Source: Kitasatospora sp. NBC_01287 (GTDB lineage: Bacteria; Actinomycetota; Actinomycetes; Streptomycetales; Streptomycetaceae). Taken from it: a stretch of 64,000 bases of DNA. The position numbers were made by a program, and so were the translations under genes. Position 1 is the stretch's first letter, and each line of letters starts with the position of its first letter. The stretch covers positions 372,001-436,000 of the forward strand of contig NZ_JAPEPB010000001.1 of assembly GCF_026340565.1 (NCBI RefSeq), given 5' to 3'. The notes under the pieces were generated by a model. The model had not been told where the DNA came from. It ran no database searches and saw only the letters and a list, made by a program, of their open reading frames with translations. This document shows positions 1 to 64,000 of this stretch, in pieces.

Positions 1-213
1 GCCAGGGACCACGCCTTCGCCTCCCCGGTGGACGGTGTCTTCATCGCGGGCGACGCCGGCCGCGGCCAGTCGCTGATCGTCTGGGCCATCGCCGAAGGCC
101 GCTCGGCCGCCGCGGCGGTGCACCGCTACCTCACCGGCAGCGACGAGCTGCCGGCCCCGATCACCCCGCAGGACGGCGCCATCGCGGCCGAGGACCACGG
201 CGGCGCCGGCTGA
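1..213 (+). CDS. gltD: Glutamate synthase small subunit, C-terminal end (partial)
   Basis: The reading frame is open from the first base and ends at a TGA at 211-213, so only the last 70 residues are present. They contain [22 protein letters not shown], here split by position: the [13 protein letters not shown] stretch is the conserved second nucleotide-binding segment of the GltD/NADPH-dependent glutamate synthase beta subunit. The enzyme feeds electrons from NADPH to the large subunit for glutamate formation from glutamine and 2-oxoglutarate in the cytosol. The last 20 residues are a variable acidic tail. No other family is likely. The start lies outside the window. Confidence 0.9.
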
Positions 214-367
214 CCCGGGCGGCTCCCGCCCCGCCCCGCGCCCGTCCCCCCACCGTCACCGTCCCCCCACCGTCACCGTCACCGTCACGTTCTGCGAACG
301 TACCCGCATGGATCCGCCCCGGGCGGGCAGGCGACCAGTGCGGGAGCAGCTGAGGAGGATGGTTCGG

Positions 368-916
368 GTGAGCGTGCAGAGTGTCCGGCCCACGGCGAGC
401 GTCGCCGCCGTCCGGCGCGGTCGCGGCTCGCTGGGGCGAGCGGCGCGGCGCGGGCTGGGCCGGACGCGCGAGCTGGGTCGGCTGCTCGGGCGGGGACGGC
501 CGCCCGCGTCGGGGCGCGGACGGCGGCGCGCGGTGCTCAAGGTGCCCCGGCAGGTACGTGACTGCCGGGAGTTCACCCGCCGCACGCTGGGCGACTGGGG
601 TTGGCTGCCGGCCGCCGACCGGGCAGGCCGCGAGTGGGCGGACGACGTGCTGCTGCTGGTCTCCGAGCTGGCCACCAACGCCTTCCTGCACGCGGGCGGC
701 CCCGAGTACCTGCGCCTGCGCCGCGGCCGGCACGCGCTGCGGGTCGAGGTCGCCGACCGCGAGGGCGACCGCCTGCGACCGCACCGCCCCGACCCGCTGC
801 GCCCCGGCGGCTACGGCCTGCACCTGGTGCACGAGCTGGCCGCGGACTGGGGTGTGGCACCGCACCGGCGGCGGCGCGGCAAGTCGGTCTGGTTCGAGGT
901 CCGCACACCGCGCTGA
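368..916 (+). CDS. Small ATP-binding protein, anti-sigma (RsbW/SpoIIAB) type histidine-kinase-like ATPase
   Basis: A 182-residue protein if translation starts at GTG 368, which has a strong GAGGAGG ribosome site at 352-358. The frame is open from ATG 308, but no ribosome site precedes that start. The C-terminal 130 residues form a single HATPase_c_2 domain: the N box reads ELATNAFLHAG, followed by VADREGD and the G-box-like GGYGLHLVHELA. The N-terminal 50 residues are Arg-rich and disordered. Proteins of this size in streptomycetes usually bind and inhibit a sigma factor or phosphorylate an anti-anti-sigma factor. No partner gene is adjacent, so the target is unknown. Confidence 0.8.
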   Translation: MSVQSVRPTASVAAVRRGRGSLGRAARRGLGRTRELGRLLGRGRPPASGRGRRRAVLKVPRQVRDCREFTRRTLGDWGWLPAADRAGREWADDVLLLVSELATNAFLHAGGPEYLRLRRGRHALRVEVADREGDRLRPHRPDPLRPGGYGLHLVHELAADWGVAPHRRRRGKSVWFEVRTPR

Positions 917-1038
917 CCGCCTGCCGGCAGGCCCCGTCGCGGTGGCCGGCGAGACTCCGCTCCCCGCGGACCCCGCGAGCCCTGCGGTCACTCCCTAATA
1001 CCGTCGCCTCGATGCCACGCAGCCCGTACGGTCGGGCC

Positions 1039-1698
1039 ATGGAACTGCTCAGCGTCAATGTCGGCCGGCCCCGGCCCAACCCCTGGAAGGACCTGCGCAA
1101 CACGGGCATCGACAAGCAGCCGGTCGACGGCCCGGTCGCCGTGCACGCCCCCGGGCCGAAGGGCACCGGCGAGGTCGGCCTCGCCGGCGACCGGGTGTTC
1201 GACGTGAAGAACCACGGCGGCGCCGACCAGGCCGTCTACGCCTACGCCCGCGAGGATCTCGACGACTGGGCGGCCCAGTTGGGGCGGCCCCTGCACGGCG
1301 GCGTCTTCGGGGAGAACCTCACGACCGCGGGGCTGGACGTCAACGGCGCCCTGATCGGCGAGCGCTGGCGGATCGGCTCGGACGTCGTCCTGGAGGTGTC
1401 GTGCCCGCGGATCCCGTGCGGGACCTTCCAGGGCTGGCTGGAGCGGGACGGCTGGATCAAGCAGTTCACCCGGGCCGCTCGCCCGGGCGCGTACCTGCGC
1501 GTGATCGAGCCCGGCGACCTGTGCGCGGGCGACCGGATCGAGATCGTGCACCGGCCCGACCACGACGTGACGGTCGCGCTGGTCTTCCGCGCCCTGACCC
1601 TGGAGCCGGACCTGCTGCCCCGCCTGCTGATCGCCGACGCGCTGCCGCAGGAGGGCAAGGACCTGGCCCGCAGGCGCTCCGCCCGCGATCACGGGTGA
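1039..1698 (+). CDS. MOSC domain protein (YiiM-like)
   Basis: A 219-residue cytosolic protein. It has the MOSC fold signatures of the YiiM group: GEVGLAGDRVFDVKNHGGADQAVYAY near residues 47-72 (with the GD and HGG motifs), GENLTT, and CPRIPCGTFQ, whose cysteine is the expected molybdenum-cofactor sulfur or ligand position. YiiM-type proteins reduce N-hydroxylated substrates or handle the molybdenum cofactor. The start at ATG 1039 is set by similarity (MELLSVNVG). No strong ribosome site is visible. The last codons and the stop lie inside the first arm of a large hairpin, so coding sequence and terminator overlap. Confidence 0.88.
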   Translation: MELLSVNVGRPRPNPWKDLRNTGIDKQPVDGPVAVHAPGPKGTGEVGLAGDRVFDVKNHGGADQAVYAYAREDLDDWAAQLGRPLHGGVFGENLTTAGLDVNGALIGERWRIGSDVVLEVSCPRIPCGTFQGWLERDGWIKQFTRAARPGAYLRVIEPGDLCAGDRIEIVHRPDHDVTVALVFRALTLEPDLLPRLLIADALPQEGKDLARRRSARDHG

Positions 1699-1740
1699 CG
1701 GCCGCCCGAAGGCAGACCGCCGTCACCCGTGATCGCGGGC
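1681..1740. terminator. 22-bp perfect inverted repeat closing the MOSC gene
   Basis: The arms at 1681-1702 and 1719-1740 are perfectly complementary over 22 bp, with a 16-nt loop. The left arm includes the MOSC stop codon. There is no U tract, as is usual in high-GC terminators. Confidence 0.8.
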
Positions 1741-1741
1741 G

Positions 1742-1783
1742 CCCATGACGGAGCCCCCCTCGCGAGGGGGGCTCCGTCATGGG
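1742..1783. terminator. 42-bp perfect palindrome, bidirectional terminator
   Basis: A completely self-complementary 42-bp sequence centred on TCGCGA with runs of six C and six G. It sits between the convergent MOSC and transglycosylase genes and is 8 bp from the transglycosylase stop. It can terminate from both sides. Confidence 0.85.
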
Positions 1784-1790
1784 GTGGCTG

Positions 1791-2186
1791 TCAGTAGTTG
1801 TGGTGGATCTGCCAGTACGCCCACGCCTGGTTCGGGCTGCCGTACCGCGAGTTCATGTAGTCGTACGCCCACTTGATCTGCGTACCCGCGTTGGTCTGCC
1901 AGTCCGCACCCGCCGACGCCATCTTCGAACCCGGCAACGCCTGCGCCAGACCGTACGCACCCGAGGACGGATTCGTCGCCGTCACGTTCCAACCACTCTC
2001 ATGCGCGATGATCTGGTCGAACGACGCCAACTGGTCACCCGGCACCACACTCGCCGCGATCTCCTGCGGCGTCGCCGCCGACGCGGCCGACGGAGCCACA
2101 GCGGCACCCAACGCCGCGATACCAGCAGCCGAAACAAGAAGAGCAGCAGACTTACGCACACGAGAAGCAGAGAAAACGGCGTTCAA
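1791..2186 (-). CDS. Secreted lytic transglycosylase (SLT/lysozyme-like), copy A
   Basis: A 131-residue precursor. A signal peptide covers about residues 1-38 (basic start, hydrophobic core, cleavage near ASA-ATP). The mature domain has the lysozyme-like hallmarks: catalytic glutamate in AHESGWNV, then GAYGLAQALPGSKM, and WAYDYMNSRYGSPNQAWAYW towards the C terminus. It probably cleaves peptidoglycan glycan strands outside the membrane, as in Rpf/SLT-like wall hydrolases active in growth or spore germination. The start is TTG 2186 with GAGG seven bases upstream. The protein is identical, residue for residue, to the copy at 57741-58136. The coding DNA differs by one silent base (1953). Confidence 0.9.
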   Translation of the reverse strand: MNAVFSASRVRKSAALLVSAAGIAALGAAVAPSAASAATPQEIAASVVPGDQLASFDQIIAHESGWNVTATNPSSGAYGLAQALPGSKMASAGADWQTNAGTQIKWAYDYMNSRYGSPNQAWAYWQIHHNY

Positions 2187-2354
2187 ACGACAACCTCAAT
2201 CAGACAGGGCACAGCCCACCCGCACCGCACACGGACGGCGCACGAACAACAAGGGCGGAAAGCACCAGGCACCCGACACACAACGGCACAGGCACCGAAC
2301 GGAAAACCACGACCGGACCCGAAGACCCGGACACCGCGGCTGGCGACTGGACCA

Positions 2355-2384
2355 ATTGTTAGCAACCACCACCACCCCCGCCAA
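2355..2384 (-). promoter_or_regulatory. Candidate promoter for transglycosylase copy A
   Basis: On the minus strand TTGGCG (2384-2379) is separated by 17 bases from TAACAAT (2361-2355), giving a leader of roughly 160 nt. Both elements are preserved in copy B. The -10 match is imperfect, so this is a prediction. Confidence 0.45.
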
Positions 2385-2650
2385 GACCCCCCACCTACGA
2401 CCCGACCCCGTAGACCACCCACCCCCACCACACCCCCCGAACCCACCCCGCTACCCCCCAACCCACCACCCAAACCACCCCGAACCATAAAAAACCGGAC
2501 ACCCCGACCACCGCCCCCACCAGCACGAACACCCCCACCACCCCCACCCCACGGACCAACCCCAACCCAAACCCCCAACCACCGAAAACCCCACCCACCA
2601 CCACCAACGACCCCCCGTAGTACTCCCGAAACCCGCGTGAGGACCATCAC
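2385..2650 (-). other. Upstream region of copy A: G/T-rich with many G runs
   Basis: No gene is visible between 2187 and about 2694. From about 2385 to 2640 the minus strand is almost only G and T, with dozens of runs of three to six G. This gives potential for G-quadruplexes on one strand. A T6 run interrupts it (complement of 2489-2494). At about 2615-2650 the sequence resembles that at 58567-58602, so a regulatory site may lie there. I looked for a c-di-AMP (ydaO) riboswitch, common before such genes, and did not recognise one. Confidence 0.55.
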
Positions 2651-2754
2651 CAACCAACCCCACCCGAGGCCCCTTTCATGGTGATCCGGGCCATATGTCA
2701 GCCCCCTCCCCTTCACCCCGCGCGGCGGCCGCCCGGGCGCAGCAGACTGAAGGC

Positions 2755-4092
2755 ATGGGACGCCAGAGCTCGATCACCACCGGCCGGCAGACCCGCAAGC
2801 GGGTCCCCCGCTCCTCGCACGGCAGCTGGACACCGGCCCCGGACCGCGCCGACCCCGTCGAGATCCTGGAGCGGCAGGGCGCCAACCGGGTGCCCGAGCT
2901 GCTGCCGGTCCGCTACGCGCGGATGGCGGCCACCCGCTTCGGCTTCCTGCGCGGCGCGCCCGCCGTGCTGGCCGCCGACCTCGCGGCCGCACCGCACACC
3001 GGCCTCACCGTCCAGCTCTGCGGCGACGCCCACCTCTCCAACTTCGGCGTCTTCGCCTCACCGGAACGCGCCCTGCTCTTCGACCTCAACGACTTCGACG
3101 AGACGCTGCCCGGCCCCTTCGAGTGGGACGTCAAGCGGCTGGCCGCCAGCATCGCCGTGGCCGCCGCCGCGAACGAGGAGAGCGAGGCCACCGCCCACGC
3201 CGCCGCCCGGGACAGCGCGCGGGCCTACCGCCTCGCGATCCGCCGGCTGGCCGACCGCGGCGAGCTGGACGTCTGGTACGAGCGGGTGGACACCGCCGAC
3301 CTGCTGCCGCAGGTGCGCAAGAGCGGATACCGCCGACGGGTCGAGGCCAACCTGGCGAAGGCGCGCGGCCGCACCAGCCTGCAGGCCCTGGCCAAGCTCA
3401 CCGAGCCGGGCAAGGGCGGCACCCCGCGGATCATCCACGACCCGCCGCTGCTCGAACCGCTCGACCGGGCGACCTTCACCAATGTGCGGCAGATCCTCGA
3501 CGACTACCGGGCCACCCTGCCCGAGGAGCGCGCCCAGCTGCTCGACCGCTTCGAGGTGCTGGACGCGGCCCGCAAGGTGGTCGGCGTCGGCAGTGTCGGC
3601 ACCCGCTGCTACATCGTGCTGCTGCGCGGCCGCACCACCGGCGAACCGCTCTTCCTCCAGGTGAAGGAGGCCGAGCGCTCCGTCCTCGAAGCACACCTGG
3701 CCCCGGCCCGGCACCGCCACCAGGGCCACCGGGTGGTCGCCGGGCAACGCCTGCTGCAGGCGGCGGGCGACAGCTTCCTCGGCTGGTCGACCGGCCCCGG
3801 CGGCCGTGAGTTCTACTGGCGGCAGCTGCGCGACATGAAGGGCTCCGCCGTCATCGAGGGCATGCCCGGTGACCTGCTGCTGCGCTACGCCGCGCTCTGC
3901 GGCCAGACCCTCGCGCACGGTCACGCCAGGTCCGGCGACCGGGTCGCCATCGCCGCCTACCTCGGTTCCGGCGACTCCTTCGACCGGGCCATCGCCGACT
4001 TCGCCCTGCGCTACGCCGAGCAGACCCGCTCCGACCACGCCGCGCTGACCACCGCGATCGCCACCGGCCGGATCACCGCCGCCCCCGGCTGA
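2755..4092 (+). CDS. DUF2252 family protein (kinase-like fold)
   Basis: A 445-residue cytosolic protein from ATG 2755. The frame is also open from ATG 2695, but neither start has a clear ribosome site and homologues begin close to the RKRVPRSSHGSW motif. The motif VQLCGDAHLSNFGVF near residue 85, followed by LFDLNDFDETLPGPFEWDVKRLA, resembles the catalytic GDxHxxN and metal-binding D-x-D of aminoglycoside-phosphotransferase-like kinases. The later YIVLLRG...LFLQVKEAERSVLE region is also typical of DUF2252. Its substrate is unknown. It stands alone between two divergently unrelated genes. Confidence 0.87.
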   Translation: MGRQSSITTGRQTRKRVPRSSHGSWTPAPDRADPVEILERQGANRVPELLPVRYARMAATRFGFLRGAPAVLAADLAAAPHTGLTVQLCGDAHLSNFGVFASPERALLFDLNDFDETLPGPFEWDVKRLAASIAVAAAANEESEATAHAAARDSARAYRLAIRRLADRGELDVWYERVDTADLLPQVRKSGYRRRVEANLAKARGRTSLQALAKLTEPGKGGTPRIIHDPPLLEPLDRATFTNVRQILDDYRATLPEERAQLLDRFEVLDAARKVVGVGSVGTRCYIVLLRGRTTGEPLFLQVKEAERSVLEAHLAPARHRHQGHRVVAGQRLLQAAGDSFLGWSTGPGGREFYWRQLRDMKGSAVIEGMPGDLLLRYAALCGQTLAHGHARSGDRVAIAAYLGSGDSFDRAIADFALRYAEQTRSDHAALTTAIATGRITAAPG

Positions 4093-4161
4093 CCACCCCG
4101 GCCCTCGCCCCCAGCGGCCCCCAGCGGCCCCCAGGGAGCAACCAGCTCCGCCGACCGGGCG

Positions 4162-4192
4162 ACCCCGGCGCGGACACCGCCCCCGCCGGGGT
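4162..4192 (+). terminator. Possible terminator after the DUF2252 gene
   Basis: Nine-base complementary arms (4162-4170 and 4184-4192) with a 13-nt loop lie 70 bp past the stop. The stem is short compared with other terminators in the window. The 4093-4286 gap also holds a short cccccagcgg direct repeat and nothing else recognisable. Confidence 0.4.
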
Positions 4193-4286
4193 ACAGCTCT
4201 GACCTAGCTCCTGTCCGGCGGGAGTTCGAGCTGCGGCGCGGCGGACCAGAGCGCCGGCCGGCTCCCGCCCTCATCGGAAGGGACCC

Positions 4287-5552
4287 ATGTCGGCTGATCA
4301 GGCCAGAGACGAGAAACACCCCGGCGGCGCGAGGCACCCCGGCGGACGCACGGACGGCACCGGGCGGCGGTCCGTGGTGCGGAGCCTGCTGGGCGGCGGT
4401 GCCGCCGTCGCCCTCGGCGGGGCGACGGCCCAAGGCGCGGCCGCGGCCGCCCCCCGCGCGCGGGCCGCCACCGGGGCAGCCGCGGACCCCCTCGCCGCCG
4501 ACCCCTTCACCGCCGACACGTTCCAGGCCGGCGGGCGGCTGCGCGAGTACTGGCTGCAGGCCGACTCCTTCGAACACAACCCGGTGGCCAACGGCCGGGA
4601 CGCCATGATGGGCCATCACTTCACCGCCGGGCAGACCACCTTCCGGGCGATCGGGTACCGCGCCTGGACCGCCGACTGGGGCCGCCCGCTCGACGCCGAC
4701 CCGGGGCCGGACGGCATCGGCGCCAACTGCGGCATCCCCGGCCCGGTGCTGCGCGCCGAGGTGGGCGACGTGATCCGGGTGCACTTCCGCAACAACGACG
4801 AGCACTACCGCTGGCCGCACAGCCTGCACCCGCACGGGGTGCGCTACGACCGCGACAACGACGGCGGTTGGCTGGCCGACGACCCCGACCGCCCGGGCAC
4901 GGCCGTGCCGTTCGGCGGCAGCCACACCTACACCTGGGTCTGCCCGCCCTCCTCGGTGGGCACCTGGCTCTACCACGACCACTCGGTACCGCAGTCCATC
5001 GCCGCCACGCCCGCACCCGGCGGCGCACCCGCCGCACCCGCGCACCAGGGCCACGGGCCGGACGCCGGCGGCGGGCCGGGCGGCAGCCCCGCCGGCGGGT
5101 CCGGCGGCGAGGCGGTCATGGAACTCGGCGCGGAACTCGGCCTGTTCGGCGTCCTGGTGGTCACCGACCCGTCGACCCCGAAGGTCGACCGCGAGTTCGT
5201 GGTCTTCCTGCACGACGCCTACAAGTCCGACATCCCCTCGCTCGCGCAGAACCTGAACCTGGTCAACGGCGGCGCCTTCCTGGACAACACCCCGACCTTC
5301 ACGGCCAAGGTCGGCGACCGGGTGCGCTGGCGGATCGCCGCGCTCGGCCAGGAGTTCCACGTGTTCCACCTGCACGGACACCGCTGGCGCAGCACCCAGG
5401 GCTACCAGGGCTGGGTGGACTCGCAGATCATCGGCCCCTCCACCACGCTCACCATCGAGTACCGGGAGGACAACCCCGGCGACTGGATCTACCACTGCCA
5501 CGTCATCCACCACATGATGGGCGGCATGGTGGGCCGTTACCAGGTCACCTGA
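4287..5552 (+). CDS. Tat-exported two-domain multicopper oxidase
   Basis: 421 residues. The N terminus carries GRRSVVRSLLGGGAAVALGG, a twin-arginine signal, so the enzyme is exported folded. All copper motifs are present: HSLHPHG (about 178), WLYHDHS (about 230), FHVFHLHGH (about 358) and the C-terminal HCHVIHHMMGGM with its cysteine and axial methionine. The size and two-cupredoxin layout match small laccase-like or copper-resistance oxidases, which couple oxidation of phenols or metals to reduction of oxygen to water. An unusual Gly/Pro/Ala-rich loop (residues about 238-272) is inserted after the second motif. Starts at ATG 4287 after GGAAGGGA. It precedes the pigment cluster but converges with it. 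Confidence 0.9.
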   Translation: MSADQARDEKHPGGARHPGGRTDGTGRRSVVRSLLGGGAAVALGGATAQGAAAAAPRARAATGAAADPLAADPFTADTFQAGGRLREYWLQADSFEHNPVANGRDAMMGHHFTAGQTTFRAIGYRAWTADWGRPLDADPGPDGIGANCGIPGPVLRAEVGDVIRVHFRNNDEHYRWPHSLHPHGVRYDRDNDGGWLADDPDRPGTAVPFGGSHTYTWVCPPSSVGTWLYHDHSVPQSIAATPAPGGAPAAPAHQGHGPDAGGGPGGSPAGGSGGEAVMELGAELGLFGVLVVTDPSTPKVDREFVVFLHDAYKSDIPSLAQNLNLVNGGAFLDNTPTFTAKVGDRVRWRIAALGQEFHVFHLHGHRWRSTQGYQGWVDSQIIGPSTTLTIEYREDNPGDWIYHCHVIHHMMGGMVGRYQVT

Positions 5553-5627
5553 CGGCCCGTCGGTCCATGCCGCCCGTCGGTCCACGCCGCCCACCGGTCC
5601 ACGCCCACCGGCGGTCGGCCACCGGCG

Positions 5628-7256
5628 TCAGCTCAGGCTGAACACCTGCCGCAGCACCTCGGCCAGCGTCCGCTCGGGCTCCGGGCCGGCCGTCCGCGCC
5701 TGCCAGGCCACGAACCCGTCGGGGCGCACCAGCACCGCGCCGTCGGCCGCCACGCCGTGCAGCCCCGACCAGTCGGCGCCGTCCTCGGGGGCGAGGTCGC
5801 CGGCCGGTCCCTCCGCCACCCGGTAGCAGGCGAGCGGCACCCCCAGCCGCTCGGCCGCCCGCTGCCCGGCCGCGTGCCAGGCCCCGCCCTCGGGGCCGGT
5901 CAGCAGGACCGGCGTGCGCTCGTAGAGGTCGAGCGTCGAGACCCGGCCGTCCACGCCGCGCAGCCACTGGTGCGGTGCGCGGCCGCCGGGCACCGCCACC
6001 GGGCGGAAGTCCTCGGGGATGGCCGGGCCCTGCGGATCGGCCCCGGCCACCGCGGTCGAGGCGTAGCGGTAGCCCAGCACCACCGCCAGCATCCCGGCCT
6101 GCCGCCCGGTGCCGGGGCTCACCTCGTAACCGGGGTGGCGGTGCTCGGCGGACCTGGCCGATGCGCGCGCGCCGGTCGCCCGCGCCACCGGGCGCCGCTC
6201 GGCGTCGTAGGTCTCCAGCAGCCCGGGCCCCGCCCAGCCGCGCAGCACCGCGGCCAGCTTCCAGGCCAGGTTGTGCGCGTCCTGGATCCCGGTGTTCGAG
6301 CCGAACGCCCCGGTGGGCGACATCTCGTGGGCGGAGTCCCCGGCGAGGAAGACCCGGCCCGCGCCATAGCGCTCCGCCACCCGTTCGGCGGCATGCCACG
6401 GGGCCTTGCCGGTCACCTCCAGCTCCAGGTCGGGCACGCCGGTGGCGGCGCGGATCAGCGCCACGCAGCGCTCGTCGGTGAAGTCCTCCAGCGCCTCACC
6501 GCGGTCCGGGTGCCAGGGCGCGTGGAAGACCCAGTGCTCCTCGTTGTCGACGGGCAGCAGCGCGCCGGCGCCGGCGGGGTTGGTCAGGTAGCAGACGATG
6601 AAGCGCCGCTCGCCCACCACGTCCGCCAGCCGCTTGGCCCGGAACGTGATGCTGACGTTGTGGAAGAGGTCGCCCTGGCCCTGCCGGCCGATGCCCAGCG
6701 CCTCCCGGACCGGGCTGCGCGGTCCGTCGGCCGCGATCAGGTAGTCCGCCCGCACGGTGCGCTGCTGCCCCGACTCCCGGTCCCTGACCTGGGCCGTCAC
6801 CCCTTGGTCGTCCTGCTCGAAGGAGACCAGCTCGGTGTTGAAGCGCAGCTCGCCGCCGAGCTCCTGGGCGCAGCCGAGCAGCACCGGCTCCAGGTCGTTC
6901 TGGCTGCACAGGCACCAACCGGACGGGCTCAGCCGGCCGAGCGCGCCGCCCGGGTCGATCTGCTTGAAGAGCCACTCCTGATCCGCGCCGGCCAGGGTGT
7001 CGGCCTGCAGGATGCCGTGGTTCTCGGAGAGCACGGCGGCGGCTTGGCGGATCCGCGGCTCGACCCCGGCGGTGCGGTAGAGCTCCATGGTGCGCACGTT
7101 GTTGCCGCGCCCGCGCGGATGGTGCGACGTGCGCGGATGGCGCTCCACCAGCAGGTGGTCGATGCCGAGGCGGCCGAGGAAGAGCGAGGCGGACAGCCCC
7201 ACCAGGGAACCGCCCGTGATCAGGACGGGCACGCGGTCATCGACCTTGGGCGTCAT
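5628..7256 (-). CDS. whiE ORFVIII: FAD-dependent polyketide hydroxylase of the spore-pigment cluster (WhiE ORFVIII type)
   Basis: 542 residues, matching the PgaE/RdmE/WhiE-VIII class of aromatic polyketide hydroxylases. The N-terminal FAD motif reads VLITGGSLVGLSASLFLGRLG. A DG motif (YLIAADGPRSPVREALG) lies near residue 180, and the second FAD motif GDSAHEMSPTGAFGSNTG lies near residue 296. A thioredoxin-like C-terminal domain follows. The enzyme would hydroxylate the polycyclic aromatic intermediate using NAD(P)H, FAD and oxygen. In Streptomyces coelicolor the homologous gene is also transcribed divergently from whiE ORFI-VII, exactly as here. Starts at ATG 7256. Confidence 0.9.
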   Translation of the reverse strand: MTPKVDDRVPVLITGGSLVGLSASLFLGRLGIDHLLVERHPRTSHHPRGRGNNVRTMELYRTAGVEPRIRQAAAVLSENHGILQADTLAGADQEWLFKQIDPGGALGRLSPSGWCLCSQNDLEPVLLGCAQELGGELRFNTELVSFEQDDQGVTAQVRDRESGQQRTVRADYLIAADGPRSPVREALGIGRQGQGDLFHNVSITFRAKRLADVVGERRFIVCYLTNPAGAGALLPVDNEEHWVFHAPWHPDRGEALEDFTDERCVALIRAATGVPDLELEVTGKAPWHAAERVAERYGAGRVFLAGDSAHEMSPTGAFGSNTGIQDAHNLAWKLAAVLRGWAGPGLLETYDAERRPVARATGARASARSAEHRHPGYEVSPGTGRQAGMLAVVLGYRYASTAVAGADPQGPAIPEDFRPVAVPGGRAPHQWLRGVDGRVSTLDLYERTPVLLTGPEGGAWHAAGQRAAERLGVPLACYRVAEGPAGDLAPEDGADWSGLHGVAADGAVLVRPDGFVAWQARTAGPEPERTLAEVLRQVFSLS

Positions 7257-7491
7257 GCGGAGTCTCCAGCCGTGCGAGGTGGCGGGGACCGCCGTCGCGG
7301 CGGCCCCCGCCTCGGATCTGCCTGAGTCCTAGCTATTCCCAGCGGCCCGGCGCGGCGGGCGGGTTGAGCCGATCTTCACCCGCGCGACTCACGCATCGTG
7401 CGCAGATCGTTGCGGTACGTAGTATCGAACGCATGCGATCAGACCCCGGACCGTGCGCGGGGGCCTGGATCCAGCGAGAGGAACAAGCACC
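7257..7491. promoter_or_regulatory. Divergent promoter region of the spore-pigment cluster
   Basis: This 235-bp gap separates the hydroxylase and the main pigment operon and must hold both promoters. It contains an imperfect 13-bp hairpin (7281-7293 with 7299-7311) in the leader of the hydroxylase. A less GC-rich stretch at 7400-7440 includes TAGTAT (7420-7425) as a possible -10. I cannot assign start sites. Confidence 0.5.
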
Positions 7492-8775
7492 GTGACCACC
7501 CTGTCCGACCGGCAAGCCCCGCCCGCCACCGCCACGACCTCCCGACTGCGCGTCGTGCTGCTGCTGGATGTGCACGACGGCCAGGAGCAACGCTTCCTGG
7601 CCGCCTACGAACAGATCCGCCACCAGGTGGCCGGCGTGCCCGGCCACATCAGCGACCAGCTCTGCCAGTCGCTGGGCAACGCCTCGCAGTGGCTGATCAC
7701 CAGTGAGTGGGAGGGTGCCGAACCCTTCCTGACCTGGGTGGACAGCGCCGCCCACCGCAAGGTGGTGGAGCCGCTGCACGCCTGCGTCCGGGACACCCGC
7801 TCGCTGCGCTTCCTGATCGCCCGCGAGACCCCCGAGCCGGCGGCCGCGGAGCGCCGCCGGGCCGAGGTCGACGCCGCTCCCAGGCAGCAGCCCCTGACCG
7901 ACCCGCTGCCGACGCCGCCGCTGGCCAGCGGCGGCGTCGTGCGCCACGCGCTGACCTTCACCGTCAAGCCCGGCAGCGAGCGGACGGTCGCCGAGCTGCT
8001 GGCCGGCTACCGCTCACCGCGGGCCGAGGTCGACGCCACCACCCGGCTCTGCCGCACGTCGCTCTTCATGCGCGGCAACCGCGTGGTGCGGGCCGTCGAG
8101 GTGCGCGGCGACCTGGGCAACGCGCTGCGCCACGTCGCGCAGCAGCCCGAGGTGCGCGCGGTCGAGGAGGCGATCAACCCGCACCTGGAGGAGGCCCGCG
8201 ACCTCGGCGATCCGGCGTCCGCGCGCGCGTTCTTCGCCCGCGCGGCGCTGCCCGCGGTGCGGCACGTCGGGGGCGGCGGCGCGGGTGCGCCGCGGGACCT
8301 GATCCGGCAGGCCTTCCTCTACCCGGTCCGCCAGGGCCACGGCGCCGAGGCGGCGCGCCTGCTCGCCGAGCACGACCAGGCGGCGGCCGGGCAGCCGGGG
8401 CACCCGCTGGCGGGCAGCACCATGTTCCTGCACGACGACCTCCTGGTGCGCCTGGTCGACCTGCGGGTGCCCTACCGGCAGGCGCCCGCGCCGGCGGCCG
8501 GCTTCGCCCCCGGCCGAGCGCTGGAGGCACTGCGCCACCACCTGGACCTGAGCCAGGAGCAGCAGGCGCAGCTGACGACCGAGCCGGGGATCGCCGACTT
8601 CCTGGCCGCACACGCGATGGACCTCGTCACCGACCGCGAGTCGCCGCCCGCGGACCCCGGCGCGGACCGCCCCGCGAAGCGCTCCGCGGCCCAGCACGCC
8701 GACCCGCACGCCGACCCGCACACCGACCCGCACGCCCCGGGTGGGGCGCCGTCCTTCGCCGCCACCGGAGAGTGA
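7492..8775 (+). CDS. whiE ORFI: SchA/CurD-domain protein of spore-pigment biosynthesis (WhiE ORFI type)
   Basis: 427 residues from GTG 7492, preceded by GAGAGGA. The frame is open earlier, but the start is fixed by the ribosome site. The protein contains two ABM-like ferredoxin-fold halves, RLRVVLLLDVHDGQEQRFLAAYEQI at the N terminus and VVRHALTFTVKPGSERTVAELLAGY in the middle, and matches the SchA/CurD proteins that begin whiE-type operons. Its biochemical role is not settled. The C terminus has a short tandem repeat encoding DPHADPHTDPHA, probably disordered. It is the first gene of the pigment operon, four bases from the cupin gene. Confidence 0.85.
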   Translation: MTTLSDRQAPPATATTSRLRVVLLLDVHDGQEQRFLAAYEQIRHQVAGVPGHISDQLCQSLGNASQWLITSEWEGAEPFLTWVDSAAHRKVVEPLHACVRDTRSLRFLIARETPEPAAAERRRAEVDAAPRQQPLTDPLPTPPLASGGVVRHALTFTVKPGSERTVAELLAGYRSPRAEVDATTRLCRTSLFMRGNRVVRAVEVRGDLGNALRHVAQQPEVRAVEEAINPHLEEARDLGDPASARAFFARAALPAVRHVGGGGAGAPRDLIRQAFLYPVRQGHGAEAARLLAEHDQAAAGQPGHPLAGSTMFLHDDLLVRLVDLRVPYRQAPAPAAGFAPGRALEALRHHLDLSQEQQAQLTTEPGIADFLAAHAMDLVTDRESPPADPGADRPAKRSAAQHADPHADPHTDPHAPGGAPSFAATGE

Positions 8776-8778
8776 CCC

Positions 8779-9204
8779 GTGACCAGTCAGCCCGTACGCA
8801 TCGTGCACCTCGACGAGACGCAGCCCAACCGCCGCCGCGGTGGCGACCTGCGCGCCATGCTCACCCCGACCACGGTCGGCGCCACCAGCGGCTTCATGGG
8901 CCTGGCGATCATCCAGCCCGGCGACCGGATCGGTGAGCACTACCACCCGTACTCCGAGGAGTTCGTCTTCGTCGTCAGCGGCGAGCTGGAGGTGGACCTG
9001 GACGGCGTCGCGCACTCGCTGCGGCCCGAGCAGGGCCTGATGATCCCGCGCGACATGCGGCACCGGTTCCGCAACGTGGGCGCCACCGAGGCCCGGATGG
9101 TCTTCCACCTCGGTCCGCTGGCGCCCCGGCCCGAACTCGGCCACGTGGACACCGAGGACACCGAGGACAGCCGGGACGCGACCCCGTCGGGAGTCGGCGC
9201 GTGA
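8779..9204 (+). CDS. whiE ORFII: Cupin protein of spore-pigment biosynthesis (WhiE ORFII type)
   Basis: 141 residues. A single cupin beta-barrel is visible: [23 protein letters not shown] supplies the metal-binding His/Glu set of motif 1, and [12 protein letters not shown] supplies motif 2. Small cupins in type II polyketide clusters act as cyclases, oxygenases or folding helpers. WhiE ORFII is thought to influence pigment folding. Starts at GTG 8779. Its stop overlaps the next start (GTGA at 9201-9204), indicating translational coupling. Confidence 0.85.
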
Positions 9205-10469
9205 CCCGGCGGGTGGCGGTCACCGGGCTGGGCGTGGTCGCGCCCGGCGGCATAGGGGTGCGTGCCTTCTGGGACCTGCTCACCGCGGGCCAGACGGCGA
9301 CGCGCGGGATCACGCTCTTCGATCCCGCCGGGTTCCGCTCCCGGATCGCCGCCGAGTGCGACTTCGACGCGCTGGCCTGCGGGCTCGACCCGCAGCGGGC
9401 CGAACGCGCCGACCGATACGTGCAGTTCGCCTTGGCAGCGGCCGGCGAGGCGGTCCGCGACTCGGGCCTGGACATCGGTCTGCAGGACCCCTGGCGGGTC
9501 GGCGTGTCACTCGGCTCGGCCGTCGGCGGCACCACCCGCCTGGAGCACGACTACGTCGCGGTCAGCGCCGGTGGCGACCGCTGGGACGTGGACCACCGCG
9601 GCGCCGGACCGCACCTGCACCGCGCCTTCTCCCCCAGCGCGCTGGCCTCCGAGGTCGCCGAGGAGATCGGCGCGCACGGCCCGGTGCAGACCGTCTCCAC
9701 CGGGTGCACCTCCGGGCTGGACGCGGTGGGGCACGCCTTCCACGCCATCGCCGAGGGCAAGGCCGACATCATCGTCGCCGGGGCCTCGGACTCGCCGATC
9801 TCCCCCATCACGGTGGCCTGCTTCGACGCGATCAAGGCCACCTCGACCCGCAACGACGACCCGGCCCACGCCTCCCGTCCGTTCGACGCGGAGCGTGACG
9901 GCTTCGTGCTGGGCGAGGGCGCCGCCGTGCTGGTGCTGGAGGAGCTGGAGCACGCCCGGGCCCGCGGCGCCCGGGTCTACTGCGAGATCCGCGGCTTCGC
10001 CACCTTCGGCAACGCCTACCACATGACCGGCCTGACCACCGAGGGCCGGGAGATGTCGGAGGCGATCGACCGGGCCTTGGAGCAGGCGCAGCTCGACCCC
10101 ACCGACGTCGACTACGTCAACGCCCACGGCTCGGGCACCAAGCAGAACGACCGGCACGAGACGGCGGCCGTGAAGCGCTCGCTGGGCGCGCACGCCTACG
10201 CGGTCCCGATGAGCTCGATCAAGTCGATGGTCGGCCACTCGCTGGGCGCGATCGGCGCCATCGAACTGGCCGCCTGCGCCCTCGCGCTCACCCACGGCGT
10301 GGTTCCGCCGACCGCCAACTACGAGACGCCGGACGCCGAGTGCGACCTCGACTACGTGCCGCGCACCGCCCGCACGGCGCGGTTGCGCACCGTGCTCTCG
10401 GTCGGCAGTGGCTTCGGCGGCTTCCAGTCCGCCGTGGTCCTCACCCGCGATGACGGGAGGTCGCGATGA
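9201..10469 (+). CDS. whiE ORFIII: Type II polyketide ketosynthase, alpha subunit (WhiE ORFIII type)
   Basis: 422 residues, the usual length for KS-alpha. The active-site cysteine is C169 in [13 protein letters not shown]. The two catalytic histidines are in [11 protein letters not shown] and [18 protein letters not shown]. With the following chain length factor it forms the heterodimer that extends malonyl units on the ACP into a poly-beta-keto chain (about 24 carbons for known spore pigments). The GTG start overlaps the cupin stop, and the stop overlaps the chain length factor start (ATGA at 10466-10469), as expected for stoichiometric subunits. Confidence 0.95.
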
Positions 10470-11722
10470 GCGGCTCGAACCGGCGGTCGACCCGCCGCCA
10501 GGTGGCGCTGACCGGGCTGGGCGTGGTCGCGCCGAGCGGCGTGGGCACCGACGCCTTCTGGAAGGCGGTCCAGCAGGGCACCGCCTTCCTCGCCCCGGTC
10601 TCCCGCGAGGGCTGCACGCACCTGCCGCTGCGGGTGGCCGGCGAGGTGCGCGGCTTCGACCCGGCCGGGCTGATCGAGGACCGCTACCTCGTGCAGACCG
10701 ACCGCTTCACCCACTTCGCCATGGCCGCCGCCGAACTCGCCCTGGAGGACGCCCAGCTGCGGACCGACCAGGAGCGGCCGTTCGGCATCGGCGTGGTCAC
10801 GGCGGCCGGGTCCGGCGGCGGCGAGTTCGGCCAGGGCGAGTTGCAGAACCTCTGGGGACAGGGGCCGCACTTCGTCGGCCCGTACCAGTCCATCGCCTGG
10901 TTCTACGCCGCCAGCACCGGCCAGATCTCCATCCGCGGCGGCTTCCAGGGCCCGTGCGGGGTGCTGGCCAATGACGAGGCCGGCGGCCTGGACGTCTTCG
11001 CGCACGCCGCGCGGGCGATCCGGCACGGGACGGACGCCGTGGTGGCCGGCGCCACCGAGGCCCCGCTCGCCCCCTACTCGGTGGTCTGCCAGCTCGGCTA
11101 CCCGGAGCTGAGCTTGTCCGCCGACCCGCGGCGCGCCTACCTGCCGTTCACCGACGAGGCCTGCGGGTTCTCGCCGGCCGAGGGCGGGGCGATGTTCGTC
11201 CTGGAGGACGAGGAGACGGCACGACGGCGCGGGGCCCGGGTCCGGGCGGTGGTCGCCGGCCACGCCGCGACCTTCACCGGCACCGGCGGCTGGGAGCGGT
11301 CCCGGCAGGGGCTGGCCCGGGCGATCGCGGGCGCGCTGGCGGAGGCCGACTGCGCGCCCGACGAGGTCGACGTGGTCTTCGCCGACGCGCTGGGCATCCC
11401 GGCCGCCGACCAGGCCGAGGCGCTGGCGATCGCCGACGCGCTCGGACCGCACGGCGCGGAGGTCCCGGTGACCGCGCCCAAGACCGGATTCGGCCGCGCC
11501 TACTCGGCCGCCTCCGCGCTGGACGTCGCCGCCGCGGTGCTCGCCCTGGAGCACGGCACCGTGCCGCCGACGCCGAACATCACGGAGGTGCGGCACGACC
11601 TCGACCTGGTCACCGGCCACGCCCGCCGCGCGCCGCTGCGCACCGCCCTGGTGCTCAGCCGCGGCCTGATGGGCTGCAACTCGGCCCTGGTGCTGCGGCG
11701 CGACACCGACGACCGGAGCTGA
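10466..11722 (+). CDS. whiE ORFIV: Chain length factor, KS-beta (WhiE ORFIV type)
   Basis: 418 residues, homologous to KS-alpha but without its catalytic residues. NAHGSGT is replaced by FADALGIPA and GHSLGA by GRAYSAAS. At the position of the KS cysteine most chain length factors have glutamine in a (Q)AGGLD context. Here the codon at 10976-10978 is GAG, giving NDEAGGLD with glutamate at residue 171. The protein fixes polyketide length by shaping the KS tunnel. Starts at ATG 10466, overlapping the KS-alpha stop. Confidence 0.93.
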
Positions 11723-11779
11723 GCGCGCCCGCGCCGCCGCCCTCCGCCCTCCCGCCCCCGGATTCCCCCGCTGCCCTGA

Positions 11780-12538
<759 letters not shown>

Positions 12539-12670
12539 GCGCCACCCGCCGACCCGCACCCACCAGCCCGCACCTGTCGGCCCCGGCACCCACCGCCGCG
12601 GGCCCCCACCGCTCAGCCGCCCGGCGCGCACCGCCCGGCACCCGCACCAGAGAACGAAGGGACGCGACCC

Positions 12671-13003
12671 ATGCATCGCGCTCTGATCGTCGCCCGGATG
12701 AAGACCGGCGCCGCCCCGGAGATCGCCAGGACCTTCGCGGACTCCGACCGCGGGGAGCTCCCCCAGCTGATCGGGGTGACCAGCCGCAGCCTCTTCCAGT
12801 TCGGCGACCTCTACCTGCACCTGATCGAGTCCGAGCGCCCCCCTGGGCCCGAGGTGGCCCGGCACAAGGGCCACCCGGACTTCGTGGACGTCAGCGAACG
12901 GCTGGCCGCGTACGTCCAGGCCTACGACCCGCAGACCTGGCGGGAGCCGAAGGACGCGATGGCCCAGGAGTTCTACCGCTGGGAACGCGGCAGCACCGCA
13001 TGA
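12671..13003 (+). CDS. whiE ORFVII: TcmI-family polyketide cyclase (WhiE ORFVII type)
   Basis: 110 residues, a small ferredoxin-like dimeric cyclase. The signature [22 protein letters not shown] is at the N terminus, with [13 protein letters not shown] in the middle. It closes a later ring of the pigment precursor. ATG 12671 follows GAAGGGACG. A 132-bp gap rich in C and A separates it from the aromatase gene, and its stop overlaps an in-frame upstream ATG of the carboxyltransferase gene. Confidence 0.9.
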
Positions 13004-13068
13004 CCACCCGGCTCGGGCGGCCGAGCGGTGGCGATCAGGCCGGACGTCAGGCTGGAAGGACAACTCCC

Positions 13069-14862
13069 ATGGTCGAGGTGGAGAGTGCGCCGATCGACCC
13101 GGCACCCCCCTGGGTGCGGTGCGATCGGTGCGTCACCCTCATCTACGGCAAGCGCTTCAGCCGGGCGCTGCAGGTCTGCCCCGACTGCGGGTCGCACGCC
13201 AGGCTCACGGCGCACCAGCGGCTGGACCAGCTGCTCGATCCGGGCTCGGCGCAGCCGCTCGACCACGTCGACTGCGTGAGCGACCCGCTCGGCTTCGCCG
13301 ACACCCAGCCGTACCCCGACCGGCTGCTGGCCGCGCGGGCCGCGACGGGGCTGCACGAGGCGGTGCTCTGCGTGCGGGGCACCATCGAGGGCCGGCCGGT
13401 GGTGGTCGCGGCGATGGACTTCCGCTTCCTGGGCGGCAGTCTCGGCTGCGGGGTCGGCGCGATGATCACCGAGGCGGCCCGGACCAGCCTGCACTCGCGG
13501 CTCCCGCTGCTGCTGGTCACCGCCTCGGGCGGGGCCCGGATGCAGGAGGGCGTGCTCTCGCTGATGCAGATGGCGAAGACCTCGCAGGCGCTCGCGGAAC
13601 TCGACGAGGCCGGGATCCTGGTCCTCTCGCTGGTCACCGACCCGACCTTCGGTGGCGTGGCCGCCTCGTTCGCCACCCTGGCGGACGTGATCATCGCCGA
13701 GCCCGGCGCCCGGCTCGGCTTCGCCGGGCCGCGGGTGATCGAGCAGACCATCGGCGAGAGCCTGCCGGCGGGCTTCCAGACCGCGGAGTTCCTGCTCGAC
13801 CACGGGCTGGTCGACGGCGTGGTGCCACGAGCCGGGCTGCGGGCCACCCTCGCCCAGCTGCTGAGCCTGCACTCCGGCGCGGCCGACGGACCAGCCGACG
13901 GACCAGCGGACCGACCAGCGGACCGACCAGCGGACCGACCGGCGGACCGACCGGCGGACGAAGCGGCCGCCGCGCCGGTGGAGGCGCTGGTGGAGGCGCC
14001 GGAGGCGCCGATCCTGCGCAGCGCCGAGCAGCTGCCGCGCACCGAGGCCTGGACGGCCGTGCGGCTGGCCCGCCATCCCGAGCGACCCACCACGCTGGAC
14101 TACGCGGCGCACCTGCTGGACGGCTTCCGCGAGCTGCACGGTGACCGGATCGCCGAGGACTGCCCTGCCGTGGTGGGCGGCCCGGGTCGGCTGAACGGAC
14201 GGTCGGTCATGCTGATCGGACATCAGAAGGGCGGCGACGACCTCCTCGAACGCCAGCGCCGCAAGTTCGGCATGCCGAGCCCCGGCGGCTACCGCAAGAC
14301 CGCCCGGCTGATGCGGATGGCCGCCAAGCTGGGCCTGCCGGTGGTGACGCTGATCGACACGCCGGGCGCCAACCCGGGGCCGGACGCGGAGCGCGGCGGC
14401 CAGGCGGTGGCCATCGCCGAGAACCTGCGGCTGATGGCCCGGCTGCCGGTGCCGATCGTCGCCGTGGTCACCGGGGAGGGCGGCAGCGGCGGCGCGCTGG
14501 CGCTGGCCGTCGCCGACCGGGTGCTGATCTGCGCCAACGGCATCTACTCGGTGATCAGTCCCGAGGGCTGCGCCGCCATCCTCTGGAAGGACGCGGAGGC
14601 CGCGCCGGCCGCGGCCACCGCCCTGCGCGTCGACGCCAGGGAACTGCTGCGCCTCGGTATCGTCGACGGGGTCGTGCCCGAGCCGCCCGGTGGTGCGCAC
14701 ACCGATCACCCGCAGGCTGCGCTCCTGCTGGGCCGGGCCGTGGCCGCCGCCCTGACGGAGCTCGAGCCGTGGGAGCCCGCCCGGCTGCTGAGCGAGCGCC
14801 GCAGCCGCTTCCACCGCTTCGGGCTGGACAGCGTCCCGACTGCTGAAGGAGGTGCCCAGTGA
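13069..14862 (+). CDS. accDA: Acetyl-CoA carboxylase carboxyltransferase, fused beta-alpha subunits (AccD-AccA)
   Basis: 597 residues from ATG 13069, which has GGAAGGA eight bases upstream. The frame extends to ATG 13000 but without a ribosome site. Residues about 1-265 are the beta half: a zinc finger CDRC...CPDCG near residues 16-35, then SGGARMQEG and FGGVAASFA. Residues about 315-590 are the alpha half, with [22 protein letters not shown] and [19 protein letters not shown] 12-bp tandem repeat (13889-13960) encodes the junction. The enzyme transfers carboxyl from carboxybiotin to acetyl-CoA, making malonyl-CoA. The E. coli-like subunit plan differs from the usual streptomycete AccA2/AccB acyl-CoA carboxylase. 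Confidence 0.92.
13889..13960 (+). repeat. Six 12-bp tandem units at the AccD-AccA fusion point
   Basis: Unit GACCAGCGGACC with small variants, six consecutive copies in frame, encoding GPAD then RPAD repeats. It lies in the linker between two catalytic domains, so length changes should be tolerated. Confidence 0.9.
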
Positions 14863-15458
14863 GGCCAGAACGTGCGGAGTGGGAACGCCGCGAGTTCCAC
14901 CGGCGCGAGGAGGACCGCAACGAGGCCGGCCACGGCGAGGACGAGCGCGCGCAACCGGCATCCGGCGCCGTGCTGGACGCGGTGTGCCGCAACGTGGCGC
15001 GCCTGGCCAAGGCCGCGCCGACCCCGCCCCGGCGGATCAGCGTGCGCGACGGACAGGCGAGCGTCGAGATCGAATGGCCCGAGGCCGCCGGTCAGGCCGG
15101 CCCCGCGCCACTGGTGGGCGCCGCGGCACCGGCGGACGGGCCCAGCGGCGGCCCGACGGGTGAGGAGCAGGACGCGCTCGACTACGTCCGGGCCCCGATG
15201 GTCGGCACCTTCTACCACGCCGGTTCGCCGGAGGCGGCGCCGTTCGTACGGATCGGCGACCTGGTCCGACCGGGTCAGCCGGTGGGGGTCCTGGAGGCGA
15301 TGAAGATGATGAGCACCATCACGGCGGCCGTCGGCGGCCGGGTGGTGGAGGTGATCGCGCCCAACGCCCACCCCGTGGAGTTCGACCAGCGCCTGATCGC
15401 GCTCGAACCCGTCGGCGCAGGCGAGCATCCGGACGATGCCGCCGCCGCGGCCGGCTAG
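14859..15458 (+). CDS. accB: Biotin carboxyl carrier protein of acetyl-CoA carboxylase
   Basis: 199 residues. The C-terminal biotinyl domain starts near residue 110 ([25 protein letters not shown]) and has the biotinylation motif EAMKMM with lysine at about residue 149. The first 100 residues are charged and Pro/Ala-rich. The carrier shuttles carboxybiotin between AccC and AccDA. GTG 14859 overlaps the AccDA stop and has a strong GAAGGAGG site at 14845-14852. Confidence 0.93.
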
Positions 15459-15513
15459 CACGCGGCACGCGGCAGGCACCGGCGAGGTCGTCCCCAGCAC
15501 CGAGGTGAACTCC

Positions 15514-16929
15514 ATGTTCGAAACCGTTCTGATCGCCAACCGCGGGGAGATCGCCCTGCGGGTGGCCCGCGCCTGTCGCGAACTCGGCATCCGGACGGTG
15601 GCGGTGTACTCGACTGCCGACCGCGACTCGGCCGTGGTCCGCTTCGCCGACGAGGCGGTGCACATCGGGCCGCCACCCGCGAAGGCCAGCTACCTCAGCG
15701 TCCCCGCGATCATCGAGGCCGCGCTGCAGACCGGCGCGCAGGCCATCCACCCCGGGTACGGCTTCCTCTCCGAGGACCCGGACTTCGCGGAGATCTGCGA
15801 GGCCAACGGGATCGTCTTCATCGGACCGCCCGCGCAGGTGATGCAGCAGCTCGGCGACAAGGCGGTGGCCCGGACGCTGATGGCCGAGGCCGGGCTGCCG
15901 GTGCTGCCCGGCAGCACCGACGCGCTGACCTCGGCGGCCGAGGCCAAGCAGCTGGCCCAGCAGGTCGGCTACCCGGTGATCCTCAAGGCGGTCGCGGGCG
16001 GCGGCGGTCGCGGCATGGCCGTGGTGCGCGAGGCCGACGGCCTGCGGCTCGCCTACGCCGAGACCCAGGCCCACGCGCGGGCCGTCTTCGGCGACGAGCG
16101 GCTCTACCTGGAGCGGTTCGTCGAGGACGCGCGGCACGTGGAGGTACAGGTGCTCTGCGACCGGCACGGCACCGCGATCCATCTGGGCGAGCGGGACTGC
16201 TCGGTGCAGCGCCGGCACCAGAAGCTGATCGAGGAGTCACCGGCGCCGGAACTGCCGCCGGCCCTGCGCGAGGCGATGTGGGCGGCCGCGGTGCGCGGCG
16301 CGTCGGCGGTCGGGTTCGTCGGGGCCGGTACCTTCGAGTTCGTGCTGACCCCGGAGCACGAGTTCTTCCTGATGGAGATCAACTGCCGCCTGCAGGTGGA
16401 GCATCCGGTCACCGAGCTGGTCACCGGGGTCGACATCGTGCGTGAGCAGATCAACGTCGCCGCCGGCCTGCCGCTCTCGGTCCGCCAGGAGGAGGTCAGC
16501 TGCCGGGGCGTGGCGCTGGAGTGCCGGGTCAACGCCGAGGACCCCGCCCGGGAGTTCGCGCCGGCGCCGGGGCTGCTCACCGAGTTCGTGCCGCCCGGCG
16601 GCCCCTTCGTGCGGGTCGACACGCACGCCTGTCCGGGCTGGCGGATCGGGCCGGACTACGACTCGCTGCTGGCCAAGGTGGCGGTCTGGGCCCCGGACCG
16701 CGAGCAGGCGGTGGCCCGGATGGACCGGGCGCTGGGCGAGTTCCGGGTGGCCGGCGCGGGTGTCCGCACCACGCTCGGCTTCCTGCGCACGACACTGGCG
16801 CACCCGGTCTTCCGGGCCGCGCGGCACACCACCGGGCTGGTCGCCACGATGGCCGAGGAGGCCGACGCGGCGGCAGCGGCGGCTGCCGAGGCGGCGGCCC
16901 GCGCTCCGGTGGTCGCCCCCGTCGGCTGA
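15514..16929 (+). CDS. accC: Biotin carboxylase subunit of acetyl-CoA carboxylase
   Basis: 471 residues from ATG 15514 (GAGGTG at 15502-15507). It begins MFETVLIANRGEIALRVARACRELG, the canonical biotin carboxylase start. The ATP-grasp loop KAVAGGGGRGMAVV lies near residue 165, followed by ERDCSVQRRHQKLIEE and MEINCRLQVEHPVTE. The enzyme carboxylates biotin on AccB using bicarbonate and ATP. It lacks a fused biotin domain, unlike the primary streptomycete AccA2-type subunit. The C-terminal tail is Ala-rich and disordered. It is the last gene of the rightward pigment/malonyl-CoA operon and is followed by a strong hairpin. Confidence 0.95.
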   Translation: MFETVLIANRGEIALRVARACRELGIRTVAVYSTADRDSAVVRFADEAVHIGPPPAKASYLSVPAIIEAALQTGAQAIHPGYGFLSEDPDFAEICEANGIVFIGPPAQVMQQLGDKAVARTLMAEAGLPVLPGSTDALTSAAEAKQLAQQVGYPVILKAVAGGGGRGMAVVREADGLRLAYAETQAHARAVFGDERLYLERFVEDARHVEVQVLCDRHGTAIHLGERDCSVQRRHQKLIEESPAPELPPALREAMWAAAVRGASAVGFVGAGTFEFVLTPEHEFFLMEINCRLQVEHPVTELVTGVDIVREQINVAAGLPLSVRQEEVSCRGVALECRVNAEDPAREFAPAPGLLTEFVPPGGPFVRVDTHACPGWRIGPDYDSLLAKVAVWAPDREQAVARMDRALGEFRVAGAGVRTTLGFLRTTLAHPVFRAARHTTGLVATMAEEADAAAAAAAEAAARAPVVAPVG

Positions 16930-16959
16930 GAGTGCCGGCCCCGCCCCACTCCCCCGGAC

Positions 16960-17004
16960 GCCGAACGGCGCCGACCGCGCATTCCGCGGTCGGCGCCGTT
17001 CGGC
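16960..17004. terminator. 20-bp perfect hairpin between accC and the O-methyltransferase gene
   Basis: Arms 16960-16979 and 16985-17004 are fully complementary with a 5-nt loop (CATTC). It lies between convergent genes and can serve both. Confidence 0.88.
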
Positions 17005-17005
17005 T

Positions 17006-17040
17006 GTCAGGCCCGTCAGGCCCGTCAGGCCCGTCAGGCC
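17006..17040. repeat. 9-bp tandem repeat (GTCAGGCCC), about four units
   Basis: Directly abuts the terminator and runs over the last codons and stop of the methyltransferase (stop at 17036-17034 on the minus strand). Confidence 0.85.
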
Positions 17041-18107
17041 GGCACGGTGCAGTCGAAGGCGTGCAGGTAGGCGTTGACCGGCCGGATCTCGCCGATCGTC
17101 AGGCCCGCCTCGGTGATCAGCGAGACCAGGCTCTCCTTGGTGTGCTTCGCGCCACCGACGTTGAGCAGCAGGAGCAGGTCCATGGCGGTGGTGAACTTCA
17201 TCGACGGGCTGTCGTCCACCAGGTTCTCGATCACCAGGACCCGGGCACCGGGGCGCGCGACCGCCAGCACGTTGCGCAGGGTGCGGCGGGTGCTGTCGTC
17301 GTCCCACTCCAGGATGTTCTTGATGATGTACATATCGGCCTGGATCGGCACCTCGTCGCGGCAGTCGCCCGGCAGCAGCTGGACCCGGTCCGCGAGCGCG
17401 CCGCCCTCACGCAGCCTGGGGTCGGCGTTCGCCACCACCGTGGGCAGGTCGAGCAGGGCGCCGCGCAGCTCCTGGTAGCGCTCCAGCAGGCCGGCGAGCA
17501 CATGGCCCTGGCCGCCGCCGATGTCCACCACGGAGGTGACGCCGGTGAGGTCGACGGACCGCGCGATGTCCTCGGCGGACTGCCGGCTGGAGTGGGTCAT
17601 CGCCTGGTCGAAGACCCGGGCCGAGTCCGTCGCGTCGTCGTGCAGGTAGTCGAAGAACTCCTTGCCGTACAGGTCGGGGAAGACGCTGGCGCCTGACCTG
17701 ACCGCGTCGTCCAGCCGCGGCCAGGCCTCCCAGGTCCAGGGCGCGGTGCACCAGAGGGCGATGTAGCGCAGGCTGTCGGTGCTGTCCTCGCGCAGCAGCC
17801 GGGACATCTCGGTGTGCGCGTAGCGGCCGTCCGCGTGCTCGGTGAAGATGCCGTAGCAGGACAGCGCCCTGAGCAGCCGGGCCAGCGGACGCGCCTCGAT
17901 GCCCAGCGCGGCCGCCAGCTCCTCGGCGGTCGCCGGGGTGTCCGCCAGCGCGTCGGCGACCCGCAGGCCGGCGGCCGCGCGCACGGCGGCCGCGCAGGCG
18001 GCTCCGAAGACGAGCTCGCGCAGCCGCATCGCCGGAGTGCCGGGGGACGGGTGGGGGGAGGCGGTGGGGGAGGTCGTGGCGGGGGTGGTGGAAGGTGCGG
18101 AGGTCAT
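17034..18107 (-). CDS. SAM-dependent O-methyltransferase, probably pigment tailoring
   Basis: 357 residues. An N-terminal dimerisation winged-helix domain (residues about 30-115, LVFGAACAAAVRAAAGLRVADAL and LARLLRALSCYGIF) is followed by a class I methyltransferase domain with the SAM motif VVDIGGGQGHVLAGLLERY near residue 195. This is the architecture of TcmN/TcmO-like and plant-type O-methyltransferases in aromatic polyketide pathways. It faces the pigment operon across a shared terminator, so a tailoring role on the spore pigment is a reasonable inference. The start at ATG 18107 lacks a good ribosome site. The first 26 residues are Ser/Thr/Pro-rich and could be excluded if ATG 18029 is used. 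Confidence 0.82.
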   Translation of the reverse strand: MTSAPSTTPATTSPTASPHPSPGTPAMRLRELVFGAACAAAVRAAAGLRVADALADTPATAEELAAALGIEARPLARLLRALSCYGIFTEHADGRYAHTEMSRLLREDSTDSLRYIALWCTAPWTWEAWPRLDDAVRSGASVFPDLYGKEFFDYLHDDATDSARVFDQAMTHSSRQSAEDIARSVDLTGVTSVVDIGGGQGHVLAGLLERYQELRGALLDLPTVVANADPRLREGGALADRVQLLPGDCRDEVPIQADMYIIKNILEWDDDSTRRTLRNVLAVARPGARVLVIENLVDDSPSMKFTTAMDLLLLLNVGGAKHTKESLVSLITEAGLTIGEIRPVNAYLHAFDCTVPA

Positions 18108-18124
18108 GGCGCCGCCGTTCTCTC

Positions 18125-18164
18125 GGTCGTTCCGTCGGTCGTTCTGTCGGTCGGTCGGTCGGTT
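18125..18164. repeat. Tetranucleotide-like GGTC/GTCG repeat
   Basis: Imperfect GGTC-based units in the 80-bp gap between the methyltransferase start and the beta-helix gene stop. Otherwise this gap is empty. Confidence 0.7.
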
Positions 18165-18189
18165 CGGGTGGGGGCCGGCCCCGGGGCGC

Positions 18190-19257
18190 TCAGCACCGGC
18201 CGGCGGGCTCGGAGGTGCGGCAGGTGTTGCCGGTGAAGGTGTTGCCCGCGCCGCCGTCCCGGTCGGCGAGGTCGGCGGGCCCGTTGTCGGCGGCGTGGTT
18301 GTCCGCGATGCTGTTGCCGGTGCTGGGGCCGCCGACGTAGCTGCGGAAGAGCACGATGCCGCCGGAGAGCGGCGAGGCGCCGACGTTGCCGTCGACCTCG
18401 TTCCGGGTCACCACGGTGTCCTCGACCCCGGTCAGCACGATGCCGCTGCCCTGGATGAAGGGCAGCCGGTCGTTGGTCGGGCAGTACTTGTTGTTCCGGT
18501 CCACCCGGTTGTGGCGCACGGTCAGGGCACCGGCTCGCGGGCGGTTCTCGTCGCCGACCACGAAGACGCCGCCGCAGTTGCCGGTGATCGTGTTGCGCTC
18601 GACGGTCAGGTCCCGCAGCCGCCGGACCACCACGCCCATCCGGTTCCCGGTGAGCCGGTTGCCGCTGATCACCGCTCCCTGGGTGTCGATGGCGCCGCCC
18701 TCGCCGTAGGCGATGTTCGCCAGGAAGATCCCGGCCTCACCGTTGCGGCGGGAGTCGTTGTCCTCGAACCGTCCCCGGATGGACTTCTCCTGGCTGATGC
18801 CCTCCTCGCCGTTCTCCTCGGCGAGCACGCCGCGCACGGTCAGCCGGTCGGTCTCGGAGGCCGAGATCCCGTTCTTCGGGAAGCCCGAGACGGCCAGCGA
18901 CTCGATCCGCACATCGGTGAGCCGCTGCCCGGCCGTTCCGGTGACGCAGAGCCCGTGCCCGGCCTGGGCGCACGCGTTCGCCGAGCCGGCGGGACCGGGT
19001 GTGAGGACGGTCTGCGGGCCGGTTCCGCGCAGCTTCAGGCCCTGCGTGCCGATCTGGACGCTCCCCTGGTAGCGGCCCGGCAGGACGAGGACGGTGTCGC
19101 CGGGACGCGCGGCGTCCACGGCTCGCTGGATCGACTCGCCCGGGTGGACGACGTGGACGGCGGGGAAGGTGGCGGCATGGGCGGGCGCGGCGGCCGCCAG
19201 CGCGAGGAGAAGGCCGGCGGTGGCACCCACCAGCCGGCGGGCCCGTCGTACGGGCAT
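18190..19257 (-). CDS. Secreted right-handed parallel beta-helix protein
   Basis: 355 residues. A signal peptide ends near AHA-ATF (residue 28). The start FPAVHVVHPGESIQRAVDAARPGDTVLVLPGRY is the typical cap of pectate-lyase/NosD-like beta-helices. It is followed by repeated NxI/NxL turns such as ISGNRLTGNRMGVVV, VERNTITGNCGGVFV and VRHNRVDRNNKYC. The fold is clear. The ligand or substrate is unknown, with carbohydrate or wall polymer binding the usual guess. Several cysteines suggest disulfides. Starts at ATG 19257. Confidence 0.85.
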   Translation of the reverse strand: MPVRRARRLVGATAGLLLALAAAAPAHAATFPAVHVVHPGESIQRAVDAARPGDTVLVLPGRYQGSVQIGTQGLKLRGTGPQTVLTPGPAGSANACAQAGHGLCVTGTAGQRLTDVRIESLAVSGFPKNGISASETDRLTVRGVLAEENGEEGISQEKSIRGRFEDNDSRRNGEAGIFLANIAYGEGGAIDTQGAVISGNRLTGNRMGVVVRRLRDLTVERNTITGNCGGVFVVGDENRPRAGALTVRHNRVDRNNKYCPTNDRLPFIQGSGIVLTGVEDTVVTRNEVDGNVGASPLSGGIVLFRSYVGGPSTGNSIADNHAADNGPADLADRDGGAGNTFTGNTCRTSEPAGRC

Positions 19258-19685
19258 GGTCCCAACCTGCTTTCCCGGACCCGGGGCATGGAGTCTCCGT
19301 GCTCAGCGACGGACCGGATGGCAGTCCGACGGCGACGCCGGGCCCGGTGCCCGGCTGCGCGTGTCCGTTGAATCGAAGCTATGGGCGGTGGTCACTGTGC
19401 GCCACTTGATACTCACGCACCGGTGCGCCCGGTTGCCGGACAACCGGGCGCCCGGTCTTGGCGAGATCCTGACGCCCTGCCGATTGACTCCCGGGCCACC
19501 GTTGAATCGGCCACGACCGGCAGCCCGCTGCCGCGGCCACCGCCCCGCCGGGAACTGCCTGGTCAGGCGGCCGGCAGCGGCGGGCGGCCGGTGCCGTCGG
19601 GCCGCCCGGCCATCATGACGAGTTCCTGACGGTGGCCTCCTTGACTTCGAGGGCCCCCGGCCGCGAAGCCCCTCGACGCTGGGCA
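19258..19685. other. Intergenic region without a recognised gene
   Basis: About 430 bp between divergent genes. It must carry both promoters. On the minus strand TAGCTT (19381-19376) could be a -10 for the beta-helix gene. Several GC-rich inverted segments lie at about 19500-19610. I see no RNA family or small gene here. Confidence 0.5.
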
Positions 19686-19691
19686 TACGAT
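19686..19691 (+). promoter_or_regulatory. Possible -10 element for a leaderless permease mRNA
   Basis: TACGAT fits the TANNNT pattern of the principal sigma factor and lies 7 nt before ATG 19699. That spacing would place the transcription start on or next to the initiation codon. No -35 is recognisable, so confidence is low. Confidence 0.35.
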
Positions 19692-19698
19692 GCCCCGC

Positions 19699-21627
19699 AT
19701 GCCTTCGACGCTTGGACTCATGAAGCGGCTGCTCGTCGGCCAACCGATGCACAACGAAATGCTCGGTGAGGCCACCCTGCCGAAGAAGATCGCGCTGCCG
19801 GTCTTCGCCTCCGACGCGCTCTCCTCGGTCGCCTACGCGACCGAGGAGATCCTGCTGGTGCTGTCCGCCGGGGGCGTGGCCATGTTCCACTTCACCTGGT
19901 GGATCGCCGCGGCGGTCGGCCTGCTGATGCTGGTCGTGGTGGCCTCCTACCGGCAGAACGTGCACGCCTACCCCTCCGGTGGCGGTGACTACGAGGTGGC
20001 CACCACCAACCTGGGGGCGAAGGCCGGTCTGACCGTCGCCAGCGCGCTGATGGTGGACTACATCCTCACCGTCGCGGTCTCGGTCTCCTCCGGGGTCGCC
20101 AACCTCGCCTCCGCCTTCCCCGCCCTCAACAGCCACGTCGTGCTGATCTCGGTGCTGGTCATCGCGGTCATCACGGTGCTCAACCTGCGCGGCGTCCGGG
20201 AGTCCGGAACGGCCTTCGCGGTGCCGACCTACCTCTTCATCGCCTCGATCGTCGTGATGATCGGCTGGGGGCTGTTCAAGATAGCCACCGGCCACCCGCT
20301 GCACGCCGAGAGCGAGAACTACCAGATCAGGGCCACCGGGACGTTCGGCGGCTTCGGACTGATCTTCCTGCTGCTGCGCGCCTTCGCCTCCGGCTGCACC
20401 GCGCTGACCGGCGTCGAGGCGATCAGCAACGGCGTGCCCGCCTTCAAGCCCCCGAAGAGCAAGAACGCCGCCACCACGCTGGCGCTGCTCGGCGCGATCG
20501 CCGTGTCGATGTTCGCCGGTGTCACCGCGCTGGCGCTGGCCGGCCACGTGCACGCGGCCGACGCCGCCGACCTGATCGGCGTGCCGAACGGGCAGACCCC
20601 GCGCACCGTGATCGCCCAGGTGGCCCGCTCGGTCTTCGGTGACGGCTCGCCGCTCTTCTACGTGCTGCAGTTCGTCACCGCGATCATCCTGGTGCTGGCC
20701 GCGAACACCGCCTTCAACGGCTTCCCGGTGCTCGGCTCGATCCTGGCCAAGGACGGCTACCTGCCGCGGCAGCTGCACACCCGCGGCGACCGGCTGGCCT
20801 TCTCCAACGGCATCATGCTGCTCTCCGGCGCGGCGATCCTGCTGGTGCTCGCCTTCCAGGCCTCCCCCACCCGGCTGATCCAGCTGTACATCGTCGGCGT
20901 CTTCGTCTCCTTCGTCTGCAGCCAGACCGGCATGATCCGGCACTGGAACCGCCTGCTGCGCACCGCCACCGACGCGGCCCTGCGCCGGCACATGATCCGC
21001 TCCCGGGCGATCAACGCGGTCGGCGCCGGCTTCACCGCCGTCGTGCTGACGATCGTGCTGGTCACCAAGTTCGCCAAGGGCGCCTGGATCGTGGTGGTCG
21101 CCATGCCGCTGATCTGGCTGGTCATGCGCGGCATCCAGCGGCACTACGCCGCCGTCGCCCGCGAGCTGACCCCGCCGGAGGACCTGAAGGTCACCGCGCC
21201 CACCAACAACCACTCGATAGTCCTGGTCTCCAAGCTCCACCTGCCGACCATCCGGGCGCTCGGCTACGCCAGCACCACCCGCCCCAACCAGCTGGAAGCC
21301 GTCACGGTCGAGCTGGACCCGGCCGAGACCGAGGCGCTCAAGCGCGACTGGGCGGCGCGCGAGATCACCATCCCGCTGACCGTGATCGCCTCGCCCTACC
21401 GCGAGGTCACCAGCCCGGTGGTCGACTACGTGAAGCGGCTGCGCACCGAGAAGCCCAACGACATCGTCACGGTGTACATCCCGGAGTACGTGCTCGGGCA
21501 CTGGTGGGAGCAGATCCTGCACAACCAGTCCGCGCTGCGGCTCAAGGGACGGCTGCTGTTCCAGCGCCGCGTGGTGGTCGCGAGCGTGCCGTACCAGCTG
21601 CAGACCGCCGTCGCCCGCGAGGCGTAG
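19699..21627 (+). CDS. APC-superfamily permease, KimA-like potassium transporter candidate
   Basis: 642 residues from ATG 19699; ATG 19690 in the same frame is the alternative. About 12 membrane helices fill residues 25-470, beginning LPVFASDALSSVAYATEEILLVLSAGG and including HAYPSGGGDYEVATTNLG. A cytosolic C-terminal domain of about 160 residues (from NNHSIVLVSKLHLPTIRALGYA) follows. This layout and the YPSGGGDY motif match the KimA/YdaO group of the KUP-like APC transporters, which import potassium with protons and are often regulated by c-di-AMP. An amino-acid substrate cannot be excluded. No riboswitch was recognised upstream. The gene stands alone. Confidence 0.78.
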   Translation: MPSTLGLMKRLLVGQPMHNEMLGEATLPKKIALPVFASDALSSVAYATEEILLVLSAGGVAMFHFTWWIAAAVGLLMLVVVASYRQNVHAYPSGGGDYEVATTNLGAKAGLTVASALMVDYILTVAVSVSSGVANLASAFPALNSHVVLISVLVIAVITVLNLRGVRESGTAFAVPTYLFIASIVVMIGWGLFKIATGHPLHAESENYQIRATGTFGGFGLIFLLLRAFASGCTALTGVEAISNGVPAFKPPKSKNAATTLALLGAIAVSMFAGVTALALAGHVHAADAADLIGVPNGQTPRTVIAQVARSVFGDGSPLFYVLQFVTAIILVLAANTAFNGFPVLGSILAKDGYLPRQLHTRGDRLAFSNGIMLLSGAAILLVLAFQASPTRLIQLYIVGVFVSFVCSQTGMIRHWNRLLRTATDAALRRHMIRSRAINAVGAGFTAVVLTIVLVTKFAKGAWIVVVAMPLIWLVMRGIQRHYAAVARELTPPEDLKVTAPTNNHSIVLVSKLHLPTIRALGYASTTRPNQLEAVTVELDPAETEALKRDWAAREITIPLTVIASPYREVTSPVVDYVKRLRTEKPNDIVTVYIPEYVLGHWWEQILHNQSALRLKGRLLFQRRVVVASVPYQLQTAVAREA

Positions 21628-21668
21628 CACCGGGAGCGGTCAGGAGCGCGCGGCGCCCGGCGGGTCGG

Positions 21669-22310
21669 TCACCGACCCGCCGGGCGCCGCCGCGTTCGGG
21701 GGTGGACCTGCGGTCCGGTGCGCGGCCCCGGTCCGGCGTGGTGCGGGCAGGAGAGCACGACGATCAGCGGCCAGCAGGACTGGACGGTGGTCACCAGCCG
21801 TTCGGCCACACCGGCGGCGCCGTGGTGGTTCAGGGCGATCACGAACCAGAGGGCGCCGAGCAGCATCAGCACGATCACCAGGGCCGCGGGGCCGGGCCGA
21901 AGGGCCCAGGGGGCGCCACGGCGGTGGTCGACCGTCAGGCCCGGCCAGACGCAGAGCAGTGCGAAGCCCACACCGACCGTCACCCCGTGCCGCAGCGAAC
22001 CGCCGTGCTGGGGCTCCTGGAACAGCGCCACCAGGATGGACGCCACGCCGCCGCCCGCCAGCGCGAGCCGGCCGGCGCGCGAGGCGGCCCGCAGGCCGAG
22101 CGCGGTGACCAGGTGGCAGGTGCCCAGACCGGCCAGCGCGGCCACCACCAGCCAGTGGCCCGGGACGTCCTGGGCCTCCAGCGAGCTGATCGTCTGGGTC
22201 GCCGGGTCGTAGCTCGGCCCGCTCAGCATGCCCACCACCACCCAGCCGAGGATCAGCACGAGGGGCGCGCAGGCCGCCGACAGCAGGGCCCACCAGGGGA
22301 TGAGTCGCAT
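21669..22310 (-). CDS. DUF998 family membrane protein
   Basis: 213 residues from ATG 22310, after GGTGGG on the minus strand. Six hydrophobic segments are visible, starting MRLIPWWALLSAACAPLVLILGWVVVG. The conserved DUF998 segment YDPATQTISSLEAQDVPGHW lies between helices 1 and 2, and GLTVDHRRGAPWALRPGPAALV between later helices. The function of the family is unknown. The frame remains open upstream through the heptanucleotide array, but that extension is repeat-derived and not counted. Confidence 0.82.
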   Translation of the reverse strand: MRLIPWWALLSAACAPLVLILGWVVVGMLSGPSYDPATQTISSLEAQDVPGHWLVVAALAGLGTCHLVTALGLRAASRAGRLALAGGGVASILVALFQEPQHGGSLRHGVTVGVGFALLCVWPGLTVDHRRGAPWALRPGPAALVIVLMLLGALWFVIALNHHGAAGVAERLVTTVQSCWPLIVVLSCPHHAGPGPRTGPQVHPRTRRRPAGR

Positions 22311-22402
22311 CTGCCCACCGTAGGTCGCCGTCGGGCGCGCGCCCCTCGCACACGCCAGGGGCCGTGGCGCGGGAGCGACCGCGGCGCTCGGGCGGGCGGG
22401 TG

Positions 22403-22542
22403 GCGGGCGGCGGGCGGCGGGCGACGGGCGACGGGCGACGGGCGGCGGGCGACGGGCGACGGGCGACGGGCGACGGGCGACGGGCGACGGGCGACGGGCG
22501 GCGGGCGACGGGCGACGGGCGACGGGCGACGGGCGACGGGCG
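22403..22542. repeat. Twenty perfect-length heptanucleotide tandem units
   Basis: Unit RCGGGCG (A or G first) repeats exactly 20 times without an indel. The G variant occupies units 1-3, 7 and 15. It lies between the DUF998 gene and the gene remnant at 22596-22844. Because seven is not a multiple of three it cannot be a coding repeat of one peptide unit. One strand is rich in GGG. Confidence 0.95.
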
Positions 22543-22595
22543 ACAGTCAGATGATCGATCGACTCCATCCGTAACGCGCCTCACCGGCTGTCACA

Positions 22596-22844
22596 TCATC
22601 AGAGGCCGACGGCACCAAGCTGGTGCTGGACCCGGCTGCCACGACGGACGACCCCAACGCCGTCAAGAGCGTGCGAGCCGAGACCGCCGAGGCGCTGCGC
22701 CCGGACGGCACCGACGTGCTGGTGACCGCGTTCAACAGCCCGGGCTTCGATGACGCGCCCACCTGCCCGGCACCGGCGCTCACCATGGACCAGCTGAAGG
22801 CGATCGCGCTCAGCCCCAAGTGGCCTGCTGCGCCCTGGAAGTGA
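22596..22844 (+). pseudogene. C-terminal remnant of a secreted-protein-like gene
   Basis: The frame reads SSEADGTKLVLDPAATTDD... and ends SPKW...PWK before TGA. Codon usage is typical, and the pattern ADGTKL...RPDGTDVLVTAFN...LTMDQLKAIALSPKW is that of the last part of streptomycete hypothetical exported proteins. There is no promoter, start codon or signal peptide, and upstream in the frame the sequence is unrelated and quickly degenerates towards the heptamer array. I read it as a 5'-truncated gene. Confidence 0.6.
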
Positions 22845-22852
22845 AGCAGGTA

Positions 22853-22888
22853 GCGGCCCGGACACCCCCGGCGGGGTGTCCGGGCCGC
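22853..22888. terminator. 16-bp perfect hairpin
   Basis: Arms 22853-22868 and 22873-22888 with a CGGC loop lie between the gene remnant and the convergent tetR gene. Confidence 0.85.
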
Positions 22889-22943
22889 ATCGCGCTCGTG
22901 ATCCGGCGCGCCAGGGGATCCGGCACGTCAGGGCATCCGCGCG

Positions 22944-23597
22944 TCAGGGGATCCGGGCCTCGATATGGGCGAGGTGGGCGGCGAGGATCTCTTCGAACGC
23001 GGCGCGCCGCTCCGCGCCGAGGGGGCGGATGTCGCGGGCGAAGTGGGCCAGGGCGGGGAAGCGCTCGGGGTCGGCGCCGAGCACGGCGACGCGGAACTGC
23101 TCCATGCCCTGCTCGTACTCCTCGGAGGTGATGGTGCTGATGCCGGCCTCGGAGGCGATCAGCGCGGCGAGGAGGATCACGATGCGGTGGTAGCACGCCG
23201 GGATCTCCTGGTCGGGCAGGCCCGAGGTGCGCAGGGCCTGCAGCACCTCCTCCATGACCAACCGGGATCCGGTGCCACCGGACCCGTAGCGTCCCCAGAT
23301 CGCGGCGAGTTGGGGTTGCTCGCCGAAGGCCTCGCGCAGGCGGAGGCCCAGGGCGGTGATGCGCTGCTTCCAGTCGCCCTCGGGGCGGTGGCTGTCCACG
23401 GCGGCCAGCAGGACCCGGTCGGCGACCGCGCGCAGCAGTTCGGTCTTGTTGCGGAAGTGCCGGTAGAGGCTGGAGGAGTCGGTCCCGAGCGCTGCGGCGA
23501 GCTTGCGCACGCTGAACGACTCGGCGTCGCTCGTGCGCAGCAGTGCTACCGCCGTGTCCAGGATCTCCTCGGTCGACCATCGCCTGCGGCCAGTCAT
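22944..23597 (-). CDS. TetR-family transcriptional regulator
   Basis: 217 residues. The N-terminal helix-turn-helix is clear: WSTEEILDTAVALLRTSDAESFSVRKLAAALGTDSSSLYRHFRNKTELLRAVAD. The C-terminal domain is all-helical and would bind the ligand. It is divergent from an HSL-type esterase gene, so local control of that gene and itself is likely. ATG 23597 follows a purine-rich GAGAGGGG. Confidence 0.9.
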   Translation of the reverse strand: MTGRRRWSTEEILDTAVALLRTSDAESFSVRKLAAALGTDSSSLYRHFRNKTELLRAVADRVLLAAVDSHRPEGDWKQRITALGLRLREAFGEQPQLAAIWGRYGSGGTGSRLVMEEVLQALRTSGLPDQEIPACYHRIVILLAALIASEAGISTITSEEYEQGMEQFRVAVLGADPERFPALAHFARDIRPLGAERRAAFEEILAAHLAHIEARIP

Positions 23598-23635
23598 CTC
23601 GCCCCTCTCGTCCGGGCTCAGCCTAACTTATGCAC

Positions 23636-23673
23636 TTGCTGTTGCACGCACCGCGCGCATAATGAGGGCAACA
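23636..23673. promoter_or_regulatory. Promoter and possible TetR operator for the esterase gene
   Basis: TTGCTG (23636-23641) and CATAAT (23658-23663) are 16 bases apart and fit a rightward promoter. TGTTGC (23640-23645) and GCAACA (23668-23673) form a wide inverted repeat around the -10, which could be bound by the divergent TetR protein. Confidence 0.4.
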
Positions 23674-23744
23674 CGCTGTCCGGCCGCAGCCGCACAGCCG
23701 CTCAGCCGCACACCCGGCGTCCGGCCGGGAGGGGAGAAGGAAGC

Positions 23745-24707
23745 ATGAGCGAGACCGCTACCGCCGCACGGCCGTTGGAGCCGGACTTCTCGGCGATCAC
23801 GACCGAGGAACTCCGCGCCTACCGCGACGCGGAGAACCGCTTCCGCGCCTCCAGCACGGCGCGGACGATCCTCGGCGAGCCGGACCCCGGCGCCGCGGTC
23901 CACTGGCAGCAGATCGCACTGCCCCACCGCGACCTACCGGTCCGGGTGTACCGGCCGGCCCCGACCGAGGACGACGAAGCCGCCTGCCGAACCGACCTGC
24001 CACTCGTGGTCCACGTGCACGGAGGCGGCTTCGTGGGCACGGCAGTGCAGTGCGACTGGACCAACAGCCACCTCGCCGCCCACCTGCCCGCGCTCGTCGT
24101 CTCGGTCGAGCACCGCCTCCTCGCCCCCGGCAGCCCGCTCTCGGACGCCGCCGATGACGGCTGGGACGTGCTCGACCACGTGGTGCGGCAGGCCGCGCAG
24201 TGGGGCGTCGACCCGGCGCGCACGGCCGTCTTCGGCGAGAGCTGCGGCGCGCTGATCAGCGCCCTGACCGCCGTCCGGGCCAGGGAGGCGGGCCTGGAAC
24301 TCAAGGCGCAGGTACTGGTGAACCCCGCAGTCGACGTGACCGGGACGATGTTCGACCACCCCTCGATCGCCGAGTACCCGTACAGCCCGACCCTGAGCCT
24401 GCCGCAACTGCGGCTCATCCAGCGGCTCGCCGTCCCGCCGGGAGGCGACGCCGGCGCGGTCTCGCCGCTGTACGCGGACGACCTGAGCGGACTGGCCCCG
24501 GCGCTCGTGGTGGTGCCCACCCACGACGCGGTCGCCGATCACGGCCGCCGCTACGCCGAGCGGCTGCGCACGGCCAGGACGCCCGTGCGGCTCTCCGAAT
24601 ACCCGGGCGCGAGGCACGCGTTCCTCACCCTGCCCGGCCTGGAACCACAGGCCGCTGCCGCCCGGGCGGAGATCCTCCAGTTCCTCCGCGCGGCCCTGGC
24701 GCGGTGA
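23745..24707 (+). CDS. Alpha/beta hydrolase, hormone-sensitive-lipase type esterase
   Basis: 320 residues, cytosolic, from ATG 23745 after GAGAAGGA. The oxyanion motif HVHGGGFVG is near residue 90, the nucleophile serine is in GESCGALISA near residue 166, an acid lies in the PTHDAVADHGRRYAE region, and the histidine is in GARHAFLTLPG. These are the features of family IV esterases acting on short acyl esters. The natural substrate is unknown. It pairs divergently with the tetR gene. The frame is open far upstream but is antisense to tetR there. Confidence 0.88.
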   Translation: MSETATAARPLEPDFSAITTEELRAYRDAENRFRASSTARTILGEPDPGAAVHWQQIALPHRDLPVRVYRPAPTEDDEAACRTDLPLVVHVHGGGFVGTAVQCDWTNSHLAAHLPALVVSVEHRLLAPGSPLSDAADDGWDVLDHVVRQAAQWGVDPARTAVFGESCGALISALTAVRAREAGLELKAQVLVNPAVDVTGTMFDHPSIAEYPYSPTLSLPQLRLIQRLAVPPGGDAGAVSPLYADDLSGLAPALVVVPTHDAVADHGRRYAERLRTARTPVRLSEYPGARHAFLTLPGLEPQAAAARAEILQFLRAALAR

Positions 24708-24809
24708 CGACAGAAGACGTCAGCCGTCGCCCGCCCGGTAGAAACCGTCGGCTGAGCACCAGGAAGGCAGGTGAGCGACGACCCACGCGGGAGGCGCACT
24801 TCATATGGT

Positions 24810-25424
24810 CTAACCGAAGACGATGGCGCGGCCGCCGGCGATGCTCGTGCGGCATGCCAGGTGGAGCTGGTGCCAGGTGAAGAGCTCCGCCGCGAACGGG
24901 GCGTCGTCCGGCAGGGCGGCCAGGCGGGCCGACTCGGTCGCGTCGAGGGTGCCGTCGGCGTCGAGCCGCACGCCGATCGGGCCGGCGAGGTGGGCCAGCT
25001 CCTGGAGCAGGCCCTGGCTGGAGCCGACCATGCCGCCGCCCGGCACGCCCGACTCCGGGGGCAGGAAGAGCGGGTCGCCGAAGTCCTCGGGTATGTAGTA
25101 GCCCTCGCAGTCGGAGTGGCAGAGCAGGTGGGAGTCGAACATCAGGGTCTCCTCGTCGACCTCCGCCAGGTCGTGCCGGTACTGCTCGGGGGTGACGGAC
25201 GCGGCGGGGGTGACCGGCTCGCCGAGCCGGTGCAGGGCGAGGACGCGGCGCAGCTTGGCCAGGTAGCCGTACGGGAACCCGGCGGCGAAGCGGTCGGCCG
25301 GCGAGGGCGGGGTGCGCGGCTCGCGCCAGGCGATGCCCTCGGCGGCAAGCGCCTGGTGCAGCAGCTCGAAATCGCCCTGGCTGTCCGGCTCCTGGGTGGT
25401 GCCGACGGTGAGTGAGAGTCCCAT
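24810..25424 (-). CDS. Conserved hypothetical protein (MGLSLTVG group)
   Basis: 204 residues from ATG 25424, where the typical MGLSLTVGTTQ start of this streptomycete group is found. No signal peptide or membrane helix. Recognisable pieces are AAGFPYGYLAKLRRVLALHRLGEPVTP and DCEGYYIPEDFGDPLFLP, with a helical C terminus. I do not know its function. It converges with the esterase gene across about 100 bp that hold no clear terminator. Confidence 0.75.
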   Translation of the reverse strand: MGLSLTVGTTQEPDSQGDFELLHQALAAEGIAWREPRTPPSPADRFAAGFPYGYLAKLRRVLALHRLGEPVTPAASVTPEQYRHDLAEVDEETLMFDSHLLCHSDCEGYYIPEDFGDPLFLPPESGVPGGGMVGSSQGLLQELAHLAGPIGVRLDADGTLDATESARLAALPDDAPFAAELFTWHQLHLACRTSIAGGRAIVFG

Positions 25425-25500
25425 GCGCCGCACCGTAGTGCACCGCGCTGACGGGCGGCCCGGCGCCTGGGTGCCACCGGACACCCAGGCGCCTCCCGCG

Positions 25501-25622
25501 TGGGAGCGTGCCCACCTTTCTGCAACGGCCGCTGCGCCGAGTATTGACGAGCCTTGGCAGTCCTGGCTTGATGTTTTTCGGCACCGGTGTCATGCCCTTG
25601 CCGTCTCATGGAAGCGCTCCCA
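25501..25622 (+). promoter_or_regulatory. Promoter and CebR-like operators of the GH6 gene
   Basis: TTGACG (25544-25549) and CTTGAT (25567-25572) lie 17 bases apart. The palindrome TGGAAGCGCTCCCA (25609-25622) differs from the CebR box TGGGAGCGCTCCCA at one base. A weaker site, TGGGAGCGTGCCCA, is at 25501-25514. Confidence 0.8.
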
Positions 25623-25688
25623 CGCTTCTGCCGCTCCCCGCAAGGCGCAACCCGGGCCCATCCCACCCCCACTCGAAGGGACCCGACC

Positions 25689-27713
25689 GTGCCACACCCC
25701 CTGTTCCGAAGGCTGCGGACCGCCGCGGCCGCGATCGCGCTCGGCGCCGCCGCGCTGACGCCCGTGGTCGGCGCGCCGAGCGCGCAGGCCGCAACCACGA
25801 CCACGACCGTGACCACGAGCGCGGCGGCGCACGTCGCCAACCCGTTCGTCGGCGCGACCGGCTACCTCAACCCCGACTACGTCGCCGAGGTCGACGCCCA
25901 GGCCGCCGCCGACGGCGGTGCCCTCGGCGCGGCCGAGACGCAGGTGGCCGCGAATCCCACCGCCGTCTGGATGGACCACATCGGGGCCATCGCGGGCGAC
26001 AGCACCCACCTCGGCCTGCGGGCCCAACTCGACCACGCGCTCACCCAGGCGGCGGCCGGCAGTTCGCCGGTGGTCTTCGAGGTGGTGGTCTACGACCTGC
26101 CGGGCCGGGACTGCGCAGCCCTCGCCTCCAATGGTGAACTGCCCGCCACCAGCGCCGGGTTGGCGACCTACGAGAGCCAGTACGTGGACCCGGTCGCGGC
26201 GATCCTGAGCGACCCGCGCTACGCCGCGCTGCGGATCGCGGCGGTGATCGAGCCGGACTCGCTGCCCAACGCGGTGACCAACCAGAGCAAGCCCGCCTGC
26301 GCCACCGCCACCCCGCTCTACGAGTCGGGGATCGAGTACGCGCTGAACAAGCTGCACCCGATCACCAACGTCTACGACTACCTGGACATCGGCCACGCCG
26401 GCTGGTTGGGCTGGCCCAGCAACATGAACCCGGCCGGCCAGGAGTACGCCAAGGTCGCCAGGGCCACCACGGCCGGTTTCGCCAGTATCGACGGCTTCAT
26501 CAGCGACACGGCCAACACCACGCCGACCACCGAGCCCTTCCTCGGCAACCCGGACCTGCAGGTCGGCGGCAACCCGCTGAAGTCGGCCGACTTCTACCAG
26601 TACAACCCCGAGTTCGACGAGTACGGCTACGACACCGCGATGTACTCGACCATGGTGGCCAACGGCTTCCCGAGCACCGTCGGCTTCCTGATCGACACCT
26701 CCCGCAACGGCTGGGGCGGCCCGTCCCGGCCGACCGCGCTCAACGCCGCGCCGACCACGGTGAACGGCTACGTCACCGCGAACAAGGTGGACCAGCGCCC
26801 GTTCCGGGGCGACTGGTGCAACGTCGACGGCGCGGGGATCGGCGCGCGCCCGCAGGCGCTGCCGTACGGCAGCGGCAGCCCGATCATCGCCTTCGTCTGG
26901 GTCAAGCCGCCGGGCGAGTCGGACGGCGACTACCCGACCGCGACGCACAGCCACGGCGACCCGCACTGCGACCCCGACGGCACCCAGAGCGACGGCAACG
27001 GCGGCACCTACCCGACCGACGCGATCCCCGGCTACGACATCCCGGCCGGGCAGTGGTTCGGCGCTCAGTTCCAGCAGTTGGTCCGATACGCCTACCCGTC
27101 CTTCACCACCGGCACCGGCGGTGACACCACGCCGCCCAGCGTCCCGACCGGGCTGAGCGTCACCGGCAGCACGGCCTCCGGTGTGTCACTCGCCTGGAGT
27201 GCCGCGACCGACAACGTGGGCGTCGCCGGGTACCACGTCTACCGGGGCGGCACCGAGGTCGGCAGTACCAGCGGTACCAGCTACACCGACACCGGGCTCA
27301 GCGCGGCTACCGACTACCAGTACAGCGTCAGCGCCTACGACGCGGCCGGCAACGCCTCGGCGCTCTCCGCGGCCGTCACCGCGACCACCGCGAGCGGCGG
27401 CGGGAGCGGCGGCGGCTGCACGGCGACGTACACGGTCGCCAGCGACTGGGGCTCCGGCTTCAACGCGAACGTCACGGTGGCCGACACCGGCACGGCCGCC
27501 ACCAAGTCCTGGACCGTGAGCTGGACCTGGGGCGGCGCCCAGCGGATCAGCAACAGCTGGAACGCCACCGTCACCCAGAGCGGCAGCGCGGTCAGCGCCG
27601 CCAGCCTGGGCTACAACGGCGCGATCGCCGTCGGCGGCAGCACCAGCTTCGGGTTCCAGGGCAGCTACACGGGGTCCAACACCGCTCCCGTGCTGAGCTG
27701 CGCCGCGAGCTGA
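25689..27713 (+). CDS. Secreted GH6 cellobiohydrolase with FnIII and CBM2 modules
   Basis: 674 residues from GTG 25689 (AAGGGA upstream). Signal peptide to about residue 35 (SAQA). The GH6 catalytic domain covers about 45-475, with VVYDLPGRDCAALAS (about 140) and the catalytic aspartate in IEPDSLPNAV (about 190). An FnIII module (TPPSVPTGLSVTGS to AAVTATT, about 480-565) and a C-terminal CBM2 (CTATYTVASDWGSGFNANVTV to VLSCAAS) follow. It attacks cellulose chains outside the cell to release cellobiose. CebR boxes upstream link it to cellobiose induction. Confidence 0.95.
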   Translation: MPHPLFRRLRTAAAAIALGAAALTPVVGAPSAQAATTTTTVTTSAAAHVANPFVGATGYLNPDYVAEVDAQAAADGGALGAAETQVAANPTAVWMDHIGAIAGDSTHLGLRAQLDHALTQAAAGSSPVVFEVVVYDLPGRDCAALASNGELPATSAGLATYESQYVDPVAAILSDPRYAALRIAAVIEPDSLPNAVTNQSKPACATATPLYESGIEYALNKLHPITNVYDYLDIGHAGWLGWPSNMNPAGQEYAKVARATTAGFASIDGFISDTANTTPTTEPFLGNPDLQVGGNPLKSADFYQYNPEFDEYGYDTAMYSTMVANGFPSTVGFLIDTSRNGWGGPSRPTALNAAPTTVNGYVTANKVDQRPFRGDWCNVDGAGIGARPQALPYGSGSPIIAFVWVKPPGESDGDYPTATHSHGDPHCDPDGTQSDGNGGTYPTDAIPGYDIPAGQWFGAQFQQLVRYAYPSFTTGTGGDTTPPSVPTGLSVTGSTASGVSLAWSAATDNVGVAGYHVYRGGTEVGSTSGTSYTDTGLSAATDYQYSVSAYDAAGNASALSAAVTATTASGGGSGGGCTATYTVASDWGSGFNANVTVADTGTAATKSWTVSWTWGGAQRISNSWNATVTQSGSAVSAASLGYNGAIAVGGSTSFGFQGSYTGSNTAPVLSCAAS

Positions 27714-27769
27714 CCGACCATCACCCCGGGGCCGGCCGGCACCACCCGCCGGTCGGCCCCCTTCCTCCG

Positions 27770-27783
27770 TAGGAGCGCTCCCA
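27770..27783 (+). promoter_or_regulatory. CebR-like box overlapping the GH5 start site
   Basis: TAGGAGCGCTCCCA matches the CebR box at 13 of 14 positions. Its AGGAG serves as the ribosome site and its last base is the A of the ATG start codon. Confidence 0.8.
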
Positions 27784-29411
27784 TGACCTCCGCACCCCCT
27801 CCCGCCCGCCCCGGTCCCCCTACCCCGTCCGCCTCGTCCGCCTCGTCCGCCTCGTCCAGCGCCCGCCCGGCCAGGCGCGGTGTGCTCGCGGCGGCGGCCG
27901 TCGTCGGGGCCGGCGCGCTCGGCGCGGCGCTGCTGCTGCCGCCCGGCGACCTGGCGGTGGCCGGTGCCACCGCCCCCTCCTGTCAGGTCAGTTATGGCGT
28001 CAACGACTGGGGTGGCGGGTTCACCGCCAACCTCACCATCAGCGACACCGGCACCGCGCCGATCAACGGCTGGACCCTGGGCTACGCCTACACCGGCACC
28101 CAGACCCTCAGCAGCGGCTGGAACGGCGGCTGGACCCAGGACGGAACCGCCGTCACCGTCACCAGCCCCGGCTGGGCCGCCACCATCAGCCCCGGCGGCA
28201 GCTACACCACCAGTGCCAACTTCAGCTACACCGGCACCAATTCGGCCCCCACCGCCTTCACCCTCAACGGCACGCCCTGCGGTCCGGCCGGCTCCCCCAG
28301 CCCGTCGCCGACGCCCACTCCCACTCCCACTCCCACTCCCACGCCCACTCCCACTCCCACGCCCACTCCCACGCCCACACCCACCGGTCCGCCGAGCACC
28401 ACGGCTCCCGCGCTGCGTGTCTCGGGCAACCGGCTGGTGGACGGCTCCGGACAGACCGTCACCCTGCACGGCGCCAACCGATCGGGCGCGGAGTTCGCCT
28501 GCGTGCAGGGCACCGGGTTCTTCGACGGCCCGGTGGACCAGGCCTCGATCGACGCCATGAAGAGCTGGCACCTGACCGCCGTCCGGATCCCGCTGAACGA
28601 GGACTGCTGGCTCGGGCTCCCCGACGTCAACCCGGCCTACGCGGGCACCGGTTACATCAAAGCCGTCGAATCCTACGTGTCATTGCTGCACCAGAACGGC
28701 CTGAACACCATCCTCGACCTGCACTGGACCGACGGTGCCTACACCGGCAACTCGGCGGGCTGCGCGAGCGCCACCGCCACCTGTCAGAAGCCGATGCCGG
28801 ACGCGGCCGAGGCACTGCCGTTCTGGCGCTCGGTGGCGGGCACCTTCAAGGGCGACGACGCGACCGTCTTCGACCTCTTCAATGAGCCGTACCCCTCACG
28901 CGCCACCGGCAGCGAGAGCAGCGGATGGGCCTGCTGGCGCGACGGCGGGAGCTGCCCCGGAATCGGCTACCAGGTGGCCGGCATGCAGGCCATGGTGAAC
29001 GCGGTGCGCGGCACCGGGGCGGACAACGTCCTGCTGCTGGGCGGGCTGGAGTACGCCAACGACCTGAGCCAGTGGCTGGCCTACGAACCGACCGACCCGC
29101 TGCACGAGTTGGCGGCCTCCTGGCACTCCTACAACTTCAACAGCTGCTCCTCGGCGAGCTGTTGGGACAGCCAGATCGCCCCGGTCGCGGCCGCTGTGCC
29201 GCTGGTCACCAGCGAGCTGGGCGAGAACGACTGCGCCCACGGCTACCTGGACTCCCTGCTGCCCTGGCTCGATCAGCACGGCGCCTCCTACCTGGCCTGG
29301 ACCTGGAACACCTGGGACTGCGCCTCCGGCCCCGCGCTGATCACCGGCTACGACGGCACTCCCACCGCCTTCGGCGCCGGCTTCAAGGCCCATCTGGCCG
29401 CGCTCGGCTGA
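27783..29411 (+). CDS. Secreted GH5 endoglucanase with N-terminal CBM2
   Basis: 542 residues. A Ser/Pro-rich N terminus and ARRGVLAAAAVVGAGALGAALLL form the export signal. A CBM2 (SCQVSYGVNDWGGGFTANLTI to LNGTPC) follows at about residues 64-165, then a (PT)n linker encoded by a hexanucleotide repeat. The GH5 domain starts near residue 207 and has the acid/base glutamate in FDLFNEPYP (about 368) and the nucleophile in VTSELGEND (about 478). It cleaves internal beta-1,4 bonds in cellulose. It lies 69 bp after the GH6 gene with its own CebR-like box at the start codon. Confidence 0.94.
   Translation: MTSAPPPARPGPPTPSASSASSASSSARPARRGVLAAAAVVGAGALGAALLLPPGDLAVAGATAPSCQVSYGVNDWGGGFTANLTISDTGTAPINGWTLGYAYTGTQTLSSGWNGGWTQDGTAVTVTSPGWAATISPGGSYTTSANFSYTGTNSAPTAFTLNGTPCGPAGSPSPSPTPTPTPTPTPTPTPTPTPTPTPTPTGPPSTTAPALRVSGNRLVDGSGQTVTLHGANRSGAEFACVQGTGFFDGPVDQASIDAMKSWHLTAVRIPLNEDCWLGLPDVNPAYAGTGYIKAVESYVSLLHQNGLNTILDLHWTDGAYTGNSAGCASATATCQKPMPDAAEALPFWRSVAGTFKGDDATVFDLFNEPYPSRATGSESSGWACWRDGGSCPGIGYQVAGMQAMVNAVRGTGADNVLLLGGLEYANDLSQWLAYEPTDPLHELAASWHSYNFNSCSSASCWDSQIAPVAAAVPLVTSELGENDCAHGYLDSLLPWLDQHGASYLAWTWNTWDCASGPALITGYDGTPTAFGAGFKAHLAALG
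28311..28385 (+). repeat. Hexanucleotide CCCACT/CCCACG repeat, about 12 units
   Basis: Encodes the Pro-Thr linker of the GH5 enzyme. Such linkers are usual, but this one is nearly perfect at DNA level. Confidence 0.9.
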
Positions 29412-29542
29412 TCCCCGGCCGGGCACGGCCGGGCACGGCCGCAGCGGAGCAGCGGTGAAAGGTGTGGGGAGAGGAGGCGGTGAGGGAGAAGTGGCGAGGG
29501 AGAGGACCCATCCCTTGCCACTTCCAAGCTATAGCGCACCCG

Positions 29543-29562
29543 GGGGCTTGCGGCAAGACCCC
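29543..29562 (+). promoter_or_regulatory. Rifamycin-associated-element-like inverted repeat
   Basis: GGGG-CTTGC-G-GCAAG-A-CCCC is an inverted repeat 77 bp before the helR start. It resembles the 19-bp RAE motif known upstream of rifamycin-resistance genes, helR among them. The comparison is from memory. A possible -10 (TATAGC, 29530-29535) lies just upstream. Confidence 0.75.
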
Positions 29563-29638
29563 GGTCATGCCGCAGAATCGCCGACCGAGGCCAGAAGCTG
29601 CGGATATGGGAGATTCACGACGTGCGCGAGGCGATGAC

Positions 29639-31831
29639 ATGAGCCCCTTGACCACCAGCGCGTTCGACCTGCCCGACCGCCTCGCCGCCAAGGCCGACCC
29701 GGCGCTGATCGCCGGCGACGAGCGGCACTTCGCGGCCCTCGGGCAGAGCCTGGAGCAGGCGATCGCCGAACTGTCCACCCGCCTGGAGGCCGAACGCCTG
29801 GCGCCCGGCGGCATCGGCCGGGAGGCGATGGACCGGGACATCGAGATCCACCGGCTGACCGGTCGCCTGCGCGCCCTGCGCCGCTTCGGCCTGGACCTGT
29901 GCCTCGGACACATCGTCCGCGCGGACGACCCCGAGCCCGTGTACATCGGACGGCTCGGCCTCACCGACAGCGAGGGGCGCCGGCTGCTGCTCGACTGGCG
30001 CTCCCCAGCGGCCGAGCCGTTCTTCGCGGCGACCCACGCCAACCCGACGGGTCTGACGAGCCGCCGCAGATACCGCTGGACCCGTGGCCGGATCAGCGAC
30101 TACTGGGACGAGGTCTTCACCGCTGACGGGTTGGAGGGGCACGCCGCGCTCGACGACCAGTCGGCCTTCCTCGCCGGCCTGGGCGGCACCCGGTCGGCCC
30201 GGATGCGGGACGTGCTCGCCACCATCCAGGCCGATCAGGACGCCATCATCCGGGCCGGCTCGCGCGGCGCCCTCGTCGTCGACGGCGGTCCGGGCACCGG
30301 GAAGACCGTGGTCGCCCTGCACCGCTCCGCCTACCTCCTGCACTCCGACCCCCGGCTCGGTCACCGCCGGGGCGGCGTGCTGTTCGTCGGTCCGCACCAG
30401 CCCTACCTGGCCTACGTCGCCGACGTGCTGCCCGGTCTCGGCGAGGAGGGCGTGCGCACCTGCACCTTGCGGGACCTCGTCACCGAGGGGGCCGCGGCGG
30501 CGGTCGAGGCCGACCCGCGGGTGGCGCGCCTGAAGTCGTCCGCGGACATGGTGAAGGCGATCGAGGCGGCCGTCCGGTTCTACGAGGAGCCGCCGGCGGA
30601 GGGGATGACGGTCTCGACCGACTGGTCCGACCTCTGGCTGAGCGCCTGCGACTGGGCCCAGGCGTTCGAAGCGGTGGAGCCGGGCACTCCGCACAACGAG
30701 GCGCGCGAGCAGATCTGGGCGGAGCTGCTCGCGATCCTGCTGGCCAAGCAGGGCGATGACGACGTCCCGCCCGACGAGTTCGGGCAGTCGCTGCGGCAGG
30801 ACGAGGAGCTGGTCACGACCCTCAACCGCGCCTGGCCGCTGCTCGAAGCGGCCGACCTCATCGGGGACCTCTGGTCGGTGCCCGCCTACCTGCGGATGTG
30901 CGCCCCCTGGCTCGACCCCGACGAGGTCCGCAGGCTGCGCCGTCCGCGGCACTCGGCCGACGCCCCGGCCTGGACCGTGTCCGACCTGCCGCTCCTGGAC
31001 GCGGCGCGGCGACGCCTCGGCGACCCGCAGGCGGCACGGCGTAAGCGCCGGCAGCACGCCGCTGCCGCCGCCGAACGCGCGCGGATGGCCGACGTCATCG
31101 ACGACCTGCTCGCGGCCGACGACGACGGCGAGGGCGCGGTGACGATGCTGCGCGGACAGGACCTGCGGGACAGCCTGGTCGACGAGAGCGCGCTGCCCGC
31201 CGCCGACCCCGAACCGCTGGCCGGCCCGTTCGCCCACATCGTCGTGGACGAGGCCCAGGAACTGACCGACGCGGAGTGGCAGATGCTGCTGATCCGCTGC
31301 CCCTCCCGGAGCTTCACCATCGTCGGGGACCGCGCGCAGGCCCGGCAGGGCTTCACCGAGTCGTGGCGGGAGCGGCTCGAACGGATCGGGCTCGACCGGA
31401 TCCGCGTGGCGTCCCTGGGCATCAACTACCGGACGCCGGAGGAGGTCATGGCGCAGGCCGAGCCGGCCATCCGCGCCGTGCTCCCGGACGCCAACGTGCC
31501 GACCTCCGTCCGCAGCACCGGCCTGCCGGTGGTGCACGGATCCGCCTCGGAGCTGGACCCGATCCTCGACGCCTGGCTCGCCGCGCATGCCGAGGGGGTC
31601 GCCTGCGTCATCGGCGCCGGTGCCATCGGCGGCGCCGGGGACGGCGGGGACATCGGGAGCGGGAGGTCCCGGGTGCGATGGCTGACTCCGGAGCTGTCGA
31701 AGGGCCTGGAGTTCGACCTGGTCGTCCTGATCGACCCGGAGTCGTTCGGCACGGGTGTCGAAGGAGCGGTGGACCGCTATGTCGCGATGACCCGGGCGAC
31801 GCGGCAGCTCGTCGTCCTCACCGGTCCCTGA
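29639..31831 (+). CDS. helR: HelR-type RNA polymerase recycling ATPase
   Basis: 730 residues from ATG 29639, with GAGG seven bases upstream; the frame is open from 29462. The N-terminal region is helical (RHFAALGQSLEQAIAELSTRLEAERL), as in HelD-like proteins that insert into the polymerase channels. The Walker A motif VDGGPGTGKTVVALHRSAYLLH is near residue 216. Walker B appears as HIVVDEAQELTDAEWQM, with later UvrD-like motifs (VGDRAQARQGF, GINYRTPEEV, SKGLEFDLVV, YVAMTRATRQL). HelR removes stalled RNA polymerase and can displace rifamycin. The RAE-like element upstream supports this identity. It overlaps the convergent kinase gene by 14 bp. Confidence 0.9.
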   Translation: MSPLTTSAFDLPDRLAAKADPALIAGDERHFAALGQSLEQAIAELSTRLEAERLAPGGIGREAMDRDIEIHRLTGRLRALRRFGLDLCLGHIVRADDPEPVYIGRLGLTDSEGRRLLLDWRSPAAEPFFAATHANPTGLTSRRRYRWTRGRISDYWDEVFTADGLEGHAALDDQSAFLAGLGGTRSARMRDVLATIQADQDAIIRAGSRGALVVDGGPGTGKTVVALHRSAYLLHSDPRLGHRRGGVLFVGPHQPYLAYVADVLPGLGEEGVRTCTLRDLVTEGAAAAVEADPRVARLKSSADMVKAIEAAVRFYEEPPAEGMTVSTDWSDLWLSACDWAQAFEAVEPGTPHNEAREQIWAELLAILLAKQGDDDVPPDEFGQSLRQDEELVTTLNRAWPLLEAADLIGDLWSVPAYLRMCAPWLDPDEVRRLRRPRHSADAPAWTVSDLPLLDAARRRLGDPQAARRKRRQHAAAAAERARMADVIDDLLAADDDGEGAVTMLRGQDLRDSLVDESALPAADPEPLAGPFAHIVVDEAQELTDAEWQMLLIRCPSRSFTIVGDRAQARQGFTESWRERLERIGLDRIRVASLGINYRTPEEVMAQAEPAIRAVLPDANVPTSVRSTGLPVVHGSASELDPILDAWLAAHAEGVACVIGAGAIGGAGDGGDIGSGRSRVRWLTPELSKGLEFDLVVLIDPESFGTGVEGAVDRYVAMTRATRQLVVLTGP

Positions 31832-33203
31832 GACCGGCGCGGCACTCGGGGCCGAGGGTGACGGTGAAGCAGGCGCCGCCGTCGGGGCCGTGGCCGCGCA
31901 CGGTGATGGTGGCGCCGAGCCGGTCGGCGAGACGGCGGGTGATGGCCAGGCCGAGGCCGGTCCCGCCGGGGCGGGTGCCCGCGTAGCGGGAGTGCAGGGC
32001 GCCGGGTTGGAAGGCGATCCGGACGTCGTCCTCGGTCAGGCCGGGGCCGCCGTCGCTGACCTGTAGTTCGGCGTCGCCGCTCTCCGTCCTGCGCAGGGCC
32101 AGCACGACGGGGGCACCGGGCGGCGAGACACGCACGGCGTTGCCGATCAGGCCGTCGAGCAGCTGGCGGACCCGGAATCCGTCGGTGACCGCGATCACGG
32201 GTTCCCCGGCCACTTCCACCCGCAGGTGGAGTTCGCCCTGCCGGGCGCGCTGGGTCCAGGCTTCCGCGCTCTCCCGGAGGAGGGCGGCGAGGTCGGTGGG
32301 TTCGCGGGTGACGGGGAAGTCGTCGGCGTCCAGGCGGGCGAGTTCGAGCAGGTCACGGACGAAGCGGTCCAGGCGCTGGGTCTCGGTCAGCAGGATCTGG
32401 CCGACCTGGGCCTGCTGCCCGGGTTCGATGACCCCGTCGGTGAGGGCCTCGGCGTAGCCCTGGAGCGCGGTGAGGGGGGTGCGGATCTCGTGGGAGATGG
32501 AGGTCAGGAAGTCCCGCTGGCGTTGTTCGCTGCGTTCGAGGGCGGCGCCGAGCGTGTTGAGGGCCTGGGCGACGTCGCGGGCCTCGGTGGGGCCGTGGGC
32601 CTCGCAGTGCAGGCCGCGTTCGCCCGCGGCGAGTCGGTGGGCGACGCCGGCCGCCGCCACCAGGGGGCGGGCGATGCGGCGGGCCAGCAGCGCGCCGGCG
32701 AGGGCGGCGCCGACCAGGCCGGCGACCAGGGGCAGCGTCAGGCTGCCGCGCATCCGGTTCGCGGCCGCGTCGACCTCGGTGAACGGCTGGGTCAGTACGA
32801 CGGCGCCGCCGTTGCCTGCCGGGTGTCCCTGGACGAGGACGCGCTGGTCGCCGAGCGAGGCCGTGGCGGAGAGCGTCCGTCCGGCGAGCAGCGCGTCCTG
32901 GTCCGCCGGGGTGACGGCCCGCGCCGCGGGGCCGTCCACGTGCCCGTCGGGGGCGATGACGGCGACCTGGACGCCGGTGGCTCCGGTCAGCCGCTGGGTC
33001 TGGTCGAGGAGCAGCACGGAGAGGTTGGGCGCGAGGCTGAGCACGGTGGCCTGCCGCGACAGGCGCTCCCGGTACTGGGACTCGGCGTTGGAGAAGGCGG
33101 TCTGCCAGGCCGCGACCCCTGCCAGGAGCACGGCGGTGGCCGCCACCACGGTGGCGAGCAGGACCAGGCTGCCGGTGAGCGAGCCCGCGCGCAGGTGCCT
33201 CAC
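31818..33203 (-). CDS. Two-component sensor histidine kinase
   Basis: 461 residues, GTG start at 33203. Two membrane helices (about 9-31 and 158-180) flank an extracytoplasmic sensor of about 125 residues. A HAMP segment, a HisKA domain with the phospho-accepting histidine in DFLTSISHEIRTPLTALQGY (about 235), and an ATPase domain (SDGGPGLTEDDVRIAF, GGTGLGLAITRRLAD) follow. The first four bases overlap the response-regulator stop, so the two are cotranscribed and coupled. Its 3' end overlaps helR. The signal is unknown. Confidence 0.93.
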   Translation of the reverse strand: MRHLRAGSLTGSLVLLATVVAATAVLLAGVAAWQTAFSNAESQYRERLSRQATVLSLAPNLSVLLLDQTQRLTGATGVQVAVIAPDGHVDGPAARAVTPADQDALLAGRTLSATASLGDQRVLVQGHPAGNGGAVVLTQPFTEVDAAANRMRGSLTLPLVAGLVGAALAGALLARRIARPLVAAAGVAHRLAAGERGLHCEAHGPTEARDVAQALNTLGAALERSEQRQRDFLTSISHEIRTPLTALQGYAEALTDGVIEPGQQAQVGQILLTETQRLDRFVRDLLELARLDADDFPVTREPTDLAALLRESAEAWTQRARQGELHLRVEVAGEPVIAVTDGFRVRQLLDGLIGNAVRVSPPGAPVVLALRRTESGDAELQVSDGGPGLTEDDVRIAFQPGALHSRYAGTRPGGTGLGLAITRRLADRLGATITVRGHGPDGGACFTVTLGPECRAGLRDR

Positions 33204-33886
33204 CGGCCGGCCTCCTCGGCGCTGTAGCCGATCCCTCGCACGGTGCGGATCGGGCTGGCCGCGCCGAGCTTGGCCCGCAGCTGCGAGACGTAGACGTCGA
33301 CCACCCGGCTGTCGCCGTAGTCGGCGTGGCCCCAGACCTGGGCGCGGAGCTGCTCGCGGCTGAAGACCTGACCGGGCCGGGCGAGCAGGTGGGCGAGCAG
33401 GTTGAACTCGGTGGTGGTCAGCTCCAGCGGTTCGCCGTCGCGGAGCACCGTGCGGCGGCCCGGGTCGAGGCGCAGCCTGCTGGTTCCGAGGACGGCCGAG
33501 GCCGGTGGGCCGGCGGTGCGGCGCAGCACCGCCTTGACGCGGGCGACCAGCTCGCGGGGCGAGAACGGTTTGGTGAGGTAGTCGTCGGCGCCGATTTCCA
33601 GGCCGAGGATCCGATCGGCCTCCTCGTCACGGGCGGTGACCAGGATGACGGGCGTCCAGTCGTCGGCGGCGCGCAGCCGGCGGCAGAAGTCGGTGCCGTC
33701 CAGCCCGGGCAGACCGATGTCCAGGACGATCGCCACCGGCCGCAGCCGTGTGACGGCGGCCAGCCCGAGAATGCCGTCGCTCTCGGTGTGGACGCCGAAG
33801 CCCTCGCGGGTGAGGTAGAGGCGCTGGAGGTCGGCGATGTGGCGTTCGTCCTCCACGACCAGGACGAGGCCCTTGCTCAGTGTCAT
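33200..33886 (-). CDS. OmpR/PhoB-family response regulator
   Basis: 228 residues from ATG 33886. The receiver domain starts GLVLVVEDERHIADLQRLY. The phospho-acceptor aspartate is in AIVLDIGLPGLDGTDF and the switch residues in VTARDEE and DDYLTKPFSPREL. The C-terminal winged helix ends RVVDVYVSQLRAKLGAASPIRTVRGIGY, the DNA-recognition region. The frame stays open upstream to 34045, but that part is repeat-derived. A run of 14-bp repeats directly precedes the start. Partner of the downstream kinase. Confidence 0.93.
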   Translation of the reverse strand: MTLSKGLVLVVEDERHIADLQRLYLTREGFGVHTESDGILGLAAVTRLRPVAIVLDIGLPGLDGTDFCRRLRAADDWTPVILVTARDEEADRILGLEIGADDYLTKPFSPRELVARVKAVLRRTAGPPASAVLGTSRLRLDPGRRTVLRDGEPLELTTTEFNLLAHLLARPGQVFSREQLRAQVWGHADYGDSRVVDVYVSQLRAKLGAASPIRTVRGIGYSAEEAGR

Positions 33887-33897
33887 CTGCCCTGTGT

Positions 33898-33971
33898 CAT
33901 CTGTTCGGCGTCTTCTGCTCGGTGGCTTCTGTTCGGTGGCTTCTGTTCGGCGGCTTCTGTTCGGTGGCTTC
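33898..33971. repeat. 14-bp tandem repeats before the response-regulator gene
   Basis: About five units of TTCTGTTCGGTGGC with small variations, starting 12 bp upstream of the regulator's start codon. This falls in its leader or promoter. The rest of the 33887-34193 gap holds no recognisable gene. Confidence 0.88.
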
Positions 33972-34193
33972 GACGGATGCCGGCGCCGCGGCGCCCCCTT
34001 CGCGGCTGCTCGGCCGGCCGCGGGTGCCACGGCTTCGACCTGCACCGATGCTAACGCGCGGGTCGCCTTCGTCCCGTTGACCGGCGGCGATCCTTACAAG
34101 GCCCGAACACGGGCTGAACCTTCGCCTTGCACGACGGGGACAGGATGCCGGTGGCCTCGCCGACCGGCGGGGTCAGGACGAAGGAGAGCAGTC

Positions 34194-34424
34194 GTGCTCA
34201 CGGACTCCAGGTCCCTCGCGCTGGTCGGCGTCTGCACCGCGGCCCTCCTGGTCGTCGCGGTCCTCGTGCTGCTCGCGCGCACCGGGCGCACCGGGCGCAC
34301 CGGGCGCACCGGGCGCACCACCTCCCTGGGCGGCCGAGCGGCCGCAGGGCGGCGCCGGGACGGCACCGACCACCGGCCGCTCGCACCGTCCGACGCCCCG
34401 ACCAGGACGGCAGGAGGACGATGA
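34194..34424 (+). CDS. Small single-pass membrane protein
   Basis: 76 residues from GTG 34194 with GAAGGAGAG upstream. One membrane helix near the N terminus (LALVGVCTAALLVVAVLVLLA) is followed by RTG repeats encoded by four 9-bp units (34278-34313) and a charged tail. The strong ribosome site and the ATGA overlap with the next gene (34421-34424) argue that it is real and the first gene of a three-gene operon. The function is unknown. Confidence 0.7.
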   Translation: MLTDSRSLALVGVCTAALLVVAVLVLLARTGRTGRTGRTGRTTSLGGRAAAGRRRDGTDHRPLAPSDAPTRTAGGR

Positions 34425-35173
34425 CCAGCAGGCCCGCACCGACCCGCACCGCCACCGGACGGCTGGGGCGCCTTCGCCGCCCGGCCACCCGGCGTGGCCG
34501 GATCACCCGCGCCGTCGTCCTGCCCGTGGCCGCTCTCCTGGCCCTCGCCGGGGTCGGCGAGGCGGTCGCCCGGCACGTCCTGGAGGGCCGGATCGCCGAC
34601 GGCATGGGAAGGGCGCTCGACACCCGGGTGACGGTGGACACCGGCGACGGCCCTGCCCTGCTCACGATCCTCGACCGGCACCTGGGCCACGTCACGCTCA
34701 GCGGTGCCAACGCCCGCCTCGGCCCCCTCACGGGCGCATCCGTCCGCATCACGCTCGACGGCGTCCACCTGGCCAAGCCCGCGACGGCGTCCGATGTCCG
34801 GGCCACCGTCACGATCCCCACCGACTCCCTGGCGGAAGCGATCCGCGACTCGGGCCAGGGCGTTCCCGTCAACAGCGCTCGCGCCGACCCTGCCACGGGC
34901 ACCCTCCTGCTCACCCTGGGCCCGGGCGGCATGGGCCAGTTGACGCTGAAACCCGCCCTGACCGACGGACGGGTCACCATCACGGCCACCAGCTTGCGGT
35001 TCCTCGACCGAACGATCACCGGCCCCCAGCTCGACCAGATCAACAGCCGCCTCACGGCGCGGAACCAGCCGGCCGCCTACCCCCTGTCGCTCAAGCCCGT
35101 CTCACTCACCGTCACACCGACCGGACTCGCCCTCACCCTGGCTTCCGGCCACACCACGCTGGAGCAGCCATGA
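34421..35173 (+). CDS. DUF2993 (LmeA-like) membrane-anchored lipid-binding protein
   Basis: 250 residues, one N-terminal membrane helix (AVVLPVAALLALAGVGEAVARHVLEGRIA). The extracytoplasmic domain follows the DUF2993 pattern: VTVDTGDGPALLTILDRHLGHVTLSGANARLG near residues 70-105 and a C-terminal LTVTPTGLALTLASG. Family members such as mycobacterial LmeA bind phosphoinositides and help assemble cell-envelope lipids. ATG 34421 overlaps the preceding stop and has GGAGGA. Its stop overlaps the hydrolase start (ATGA, 35170-35173). Confidence 0.82.
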   Translation: MTSRPAPTRTATGRLGRLRRPATRRGRITRAVVLPVAALLALAGVGEAVARHVLEGRIADGMGRALDTRVTVDTGDGPALLTILDRHLGHVTLSGANARLGPLTGASVRITLDGVHLAKPATASDVRATVTIPTDSLAEAIRDSGQGVPVNSARADPATGTLLLTLGPGGMGQLTLKPALTDGRVTITATSLRFLDRTITGPQLDQINSRLTARNQPAAYPLSLKPVSLTVTPTGLALTLASGHTTLEQP

Positions 35174-36360
35174 AGCCACGAGTGACCCCAGCGATGACCC
35201 GCCCCACGACACCACGGCCCGGCCGCCGCACCCGCCTGCGCCGACGCATCGTCATCACCGTCACGGGCCTGCTCGTCCTCACGCTCACCGCGGCGGCCGG
35301 CGCGCTGTGGCTGCTGACCGGCAAGCTCCTGCACCCCACCGACGACACCCCGCTGAACACCCGCATCGTCGCCGTGGGCACCGCGTCGGTGACCCTGCCC
35401 GCCACCGACGAGAGCCGCTACACCGGCACCTACGGCCTGATCTGGCAGGACAGCGGATCCACGCAGCGGCACTCGGGAGTACTGGGCCGGATCCTCGACT
35501 CGGACAGCAGGACCGTCACCCGCGAACTCCGGACCACCACCCCGCCCGCCGTCGGCGACAAGGCGAAGATCGCCGTCACCGTGTGGTCCTCGGACCCGAG
35601 GCAGGCCCTGGGACTGGATTACCAGGACGTCAGCTACCCCGGCGACCTGGGCCCGATGCCCGCCTGGTTCCTCCCGGGCTCGCGAAGCACCTGGGTCATC
35701 CAGGTCCACGGACTCGGGGCCGGCCGCAGTGCGGGACTGCGGGCGATGCCCGAACTGCACGACCTCGGCTACCCGGTCCTCGACATCACCTACCGCAACG
35801 ACCCCGGCGCGCCCCACGACTCCAACGGCAACCGGCAGCTCGGCAACACGGAATGGCGCGACCTGGACGCCGCCGTCCGCTACGCACAGGCCCACGGAGC
35901 CTCCGGCGTGGTGCTGTACGGATTCTCCATGGGCGGCGGCATCGTCGAGACCTACCTGCAACGCGCCTCGGAGACCAGCGCGGTCCGCTCGGTCATCCTC
36001 GACTCACCCGCACTCGACTACCGGGCGGCCATCGACACGATCGGCACCGGCCTCGGGCTCCCGTTCCCCGTCGCCGACGTCGCGGCCCCCTTCATCCGGC
36101 TCCGCGCCGGCGTGGACCTCGACCAGGTCGACACCCTGGCCGCCAACCGGCGTGACGGCGGCCCCGAGCAGCCCGTGCTGCTCTTCCACGGAACCGCCGA
36201 CACACTCGTCCCGTATGCCAGCAGCGCCCGATTCGCCCGCGACTGGCCGGACGAGGTCAAGCTCGTCACCGTCCCCGGGGCCGGCCACACCGGCTCCTGG
36301 AACGCCGACCCCGCCCGGTACGACAGCGAGCTCGCGGACTTCCTCGACCAGCACGGCTGA
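35170..36360 (+). CDS. Membrane-anchored alpha/beta hydrolase
   Basis: 396 residues. An Arg-rich N terminus and one helix (IVITVTGLLVLTLTAAAGALWLLTG) anchor it. A beta-rich region of about 110 residues precedes the hydrolase domain, which has the nucleophile in YGFSMGGGIVETYL (about 258), the acid in FHGTADTLVPYASS, and the histidine in VPGAGHTGSWNADP. Last gene of the operon with the DUF2993 protein, so action on an envelope lipid or ester is a fair guess. Confidence 0.82.
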   Translation: MKPRVTPAMTRPTTPRPGRRTRLRRRIVITVTGLLVLTLTAAAGALWLLTGKLLHPTDDTPLNTRIVAVGTASVTLPATDESRYTGTYGLIWQDSGSTQRHSGVLGRILDSDSRTVTRELRTTTPPAVGDKAKIAVTVWSSDPRQALGLDYQDVSYPGDLGPMPAWFLPGSRSTWVIQVHGLGAGRSAGLRAMPELHDLGYPVLDITYRNDPGAPHDSNGNRQLGNTEWRDLDAAVRYAQAHGASGVVLYGFSMGGGIVETYLQRASETSAVRSVILDSPALDYRAAIDTIGTGLGLPFPVADVAAPFIRLRAGVDLDQVDTLAANRRDGGPEQPVLLFHGTADTLVPYASSARFARDWPDEVKLVTVPGAGHTGSWNADPARYDSELADFLDQHG

Positions 36361-36531
36361 CTGCCTCAACCACCGCCCCTGGGGGCCTCGATCAGCACCC
36401 CCGGCTGCCTCCCGGGCGCCGCGCCTCCACGTCGCACGAGCACGTCGCACGAGCCCGACTCGTGCGGCACCGAGGAGCCACCCCGACCCGGCGCGGATTC
36501 CGACCTCCGAAACCGGGGCCGGAACGCCCGG

Positions 36532-37623
36532 TCAGGCCGACTCGCGCACCACCAGCTCGGTCGCCAGCACCACCTGACGTCTGGGGCGGCCCGGATCGGC
36601 GATCTCCTCCAGCAGCAGGCGGGCCATGGTGCGGCCCATCTCCTCGATGGGCTGGCGGACACTGGTGATCGGCGGGTCGGTGTGCCGGGCCACGATGGAG
36701 TCGTCGAAGCCGATCAGCGCGACGTCCTCGGGCACCCGGCGGCCGGCCGCGCGCAGAGTCTGCAGGGCGCCGGCGGCAAGCACGTCGGAGGCGCAGAAGA
36801 CCGCGTCCAGGTCGGGCGCCCGGTCCAGCAGCTCGCGCATCGCGGTCCGGCCGCCCTGCTCGGTGAAGTCGCCGACCCCGACCAGCTCGTCGTGCGCGGG
36901 GCCGACGGGGTGGGCGGGACCGACGTGGCCGGCCTCGGCGAGGGCCTCGCGGTAGCCGGCGAGGCGGGCCTGGGCGACCTCCATGTCCAGCGGTCCGGTG
37001 ATGGTGGCGATCCGTCGGCAGCCACGGCGCAGCAGATGGCGCACGGCCATCCGGGCCCCGCCCGCGTTGTCGGCGGCCACGTAGCTGAGCGGCTCCTGGT
37101 CCCCGCGCCGCCCGGCCAGCACGGCGGGCAGCCGCAGTTCTTCGAGCACCGTCGGCAGCGGGTCGTCCCGGTGCACGGCGACCAGCAGCACCCCGTCCAC
37201 CCGGCGTTCCCCGAGGTAGGCCGACAGGCGGGCGCGCTCCCGCTCGTTGCGGACCAGGACCAGCAGCAACTGCATGTCGCTGTCGGAGAGTTCGGCGGAG
37301 ACACCGCTGATGATGTCGGAGAAGTAGGGCTCGGAGAAGAGCCTGGTCTCGGCCTCCGGGACGACCAGCGCGATCGCCTCGGTGCGCGAGGTGACCAGGG
37401 TGCGGGCGGCCCGGTTGGGGACGTAGCCGAGTTCGGCGACGGCCCGCTCGACGGCGGCCCGGGCCCGCTCGCTGACCTTGGGCGAGCCGTTGATCACCCG
37501 GGAGACGGTGCCCCGGCCGACTCCGGCCAGCGCCGCCACCTCCTCCAGGGTGGGGCGGCCGGTCGCGGGCCTGCCCTCGGCACCGGCCGGCGAGTCGGGC
37601 GGGCGCTGCGCGGTGGGGCTCAT
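36532..37623 (-). CDS. cebR: Cellobiose-responsive LacI-family repressor
   Basis: 363 residues from ATG 37623 (GAGG six bases upstream; an adjacent GTG is too close). The N-terminal LacI helix-turn-helix reads PTLEEVAALAGVGRGTVSRVINGSPKVSERARAAVERAVAELGYVPN. A periplasmic-binding-like domain follows (IALVVPEAETRLFSEPYFSDIISGV). The divergent cebEFG-bglC operon and the surrounding TGGGAGCGCTCCCA boxes identify it as CebR, the repressor released by cello-oligosaccharides. It should control its own operon, bglC and the two cellulases at 25.7-29.4 kb. Confidence 0.92.
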   Translation of the reverse strand: MSPTAQRPPDSPAGAEGRPATGRPTLEEVAALAGVGRGTVSRVINGSPKVSERARAAVERAVAELGYVPNRAARTLVTSRTEAIALVVPEAETRLFSEPYFSDIISGVSAELSDSDMQLLLVLVRNERERARLSAYLGERRVDGVLLVAVHRDDPLPTVLEELRLPAVLAGRRGDQEPLSYVAADNAGGARMAVRHLLRRGCRRIATITGPLDMEVAQARLAGYREALAEAGHVGPAHPVGPAHDELVGVGDFTEQGGRTAMRELLDRAPDLDAVFCASDVLAAGALQTLRAAGRRVPEDVALIGFDDSIVARHTDPPITSVRQPIEEMGRTMARLLLEEIADPGRPRRQVVLATELVVRESA

Positions 37624-37730
37624 CACTCACCTCGTCGGACGGGGCCGCGGTCGGCACTGCGGACGGTGGCCATTCTGGCAGGTGCGGATGGTGGCAGGAC
37701 ACGCTGCGGTCACGCGTTCGACGCACCCCC

Positions 37731-37787
37731 TTGACACCGGGCCCCGCAAGGCAGGAACCTTCCGGCAGGCGAATGGGAGCGCTCCCA
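37731..37787 (+). promoter_or_regulatory. cebE promoter with perfect CebR box
   Basis: A consensus -35 TTGACA (37731-37736) and a weak -10 around 37755-37760 precede the perfect palindrome TGGGAGCGCTCCCA at 37774-37787. The box lies 77 bp before the cebE start, where a bound repressor would block early elongation. Confidence 0.88.
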
Positions 37788-37864
37788 CCGCGTACGGGGA
37801 CCGAGCGTACCGCGCCCCCGGCGCTCCACCCAGGCCTCCCCACCACCCCGTCAAGGAGCTCACC

Positions 37865-39181
37865 TTGAACCTCCCCGGCACCCGTCCGCGCAGATCCGCC
37901 CTGCTCACCGCCGGCGCCCTGGCCGGCTCGCTGCTGCTGCTCACCGCCTGCTCCAGCAGCGGTGGCGGCGGCTCCGACAGCCCCGACGGCGGGAAGACGA
38001 CCCTGACGGTCGGCGACTTCGGCACCTTCGGGTACAAGGAGGCCGGCCTCTTCGACGCCTACATGGCCGCGCACCCGGACATCACCATCAAGGAGGACAC
38101 CACCACCGCCGAGGCCGACTACTGGACCGCGCTGCAGACCCACCTGTCGGCCGGCGGCGGGCTGGACGACGTGCAGGCGCTGGAGGTCGGGCGGATCGCG
38201 CTGGCCACCTCCGACGCGCTGAGCGGCGACTTCGCGGACCTCGGCAAGGCGCCCGGGGTGGACAAGTCCGCCTACCTGCCGTGGAAGTGGCAGCAGGCCA
38301 CCACCGCCGACGGGCGCACCATCGGGCTGGGCACCGATGTCGGCCCGATGGCGATCTGCTACCGCCAGGACCTCTTCCAGGCCGCCGGGCTGCCCAGCGA
38401 CCCCGCCGCGGTGAGCGCGCTGTGGGCCGGCGACTGGTCGAAGTACGTCGCGGTGGGCGCGGAGTTCCAGGCCAAGGCGCCCAAGGGGACGTACTTCATG
38501 GACACCGCCACCGGGCTCTTCAACGCCGTCGTCTCCTCCGCCGGCACCCAGTACTACCAAGGCGGAAAGCTCGCCTACAAGGACTCGCCCAGCGTCAAGT
38601 CCGGCTGGGAGCTGGCGATGCGGGCCGACGCCGCCGGACTCTCGCAGGGCCTGAAGGAGTTCGACACGCCCTGGCAGACCGCCTTCGCCCGGTCCAGCTT
38701 CGCCACCACCGTCTGCCCGTCCTGGCAGCAGGCCAACATCCAGAAGTTCTCCGGGCCGGCGAACAGCGGCAAGTGGAACATCGCCCAGGCCCCCGCGGCC
38801 GGCAACTGGGGCGGCTCGTTCCTCGCGGTGCCGGCGAGCGGCAAGCACACCGCCGCGGCCGAGGCCCTGGTGGCCTGGCTGACCGCGCCGGAGCAGCAGG
38901 CCAAGGTGTTCCAGGCGGTCGGCAACATCCCCTCCAACCAGGGGGCTTACGCGCTACCGGCGGTGACCGGCTTCAAGAACCCCTACATCGGGCCGGACGC
39001 GGCCACCGGCCAGATCTTCTCGGCGGCGGCCAAGGCGATCCAGCCGGCCGAGATCGGCCCGCACTCCGGCGACCTGCAGAACGACTTCAGCAACGGGATC
39101 CTGCTGGTCGAGCAGAACCACAAGAGCGCCGCCGACGCGTGGAGCACCACCGTCCAGCAGATCGACAGCAGCGTCCAGTAG
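37865..39181 (+). CDS. cebE: Cello-oligosaccharide ABC transporter, solute-binding lipoprotein
   Basis: 438 residues from TTG 37865 with AAGGAG six bases upstream. A lipoprotein signal ends LLLLTACSSSGGGG, giving a lipidated cysteine near residue 23. The mature part is a family 1 sugar-binding protein (TLTVGDFGTFGYKEAGLFDAYMAAHPDITIKED, then LEVGRIALATSDALSGDFADLG). Captures cellobiose and cellotriose outside the membrane. The ATPase (MsiK in streptomycetes) is not encoded here, as is usual for ceb operons. Confidence 0.93.
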   Translation: MNLPGTRPRRSALLTAGALAGSLLLLTACSSSGGGGSDSPDGGKTTLTVGDFGTFGYKEAGLFDAYMAAHPDITIKEDTTTAEADYWTALQTHLSAGGGLDDVQALEVGRIALATSDALSGDFADLGKAPGVDKSAYLPWKWQQATTADGRTIGLGTDVGPMAICYRQDLFQAAGLPSDPAAVSALWAGDWSKYVAVGAEFQAKAPKGTYFMDTATGLFNAVVSSAGTQYYQGGKLAYKDSPSVKSGWELAMRADAAGLSQGLKEFDTPWQTAFARSSFATTVCPSWQQANIQKFSGPANSGKWNIAQAPAAGNWGGSFLAVPASGKHTAAAEALVAWLTAPEQQAKVFQAVGNIPSNQGAYALPAVTGFKNPYIGPDAATGQIFSAAAKAIQPAEIGPHSGDLQNDFSNGILLVEQNHKSAADAWSTTVQQIDSSVQ

Positions 39182-39253
39182 CCGCCGCACGGGGCCGGCC
39201 GGCCGATCCGCCGCGCCGGCCCCGGCCGACCACCCCCACGGAAGGACCACCCC

Positions 39254-40204
39254 GTGGCCTCCAGCACCGGCCCCAGCCGCCGCCAGACCTGGCGGACCCG
39301 GCTCTACCGCTGGGACAGCAAGGGCTCGCCCTACGCCTTCGTCGCACCGTTCTTCCTCGTCTTCGCCGCCTTCGGGCTCTTCCCGCTGCTCTACACCGGC
39401 TGGCTCTCGCTGCACCAGGTGAGCCTTTACAACGTGCGCAGCTCGCGCTGGATCGGGCTGCGCAACTACACCGACCTCTTCACCGGCCCACCCAGCCGGT
39501 TCTTCTGGAACGCGCTGCGCAACACCATCACCTTGGGAGCGCTCTCAACGGTGCCGCAGCTGCTGATCGCCCTCGGGCTGGCCCACCTGCTGAACTACCG
39601 GCTGCGCGGCCGCGCCTTCCTGCGCACCGCGCTGCTCGCCCCGTACGCCACTTCGGTGGCCGCCGCGACCCTGGTCTTCGCGCTGATCTTCAGCCCGGAG
39701 GGCGGGATGGCCAACTGGCTGCTCGGCCTGGCCGGGTTCGGACCGGTCGACTGGGAAGCCGGGCGCTGGACCTCGCAGTTCGCCATCGCGCTGATCGTCA
39801 CCTGGCGCTGGACCGGCTACAACGCGCTGATCTACCTCGCCGCGATGCAGGCGGTGCCCGGCGAGCTCTACGAGGCGGCGGCGATCGACGGGGCCAACCG
39901 CTGGCGGCAGTTCTGGCACGTCACGGTGCCGGCGCTGCGGCCGACCATCCTGTTCACCGTCGTGGTCTCCACCATCGGTGCCACCCAACTCTTCGGCGAG
40001 CCCTTCCTGTTCGGCGGCCAGAGCGGCCACCAGGGCGGCGCCGCCAACCAGTACGAGACCCTCGGGGTGCTGATGTACGACCAGGGCTTCCGCAACAGCA
40101 TGCTCGGCCGGGCGTCCGCCATCGCCTGGACCATGTTCGCGCTGCTCCTGCTGCTCGGCCTGGTCAACACGCTGATCGCCCGTCAGCTGCGCCGTGCGCG
40201 GTAG
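39254..40204 (+). CDS. cebF: Cello-oligosaccharide ABC transporter permease
   Basis: 316 residues, six membrane helices starting YAFVAPFFLVFAAFGLFPLLYTGWLSL. The EAA loop that contacts the ATPase is EAAAIDGANRWRQFWHVTVPAL near residue 205. GTG 39254 follows GGAAGGA. A CebR-like palindrome (39534-39547) lies inside the gene. Confidence 0.93.
   Translation: MASSTGPSRRQTWRTRLYRWDSKGSPYAFVAPFFLVFAAFGLFPLLYTGWLSLHQVSLYNVRSSRWIGLRNYTDLFTGPPSRFFWNALRNTITLGALSTVPQLLIALGLAHLLNYRLRGRAFLRTALLAPYATSVAAATLVFALIFSPEGGMANWLLGLAGFGPVDWEAGRWTSQFAIALIVTWRWTGYNALIYLAAMQAVPGELYEAAAIDGANRWRQFWHVTVPALRPTILFTVVVSTIGATQLFGEPFLFGGQSGHQGGAANQYETLGVLMYDQGFRNSMLGRASAIAWTMFALLLLLGLVNTLIARQLRRAR
39534..39547 (+). promoter_or_regulatory. 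CebR-like box inside cebF
   Basis: TGGGAGCGCTCTCA matches the box at 13 of 14 positions, within codons for LGALS. It could be a second repressor contact or a chance occurrence. Confidence 0.5.
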
Positions 40205-40220
40205 CGGGAGGAGAGGAACC

Positions 40221-41174
40221 ATGGACCGAACCGCACACCTGCCCCGAGCCGCGGGCGTGAACCGCGCGGGCCGTCCGAGTCGAACCGCGGGCGTGAACCG
40301 AGCGGGCCGTCCGAGCCGAGCCGCGGGCGTGAACCGCGCGGGGCGCCAGCACCACGCGGGCCCGCTGACCTACCTGGTGCTGATCCTGGTCGCGCTGGTC
40401 TCGCTCTTCCCGCTCTACTGGACGCTGGTCGCCGCCTCCACCGACGCGCACCGGGTGGTCTCCAGCCCGCCGCCACTGGTGCCGGGCGGGAACCTGTTCA
40501 AGAACCTCGGCTACGTCTGGCGCAACGCCGGCGGGCGCGGCATGGGTGTGGCACTGCTCAACTCCACCCTGGTCGCGGGCTCGGTCACGCTGGGCACCAC
40601 CGGCTTCTCGCTGCTGGCCGGCTTCGCCTTCGCCAAGCTGCGGTTCGCCGGGCGCGGGGTGCTGATGGGCCTGGTGGTCGCCACCCTGGCGGTGCCCGCG
40701 CAGCTGAGCGTGGTGCCGCTGTTCATCCTGATGCGGCGGCTGGGCCTGGGCAACCACCTCGGCGCGCTGGTCCTGCCGACCCTGGTGACCGCGTTCGGCG
40801 TCTTCTTCATGCGCCAGTACCTGGTCCAGGCGCTGCCCACCGAGCTGCTGGAGGCGGCGCGGACCGACGGGGCGAACTCGCTGCGCGTGGTCTGGCACGT
40901 CGTACTGCCGATCGCCCGCCCGGCGCTGGCCGTGTTGGGCATGCTGACCTTCGTGCAGTCCTGGAACGACTTCCTGTGGCCGATCATCGCGATGAACGGC
41001 GCCACCAACCCGACCGTGCAGGTGGCACTGGCCGGCCTCGGGACCGGCTGGTCCACCGACTGGTCGGTGATCATGGCGGGCGCGCTGATCGGCACGCTGC
41101 CGCTGCTGCTGGTCTTCCTGATCTTCGGCAAGCACATCGTCGGCGGCATCACTCAGGGCGCCGTCAAGGGGTAG
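40221..41174 (+). CDS. cebG: Cello-oligosaccharide ABC transporter permease
   Basis: 317 residues from ATG 40221 (GGAGGAGAGGA upstream). Six helices start at [23 protein letters not shown], and the EAA loop is [22 protein letters not shown]. Unusually, the cytosolic N terminus has about three copies of a 12-residue unit ([12 protein letters not shown]) encoded by 36-bp repeats. Forms the membrane channel with CebF. Confidence 0.93.
40244..40343 (+). repeat. 36-bp tandem repeat in the cebG 5' end
   Basis: Nearly three units differing at a few bases and encoding the basic N-terminal extension. The period is a multiple of three, so the frame is preserved. Confidence 0.9.
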
Positions 41175-41201
41175 TCCCTTCCTGTCCATTCCACTCGCCT
41201 C

Positions 41202-41215
41202 TGGGAGCGCTCCAT
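41202..41215 (+). promoter_or_regulatory. CebR-like box before bglC
   Basis: TGGGAGCGCTCCAT shares the first 12 bases with the CebR box. It sits two bases before the bglC ATG, so it overlaps the ribosome-binding region. Confidence 0.75.
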
Positions 41216-41217
41216 CC

Positions 41218-42900
<1,683 letters not shown>

Positions 42901-42907
42901 CGCTCCC

Positions 42908-44098
42908 TCAGATCGGTACCGGCAGGCCGGCGGCCTGGGCGAGCAGCCGGTAGGAGTCGAGCAGCGCCGCCTGGTCATAGGCGTGGGTGGTGACCAGGAA
43001 CTCGTCCGCCCCGGTTCGCGCGAGCAGCGCGCCGAGCTCGGCGACGACCTGGTCCGGCGTGCCGGCGATGTGCCCGCGGAGCGCCTGCTGGTACGCGGCG
43101 CGCTCACGCGGGCTCATCTCCCGCGCCAGCACCTGCGACACCGGGGCGAGTGGCGGGAACTCCCCGTGGGTGCGGGCGTAGGCGCCCGACCAGGCCTCGG
43201 AGACCAGCAGGTCGCGGGCCGCCCCGGCCGTTTCGGCGACCGCCACATTGCCCGAGACGACCACGTACGGCGCCTCGGCCTGGGCGGAGGGGCGGAACCC
43301 GGCGCGATAGCGCTCGATCGCACCCACCATCGCCTCCGCCCCGCGCAGCCCGCCGATGACCAGCGGCAGGCCCGCCTCGGCGGCGATCCCGGCGCCGGCG
43401 CCGGTGGCCAGCACGAAGGCGGGCACCCGCAGGCCCTCGGCCGGGCGGGCGTGGACATCACCGCGCGCGCCGCGCTCCGGGTCGAAGTAGCCGAGCAGTT
43501 CGGCGAGTTGCTCGGCGAAGTGGTCGGCTGCGTCCTTGTCCCGGCCCAGCGCGCGCCGGATGCCGTCGGTGAACGCCACCGAGCGGCCGAGCCCCATGTC
43601 GATCCGTCCGGGGAAGAGCGAGGCGAGCACGCCGAACTGCTCGGCCACCACCATCGGCTGGTGGTTGGGCAGCATCACCCCTCCGGTGCCGACCCGGATC
43701 CGGGTGGTCGCGGCCGCGACCGCCGCGGCCAGCACGGTGGGCGCCGAGCCGGCCACCCCGGGCACGCCGTGGTGCTCCGCGACCCAGAACCGGTGGTAGC
43801 CGAGCCGCTCCACCTGCTGGGCGAGGAGCACCGTGTCCCGCAGCGCCTGCGCGGGCTGCTGCCCCTGCCTGATCCGGGAGCGGTCCAGCACCGAGAGCCG
43901 GGGCGGGGAGCCGGGCGCGGCGGAGGCGCCGGGCGCGGCGGAGGCGCCGGGCGCGGCGGAGGCGCCGGGCGCGGCGGAGGCGCCGGGCGCGGCGGAGGCG
44001 CCGGGCGCGGCGGAGGCGGCGGAGGCTGCGGGGCCGGGCGCGGCGGCCGGGTCGCTACGGGTGGTCGGGGTCGTCGGCGTGGTCACGTCGAACGTCAA
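42908..44098 (-). CDS. LLM-class (luciferase-like) flavin-dependent oxidoreductase
   Basis: 396 residues as read from TTG 44098; a GTG 12 bases further in is an alternative. The conserved barrel starts at PRLSVLDRSRIRQGQQPAQALRDTVLLAQQVERLGYHRFWVAEHHGVPG. Then TTRIRVGTGGVMLPNHQPMVVAEQFG and PGRIDMGLGRS mark the family of single-component LLM monooxygenases using FMNH2 or F420. The 60 residues before it are a (GASAAP)n repeat from six 18-bp units and are probably disordered. The substrate is unknown. Confidence 0.87.
   Translation of the reverse strand: MTFDVTTPTTPTTRSDPAAAPGPAASAASAAPGASAAPGASAAPGASAAPGASAAPGASAAPGSPPRLSVLDRSRIRQGQQPAQALRDTVLLAQQVERLGYHRFWVAEHHGVPGVAGSAPTVLAAAVAAATTRIRVGTGGVMLPNHQPMVVAEQFGVLASLFPGRIDMGLGRSVAFTDGIRRALGRDKDAADHFAEQLAELLGYFDPERGARGDVHARPAEGLRVPAFVLATGAGAGIAAEAGLPLVIGGLRGAEAMVGAIERYRAGFRPSAQAEAPYVVVSGNVAVAETAGAARDLLVSEAWSGAYARTHGEFPPLAPVSQVLAREMSPRERAAYQQALRGHIAGTPDQVVAELGALLARTGADEFLVTTHAYDQAALLDSYRLLAQAAGLPVPI
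43911..44018. repeat. Six perfect 18-bp tandem units in the LLM oxidoreductase N terminus
   Basis: Unit CCGGGCGCGGCGGAGGCG on the plus strand repeats six times without change. Perfect identity suggests recent expansion. Confidence 0.95.
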
Positions 44099-44145
44099 CG
44101 CCCCCCGTCACCGGGCGCATTCCCACAGGTCAACGGGTCAACGGG

Positions 44146-44565
44146 TCAGCCGGCCGCCGTGACGGCGGCGATCAGGGCATCACCGGTGTAAGCGGTGCCG
44201 CCGATGCCCCAGGCTCCGGCAGGGGCGTTGAGGATGTTGACCCAGGTGTCCGCCCGGCGGTGTCCGGCGACGGTCAGCTCGTCCACGATGTCGGTGGCGG
44301 CGGTGATGAACGCGGCGCGGGCCTCGATGCCACCCAGACCGATGTCGGGCAGCTTCAACTCGACCATCACGACGGGGCGGTTCACACCTCCGGCGTAGAC
44401 CCGCTCCGGGGCCAGAACGTGCACGCTGCCGCCGACGATCGAGGTGAAGAACGCGTTTCCGGTGAGCCCGCTGACCTCGGTCATGGCCGCGGTGAGCCTG
44501 GGCAGGATCTCGCGCTCGCCCTCGGCGGTGAGAACGCCGAGAGGAGCGGTGACGGTGATCGGCAT
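44146..44565 (-). CDS. Tautomerase-superfamily protein
   Basis: 139 residues from ATG 44565. The mature N terminus would be PITVTAPLGVLT, giving the catalytic Pro1 of the 4-oxalocrotonate tautomerase/MIF superfamily. It has two beta-alpha-beta halves (one with RPVVMVELKLPDIGLGG). It may isomerise keto-enol substrates or dehalogenate, but no substrate is suggested. Divergent from a tetR gene with palindromes between them, so probably under its control. Confidence 0.78.
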   Translation of the reverse strand: MPITVTAPLGVLTAEGEREILPRLTAAMTEVSGLTGNAFFTSIVGGSVHVLAPERVYAGGVNRPVVMVELKLPDIGLGGIEARAAFITAATDIVDELTVAGHRRADTWVNILNAPAGAWGIGGTAYTGDALIAAVTAAG

Positions 44566-44590
44566 GGGAGGAGCCTCTCTGCTCGCTTGC

Positions 44591-44613
44591 ACTAGCTAGT
44601 ACGTACGTCCTAG
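44591..44613. promoter_or_regulatory. Operator palindromes between tautomerase and tetR genes
   Basis: ACTAGCTAGT (44591-44600) is a perfect palindrome. CTAGTACGTACGTCCTAG (44596-44613) is palindromic except for one pair. A related TACTAGT occurs at 44641. Likely binding site of the adjacent TetR protein. Confidence 0.65.
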
Positions 44614-44666
44614 CGACTCCAGCGTGCAGTAGGATGCCCGTACTAGTCAAGGGCTGGAGGCCACCG

Positions 44667-45245
44667 ATGCTGAGCGACACGCGGGCCAGGATGATCGAGG
44701 CGACGATCCAGGCACTGCGGCGGCGGGGCGTGGCGGGAATGTCCTTCACGGAGATCCTGCGCGACAGCGGCGCCGCCCGGGGAGCGATCTACCACCACTT
44801 CCCCGGCGGCAAGAGCCAGTTGGTCGCCGAGGCGGCGGCGCAGCACGGCGCGGCCGTCCGCGAGCAGTTGGCCGGCCTGCCGAGCGACAGCGCGGCCGTG
44901 GTGGTCGCGGCCTTTCTGGCAGCCGTTCGGCCGGTGGTGCGGGAGGCGGCGTGCGGCAGCGGCTGCGCCGTCGCCTCCGTGACCGTCCACTCCGGCGCGG
45001 ACACCGAGAACGCCGCGCTGCGCCAGGTCGCCGCGACGGCGTTCGCCTCCTGGGTCGACCAGCTCGCGGAGCGGCTGGTCGCCGCCGGCCTGCCGCTCGC
45101 GGACGCCTTCGACCTGGCCGCCACCCTGATCACCCTGCTGGAAGGGGCGCAGGTGCTCTGCCGTGCCACCACCACGATCGAGCCGTTCGAACAGACCGTG
45201 CGCGCGGCCATGGCACTGGTCGAGAGCCGCTACCCGACGTCCTGA
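44667..45245 (+). CDS. TetR-family transcriptional regulator
   Basis: 192 residues from ATG 44667 with TGGAGG six bases upstream; ATG 44634 is an unlikely alternative. Helix-turn-helix: RARMIEATIQALRRRGVAGMSFTEILRDSGAARGAIYHHFPGGKSQLVAEA. The C-terminal part carries ACGSGCAVASVTVHSGA, the cysteine-containing segment seen in the YcdC/LmrA-like TetR group. It probably represses the divergent tautomerase gene and itself. Confidence 0.88.
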   Translation: MLSDTRARMIEATIQALRRRGVAGMSFTEILRDSGAARGAIYHHFPGGKSQLVAEAAAQHGAAVREQLAGLPSDSAAVVVAAFLAAVRPVVREAACGSGCAVASVTVHSGADTENAALRQVAATAFASWVDQLAERLVAAGLPLADAFDLAATLITLLEGAQVLCRATTTIEPFEQTVRAAMALVESRYPTS

Positions 45246-45352
45246 GGGAGACGAGCCCGAGGCCGTCGGACGCCTTGTCGGTGCCGTGGTGCAGGATCAG
45301 CGGGTCGGCTGCGCAACACAGCGCGGCGCTTTCCCGGCTCTCCAATCGTCGG

Positions 45353-45396
45353 CTCTCCGACCCTTCACCATGAACTCTCCGACCCTTCACCATGAA
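45353..45396 (+). repeat. Perfect 22-bp tandem duplication before the DUF5713 gene
   Basis: Two identical 22-bp copies (45353-45374, 45375-45396), each ending ACCATGAA, immediately before the ribosome site of the next gene. Could affect its leader. Confidence 0.92.
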
Positions 45397-45408
45397 CAGA
45401 GGCCTCTC

Positions 45409-45750
45409 ATGCCGATCACGAACCCGCAGGTGGCGAAGTACCCGTTCCTGCAGCAGCTCTACGCGGACGACTACTTCCCGGATCACGTCCTCGACAAGTG
45501 CCGGGCCGTCCTGCTGGAGCTGTGCGAGCGGATCGAGGCGGAGCGGCCCGCGGACCTGGCGGCGCTCTACCTGCTCACGGAGCGGGCGACGGCCGAGTTC
45601 AACGCGCTGGAGGCGGAGTTCGAGGCAGCCGACAGTGAGATCGAGACCGTCGCGCGCGAGGAGATCGCCGAGGACTTCGGATTCGTGGCGGACGCCTACG
45701 GGTTCGAGGACGCGGACATCGAGGAGCTGATCGCCGGCCGGGAGTGGTGA
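45409..45750 (+). CDS. DUF5713 family protein
   Basis: 113 residues from ATG 45409 after AGAGG; the frame is open upstream but not coding-like. MPITNPQVAKYPFLQQLYADDYFPDHVLDKCRAVLLELCERIE matches small DUF5713-type proteins. The C-terminal half is very acidic and helical (EAEFEAADSEIETVAREEIAEDF). Cytosolic, function unknown. Confidence 0.75.
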   Translation: MPITNPQVAKYPFLQQLYADDYFPDHVLDKCRAVLLELCERIEAERPADLAALYLLTERATAEFNALEAEFEAADSEIETVAREEIAEDFGFVADAYGFEDADIEELIAGREW

Positions 45751-45891
45751 GGCGCCGCGGCGCGCGGCGGGGGCGGTACCGCGGGCGGTACTGCGGGCGA
45801 TACCGCGGGCGCGGCGGGGGTGCGCCGCCGCGGGTGAGCGGCGGGCGGCCCGGACCTGCCGGGCCTGCCGGCCACCTCACCTGACGGCTGG

Positions 45892-47160
45892 TCAGCTCAC
45901 CGCGGCGCCCGACCGGACGGCAACCAGCTCCGGCGGCACCGCGCCCAGCCACCAGGTGGGATCGGCGCTGCCGTCCGTGGTCCGGCCGTCGCGGTGCACG
46001 TAGTGGCGCACATCGCGGCCCGGCTCGGCGAGTTCGCCGTTCAGGGCGCGCTCCAGCCACTCGGCGCCGAACCGGAAGACCTCGGCCGCCACACCGCCCA
46101 GCGGGTGGAACTCGTTCTCGTAGACGCGCAGTTCCTTCGGCGCGCGGATCCGCTCGTAGCTGGCGATCGCCTGCTCCAGCTGGGTGAGCTCGTCGAACTC
46201 GCCGATGCCGTGGAGGACCGGGCAGGCGATGTCCTGGACCAGGTCGGCCAGCGGCATCCGCTCGGCGAGGTCGCGGTCGAAGGCGGCTTCGTCGGTGTAC
46301 CCGGCCATGTACATGTAGTTGTTCTTGAAGGTGGGCTGGGCGCGCTCGAAGATGGTCCGGAAGTCGCCGGTGACGGCCTCGAAGGCGGCGAGCGCGGCGA
46401 GGCGGTGGTCGGTGGCGGCGGCGCGCGAACCCCAGTAGCCGCTCATCGAGATGCCGAACATGCCGATCCGGTGCGGGTCGACCTCCGGCAGCGCGGCCAG
46501 GTGGTCGAGGTAGCGGCCGATCGCCCGCTCGTAGTTGGCGAGGTCGACGGTCAGGCCGCCGGCCCGGGTCTCCCCCTGGCCGGGACCCTCGATGGAGAGG
46601 GCGACCATGCCGCGCGAGGTGTAGTAGCGCTCGGCCGCGTAGATGTAGTCCTCCTTGATCATGTCCATCCCCGGGCCGAGGATGACCGCCGGGGCGTTGC
46701 GCACCTGCCCGGCGGGCAGGTGCAGCAGGGCGAAGATCCGGCTGCCCTCGAAGTCGAGGACCACCCGGCGGACCCGGTTGCCCCGCAGCGCGCCGAGGCG
46801 CTCGACGCAGTGGTCGGCCCGCGCGCGCAGCGCCGCCTTGCGCTGGTCGGTCGCGTCGAAGAGGGAGTACTGCGCACGGCCCCACATCACCGCCGCGCGC
46901 AGGTAGAGGTCGGCGGCGGTCTGCGCGAAGCCGCCCCGCTCGTGGTGGGCGGCCCGCTCCTCCGCCTGCCCGGCGACGGTGGCCCAGGCCTTGGGCAGCA
47001 TCGCACCGCTCTTGACCAGGGCGAAGACCTTGTCGAAGTCGGTGTGGTCGTGGCCGAGCTGCTCCAGGGTGCCCTTCGCCTCGGGGTGCAGCGCGTCGAA
47101 GCCGCCCTGGGCGAGGGCGATGTCCAGGGCCCAGCTCTGGCCGGTGGAACGGACGGTCAT
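45892..47160 (-). CDS. FrsA-like / 2,6-dihydroxypseudooxynicotine-hydrolase-like alpha/beta hydrolase
   Basis: 422 residues from ATG 47160 with GAGGAG six bases upstream. A helical N-terminal cap domain (residues about 1-130) precedes the alpha/beta domain (APAVILGPGMDMIKEDYIYAAERYYTSRGMVALSIEGPGQGET). The nucleophile serine lies in GMFGISMSGYWGSRAA (about 253) and the histidine probably in ENEFHPLGG. The family includes C-C bond hydrolases and esterases. Divergent from a marR gene, with MarR-type palindromes next to its start. Confidence 0.84.
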   Translation of the reverse strand: MTVRSTGQSWALDIALAQGGFDALHPEAKGTLEQLGHDHTDFDKVFALVKSGAMLPKAWATVAGQAEERAAHHERGGFAQTAADLYLRAAVMWGRAQYSLFDATDQRKAALRARADHCVERLGALRGNRVRRVVLDFEGSRIFALLHLPAGQVRNAPAVILGPGMDMIKEDYIYAAERYYTSRGMVALSIEGPGQGETRAGGLTVDLANYERAIGRYLDHLAALPEVDPHRIGMFGISMSGYWGSRAAATDHRLAALAAFEAVTGDFRTIFERAQPTFKNNYMYMAGYTDEAAFDRDLAERMPLADLVQDIACPVLHGIGEFDELTQLEQAIASYERIRAPKELRVYENEFHPLGGVAAEVFRFGAEWLERALNGELAEPGRDVRHYVHRDGRTTDGSADPTWWLGAVPPELVAVRSGAAVS

Positions 47161-47189
47161 GGGGTACTCCTCGGGGTGCGTCGCAATTG

Positions 47190-47216
47190 CTAAGTACTTA
47201 TTGACTAAGTACTTAG
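47190..47216. promoter_or_regulatory. Tandem palindromic operator TAAGTACTTA x2
   Basis: TAAGTACTTA (47191-47200) and CTAAGTACTTAG (47205-47216) are perfect palindromes with centres 15 bp apart. They lie between divergent esterase and marR genes and are AT-rich in this GC-rich genome. Very likely the MarR binding sites. Confidence 0.85.
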
Positions 47217-47284
47217 CCATTAAGCACGCGGGTTAGGCTCACTGTCAAACCCGCCGCCCCACCTGCCCCGGAGACGAACCGCCG

Positions 47285-47767
47285 ATGCCCGACGCCACCG
47301 CCGACCGCACCCCGGAGCCCGCACCCGACCACGGGCGGGCCGGCGACCTGGACCAGCTCGCCCGGGCCGCCTACCGACTGAGCGCGGCCGACGCCCGGCT
47401 GCGCGGCCGGGCCACCCGCACGCCGGGCGCGCTCTCCCTCACCCACGCCCGGGCGCTGCGCGCGCTGGCCGACCAGGGGCCGCTGCCGGTGGGCCGACTG
47501 GCCGCCGCCACCGAGACGACCGGCGCCGCAACCACCCAGCTGGTCAACGGGCTTGTCGCGGCCGGCTACGTCAGCCGGGAGCGCCCGCCGGGCGACAAGC
47601 GCTCCGTCCTGGTCACCCTCACCGAGGAGGGACGCCGGCGCCACGAGGAGCGCCAGGCCGTACTGCTCGACGCCCTGCGGGACTCGCTCACCCAGCACGA
47701 CAGCGCCGCCCTGGCAGCGGCCGCCGACGTGCTCGGGCGGCTGGCCGAGATCTACGACCTGCTCTGA
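47285..47767 (+). CDS. MarR-family transcriptional regulator
   Basis: 160 residues. Winged helix: SLTHARALRALADQGPLPVGRLAAATETTGAATTQLVNGLVAAGYVSRERPPGDKRSVLVTLTEEGRRR, with the wing DKRSVLV. Starts at ATG 47285. It should repress the divergent hydrolase and itself through the two palindromes at 47190-47216. Confidence 0.9.
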   Translation: MPDATADRTPEPAPDHGRAGDLDQLARAAYRLSAADARLRGRATRTPGALSLTHARALRALADQGPLPVGRLAAATETTGAATTQLVNGLVAAGYVSRERPPGDKRSVLVTLTEEGRRRHEERQAVLLDALRDSLTQHDSAALAAAADVLGRLAEIYDLL

Positions 47768-47871
47768 CGACGCGTCAGGCGGAGCGGCAGGCGGAGCGGC
47801 AGGGGATGCGCCGGGGGATTCGCCGAGGGATGCGTCCGAGGGCGCGGCCCCGCGGTGGCCCGCGATCGCGA

Positions 47872-47877
47872 TACGGT
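47872..47877 (+). promoter_or_regulatory. Possible -10 of a leaderless padR mRNA
   Basis: TACGGT lies 6 nt before ATG 47884, and no ribosome site precedes that ATG. This mirrors the permease gene at 19.7 kb. Confidence 0.35.
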
Positions 47878-47883
47878 CGCCGC

Positions 47884-48399
47884 ATGGCTGACACCCGGCT
47901 GACCACGCCCTCCTTCCTCGTCCTCGGCATCATCGACAAGCTGGGCGAGGCCACTCCGTACGACGTGAAGGTCGAGGCCGCCCGCACGGTGGCACCGTTC
48001 TGGTCGATGCCGCACGCGCAGGTGTACGCGCAGTGCGACCGGCTCGCGGAAGCGGGCCTGCTCTCGGAGGTCCGGCAGACGGGCGGGCGCAACCGGCGGC
48101 TGATGAGGCTGACCGACGCCGGGCGGGCGACCCTGGCGCAGTGGCTCGCCGACCCCACCTTCGTACCGGTCGAGGCCCGCGAGCGCGGCATCCTGAAGCT
48201 CTGGTTCGGTGCCCGACCGGCGGTGCTCGCCCCCGAGCAACTCACCGAGCACCACCGCACGCTGAGCGAGTACGAGGGACTCGCCGAGAGCGTCGGCACC
48301 CTGCTGACCAGCGGTCAGCGCGAGGCGCTGGAGTTCGGGATCCGCTACGAGCGGATGATGGTCGACTTCTGGGAGTGGGTCGCGCAGCGCGACTCGTGA
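47884..48399 (+). CDS. PadR-family transcriptional regulator
   Basis: 171 residues from ATG 47884. Winged helix: TPSFLVLGIIDKLGEATPYDVKVEAARTVAPFWSMPHAQVYAQCDRLAEAGLLSEVRQTGGRNRRLMRLTDAG, then a C-terminal dimerisation helix pair typical of PadR subfamily 2. The nearby large palindrome at 48564-48596, before the DUF2306 gene, is its probable operator. Upstream frame to 47806 is Arg-rich and judged noncoding. Confidence 0.88.
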   Translation: MADTRLTTPSFLVLGIIDKLGEATPYDVKVEAARTVAPFWSMPHAQVYAQCDRLAEAGLLSEVRQTGGRNRRLMRLTDAGRATLAQWLADPTFVPVEARERGILKLWFGARPAVLAPEQLTEHHRTLSEYEGLAESVGTLLTSGQREALEFGIRYERMMVDFWEWVAQRDS

Positions 48400-48563
48400 C
48401 GCCGCGAGGTGCACCAAGGCCGCCAAGGCTGCCAAGGCCACCACCGCCGCCAAAGCCACCAAGGCCCACCACAACCGCGCAGGACCCAGCGCGACCGGAC
48501 GCGCGATCCCCTCCTCCTCGGATGTCCGCCGCGGGCGTTGACCGCGGGGCGGACCGCCGCTAC

Positions 48564-48596
48564 CTTCTCGATAGTCCTTTCTGGACTATCGAGAAG
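48564..48596. promoter_or_regulatory. 33-bp inverted repeat before the DUF2306 gene
   Basis: Arms 48564-48577 (CTTCTCGATAGTCC) and 48583-48596 are perfectly complementary with a 5-bp centre. It is AT-rich relative to its surroundings and 24 bp before the start codon. Best explained as an operator for the adjacent PadR protein; it could also form an RNA hairpin. Confidence 0.8.
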
Positions 48597-48620
48597 AGAG
48601 CAGTGCCCGAGGGAGCCGCC

Positions 48621-49847
48621 GTGAACCGTCTCAGGAAGGTCGCCTGGGGACGCGTCGCCACGATCACCGTGGTGCTCGTCTGCCTGGGTTACGCACCGAT
48701 CGCGATGACCGAGCTGTGGCCCTACGCACACCCGGGCGCACCGGCGTTCGGCCAGTGGATCCTGGCGCGCACGGTGTCGCCGAAGTACGTCGCCGACGCG
48801 CTCGCCACCCGGATCGGGCCGTACGGGCGCAGCCTGGTCCCGCTGATCGTCCACTCCGTGCTGGGCGGCCTGCTGATGCTGCTCGGGCCGGTCCAGCTGC
48901 TCTCGGCCCTGCGGCGCCGGGTCCGGCTGCACCGGGCGAGCGGGGTGGTCTTCGCGCTGACGGTCTACGCCTCGATGGCGGGCGCCGCGCTCTACCTGGC
49001 GCGCACCGCGCCGGCCGACGCCTTCGGCGGCGCGGCGTTCTGGATCGTGCTCGCCACCATCCTGGTCGGCACCGTGCTGAGCGTGAGCTTCGGGATCCTC
49101 GCCGCCGTCGGGCGCTTCCCCGACCTGCACCAGCGCTGGATGCTGCTCTGCTACGGCTTCCTGATGACCGCTCCGCTGCTGCGGCTGGAGTGGGGAGTGC
49201 TCCCGTGGGTGCTGCCGGGCCTCTCGATGGCGCAGGTGAACCAGGTGGCGATCATGCACCTCGGCTCCCTGGTCACCTTCGGCGCGCTGCTCGCCTCCCG
49301 CGCGCTGGACAAGCGGGAGAGGGTCCCCGGCGTGACCGGGAGCTGGGTGCCGCTGCCGGTGCTGGCCCTGGCCCACCTCGCCGGCGCCGTGGCACTGGCC
49401 TGGATCGTCCGCTCGTACCTCGGCTGGGGCGCCACCGGGCACCGCCTGCTGGCCGCCTACCTGCTGCCCTACGCGGCGGTCTACGCGGTGCTGCTGGTGC
49501 GCCAGTGGCGCGCGGCGCGGGCCGGGCACACCTGGGCGCGCGAGGAGTGGCGCCTGCACCTCACCGCGCTCTGCCTGGCCCCCGTGCTCTCCGCCGGGGC
49601 GGCGCTCCCCCTCCAGCACTCCCTCGGCCTGGACCGGCAGACCGCGCTCTGCGCCGGGGTCGCCATCGGCTGCGGGATGCTCGCGTTCACGGCCACCACG
49701 GTGGTGAGCCTGCGCGTGATGTACGGGCGCGAAGTGCTCGAACGGGCCGAGCCGGCGGCCGCCCGGCGCACGCGACCGGCGGCCGCCACCGCCACCGCCA
49801 CCGCCACCGCCACAGAACTCGACGGTTTCCACGGAGGTGTCCGATGA
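48621..49847 (+). CDS. DUF2306 family membrane protein
   Basis: 408 residues from GTG 48621 (GAGGGAG upstream; GTG 48603 is an alternative). About 10 hydrophobic segments. The DUF2306 core is HSVLGGLLMLLGPVQLLSALRRRVRLHRASGVVFALTVYAS and DLHQRWMLLCYGFLMTAPLLRLEWG, with histidines that may bind haem. The C terminus has an (AT)n tail from a GCCACC hexamer repeat (49785-49814). Function unknown. It probably forms an operon with the next gene (ATGA overlap at 49844) under the PadR operator. Confidence 0.82.
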   Translation: MNRLRKVAWGRVATITVVLVCLGYAPIAMTELWPYAHPGAPAFGQWILARTVSPKYVADALATRIGPYGRSLVPLIVHSVLGGLLMLLGPVQLLSALRRRVRLHRASGVVFALTVYASMAGAALYLARTAPADAFGGAAFWIVLATILVGTVLSVSFGILAAVGRFPDLHQRWMLLCYGFLMTAPLLRLEWGVLPWVLPGLSMAQVNQVAIMHLGSLVTFGALLASRALDKRERVPGVTGSWVPLPVLALAHLAGAVALAWIVRSYLGWGATGHRLLAAYLLPYAAVYAVLLVRQWRAARAGHTWAREEWRLHLTALCLAPVLSAGAALPLQHSLGLDRQTALCAGVAIGCGMLAFTATTVVSLRVMYGREVLERAEPAAARRTRPAAATATATATATELDGFHGGVR

Positions 49848-50767
49848 GCAGCAGTCAGACAGACCCGGTGGAGCCGGAGTCCGGCGGACGCGAGCTGACC
49901 CCGGGCGTCACCATGCTGGCCACCACCGTGGCGGTGGTCAGCCTGCTGGTCGGCACCCTGATGGCGGGCGTGAGCCTCAGCGGCCACGTGTTCGGCGCCT
50001 GGCAGTCGCCCGGGCCGGTGAGTCAGGGACTGGTCGGCGCGGCCATGCTCGGCGTCTGCCCCGGCCTCTTCAGCATCGGCCGGGCCGGGCTCTGGGAGGA
50101 GGTGCGGACCCTCGTCCTGCCGCTCGCCATCGTGCTGGTGGGCCTGCTCGCCGTGACGCTGCTCAACGGCGGCCGGCTCCAGGTGGTCCGCGGCGGTCCG
50201 ATCATTCTGGTCTTCTTCAGCCTCGGCTGGGTGGCCGTGCTGGGCGTGCTCGGGCTGTGCGCGGTCGGCTGCCTGCTGTGGCAGTACCTCCGGCCCGCCC
50301 GGCCGCTGCCGACCCGGGTCGCGCCGCTGCCCGCCTGGTCGAGGCCGGCGCTGGCGGTGCTCGGTTCGGGCTGGTTCGGGATCGGGGCGGGCCTGCTGGT
50401 CGACCCCGGATTCTGGTCGGCCCTCGTCCCGTGGCAGCTCGATCGCCCGGACGCCCAGGCCCTGGGCGTCTGGGGCCTCGCCCTCGGTGTCGGCGTGCTC
50501 GGCGCGCTGGCCGAGGACGACCTGACCCGCACCCGGCCCGCGCTGCTCGCCCTGCCGGGCGTCGCGGTGGCGGTCGCCGTGGTGCTGACCGTGCGCGGCT
50601 CCCAGGTGCGGTGGGCCTCGGCGGCGGGCGTCTCGCTGATCACCCTGGTCGGCGGCCTGCTGGTGGCGGGCCTGACCGGGCAGTGGCTGCTCTCCCGGCG
50701 GGCGGCGGCGGTGGTGATGGCGGCGGCGGTGACGACGGCGGCGGGTGCGACGGATCCGGCGCGGTAG
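49844..50767 (+). CDS. Multi-pass membrane protein, unknown function
   Basis: 307 residues from ATG 49844, overlapping the DUF2306 stop by four bases, with GGAGG upstream. About eight hydrophobic helices, for example VTMLATTVAVVSLLVGTLMAG, TLVLPLAIVLVGLLAVTLL and IILVFFSLGWVAVLGVLGLCAVGCLLW. No family recognised. Likely works with the DUF2306 protein. Confidence 0.72.
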   Translation: MSSSQTDPVEPESGGRELTPGVTMLATTVAVVSLLVGTLMAGVSLSGHVFGAWQSPGPVSQGLVGAAMLGVCPGLFSIGRAGLWEEVRTLVLPLAIVLVGLLAVTLLNGGRLQVVRGGPIILVFFSLGWVAVLGVLGLCAVGCLLWQYLRPARPLPTRVAPLPAWSRPALAVLGSGWFGIGAGLLVDPGFWSALVPWQLDRPDAQALGVWGLALGVGVLGALAEDDLTRTRPALLALPGVAVAVAVVLTVRGSQVRWASAAGVSLITLVGGLLVAGLTGQWLLSRRAAAVVMAAAVTTAAGATDPAR

Positions 50768-50821
50768 TGGCGTTGAACGACCGTCAAGCGGGCCCCGTCA
50801 AAAGGGCCGTCGAGCGGGCCG

Positions 50822-51868
50822 TCAGGAGGCCGGGGCGGGGTCTCGCCAGATGTCCATCGGGACGGCGCGGACCGCGCGTCCCTCCGCGTCCAGGATCCGG
50901 CCCATCCGCTTCACGGTGCGCAGCGACACCCGGCGCTCGGCCACCCGCAGGTCGGGGAACCTGCGTGCGAGAGCGGTTTCCAACCGCTGGACGTCGGCGA
51001 GGGAGCGCTGCCAGACGGAGAGCACGAGGTTGTGCGCGCCGGTGACGGACACGCACAGCCGGATCTCGGGGAGTCTGGCCAGCTGCGGGCCGACCTCGTC
51101 GAGCCGGTCCGGGGGAAGGTCGGCCCGGAAGGTCGCCAGGACCGGCCGCCCGGCGTCGCGGGCGGCGATCTCGCAGCGGAAGCGGATCGCGTCGGAGGCG
51201 GCCAGCCGGTCCAGGCGCCGGCGCAGCGTGGACGGGCTGAGCCCGGTGGCGGCGGCCAGCTCGGCCTGGTCGAGGCGGCCGTCGACGCCCAGCCTGATGA
51301 GCAACTCACGGTCTTCTTCGCGGACTTCAGCTCGCGCTCCGGACGGTGGCCCATGGCCCGCCGGGTGATCGTCGTGCAGCTCCACGCGCTGGGCGGGGTC
51401 CAGTGAGTCCAGTCGCCAGCGGATCCCCTCGGCGTAGAAGCCGGTTGCCAGGTGAACGCGGACGGCGTTGACCCCGGGGAGCCGGCCGAGCCGTTCGGTG
51501 GTGTACCGGGAGACCAGCGCCAGGTCGGTGAAGGCCGCGGTGACGACGAGGTCGCAGCCCTGGGAGTGATGCTCGATGCTCATCACGTGCGGGTCCTCGG
51601 CCAGTTCGTCGGCGATCTGCCGGAGCCGGTCGGGAGCGCAGTCGAGGTCGAGGTAGGCGATGCACCCGCGGTCCTCGGGGTGCGGCAGACCGTAGGCGGT
51701 CACCCAGGCGATCCCGGCCTGCGAGAGCCGGCGCCAGCGGCGGGCCGCGGTGACCGGGCTGATCCCGAGGGTCTGGCCGAGTAGTGACCAGGGTGCCCGG
51801 GGCCGCAGCTGCAGCGCGTTCACCAGGGCGAGGTCCAGCTCGTCCGCTGTCACGTCGCGGCCGGTCAT
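50822..51868 (-). CDS. Lrp/AsnC-family regulator with two tandem AsnC units
   Basis: 348 residues, about twice the usual Lrp length. Two winged helices are visible: ALVNALQLRPRAPWSLLGQTLGISPVTAARRWRRLSQAGI near the N terminus, and LLIRLGVDGRLDQAELAAATGLSPSTLRRRLDRLAASDAI near residue 195. Each is followed by an AsnC ligand-type half. ATG 51868 has a weak ribosome site. Divergent from the M20 amidohydrolase, which it probably controls in response to an amino acid or derivative. Confidence 0.9.
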   Translation of the reverse strand: MTGRDVTADELDLALVNALQLRPRAPWSLLGQTLGISPVTAARRWRRLSQAGIAWVTAYGLPHPEDRGCIAYLDLDCAPDRLRQIADELAEDPHVMSIEHHSQGCDLVVTAAFTDLALVSRYTTERLGRLPGVNAVRVHLATGFYAEGIRWRLDSLDPAQRVELHDDHPAGHGPPSGARAEVREEDRELLIRLGVDGRLDQAELAAATGLSPSTLRRRLDRLAASDAIRFRCEIAARDAGRPVLATFRADLPPDRLDEVGPQLARLPEIRLCVSVTGAHNLVLSVWQRSLADVQRLETALARRFPDLRVAERRVSLRTVKRMGRILDAEGRAVRAVPMDIWRDPAPAS

Positions 51869-51946
51869 CGTGGACCGCCGGTCATCGTCGACCTCTGGTG
51901 GATTCGTTCATCAGATGGCCTCCTCATGGCGCAATCCTGCGAAATC

Positions 51947-51961
51947 GCGGGAAACTCCCGC
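51947..51961. promoter_or_regulatory. Inverted repeat in the asnC/amidohydrolase intergenic region
   Basis: GCGGGA-AAC-TCCCGC is perfect over 6-bp arms, in a locally A-rich stretch between the two divergent starts. Candidate regulator site. Confidence 0.45.
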
Positions 51962-52034
51962 CGCGAGATCCAGAATCACCGAACAAGATCGCTCTGCACA
52001 AGTTCCCGCCGCAGCGGGTTCGATGGAGGTACCT

Positions 52035-53219
52035 GTGTCCCTGCACGACGACGCTCTCACTCTGGCCCCGGACCTGGTCCGGCTCCGCCACGACCTGCAC
52101 CGGTTCCCCGAGCTGGGCCTCGACCTCCCGCGCACCCAGGAGCGGGTGCTGCGGGCCCTCGACGGACTGCCGCTGGAGGTGAGCCAGGGCTCCGCGCTGA
52201 GTTCGGTCACCGCTGTGCTGCGCGGCGGCCGACCGGGGCCGGTGGTGCTGCTGCGCGGCGACATGGACGGCCTGCCGGTCGCCGAGAAGGCCCCGCTGCC
52301 GTTCGCCGCCGACAACGGCGCCATGCACGCGTGCGGACACGATCTGCACACCGCCATGCTCGCGGGCGCGGCACACCTGCTGGCCGCTCGGCGGGAGCAG
52401 CTCCACGGCGACGTGGTCTTCATGTTCCAGCCCGGCGAGGAAGGCTCGGACGGCGCCGGCGCCATGCTGGCCGAGGGTGTGCTGGACGCGGCGGGCCGGC
52501 GCCCGGTCGCCGCCTACGCCCTGCACGTCGCGTCGGCCATGCCGCACGGGGAGTTCGGCTCCCGGCGCGGACCGATCCTCGCCGCCTCCGATGCGCTGAA
52601 CGTCACCGTCCACGGTGCGGGCGGCCACGGCTCGGCACCGCATCGGGCCAAGGACCCCATCCCGGCGGCCTGCGAGATGATCACCGCCCTGCAGACCATG
52701 GTGACCCGCCGCTTCGACGTGTTCGATCCGGTGGTGGTCACCGTCGGACTGATCCAGGCCGGCACCCAGCGCAACATCATCCCCGAGACCGCCTACTTCG
52801 AGGCGACCGTGCGCACCTTCTCCGCCGAGGCGCGGTCCAAGGTCGCCGACGCCGCGTCGGAGCTGGTCAGGGCCATCGCGGCCGCCCACGGCCTGCGGGC
52901 GGAGGTGGAGTACCTGCCCGGGTACCCGGTGACCGTGACCGACGGGGCCGAGACCGACTTCCTGGCCGACACCGTCCGAGACGTCTTCGGCGAGGAGCGC
53001 TACCAGCCGATGCCGAACCCGATGACCGGGGCGGAGGACTTCTCCCGGGTCCTTGACACCGTTCCGGGCTCCTTCGTGTGGCTCGGCGCTGCCCCGAAGG
53101 GGACCGACCCCGACAGCCTGCCGCTCAACCACTCCCCCTACGCGGAGTTCGACGACGCGGTGCTCCCCGACGGAGCCGCGCTCCTCGCCGAACTCGCCAC
53201 CCGCCGCCTCGCGGCCTGA
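52035..53219 (+). CDS. M20-family amidohydrolase (hippurate hydrolase-like)
   Basis: 394 residues from GTG 52035, set by GGAGG five bases upstream. Metal ligands and signatures: LRGDMDGLPVAEK, MHACGHDLHTAMLAGAAHLL, MFQPGEEGSDGAGAMLAEG, MTGAEDFSRVL and LNHSPYAEFDD. The family (AmhX/HipO-like) cleaves N-acyl amino acids in the cytosol. The AsnC-type regulator upstream and the NTF2-like gene 32 bp downstream fit amino acid or conjugate catabolism. Confidence 0.92.
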   Translation: MSLHDDALTLAPDLVRLRHDLHRFPELGLDLPRTQERVLRALDGLPLEVSQGSALSSVTAVLRGGRPGPVVLLRGDMDGLPVAEKAPLPFAADNGAMHACGHDLHTAMLAGAAHLLAARREQLHGDVVFMFQPGEEGSDGAGAMLAEGVLDAAGRRPVAAYALHVASAMPHGEFGSRRGPILAASDALNVTVHGAGGHGSAPHRAKDPIPAACEMITALQTMVTRRFDVFDPVVVTVGLIQAGTQRNIIPETAYFEATVRTFSAEARSKVADAASELVRAIAAAHGLRAEVEYLPGYPVTVTDGAETDFLADTVRDVFGEERYQPMPNPMTGAEDFSRVLDTVPGSFVWLGAAPKGTDPDSLPLNHSPYAEFDDAVLPDGAALLAELATRRLAA

Positions 53220-53251
53220 ACCCGTACACCGAGGAAGGAACGATCACGCAC

Positions 53252-53578
53252 ATGACCGAACCGCGCGACGTGGTCGAGCAGCAGCTCGCCGCCTACAACA
53301 GCCACGACATCGACGCTTTCGTCGCCACCTACGCCGAGGACGTCACGGTCCACCGGGCCAACGGCACCCGACTGCGGGGCCGGCCGGCTCTGCGTGACAG
53401 GTACGTCGGACAGTTCGCCGAAGGCCGCTGCCGGGCGGAGATCGTGGGGCGGCTCAGCGAAGGCGACTGGGTGGTCGACCACGAAGTCGCCCACGGCCTG
53501 GCCGAGGAGCCGGTCCGCGTCCTGGTGGCCTACCGGGTGCGCGAAGGCCTCATCGACCGCGTCGACTTCCTCAACTGA
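53252..53578 (+). CDS. NTF2-like (SnoaL-fold) small protein
   Basis: 108 residues from ATG 53252 (GAGGAAGGA upstream). RDVVEQQLAAYNSHDIDAFVATYAEDVTVHRANGTRLRGRPALRDRYVGQF is the typical cone-fold start. The family includes ketosteroid isomerase-like enzymes and binding proteins. It is probably cotranscribed with the amidohydrolase. The substrate is unknown. A weak 9-bp hairpin at 53598-53627 follows. Confidence 0.82.
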   Translation: MTEPRDVVEQQLAAYNSHDIDAFVATYAEDVTVHRANGTRLRGRPALRDRYVGQFAEGRCRAEIVGRLSEGDWVVDHEVAHGLAEEPVRVLVAYRVREGLIDRVDFLN

Positions 53579-53688
53579 GCAGCACCGGCCGACGCCCCCG
53601 GCCCCGCACCACCGAGTACGGGGCCGGCAGCCTGTTCTGACCGCTCACCGCCCAAGACGCTGGCGCGTTGCTCACACCGACCTCTGAA

Positions 53689-53724
53689 AAACAGAAGACC
53701 CCAGGTGACTGGGGTCTTCTGTTT
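53689..53724 (-). terminator. Terminator of the tRNA-Leu gene
   Basis: A 14-bp perfect stem (53691-53704 with 53709-53722), extendable by A-T pairs, is followed on the minus strand by a T5 run. It is the only U-tract terminator I noticed in the window. Confidence 0.9.
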
Positions 53725-53810
53725 GGTGCGCGAGGGGGGAGTTGAACCCCCACGCCCTTTCGGGCACTGGAACCTGAATCCAGCGCGTCTGCCTATTCCG
53801 CCACCCGCGC
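53724..53810 (-). tRNA. tRNA-Leu (anticodon CAG)
   Basis: 87 nt including an encoded CCA. The acceptor stem pairs GCGCGGG with CTCGCGC. The anticodon loop reads TTCAGGT within a GGA/TCC stem. A long variable arm (TGCCCGAAAGGGCGT) marks class II, and the T arm contains GGTTCAACTCC. No integrase or duplicated 3' end is found nearby, so there is no sign of an integrated element. Confidence 0.97.
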
Positions 53811-53902
53811 ATTGGTGCTGAGAGAAATATTAGCGGATCTTCCGGACCACTCCGCACCACGTCGACGCCACGACTGCGGCCCGGCACGGCCCGGCCCGGG
53901 CG

Positions 53903-53930
53903 CCGGCAGCCGGCAGCCGGCAGCCGGCAG
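53903..53930. repeat. Heptamer CCGGCAG x4
   Basis: Four perfect tandem copies in the gap between tRNA-Leu and efeU. The remaining gap holds no gene. Confidence 0.85.
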
Positions 53931-54071
53931 CCGTGCAACAGCGAGGCAACGGCTACGACACGGGATCATCACGGCCGGCCCAAGATCGGTCAAAGTCAAG
54001 CCACTATGCCCCGATATGCCCGATCCGTGGCGAGCGCGCGCACTTGACCGGCAAGCACCGGAGGTTGCTAA

Positions 54072-54105
54072 TTAGGCGTGCCTAACTAAGGCAAGCCATA
54101 CCTAA
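54072..54105. promoter_or_regulatory. Two iron boxes (DmdR/IdeR type) before efeU
   Basis: TTAGGCGTGCCTAA (54072-54085) is a perfect inverted repeat with TTAGG half-sites. TAAGGCAAGCCATACCTAA (54087-54105) matches the IdeR/DmdR consensus at about 13 of 19 positions. Both lie just upstream of an iron-uptake operon. Confidence 0.88.
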
Positions 54106-54124
54106 AGCCTCGAAGGGCTCGCTC

Positions 54125-54997
54125 ATGCTCCCCACGTTCGTCATCGGACTACGCGAAGGGCTGGAGGCGGCCCTCATCGTGGGCATCATCGCCTCCTTCC
54201 TCGCCCAGCGGGGACGCCGTGACGCGCTGCGCCGGGTCTGGCTGGGCGTGGGTCTCGCGGTCTCGCTCTGCACCGCGGTCGCCGTCGCGCTGCAGGTGTA
54301 CTCCGCGGACCTGCCGCAGCGTCAGCAGGAGCAGCTGGAGACCGTGGTCGGCGCGGTGGCGGTCCTGATGGTCAGCTACATGGTGCTCTGGATGCGCCGT
54401 CACTCCCGCGATCTGCGCCACGACCTGGAGAGCACGGCCGGCGAGGCGCTGGCCAAGGGCTCGGCGTCCGCGCTGGTCGCCATGGCCTTCCTGGCCGTGC
54501 TCCGCGAGGGCCTGGAGACCTCGGTCTTCCTGCTGGCCACCTTCAACGAGAGCGACAACCCGTGGTTCGGCGGCATCGGCGCGCTGCTCGGCATCCTGCT
54601 GGCGGTCGCGATCGGCTACGGGATCTACCGGGGCGGGGTGCGGATCAACCTCTCCCGGTTCTTCCGCGCCACCGGCGTGGTCCTGGTGCTGGTCGCCGCC
54701 GGCCTGGTGGCCACCGCGGTGATGACCGCGTTCGAGGGCGGCTGGATCAACCAGGGTCCGCAGGCCTTCGACCTCTCCTGGCTGGTGCGCCCCGGGACCC
54801 CGATCGCCGCCGTCGTCACCGGCGTGCTCGGGATCCAGCCCTTCCCCACCTGGTCGATGGTGGTGGCCTGGCTGGTCTACGCCGTACCGATGACCGCCGT
54901 GGTGCTCTGGCCGGCCCGCCGCCGTCCGGGCGCCCCGCGCCCGCGGGCCGCGGCACCGGTCGAGGCCGGCGCCGGTTCCGGCGCCGAAGCCGTCTGA
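54125..54997 (+). CDS. efeU: Iron permease EfeU (FTR1 family)
   Basis: 290 residues, seven hydrophobic segments. Both iron-binding REGLE motifs are present: VIGLREGLEAALIVGIIASFL at the N terminus and AVLREGLETSVFLLATFNE near residue 125. Takes up iron across the membrane with EfeO and EfeB. ATG 54125. The C terminus is Pro/Ala-rich. Iron boxes upstream imply repression by iron-loaded DmdR/IdeR. Confidence 0.94.
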   Translation: MLPTFVIGLREGLEAALIVGIIASFLAQRGRRDALRRVWLGVGLAVSLCTAVAVALQVYSADLPQRQQEQLETVVGAVAVLMVSYMVLWMRRHSRDLRHDLESTAGEALAKGSASALVAMAFLAVLREGLETSVFLLATFNESDNPWFGGIGALLGILLAVAIGYGIYRGGVRINLSRFFRATGVVLVLVAAGLVATAVMTAFEGGWINQGPQAFDLSWLVRPGTPIAAVVTGVLGIQPFPTWSMVVAWLVYAVPMTAVVLWPARRRPGAPRPRAAAPVEAGAGSGAEAV

Positions 54998-55095
54998 CCT
55001 CCCGGCCCAGCGCCACCGCCACTCCCCTTCCACTTCCTCCGCCTTCCCCGCACCACACCGCGGCACTGCCCCGGTGCCTTCCGAAGGAGTTCCCC

Positions 55096-56292
55096 GTGCA
55101 GTCCCCCGCTGTGCCGACCGACCGCCTCGCCGCCCGCTCGACCGCCCGGCGCGTCCTGGTCAGTGCGACCACCCTCGCGCTGACCGGGCTGCTGCTGACC
55201 GCCTGCGGTGGCTCGGCCAAGAAGAGCGCCGCGCCCGCCGCGGGCAAGGACGCCGCCACCGCGGTCAACATCACCATCAGCGACCAGGGCTGCACCCCCT
55301 CCCCCGCCAAGGTGCCGGCCGGCCCGGTCAAGTTCACGGTGGCCAACAAGAACTCCGGCAAGGTCACCGAGGCCGAACTGCTGGACAGCGGCAAGATGCT
55401 GGGTGAGAAGGAGAACCTGACCCCGGGCCTGTCCGGCGACTTCTCGCTCACCCTGGACGCGGGCAAGTACCAGGTCTACTGCCCGGGGGCCGGCACCAGC
55501 CACACCGACTTCGAGGTCACCGGCTCGACCGCGAACACCTGGAAGGACAACCCGGCGCTGGTCACCGCCACCACCCAGTACGCGAGTTGGGTGGACGACC
55601 AGACCAAGCAGCTGGTCGCCGCCACCAAGGCCTTCGACGACGCGGTCCGCGCCGGCAACGCCGACCAGGCCAAGCAGCTGTACGGCAAGGCCCGCGCCTT
55701 CTACGAGAAGATCGAGCCGACCGCCGAGATCTGGGGCGACCTGGACGGCCGGATCGACGGCCGGATCGACGACGCGCCCAGCCCGGACCAGTTCACCGGC
55801 TACCACCGCCTGGAGCAGGCGCTCTGGCAGCAGAACTCGCTGACCGGCACGGACAAGCTCGCCGACCAGCTGGACGCCGACGTCAACCAGCTCTACACCC
55901 AGGTGCAGACCGTCGAGTACCAGCCCGCCGTGATCGCCAACGGCGCCACCGACCTGGTCAACGAGATCGAGACCTCCAAGGTGACCGGCGAGGAGGAGCG
56001 GTACTCGCACACCGACCTGATCGACTTCCAGGCCAACCTGGACGGCGCCAACGAGGCGATCGGCGTGCTGATGCCGGTGCTCCAGCAGAAGAACCCGCAG
56101 CTGGCGGCGAGCATCACCGCGGCCTACCAGAAGACCACCGCCGCGCTGGCCCCGTACGCCGCCGCCCCTGGCTACGAGAACACCGGCTTCGTCGACTACA
56201 GCACCGTCACCGACGACCAGCGCAAGGTCCTGTCGACCACCGTGAACGCGTACGCCGAGGTCGTCTCCAAGGTCGCCGGAGTGGTGGCGTGA
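55096..56292 (+). CDS. efeO: Iron-uptake lipoprotein EfeO
   Basis: 398 residues from GTG 55096 with GAAGGAG upstream. Lipoprotein signal ending LLLTACGGS. An N-terminal cupredoxin domain (VNITISDQGCTPSPAKVPAGPVKFTVANK) is followed by an M75/imelysin-like domain with the GYHRLEQALW motif (about 236) that binds iron. Delivers iron to EfeU at the outer face of the membrane. Its stop overlaps the efeB start. Confidence 0.94.
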   Translation: MQSPAVPTDRLAARSTARRVLVSATTLALTGLLLTACGGSAKKSAAPAAGKDAATAVNITISDQGCTPSPAKVPAGPVKFTVANKNSGKVTEAELLDSGKMLGEKENLTPGLSGDFSLTLDAGKYQVYCPGAGTSHTDFEVTGSTANTWKDNPALVTATTQYASWVDDQTKQLVAATKAFDDAVRAGNADQAKQLYGKARAFYEKIEPTAEIWGDLDGRIDGRIDDAPSPDQFTGYHRLEQALWQQNSLTGTDKLADQLDADVNQLYTQVQTVEYQPAVIANGATDLVNEIETSKVTGEEERYSHTDLIDFQANLDGANEAIGVLMPVLQQKNPQLAASITAAYQKTTAALAPYAAAPGYENTGFVDYSTVTDDQRKVLSTTVNAYAEVVSKVAGVVA

Positions 56293-57575
56293 CCTCCCAC
56301 GACCAGGAACCGGCCGGGCCGGGCGGCCCGGCGCCTACCGGCGGCGTCAGCCGGCGGCGGCTGCTCGGCGGCATCGGGGCGCTCGGCGCCACCGCGGCCG
56401 CCGCCACCGCGGTCACCCTGACCGTGCGGCACGGCGACGACGTCAGGCCGACCGCGGACGACACCCAGATGGTGCCCTTCCGCGGCGCCCATCAGGCGGG
56501 CATCGCCACCCCGGCGCAGGACCGCCTCTGCTTCGCCGCCTTCGACGTGGTGCCCGGCACCAGCCGGGACGACCTCGCGGCGATGCTGCGCACCTGGACC
56601 GCGGCCGTCGAGGCGATGACGCTGGGCCGCACCGTCCCGGGCGAGCAGGAGGACCCGAACAGCCCGCCAGAGGACACCGGCGAGGCCGTCGGCCTCACCC
56701 CGGGCAACCTCACGGTGACCATCGGCTACGGCCCCTCGCTCTTCGACGACCGCTTCGGCCTGGCGGCGCGGCGCCCCGCAGCGCTCAGCCCGCTGCCGAC
56801 GCTGCCCCGCGAGGACCTCGCCCCGGGCTCCTCCGACGGCGACATCTGCGTCCAGGCCTGCTCGGACGACCCCCAGGTCGCCTTCCACGCCGTGCGCAAC
56901 CTGCGCCGGCTGGGCACCGGCGTGGTGAACCCGCGCTGGATGGAACTCGGCTTCGGCCGCACCGCCTCCACCTCGCCGGCCCAGGCCACCCCGCGCAACC
57001 TGATGGGCTTCAAGGACGGCACCCGCAACATCGACGCCGCCGACCAGGCGCTGATGGCCCAGCACGTCTGGATCGGCTCCGAGGAGCCGCAGAACTGGAT
57101 CCGCGGCGGCTCGTACCTGGTCAGCCGGAAGATCCGGATGCTGCTGGAGCAGTGGGACCGGGACAACCTGGCCGACCAGCAGAACGTCTTCGGCCGGCAG
57201 AAGTCCACCGGCGCCCCGCTGACCGGCACCCAGGAGCGGGACACTCCGGACTTCGCCGCCCGCAGCGGCGGTGACTACGTCATCCCGGTCACCTCCCACG
57301 TGCGGCTCGCCGCCCCGGAGAACAACGGCGGCCTGCGGATCCTGCGCCGCGGCTACTCCTACACCGACGGCATCGATCCGGTGACCACCCAGCTGCTGGG
57401 CGGGCTCTTCTTCCTCGCCTACATGAAGAGCCCCGGCCAGTTCGTCTCGCTGCAGAAGATCCTCGGGCAGCACGACGCGCTCAACGAGTACATCCAGCAC
57501 CTCTCCGGCGGCCTCTTCGTCGTGCCGCCGGGGCTGGCCCAGGGGCAGGACTGGGCGGGCCAGCTCTTCGGCTGA
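56289..57575 (+). CDS. efeB: Tat-exported DyP-type haem peroxidase EfeB
   Basis: 428 residues from GTG 56289, overlapping the efeO stop (GTGA). Twin-arginine signal SRRRLLGGIGALGATAAAATAV. The DyP motif GFKDGTRN near residue 240 and the haem-ligand region TSHVRLAAPENNGGLRILRRGYSY are present. Oxidises iron(II) or extracts iron from haem, feeding EfeO and EfeU. Last gene of the operon, followed by a strong hairpin. Confidence 0.95.
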   Translation: MTSHDQEPAGPGGPAPTGGVSRRRLLGGIGALGATAAAATAVTLTVRHGDDVRPTADDTQMVPFRGAHQAGIATPAQDRLCFAAFDVVPGTSRDDLAAMLRTWTAAVEAMTLGRTVPGEQEDPNSPPEDTGEAVGLTPGNLTVTIGYGPSLFDDRFGLAARRPAALSPLPTLPREDLAPGSSDGDICVQACSDDPQVAFHAVRNLRRLGTGVVNPRWMELGFGRTASTSPAQATPRNLMGFKDGTRNIDAADQALMAQHVWIGSEEPQNWIRGGSYLVSRKIRMLLEQWDRDNLADQQNVFGRQKSTGAPLTGTQERDTPDFAARSGGDYVIPVTSHVRLAAPENNGGLRILRRGYSYTDGIDPVTTQLLGGLFFLAYMKSPGQFVSLQKILGQHDALNEYIQHLSGGLFVVPPGLAQGQDWAGQLFG

Positions 57576-57633
57576 CCCGCCCGGGGGGACACCAGGGGAC
57601 CGCTACGGACGGCTACGGACGGATACGGGGACG

Positions 57634-57676
57634 CGGACGGGGTCCGGCGCGCGAGGTGCGCGCCGGACCCCGTCCG
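57634..57676. terminator. 19-bp perfect hairpin after efeB
   Basis: Arms 57634-57652 and 57658-57676 with a GAGGT loop. It separates efeB from transglycosylase copy B. Its sequence differs from the hairpins beside copy A. Confidence 0.87.
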
Positions 57677-57740
57677 GCTGTGACGACTGCAGCCGTGGTG
57701 GCAGCAACTGTGGCTGTGGCTGTGGCAGCAGCTGTGGCTG

Positions 57741-58136
57741 TCAGTAGTTGTGGTGGATCTGCCAGTACGCCCACGCCTGGTTCGGGCTGCCGTACCGCGA
57801 GTTCATGTAGTCGTACGCCCACTTGATCTGCGTACCCGCGTTGGTCTGCCAGTCCGCACCCGCCGACGCCATCTTCGAACCCGGCAACGCCTGCGCCAGA
57901 CCATACGCACCCGAGGACGGATTCGTCGCCGTCACGTTCCAACCACTCTCATGCGCGATGATCTGGTCGAACGACGCCAACTGGTCACCCGGCACCACAC
58001 TCGCCGCGATCTCCTGCGGCGTCGCCGCCGACGCGGCCGACGGAGCCACAGCGGCACCCAACGCCGCGATACCAGCAGCCGAAACAAGAAGAGCAGCAGA
58101 CTTACGCACACGAGAAGCAGAGAAAACGGCGTTCAA
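57741..58136 (-). CDS. Secreted lytic transglycosylase (SLT/lysozyme-like), copy B
   Basis: 131 residues, identical in sequence to the product of 1791-2186. It has the same signal peptide, the same catalytic glutamate in AHESGW, and the same TTG start (58136) behind GAGG. One silent change at 57903 separates the coding sequences, and one base differs just upstream of the start (58139). Perfect protein identity implies either very recent duplication or gene conversion. If both are expressed, gene dosage rather than new function is the likely benefit. Confidence 0.9.
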   Translation of the reverse strand: MNAVFSASRVRKSAALLVSAAGIAALGAAVAPSAASAATPQEIAASVVPGDQLASFDQIIAHESGWNVTATNPSSGAYGLAQALPGSKMASAGADWQTNAGTQIKWAYDYMNSRYGSPNQAWAYWQIHHNY

Positions 58137-58305
58137 ACTACAACCTCAATCAGACAGGGCACAGCCCACCCGCACCGCACACGGACGGCGCACGAACAAC
58201 AAGGGCGGAAAGCACCAGGCACCCGACACACAACGGCACAGGCACCCAACGGAAAGCCACGACCAGACCGGAAGACCCGGACACCGCGGCTCGGCGACTG
58301 GACCA

Positions 58306-58335
58306 ATTGTTAGCAACCACCACCACCCCCGCCAA
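58306..58335 (-). promoter_or_regulatory. Candidate promoter for transglycosylase copy B
   Basis: Same elements as in copy A: TTGGCG (58335-58330), 17-base spacer, TAACAAT (58312-58306). Confidence 0.45.
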
Positions 58336-58477
58336 GACCCCCCACCTACGACCCACCCCCGTAGACCACCCACCCCCACCACACCCCCCGAACCCACCCC
58401 GTTACCCCCCAACCCACCACCCAAACCACCCCGAACCATAAAAAACCGGACACCCCGACCACCGCCCCCACCAGCAC

Positions 58478-58805
58478 AAATGCGTGTAAACACCGCAAAG
58501 GGCCCACAACGCCCGCGGTGCGAACCCTCCGCACCCACCACCGGCCGGCGGCGGTCGACGATCGGCCGTAGTAGTCCCGGAACCCGCGTGAGGACCGTCA
58601 CCCGCCAAGGCGGTCAAATGTCCCGATTTGAGAGGTTTGGCCCGGCTCGATCGGGCGCTCAACCGGCCGGGCCGTCGGGGTCAGCGACCGCCGTGCAGGG
58701 GTAGACCGGGGGGCGGACCGAGGGGGCGGACCGAGGGGGCGGACCGGGGGCGGTTCGAGCGCGACGGCGTGGTCGTCCCCGGCGCTGCCATCAACGCTCG
58801 CTCCC
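58478..58805. other. Unique region upstream of copy B, no gene seen
   Basis: The G/T-rich strand bias ends at 58477. A conserved 36-bp block (58567-58602) resembles 2615-2650. A 13-bp repeat (GGGGCGGACCGAG, three copies) lies at about 58709-58747. I see no reading frame with coding character or RNA family. Confidence 0.5.
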
Positions 58806-59612
58806 TCAGGTTTCTCTGCTGATGTGGATGTGCTGCACACCGTGCTGCGCCGCGTAGATGACACCGTGGCCGGAGGCGCGGTTGACCATGCTGGAGCGCT
58901 CGCGCCCCGGCCGCTCGGTGACCGCCGTGCGCTCGGGCGCGGCGACCGGCTCGGGCTCGGGCACGGCGACCGGCTCGGGCACTGCGTGGGGCACGGGCTC
59001 GGGCGCGGCGACCGGCTCGGGCACGGCGGTCGACCGGCCGACGAGCTGGAGCCAGGCGGCATCGGTGAACTCCTTCGCCGTGACCACGACTTCGCGGAAG
59101 GTCTCCGGATCGATGCCGGGATGGCCGTGCCCGACCGTCTCCTCGTGGATGTGCCGGGAGACGATCAGCGAGGCATCCACCGCCGCGGGGGCCGCCGCCA
59201 GCGCGCGCCGGGCCGGCGCCGCGTCGAGCAGTCGGGCCAGCACCTCCAGCGGCCGACCGGCGACCGAGCCATCGGGCGCGATCCAGAGGTCGCCCGCGTG
59301 CAGCGCGATCCGGACCCGGATCCGCGTGGCGGCACCGGCCGTGCGGTTGTGGGCGCGCAGCCGGGCGACGAGTTCGTGCACCAGGGGATGGATCATCCTG
59401 CTCTTCGGTGTCCCCGCCGGTGCCGTCACCCGCAGGCCGTCCCCCAGGTCCTCGCACAGACAGGCCGCCCAGTCGATGCCGCTCTGCCCGAACGCCTCGC
59501 GCAGCGCGGTCGCGAGGACCTCGCGGATCCGCAGCAGCGCCGTGTTACCGCGCCCGGCGGACCGCTCGATGTCGACGGCCAGCACGACCCGGTACTCCAA
59601 CTCACGGTCCAT
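58806..59612 (-). CDS. Degenerate nucleotide-cyclase-fold protein with C-terminal signalling-like motif
   Basis: 268 residues from ATG 59612 with AGGAGG six bases upstream. Residues about 8-190 follow the class III cyclase fold: RVVLAVDIERS where metal Asp1 sits, CEDLGDGLRV in the GDG hairpin, and IRVRIALHAGDLWIAPDGSVAGRPLEVLARLLDAAP. The usual VNxAARL motif is altered, so cyclase activity is doubtful and a binding or sensor role more likely. A Pro/Glu/Val repeat linker follows. The extreme C terminus, ASGHGVIYAAQHGVQHIHI, resembles short motifs associated with STAND NTPases. Confidence 0.75.
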   Translation of the reverse strand: MDRELEYRVVLAVDIERSAGRGNTALLRIREVLATALREAFGQSGIDWAACLCEDLGDGLRVTAPAGTPKSRMIHPLVHELVARLRAHNRTAGAATRIRVRIALHAGDLWIAPDGSVAGRPLEVLARLLDAAPARRALAAAPAAVDASLIVSRHIHEETVGHGHPGIDPETFREVVVTAKEFTDAAWLQLVGRSTAVPEPVAAPEPVPHAVPEPVAVPEPEPVAAPERTAVTERPGRERSSMVNRASGHGVIYAAQHGVQHIHISRET

Positions 59613-59894
59613 CCGGTCCTCCTGGAACAGGGGCTGACTGACTCACCGTCAAGGATCCGGCCGCGCCGCCCTCGGCGACACCCCCCCGGGTGCGCACACC
59701 CCACTCTCCAGCGGCTGCCGGGCGGAGATCCCGTCGCAATACGGGATCGGGAGAGCGGATCCTCGCAACGACTCCGGGCCGGCGGCGCCAACGCCCGGCG
59801 ACGAGCCCGGTGCCCAGGGCCCGCCCGGGACCCATACTGGTCCCGGCGGCCACTCCTCGCGCCGGCGGGGACGCGAAGAGCGGGGCACCGAGGC
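59613..59894. promoter_or_regulatory. Divergent promoter region of the cyclase-fold/Crp cassette
   Basis: 282 bp between the divergent cyclase-fold and crp-like genes. No clear operator palindrome was found, and no small gene. Confidence 0.4.
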
Positions 59895-60743
59895 ATGGTT
59901 GACGGAACTCCGAGCCGAGCCGGGGTTCGGCCGCGCGCGGCGTGGGCCTGGCCCGCGGCCAGCCTGCTCGGCGGCCTGGACCGGCCGACGCGCGACCGAC
60001 TGCTGGCCTTGGGCGTGCCGACCCGGTATCCGGCCGACCGGGTGCTGCTGCGCGAGTCGGAGCGGACCGCCTTCGTGCTGCTCCTGCTGGACGGCGTGGT
60101 CAAGGCGACCGCCCGCACCCACGACGGCCGGGACGCGCTGCTGGCCGTCCGGATGGGCGGCGACCTGGTCGGCGAGTTCGCCGCTCTGGACGGACGGCCG
60201 CGTTCGGCGACCGTCACCACCTGCGGGCCGGTCGCCGCCCGAGTGGTGGGCCGCGGCGACTTCCTCGACTGCGTGCGGCGTGATCCGCGGGTCTCCCGCG
60301 CGGTCAACGAATCGATCGTGACCAAGCTGCGCGCCGCCAACACCCACCGCGTCGACTTCACCGGCTGCGACGCCGCGACCCGGCTGGCCCGGGTGCTCCA
60401 TCAGATCGCGCTGAGCTACGGCGAGCGGGTCGGCGACGGGGCCGTGATCCGCTGGCCGCTCACCCAACTGGAGTTGGCCACCTTGTCCGGCGCCGCCGAG
60501 CCCACCGTGCACAAGGCGCTGCGCAGACTCCGCGCGGCGGGCGTGGTCTCCACGGGCTACCGCGCCATCAAGGTCGAGAGCCTCGCGCTGCTGAGCGGCA
60601 TCGCCTTCGCCGAGCCGGGATCGGCGGACGGAGCGCCGGGCTCCGACAGCGGGAGGCCGGCGCGGGGCGCGGGCACGGGCACGGGCACGGGCACGGGCAC
60701 GAGAGCGGGCACGAGAGCGGGAGGTCGCCATCGGACGGACTGA
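59895..60743 (+). CDS. Crp/Fnr-family transcriptional regulator
   Basis: 282 residues from ATG 59895. A cyclic-nucleotide-binding-fold domain (SLLGGLDRPTRDRLLALGVPTRYPADRVLLRESER to VGEFAALDGRPRSATVTTCGPVAARVV) is followed by a Crp-type winged helix (WPLTQLELATLSGAAEPTVHKALRRLRAAGVVSTGYRAIKVES). There is no cysteine cluster for an iron-sulphur centre. The C-terminal tail is a Gly/Thr repeat from GGGCAC hexamers. It lies between the cyclase-fold protein and the STAND NTPase, so a nucleotide-responsive switch for the cassette is a plausible inference. Confidence 0.87.
   Translation: MVDGTPSRAGVRPRAAWAWPAASLLGGLDRPTRDRLLALGVPTRYPADRVLLRESERTAFVLLLLDGVVKATARTHDGRDALLAVRMGGDLVGEFAALDGRPRSATVTTCGPVAARVVGRGDFLDCVRRDPRVSRAVNESIVTKLRAANTHRVDFTGCDAATRLARVLHQIALSYGERVGDGAVIRWPLTQLELATLSGAAEPTVHKALRRLRAAGVVSTGYRAIKVESLALLSGIAFAEPGSADGAPGSDSGRPARGAGTGTGTGTGTRAGTRAGGRHRTD
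60671..60720 (+). repeat. GGGCAC hexamer repeat in the crp-like gene 3' end
   Basis: Five perfect hexamers followed by a 12-bp variant repeat, encoding GTGTG and RAGTRAG. Confidence 0.88.
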
Positions 60744-60937
60744 CCGGAAACAGTCGAACGACGGTTTTGCCGGCGCTGCCCGTGGCTAGCGTGAGCCGTG
60801 GACGGGCGCCGCCGCGGTGCCCGTCAGGCCGCGCCGGCAGTCGGTCGGACCAGGCCGCCGGACCAGGCAGCCGGAGCAGGCGGCCCCGCGGGCAGTCGGA
60901 GCGGTCGTCCTTGGGCGACCGGGAGGGCAGGGTGGCG

Positions 60938-63274
60938 ATGGGCGGGACGGACGAACTCGGCACAGCGGGCGGAGTTGACGGAGCGTCAACAGCCTTCAGC
61001 GGGAACGCCTACCGGATCGACATCGGCGGCAACGCGCACGGCCCGGTCGTCGCGGGCGACCACAACATGGTCGTCAACGCGCAGCACGGCTCGACCGTGA
61101 CGCTGCTGACGGAACGCGAACGCCCGCGTCCGGTGCGCCGGGACCGGGTCGAGCTGCTGCCGCGTGCGCAGCGGCAGCCGGTGGGCCGGGAGGCCGAGTT
61201 GGCGGCGCTGGCCGCCGCCGTCCGAAGTGGCGGGCCGGTGCAGCTGTGGGGACCGCCCGGGATCGGCAAGAGCGCGCTGCTGCGGCACGCGGCGCGGCTG
61301 CTGCGGCCCGGCCCGGACGGGGTGCTGTTCCTCAGCGCGGCCTACCGCGAGGTCGGTGATCTGGCACAGGAGGTGTTCGAGGCCTGCTACGACGCCGCCG
61401 GCTATGCGCCGACCTCTGCCGAACTGCGGCGCCTGATGGCCGGCGTCCGGGTGACCGTCTACGTCGACAACGCGGACCTGACCTCCGAACAGCTGCTGGA
61501 ACTCAGCGACGCCGCACCGGACGCGACCTTCGTCCTGGCCGGCCGCGAACGGTCGCTGTGGACCGACGGTACCGCGCTGGAACTGACCGGCCTGGACCGA
61601 TCGGCCGGCCTCGACCTCCTGGCCCGGGCCATGCACCGCCCCCTGCACGAGAGTGAGACGACCGCCGCCGCCGCGCTCTGGGTGGCCGCGGGCGGCCGAC
61701 CGCTGCCGCTGCTGCGGGCAGCCGGATCGCTCGTCCTCGACGACGCGGGCCGATCCCGGCTACCCAGGCCCGGCGAGGTCGCCTGGCTGCTCCCCCGGCT
61801 GCTCGACCAGCTGGACCCTGCGGGGCTGGCCGTGCTGCACCTGCTGGACCTCTTCGGCAGCGCCGAGTTGGCGCCGGTCCACCTCACCGCCATCAGCGGC
61901 GACCCCGAGGCGGCCGCCAGGTGCGGCCACCTCGTCGATCTCGGGCTGGTGCTGGGTGACGACCAGGGCTATCGACTGGCCGCCGACGCCGGGGTCGAGC
62001 TGCGCACCCGGCCCGCCGCCCCGATCCCGGTCGAGCGGCTCTGCGAGCACTTCACCCGCTGGGCCGCGCAGGCGACGACCACGCCGGCCCAACTGGCCAA
62101 TGCCGGAACGGCGCTGGCCAGAGTGGTCGAACTGGCCCAGGCGGCCGATCGGCCGGACCTCGCCGTCCAGCTCGCCCGGGCCGCGTCGCCCGGCCTGGCC
62201 CGCTCGCTGCGTTTCGGTCTCTGGGGGCGGCTGCTCGGGCTCGGCTGGGTCGCCGCCCGGAACGCGGGCGACCGGAACGCCGAGGCGTACTTCGTCCACG
62301 AGGAGAGCATCCGAGCGCTGCTGATCGGTCGGCGCATCGCCTCGGCCGCACTGCTGGCGGAAGCGGTGATGCTGTGGCGGGAGTTGGGCCGCGGTCATGG
62401 CACCGCTGCTCTGCCGGCCGCACCCGGGGGCATCACACCCCCGGGGATCACGCTGCCGACCCCGGTGCACGGCGCGAGCAGCCAGGCCATGGTGAACCAC
62501 ATGGCCGCGAACGGCTTCACCCTGACCGGGCCGGCCGCCGGACCGCCGGCGACGCTGGTGGCGCCCGTCGCACCGGTCGCACCCGTCGCACCGGTCGCAC
62601 CAGCTACACCAGTGACACCGACGCCCCAGCCGGTGGTGTCCACACCCCCGCACCCGGCTCCCGCGCCGGCGCAACCGCCCGCACTGACGCAACCGCCCGC
62701 ACCCCAGCCGCCACCTGCCCGACCGATCCACCATCCCACCGTGCCCGCCACCCAGCACATGACGCGGGCGGCCGCCGCCTCACACGTCTCCGGTGCCGCC
62801 GTGGCCGGTACGTCCACCGCCACCGGCGGGGCCGCCACCGCGGCAGCGGTGGGAAGCAAGCTGGTCAGCCTCATCCTCACGCTGGTCGCCATCGTCGGCG
62901 TCGGCGCCGTCGGCCGGGCCGTCATCGCCAAGATCCAGGCGTCGCAAGGTTCGTCGCACACCGGCCTGGCCGGACAATGGCGGGACGGCTCGGGCCAGAA
63001 CGTGCTGATCGACGCATCGGGGTCGGGCCGCTTCACCGTTCGGCAACCCCAGGAAGCCTGCGCCCCGCCCGACATCCTGCTCACGGGCGGCCCGCTCAGC
63101 TACCGCGGCACGTACCGGATCTACCAGGACGGCAACCCCTGCGAGGAACTCCTCGCCGAGGCCCCGGTCACGATCACCCTCGCTTCCGACGGATCCACCG
63201 CCCAGGTCGTGCTGTCGGCCCCCGCGAACCTCGACTGCTACACCTGCGGAACCCAGACCTGGACCCGCGAGTAG
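60938..63274 (+). CDS. Membrane-anchored STAND-type NTPase with N-terminal GPVVAG motif
   Basis: 778 residues from ATG 60938; the frame is open from 60767 without a start signal. Residues 21-46 contain a beta-rich motif (IDIGGNAHGPVVAGDHNMVV). The NTPase core has Walker A GPPGIGKSALLRHAARLL (about 105), Walker B-like VTVYVDNADL, sensor FVLAGRE, and a winged-helix-like region to about 500. A Pro/Ala/Val-rich linker with (APV)n repeats leads to one membrane helix (LVSLILTLVAIVGVGAVGRAVIA, about 646-668) and an exterior domain of about 100 residues with four cysteines. This resembles NLR-like signalling ATPases; the sensed signal and effector are unknown. Confidence 0.8.
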   Translation: MGGTDELGTAGGVDGASTAFSGNAYRIDIGGNAHGPVVAGDHNMVVNAQHGSTVTLLTERERPRPVRRDRVELLPRAQRQPVGREAELAALAAAVRSGGPVQLWGPPGIGKSALLRHAARLLRPGPDGVLFLSAAYREVGDLAQEVFEACYDAAGYAPTSAELRRLMAGVRVTVYVDNADLTSEQLLELSDAAPDATFVLAGRERSLWTDGTALELTGLDRSAGLDLLARAMHRPLHESETTAAAALWVAAGGRPLPLLRAAGSLVLDDAGRSRLPRPGEVAWLLPRLLDQLDPAGLAVLHLLDLFGSAELAPVHLTAISGDPEAAARCGHLVDLGLVLGDDQGYRLAADAGVELRTRPAAPIPVERLCEHFTRWAAQATTTPAQLANAGTALARVVELAQAADRPDLAVQLARAASPGLARSLRFGLWGRLLGLGWVAARNAGDRNAEAYFVHEESIRALLIGRRIASAALLAEAVMLWRELGRGHGTAALPAAPGGITPPGITLPTPVHGASSQAMVNHMAANGFTLTGPAAGPPATLVAPVAPVAPVAPVAPATPVTPTPQPVVSTPPHPAPAPAQPPALTQPPAPQPPPARPIHHPTVPATQHMTRAAAASHVSGAAVAGTSTATGGAATAAAVGSKLVSLILTLVAIVGVGAVGRAVIAKIQASQGSSHTGLAGQWRDGSGQNVLIDASGSGRFTVRQPQEACAPPDILLTGGPLSYRGTYRIYQDGNPCEELLAEAPVTITLASDGSTAQVVLSAPANLDCYTCGTQTWTRE

Positions 63275-63325
63275 TCCGCCCGCCCGGCACCGAGCCCCAC
63301 CCCATCCCACCAGAGGAGCCAGCCC

Positions 63326-63670
63326 GTGCAACCACCCCCCGGCGACCGCATCACCATCCGGATCAACGGCGACGCCACTGGCCCCGTCGTGGCGGGCCGC
63401 GACAACCGTGTCGAGGTCGAGCGACCGCCGGACGAGAACCCGGCGGGCGCCGCCGAGCGGCAGGCCGCCGGCCCGACCCAGACCAACACCGCGAACGACC
63501 ACGGCACCCTCTTCACGGTCATGCACGGCGACCTGCACGTCCACCACGACACCGGCCCTCACGCCGGCGGGCACCGCGACGGCGGCCAGCAGGGTGGCGG
63601 CCAGCAGGGCAACGGCCCGCAGGGTGGCGGCCAGCAGGGCGACGGCGCCGAAGCGTCAGCCGAGCGGTGA
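63326..63670 (+). CDS. Small Gly/Gln-rich protein sharing the STAND motif
   Basis: 114 residues from GTG 63326 with GAGGAG seven bases upstream. Residues 8-31 (ITIRINGDATGPVVAGRDNR) closely match the STAND N-terminal motif. A second segment, TLFTVMHGDLHVHH, resembles the AQHG motif. The C terminus is a GGQQGGGQQG repeat from 15-bp units (about 63581-63644), the kind of low-complexity sequence found in aggregating proteins. It is 51 bp after the STAND gene and surely cotranscribed. It overlaps the convergent next gene by 15 bp. Confidence 0.78.
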   Translation: MQPPPGDRITIRINGDATGPVVAGRDNRVEVERPPDENPAGAAERQAAGPTQTNTANDHGTLFTVMHGDLHVHHDTGPHAGGHRDGGQQGGGQQGNGPQGGGQQGDGAEASAER

Positions 63671-64000
63671 CGGTGACAGGGCCTGGTCCACCAGTGCGCG
63701 CAGCTCGGCCGTCCCGATCAGCCCGACGCCGTGCCCGTCGTGCACCACCACCGCGGTCCGCCCACCCTGTTCGGCCAGCTCGGCGAGGGCCGCCCCAGCC
63801 GGCTCGCCGGTGCCGAAGCGCGGCAGCGGCGGCGCCAGGTGGTCGGCGATCGGGTCGCCCGCGGCGGCGGTGCCCCGGGCCAGCGCCGCCGTCAGCTGCT
63901 CCAGCCCGACCGCGCCGAGCAACTCGACGGAGGTGGGCTGGCGGCCGGGCGCGACCGGCGCCGGGCCCACCGGCAAAACGGGCTCGGCGCCCTCGCGCTG
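63656..64000 (-). CDS. CBS-domain protein, C-terminal part (cut by window edge)
   Basis: The minus-strand frame is open from the right edge to TGA at 63656-63658, giving 114 residues. DPIADHLAPPLPRFGTGEPAGAALAELAEQGGRTAVVVHDGHGVGLIGTAELRALV is a CBS motif of the type that ends cystathionine beta-synthases and other CBS-pair proteins. Which protein it belongs to cannot be decided from this fragment. Confidence 0.6.
   Translation of the reverse strand, partial: QREGAEPVLPVGPAPVAPGRQPTSVELLGAVGLEQLTAALARGTAAAGDPIADHLAPPLPRFGTGEPAGAALAELAEQGGRTAVVVHDGHGVGLIGTAELRALVDQALSPSPLG

Follow-up and report, generated by a model that had tools for sequence, protein, structure and literature searches.

The spacer between a gene for a DUF998 membrane protein and a gene remnant in Kitasatospora sp. 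NBC_01287 is occupied by a tandem array of 20 heptanucleotide units, and it raises the question of whether the number of these units can set the expression of the neighboring gene, as the original prediction had it. We addressed this question through a computational analysis of the 64,000-nucleotide stretch of DNA that carries the array (hereafter referred to as the window), of orthologous loci, and of similar arrays in other genomes.

Structure of the array and of its surroundings

The array is free of insertions and deletions over exactly 140 bp (20 × 7), as had been expected, and it is perfect in the sense that each unit conforms to the degenerate sequence RCGGGCG; only the first base of the unit varies, between A and G (unit order: GGGAAAGAAAAAAAGAAAAA). 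Imperfect units extend it by about 13 bp beyond its low edge, and this G-rich flank is a possible seed of the array (Table 1). Tandem Repeats Finder reported the array at 22404-22544 with a period of 7, 20.1 copies, and a score of 254, the highest of 689 rows obtained for a 464-kb sample of the genome (the window and 20 further stretches of 20 kb each). No other tandem run in this sample is as long, and five third-order Markov simulations of the sample contained no perfect repeat with a period of 7 that reached three units. The array is far above the chance level and possesses the head-to-tail units of 1-9 nt by which microsatellites are recognized. In the entire 9.49-Mb genome, it is the only RCGGGCG array with at least four units; elsewhere, we found one exact three-unit site and two such sites with one mismatch. 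The window contains further tandem repeats: an 18-bp unit present in 8.3 copies (43902-44046) attained the second-highest tandem-repeat score of the sample, and a 14-bp unit (TCTGTTCGGCGGCT) is repeated about five times at 33886-33971.

Table 1. Features of the array-carrying locus (positions in the window)
Feature	Position	Strand	Basis
DUF998 membrane-protein gene, 213 aa, ATG at 22310	21672..22310	-	PF06197, E 1.2e-26; start via orthologues
TACGGT, conserved hexamer resembling a -10 element, 7-12 bases upstream of the DUF998 start codon	22317..22322	-	24/24 sequences
G-rich flank of imperfect units, GGGCGGGCGGGTG, from which the array may have grown	22390..22402	+	sequence; start of G4 motif at 22390
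20 perfect RCGGGCG units	22403..22542	+ (G-rich strand)	sequence, Tandem Repeats Finder
C-terminal gene remnant adjoining the array	22620..22844	+	partial match to longer proteins

The distribution of A- and G-type units had been taken as a trace of block duplications. Units 5-12 are indeed identical to units 13-20 (AAGAAAAA), but a repeated mixed block of seven units also appears in one-third of random two-G-unit placements, so that the pattern is a weak sign of such events.

The neighbors of the array are those that had been named before. Since the open frame on its far side comprises 89 codons and matches only part of a family whose members are usually about 400-500 aa long, it fits a gene remnant; the longer family is present in 56 of 70 genomes of the same genus. 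A permease gene and a TetR/hydrolase pair, the outer genes of the locus, have separate matches in relatives that do not share the intervening DNA, which marks the locus as a mosaic. Such a mosaic, with the remnant located within about 80 bp of the array, would suit a rearrangement junction at which the DUF998 gene became joined to a truncated gene. However, we found neither an empty nor an ancestral arrangement for comparison, the remnant had no DNA-level match in 60 relatives, and a junction would be compatible with, and not exclusive of, growth of the array by slippage; we consider this explanation of the array extremely improbable. On the main contig (8.5 Mb), dnaA has its best match at 4.58 Mb; the window, at 0.37-0.44 Mb, is consequently remote from the origin and belongs to one of the chromosome arms.

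A coding role of the array was assessed as well. A frame beginning with an ATG at 22568 passes through the array and remains open for 299 aa, and it would furnish the DUF998 protein with an N-terminus built from a seven-residue repeat. The array, however, is open in all six frames, and the GC content of the three codon positions is 0.83/0.83/0.84 in the extension compared to 0.77/0.56/0.94 in the gene, a difference in composition on which we rejected this role. Furthermore, the orthologues begin with MRL(I/V)P, directly preceded by the conserved core described below, so that the likelihood of a translated array is virtually negligible.

A conserved promoter-like core upstream of the DUF998 gene

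Within the order, 143 of 392 genomes contain homologues of the DUF998 gene. We identified orthologues by genome search and collected the upstream DNA of 34 loci. At 24 of them (this locus and 23 others), similarity to MRLIPWWALLSA allowed automatic placement of the start codon; the other 10 were left out. Six positions before the start codon (G-16, T-12, A-11, G-8, T-7, and G-1) are invariant in all 24 sequences, and C-17 and C-10 are nearly so. Together they form a strongly conserved core of the type CG-N3-TACGGT (22311-22327) directly before the DUF998 start, which is likewise found at the 23 other loci; a similar TAGGGT is present at the corresponding position of one of the ten unplaced loci (L013). 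The core fits a TANNNT -10 element, and transcription is predicted to begin at the ATG or within a few bases of it. Because the element is located so close to the start codon in every placed sequence, a leaderless DUF998 transcript is suggested, and the core appears to be a conserved promoter that yields leaderless mRNA from this widespread, functionally uncharacterized gene. In S. coelicolor, TANNNT is present at 80.4% of the start sites, and leaderless mRNAs originate from 21% of the primary start sites (PMC4895711). Generic scans for sigma-70 promoters and terminators produced no matches, and neither did a search of genome contigs with the DUF998 peptide.

The TACGGT core lies about 80 bp away from the array and is the sole TANNNT on either strand between 22311 and 22700, an interval that comprises the spacer, the array, and 158 bp beyond it. 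While the promoter of the DUF998 gene had been placed in the array or next to it, the comparative evidence thus points to a site downstream of the repeats. Promoter-tuning repeats of the hmwA type are located within the promoter elements or between them; here the putative core occupies 22322-22317, and the array begins only at 22403. Moreover, the 260 bp upstream of the gene are free of period-7 arrays in all 23 orthologues, so that the proposed tuning of DUF998 expression by copy number is not supported by our comparison.

A rheostat, in which the number of units would alter the spacing or topology upstream of the DUF998 promoter and thereby set expression, can draw on the position of the array 93-232 bp upstream of the start codon and on the precedent of hmw1A, a gene controlled by heptamer number (PMC8262952). 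The heptamers of hmw1A are regulatory because they overlap promoter elements, a feature that the array studied here lacks. Given the separate core and the array-free orthologues, we judge such a rheostat to be highly unlikely, although the array may act on a neighboring gene at a distance, through topology, quadruplex formation, or the access of regulators. A striking repeat beside a gene should hence not be equated with a promoter switch when comparison reveals a separate, conserved promoter-like site.

Quadruplex pattern and occurrence of the heptamer in other genomes

The GGG tracts of the array, separated by loops of 4 nt, fit the G-quadruplex pattern (at least four GGG tracts with loops of 1-7 nt). 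When its edge is included, the motif comprises 23 GGG tracts in 151 bp, starting at 22390, the largest number of G tracts among the 167 such motifs in the 464-kb sample. Judged by its sequence, the array is likely to form quadruplexes; base-paired folding was no better than that of shuffled sequences on either strand. Another repeat of the quadruplex type is found at 28306-28384, where an array of the hexamer CCCACT presents 12 GGG tracts on the minus strand.

Exact runs of five ACGGGCG units occur in at least 116 places at unrelated loci of a species-level genome collection; among the matches listed are actinobacteria, proteobacteria, myxobacteria, and others, with representatives, for instance, in Streptomyces, Actinoplanes, Nocardia, Halomonas, and Burkholderia. 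Six or more RCGGGCG units are present somewhere in 15 of 70 genomes of the same genus, and arrays of the heptamer are also found in Kitasatospora sp. MAP5-34 and Kitasatospora sp. GAS204B. One locus of the same genus (L052 of genome G027, positions 1501-2074 in array-strand coordinates) carries 82 perfect GCGGGCG units over 574 bp, far more than the array in the window, with a called gene whose end lies about 8 bp away from that of the run. The reversed heptamer, used as a control, is also common, a count inflated by the all-G form of the unit, which reads nearly the same backwards; the arrays therefore look like a property of G-rich heptamers and not of one particular sequence. Our literature search, beyond whose reach most subscription journals lay, turned up no paper devoted to heptamer arrays of Streptomyces or its relatives.

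At none of the 61 loci with sufficient flanking DNA did the midpoint of the array fall into a called gene, compared to 68% of random points; the simple gene caller used here relies on the GC content of codon positions, and the distances between arrays and genes are accordingly rough. The orientation of the genes surrounding the arrays revealed no clear preference or common pattern. In two genomes of the same genus (G001 and G031), ACGGGCG arrays (L050 and L053) are situated in the spacer upstream of one conserved gene encoding a 209-aa protein. We considered common inheritance of these two arrays, but their flanks do not match each other, and 28 other orthologues of the gene have no array upstream. 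They look like products of independent or short-lived origins, and chance, a shared hot spot, or a lost common origin are possible reasons for their shared location.

Quadruplexes of the G-rich strand might have been selected for a local effect on transcription or replication, in which case the exact length of the array would be irrelevant. The abundance of its G tracts would be in keeping with such a role, as would the in vitro quadruplex formation of GGGNATC heptamers from Xanthomonas and Nostoc (PMC4692102). Yet the array is not conserved at orthologous loci, arrays elsewhere have no preferred orientation relative to genes, and Rehm et al. do not settle what their own repeats do (PMC4692102); we view a selected quadruplex function as very unlikely. 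A broader proposal would regard ACGGGCG-type arrays as a recurrent quadruplex element that emerges time and again in the spacers of high-GC bacteria and influences neighboring genes from a distance, with the 20-unit array as a tunable example; this strikes us as highly improbable.

Origin of the array and comparison with known systems

Very probably, the array is a slippage-grown, potentially quadruplex-forming intergenic heptanucleotide microsatellite that is tolerated and most likely has no dedicated function. Replication slippage would have expanded a G-rich seed that lay between the DUF998 gene and a decayed gene, and the quadruplex pattern of the array's G-rich strand may have aided the expansion; Rehm et al. 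(PMC4692102) quote, as a hypothesis, a connection between heptamers and slippage of the polymerase. The array would be tolerated because it is non-coding and located outside the conserved promoter-like core of the DUF998 gene, where the gain or loss of 7 bp should break nothing. Changes in its length by slippage are plausible, and our best reading is that it turns over fast and, given the absence of conservation, is largely neutral. Slippage growth outside of genes and promoter cores explains all of our observations. If its length proves variable, the array could serve as a marker for strain typing. G-rich heptamer arrays in unrelated spacers of high-GC bacteria lend themselves to studies of how such repeats originate and of how microsatellites stay out of genes.

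The heptamers of the hmw1A and hmw2A genes of Haemophilus influenzae, (ATCTTTC)n, overlap promoter elements and control expression through their number (PMC8262952). The array resembles them in its heptameric unit, its copy number of about 20, and its location upstream of a gene; in contrast, the conserved core lies outside of it. With the GGGNATC-type heptameric quadruplex repeats of up to 26 units that Rehm et al. (2015; PMC4692102) described in Xanthomonas and Nostoc, the array shares the unit length, one G run per unit, the tandem and intergenic arrangement, and the quadruplex pattern. It differs from them in its unit (GGGCGRC), in being a single array in 9.49 Mb where those repeats exist in many dispersed copies, and in showing no preference for four units or for an orientation relative to the gene strand. 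The heptanucleotide repeats of large high-GC genomes (PMC4692102) agree with the array in unit length, intergenic location, and GC-rich genomic setting; there is no essential difference between them, the 20 units being at the long end, and the array is an ordinary microsatellite of an already known kind.
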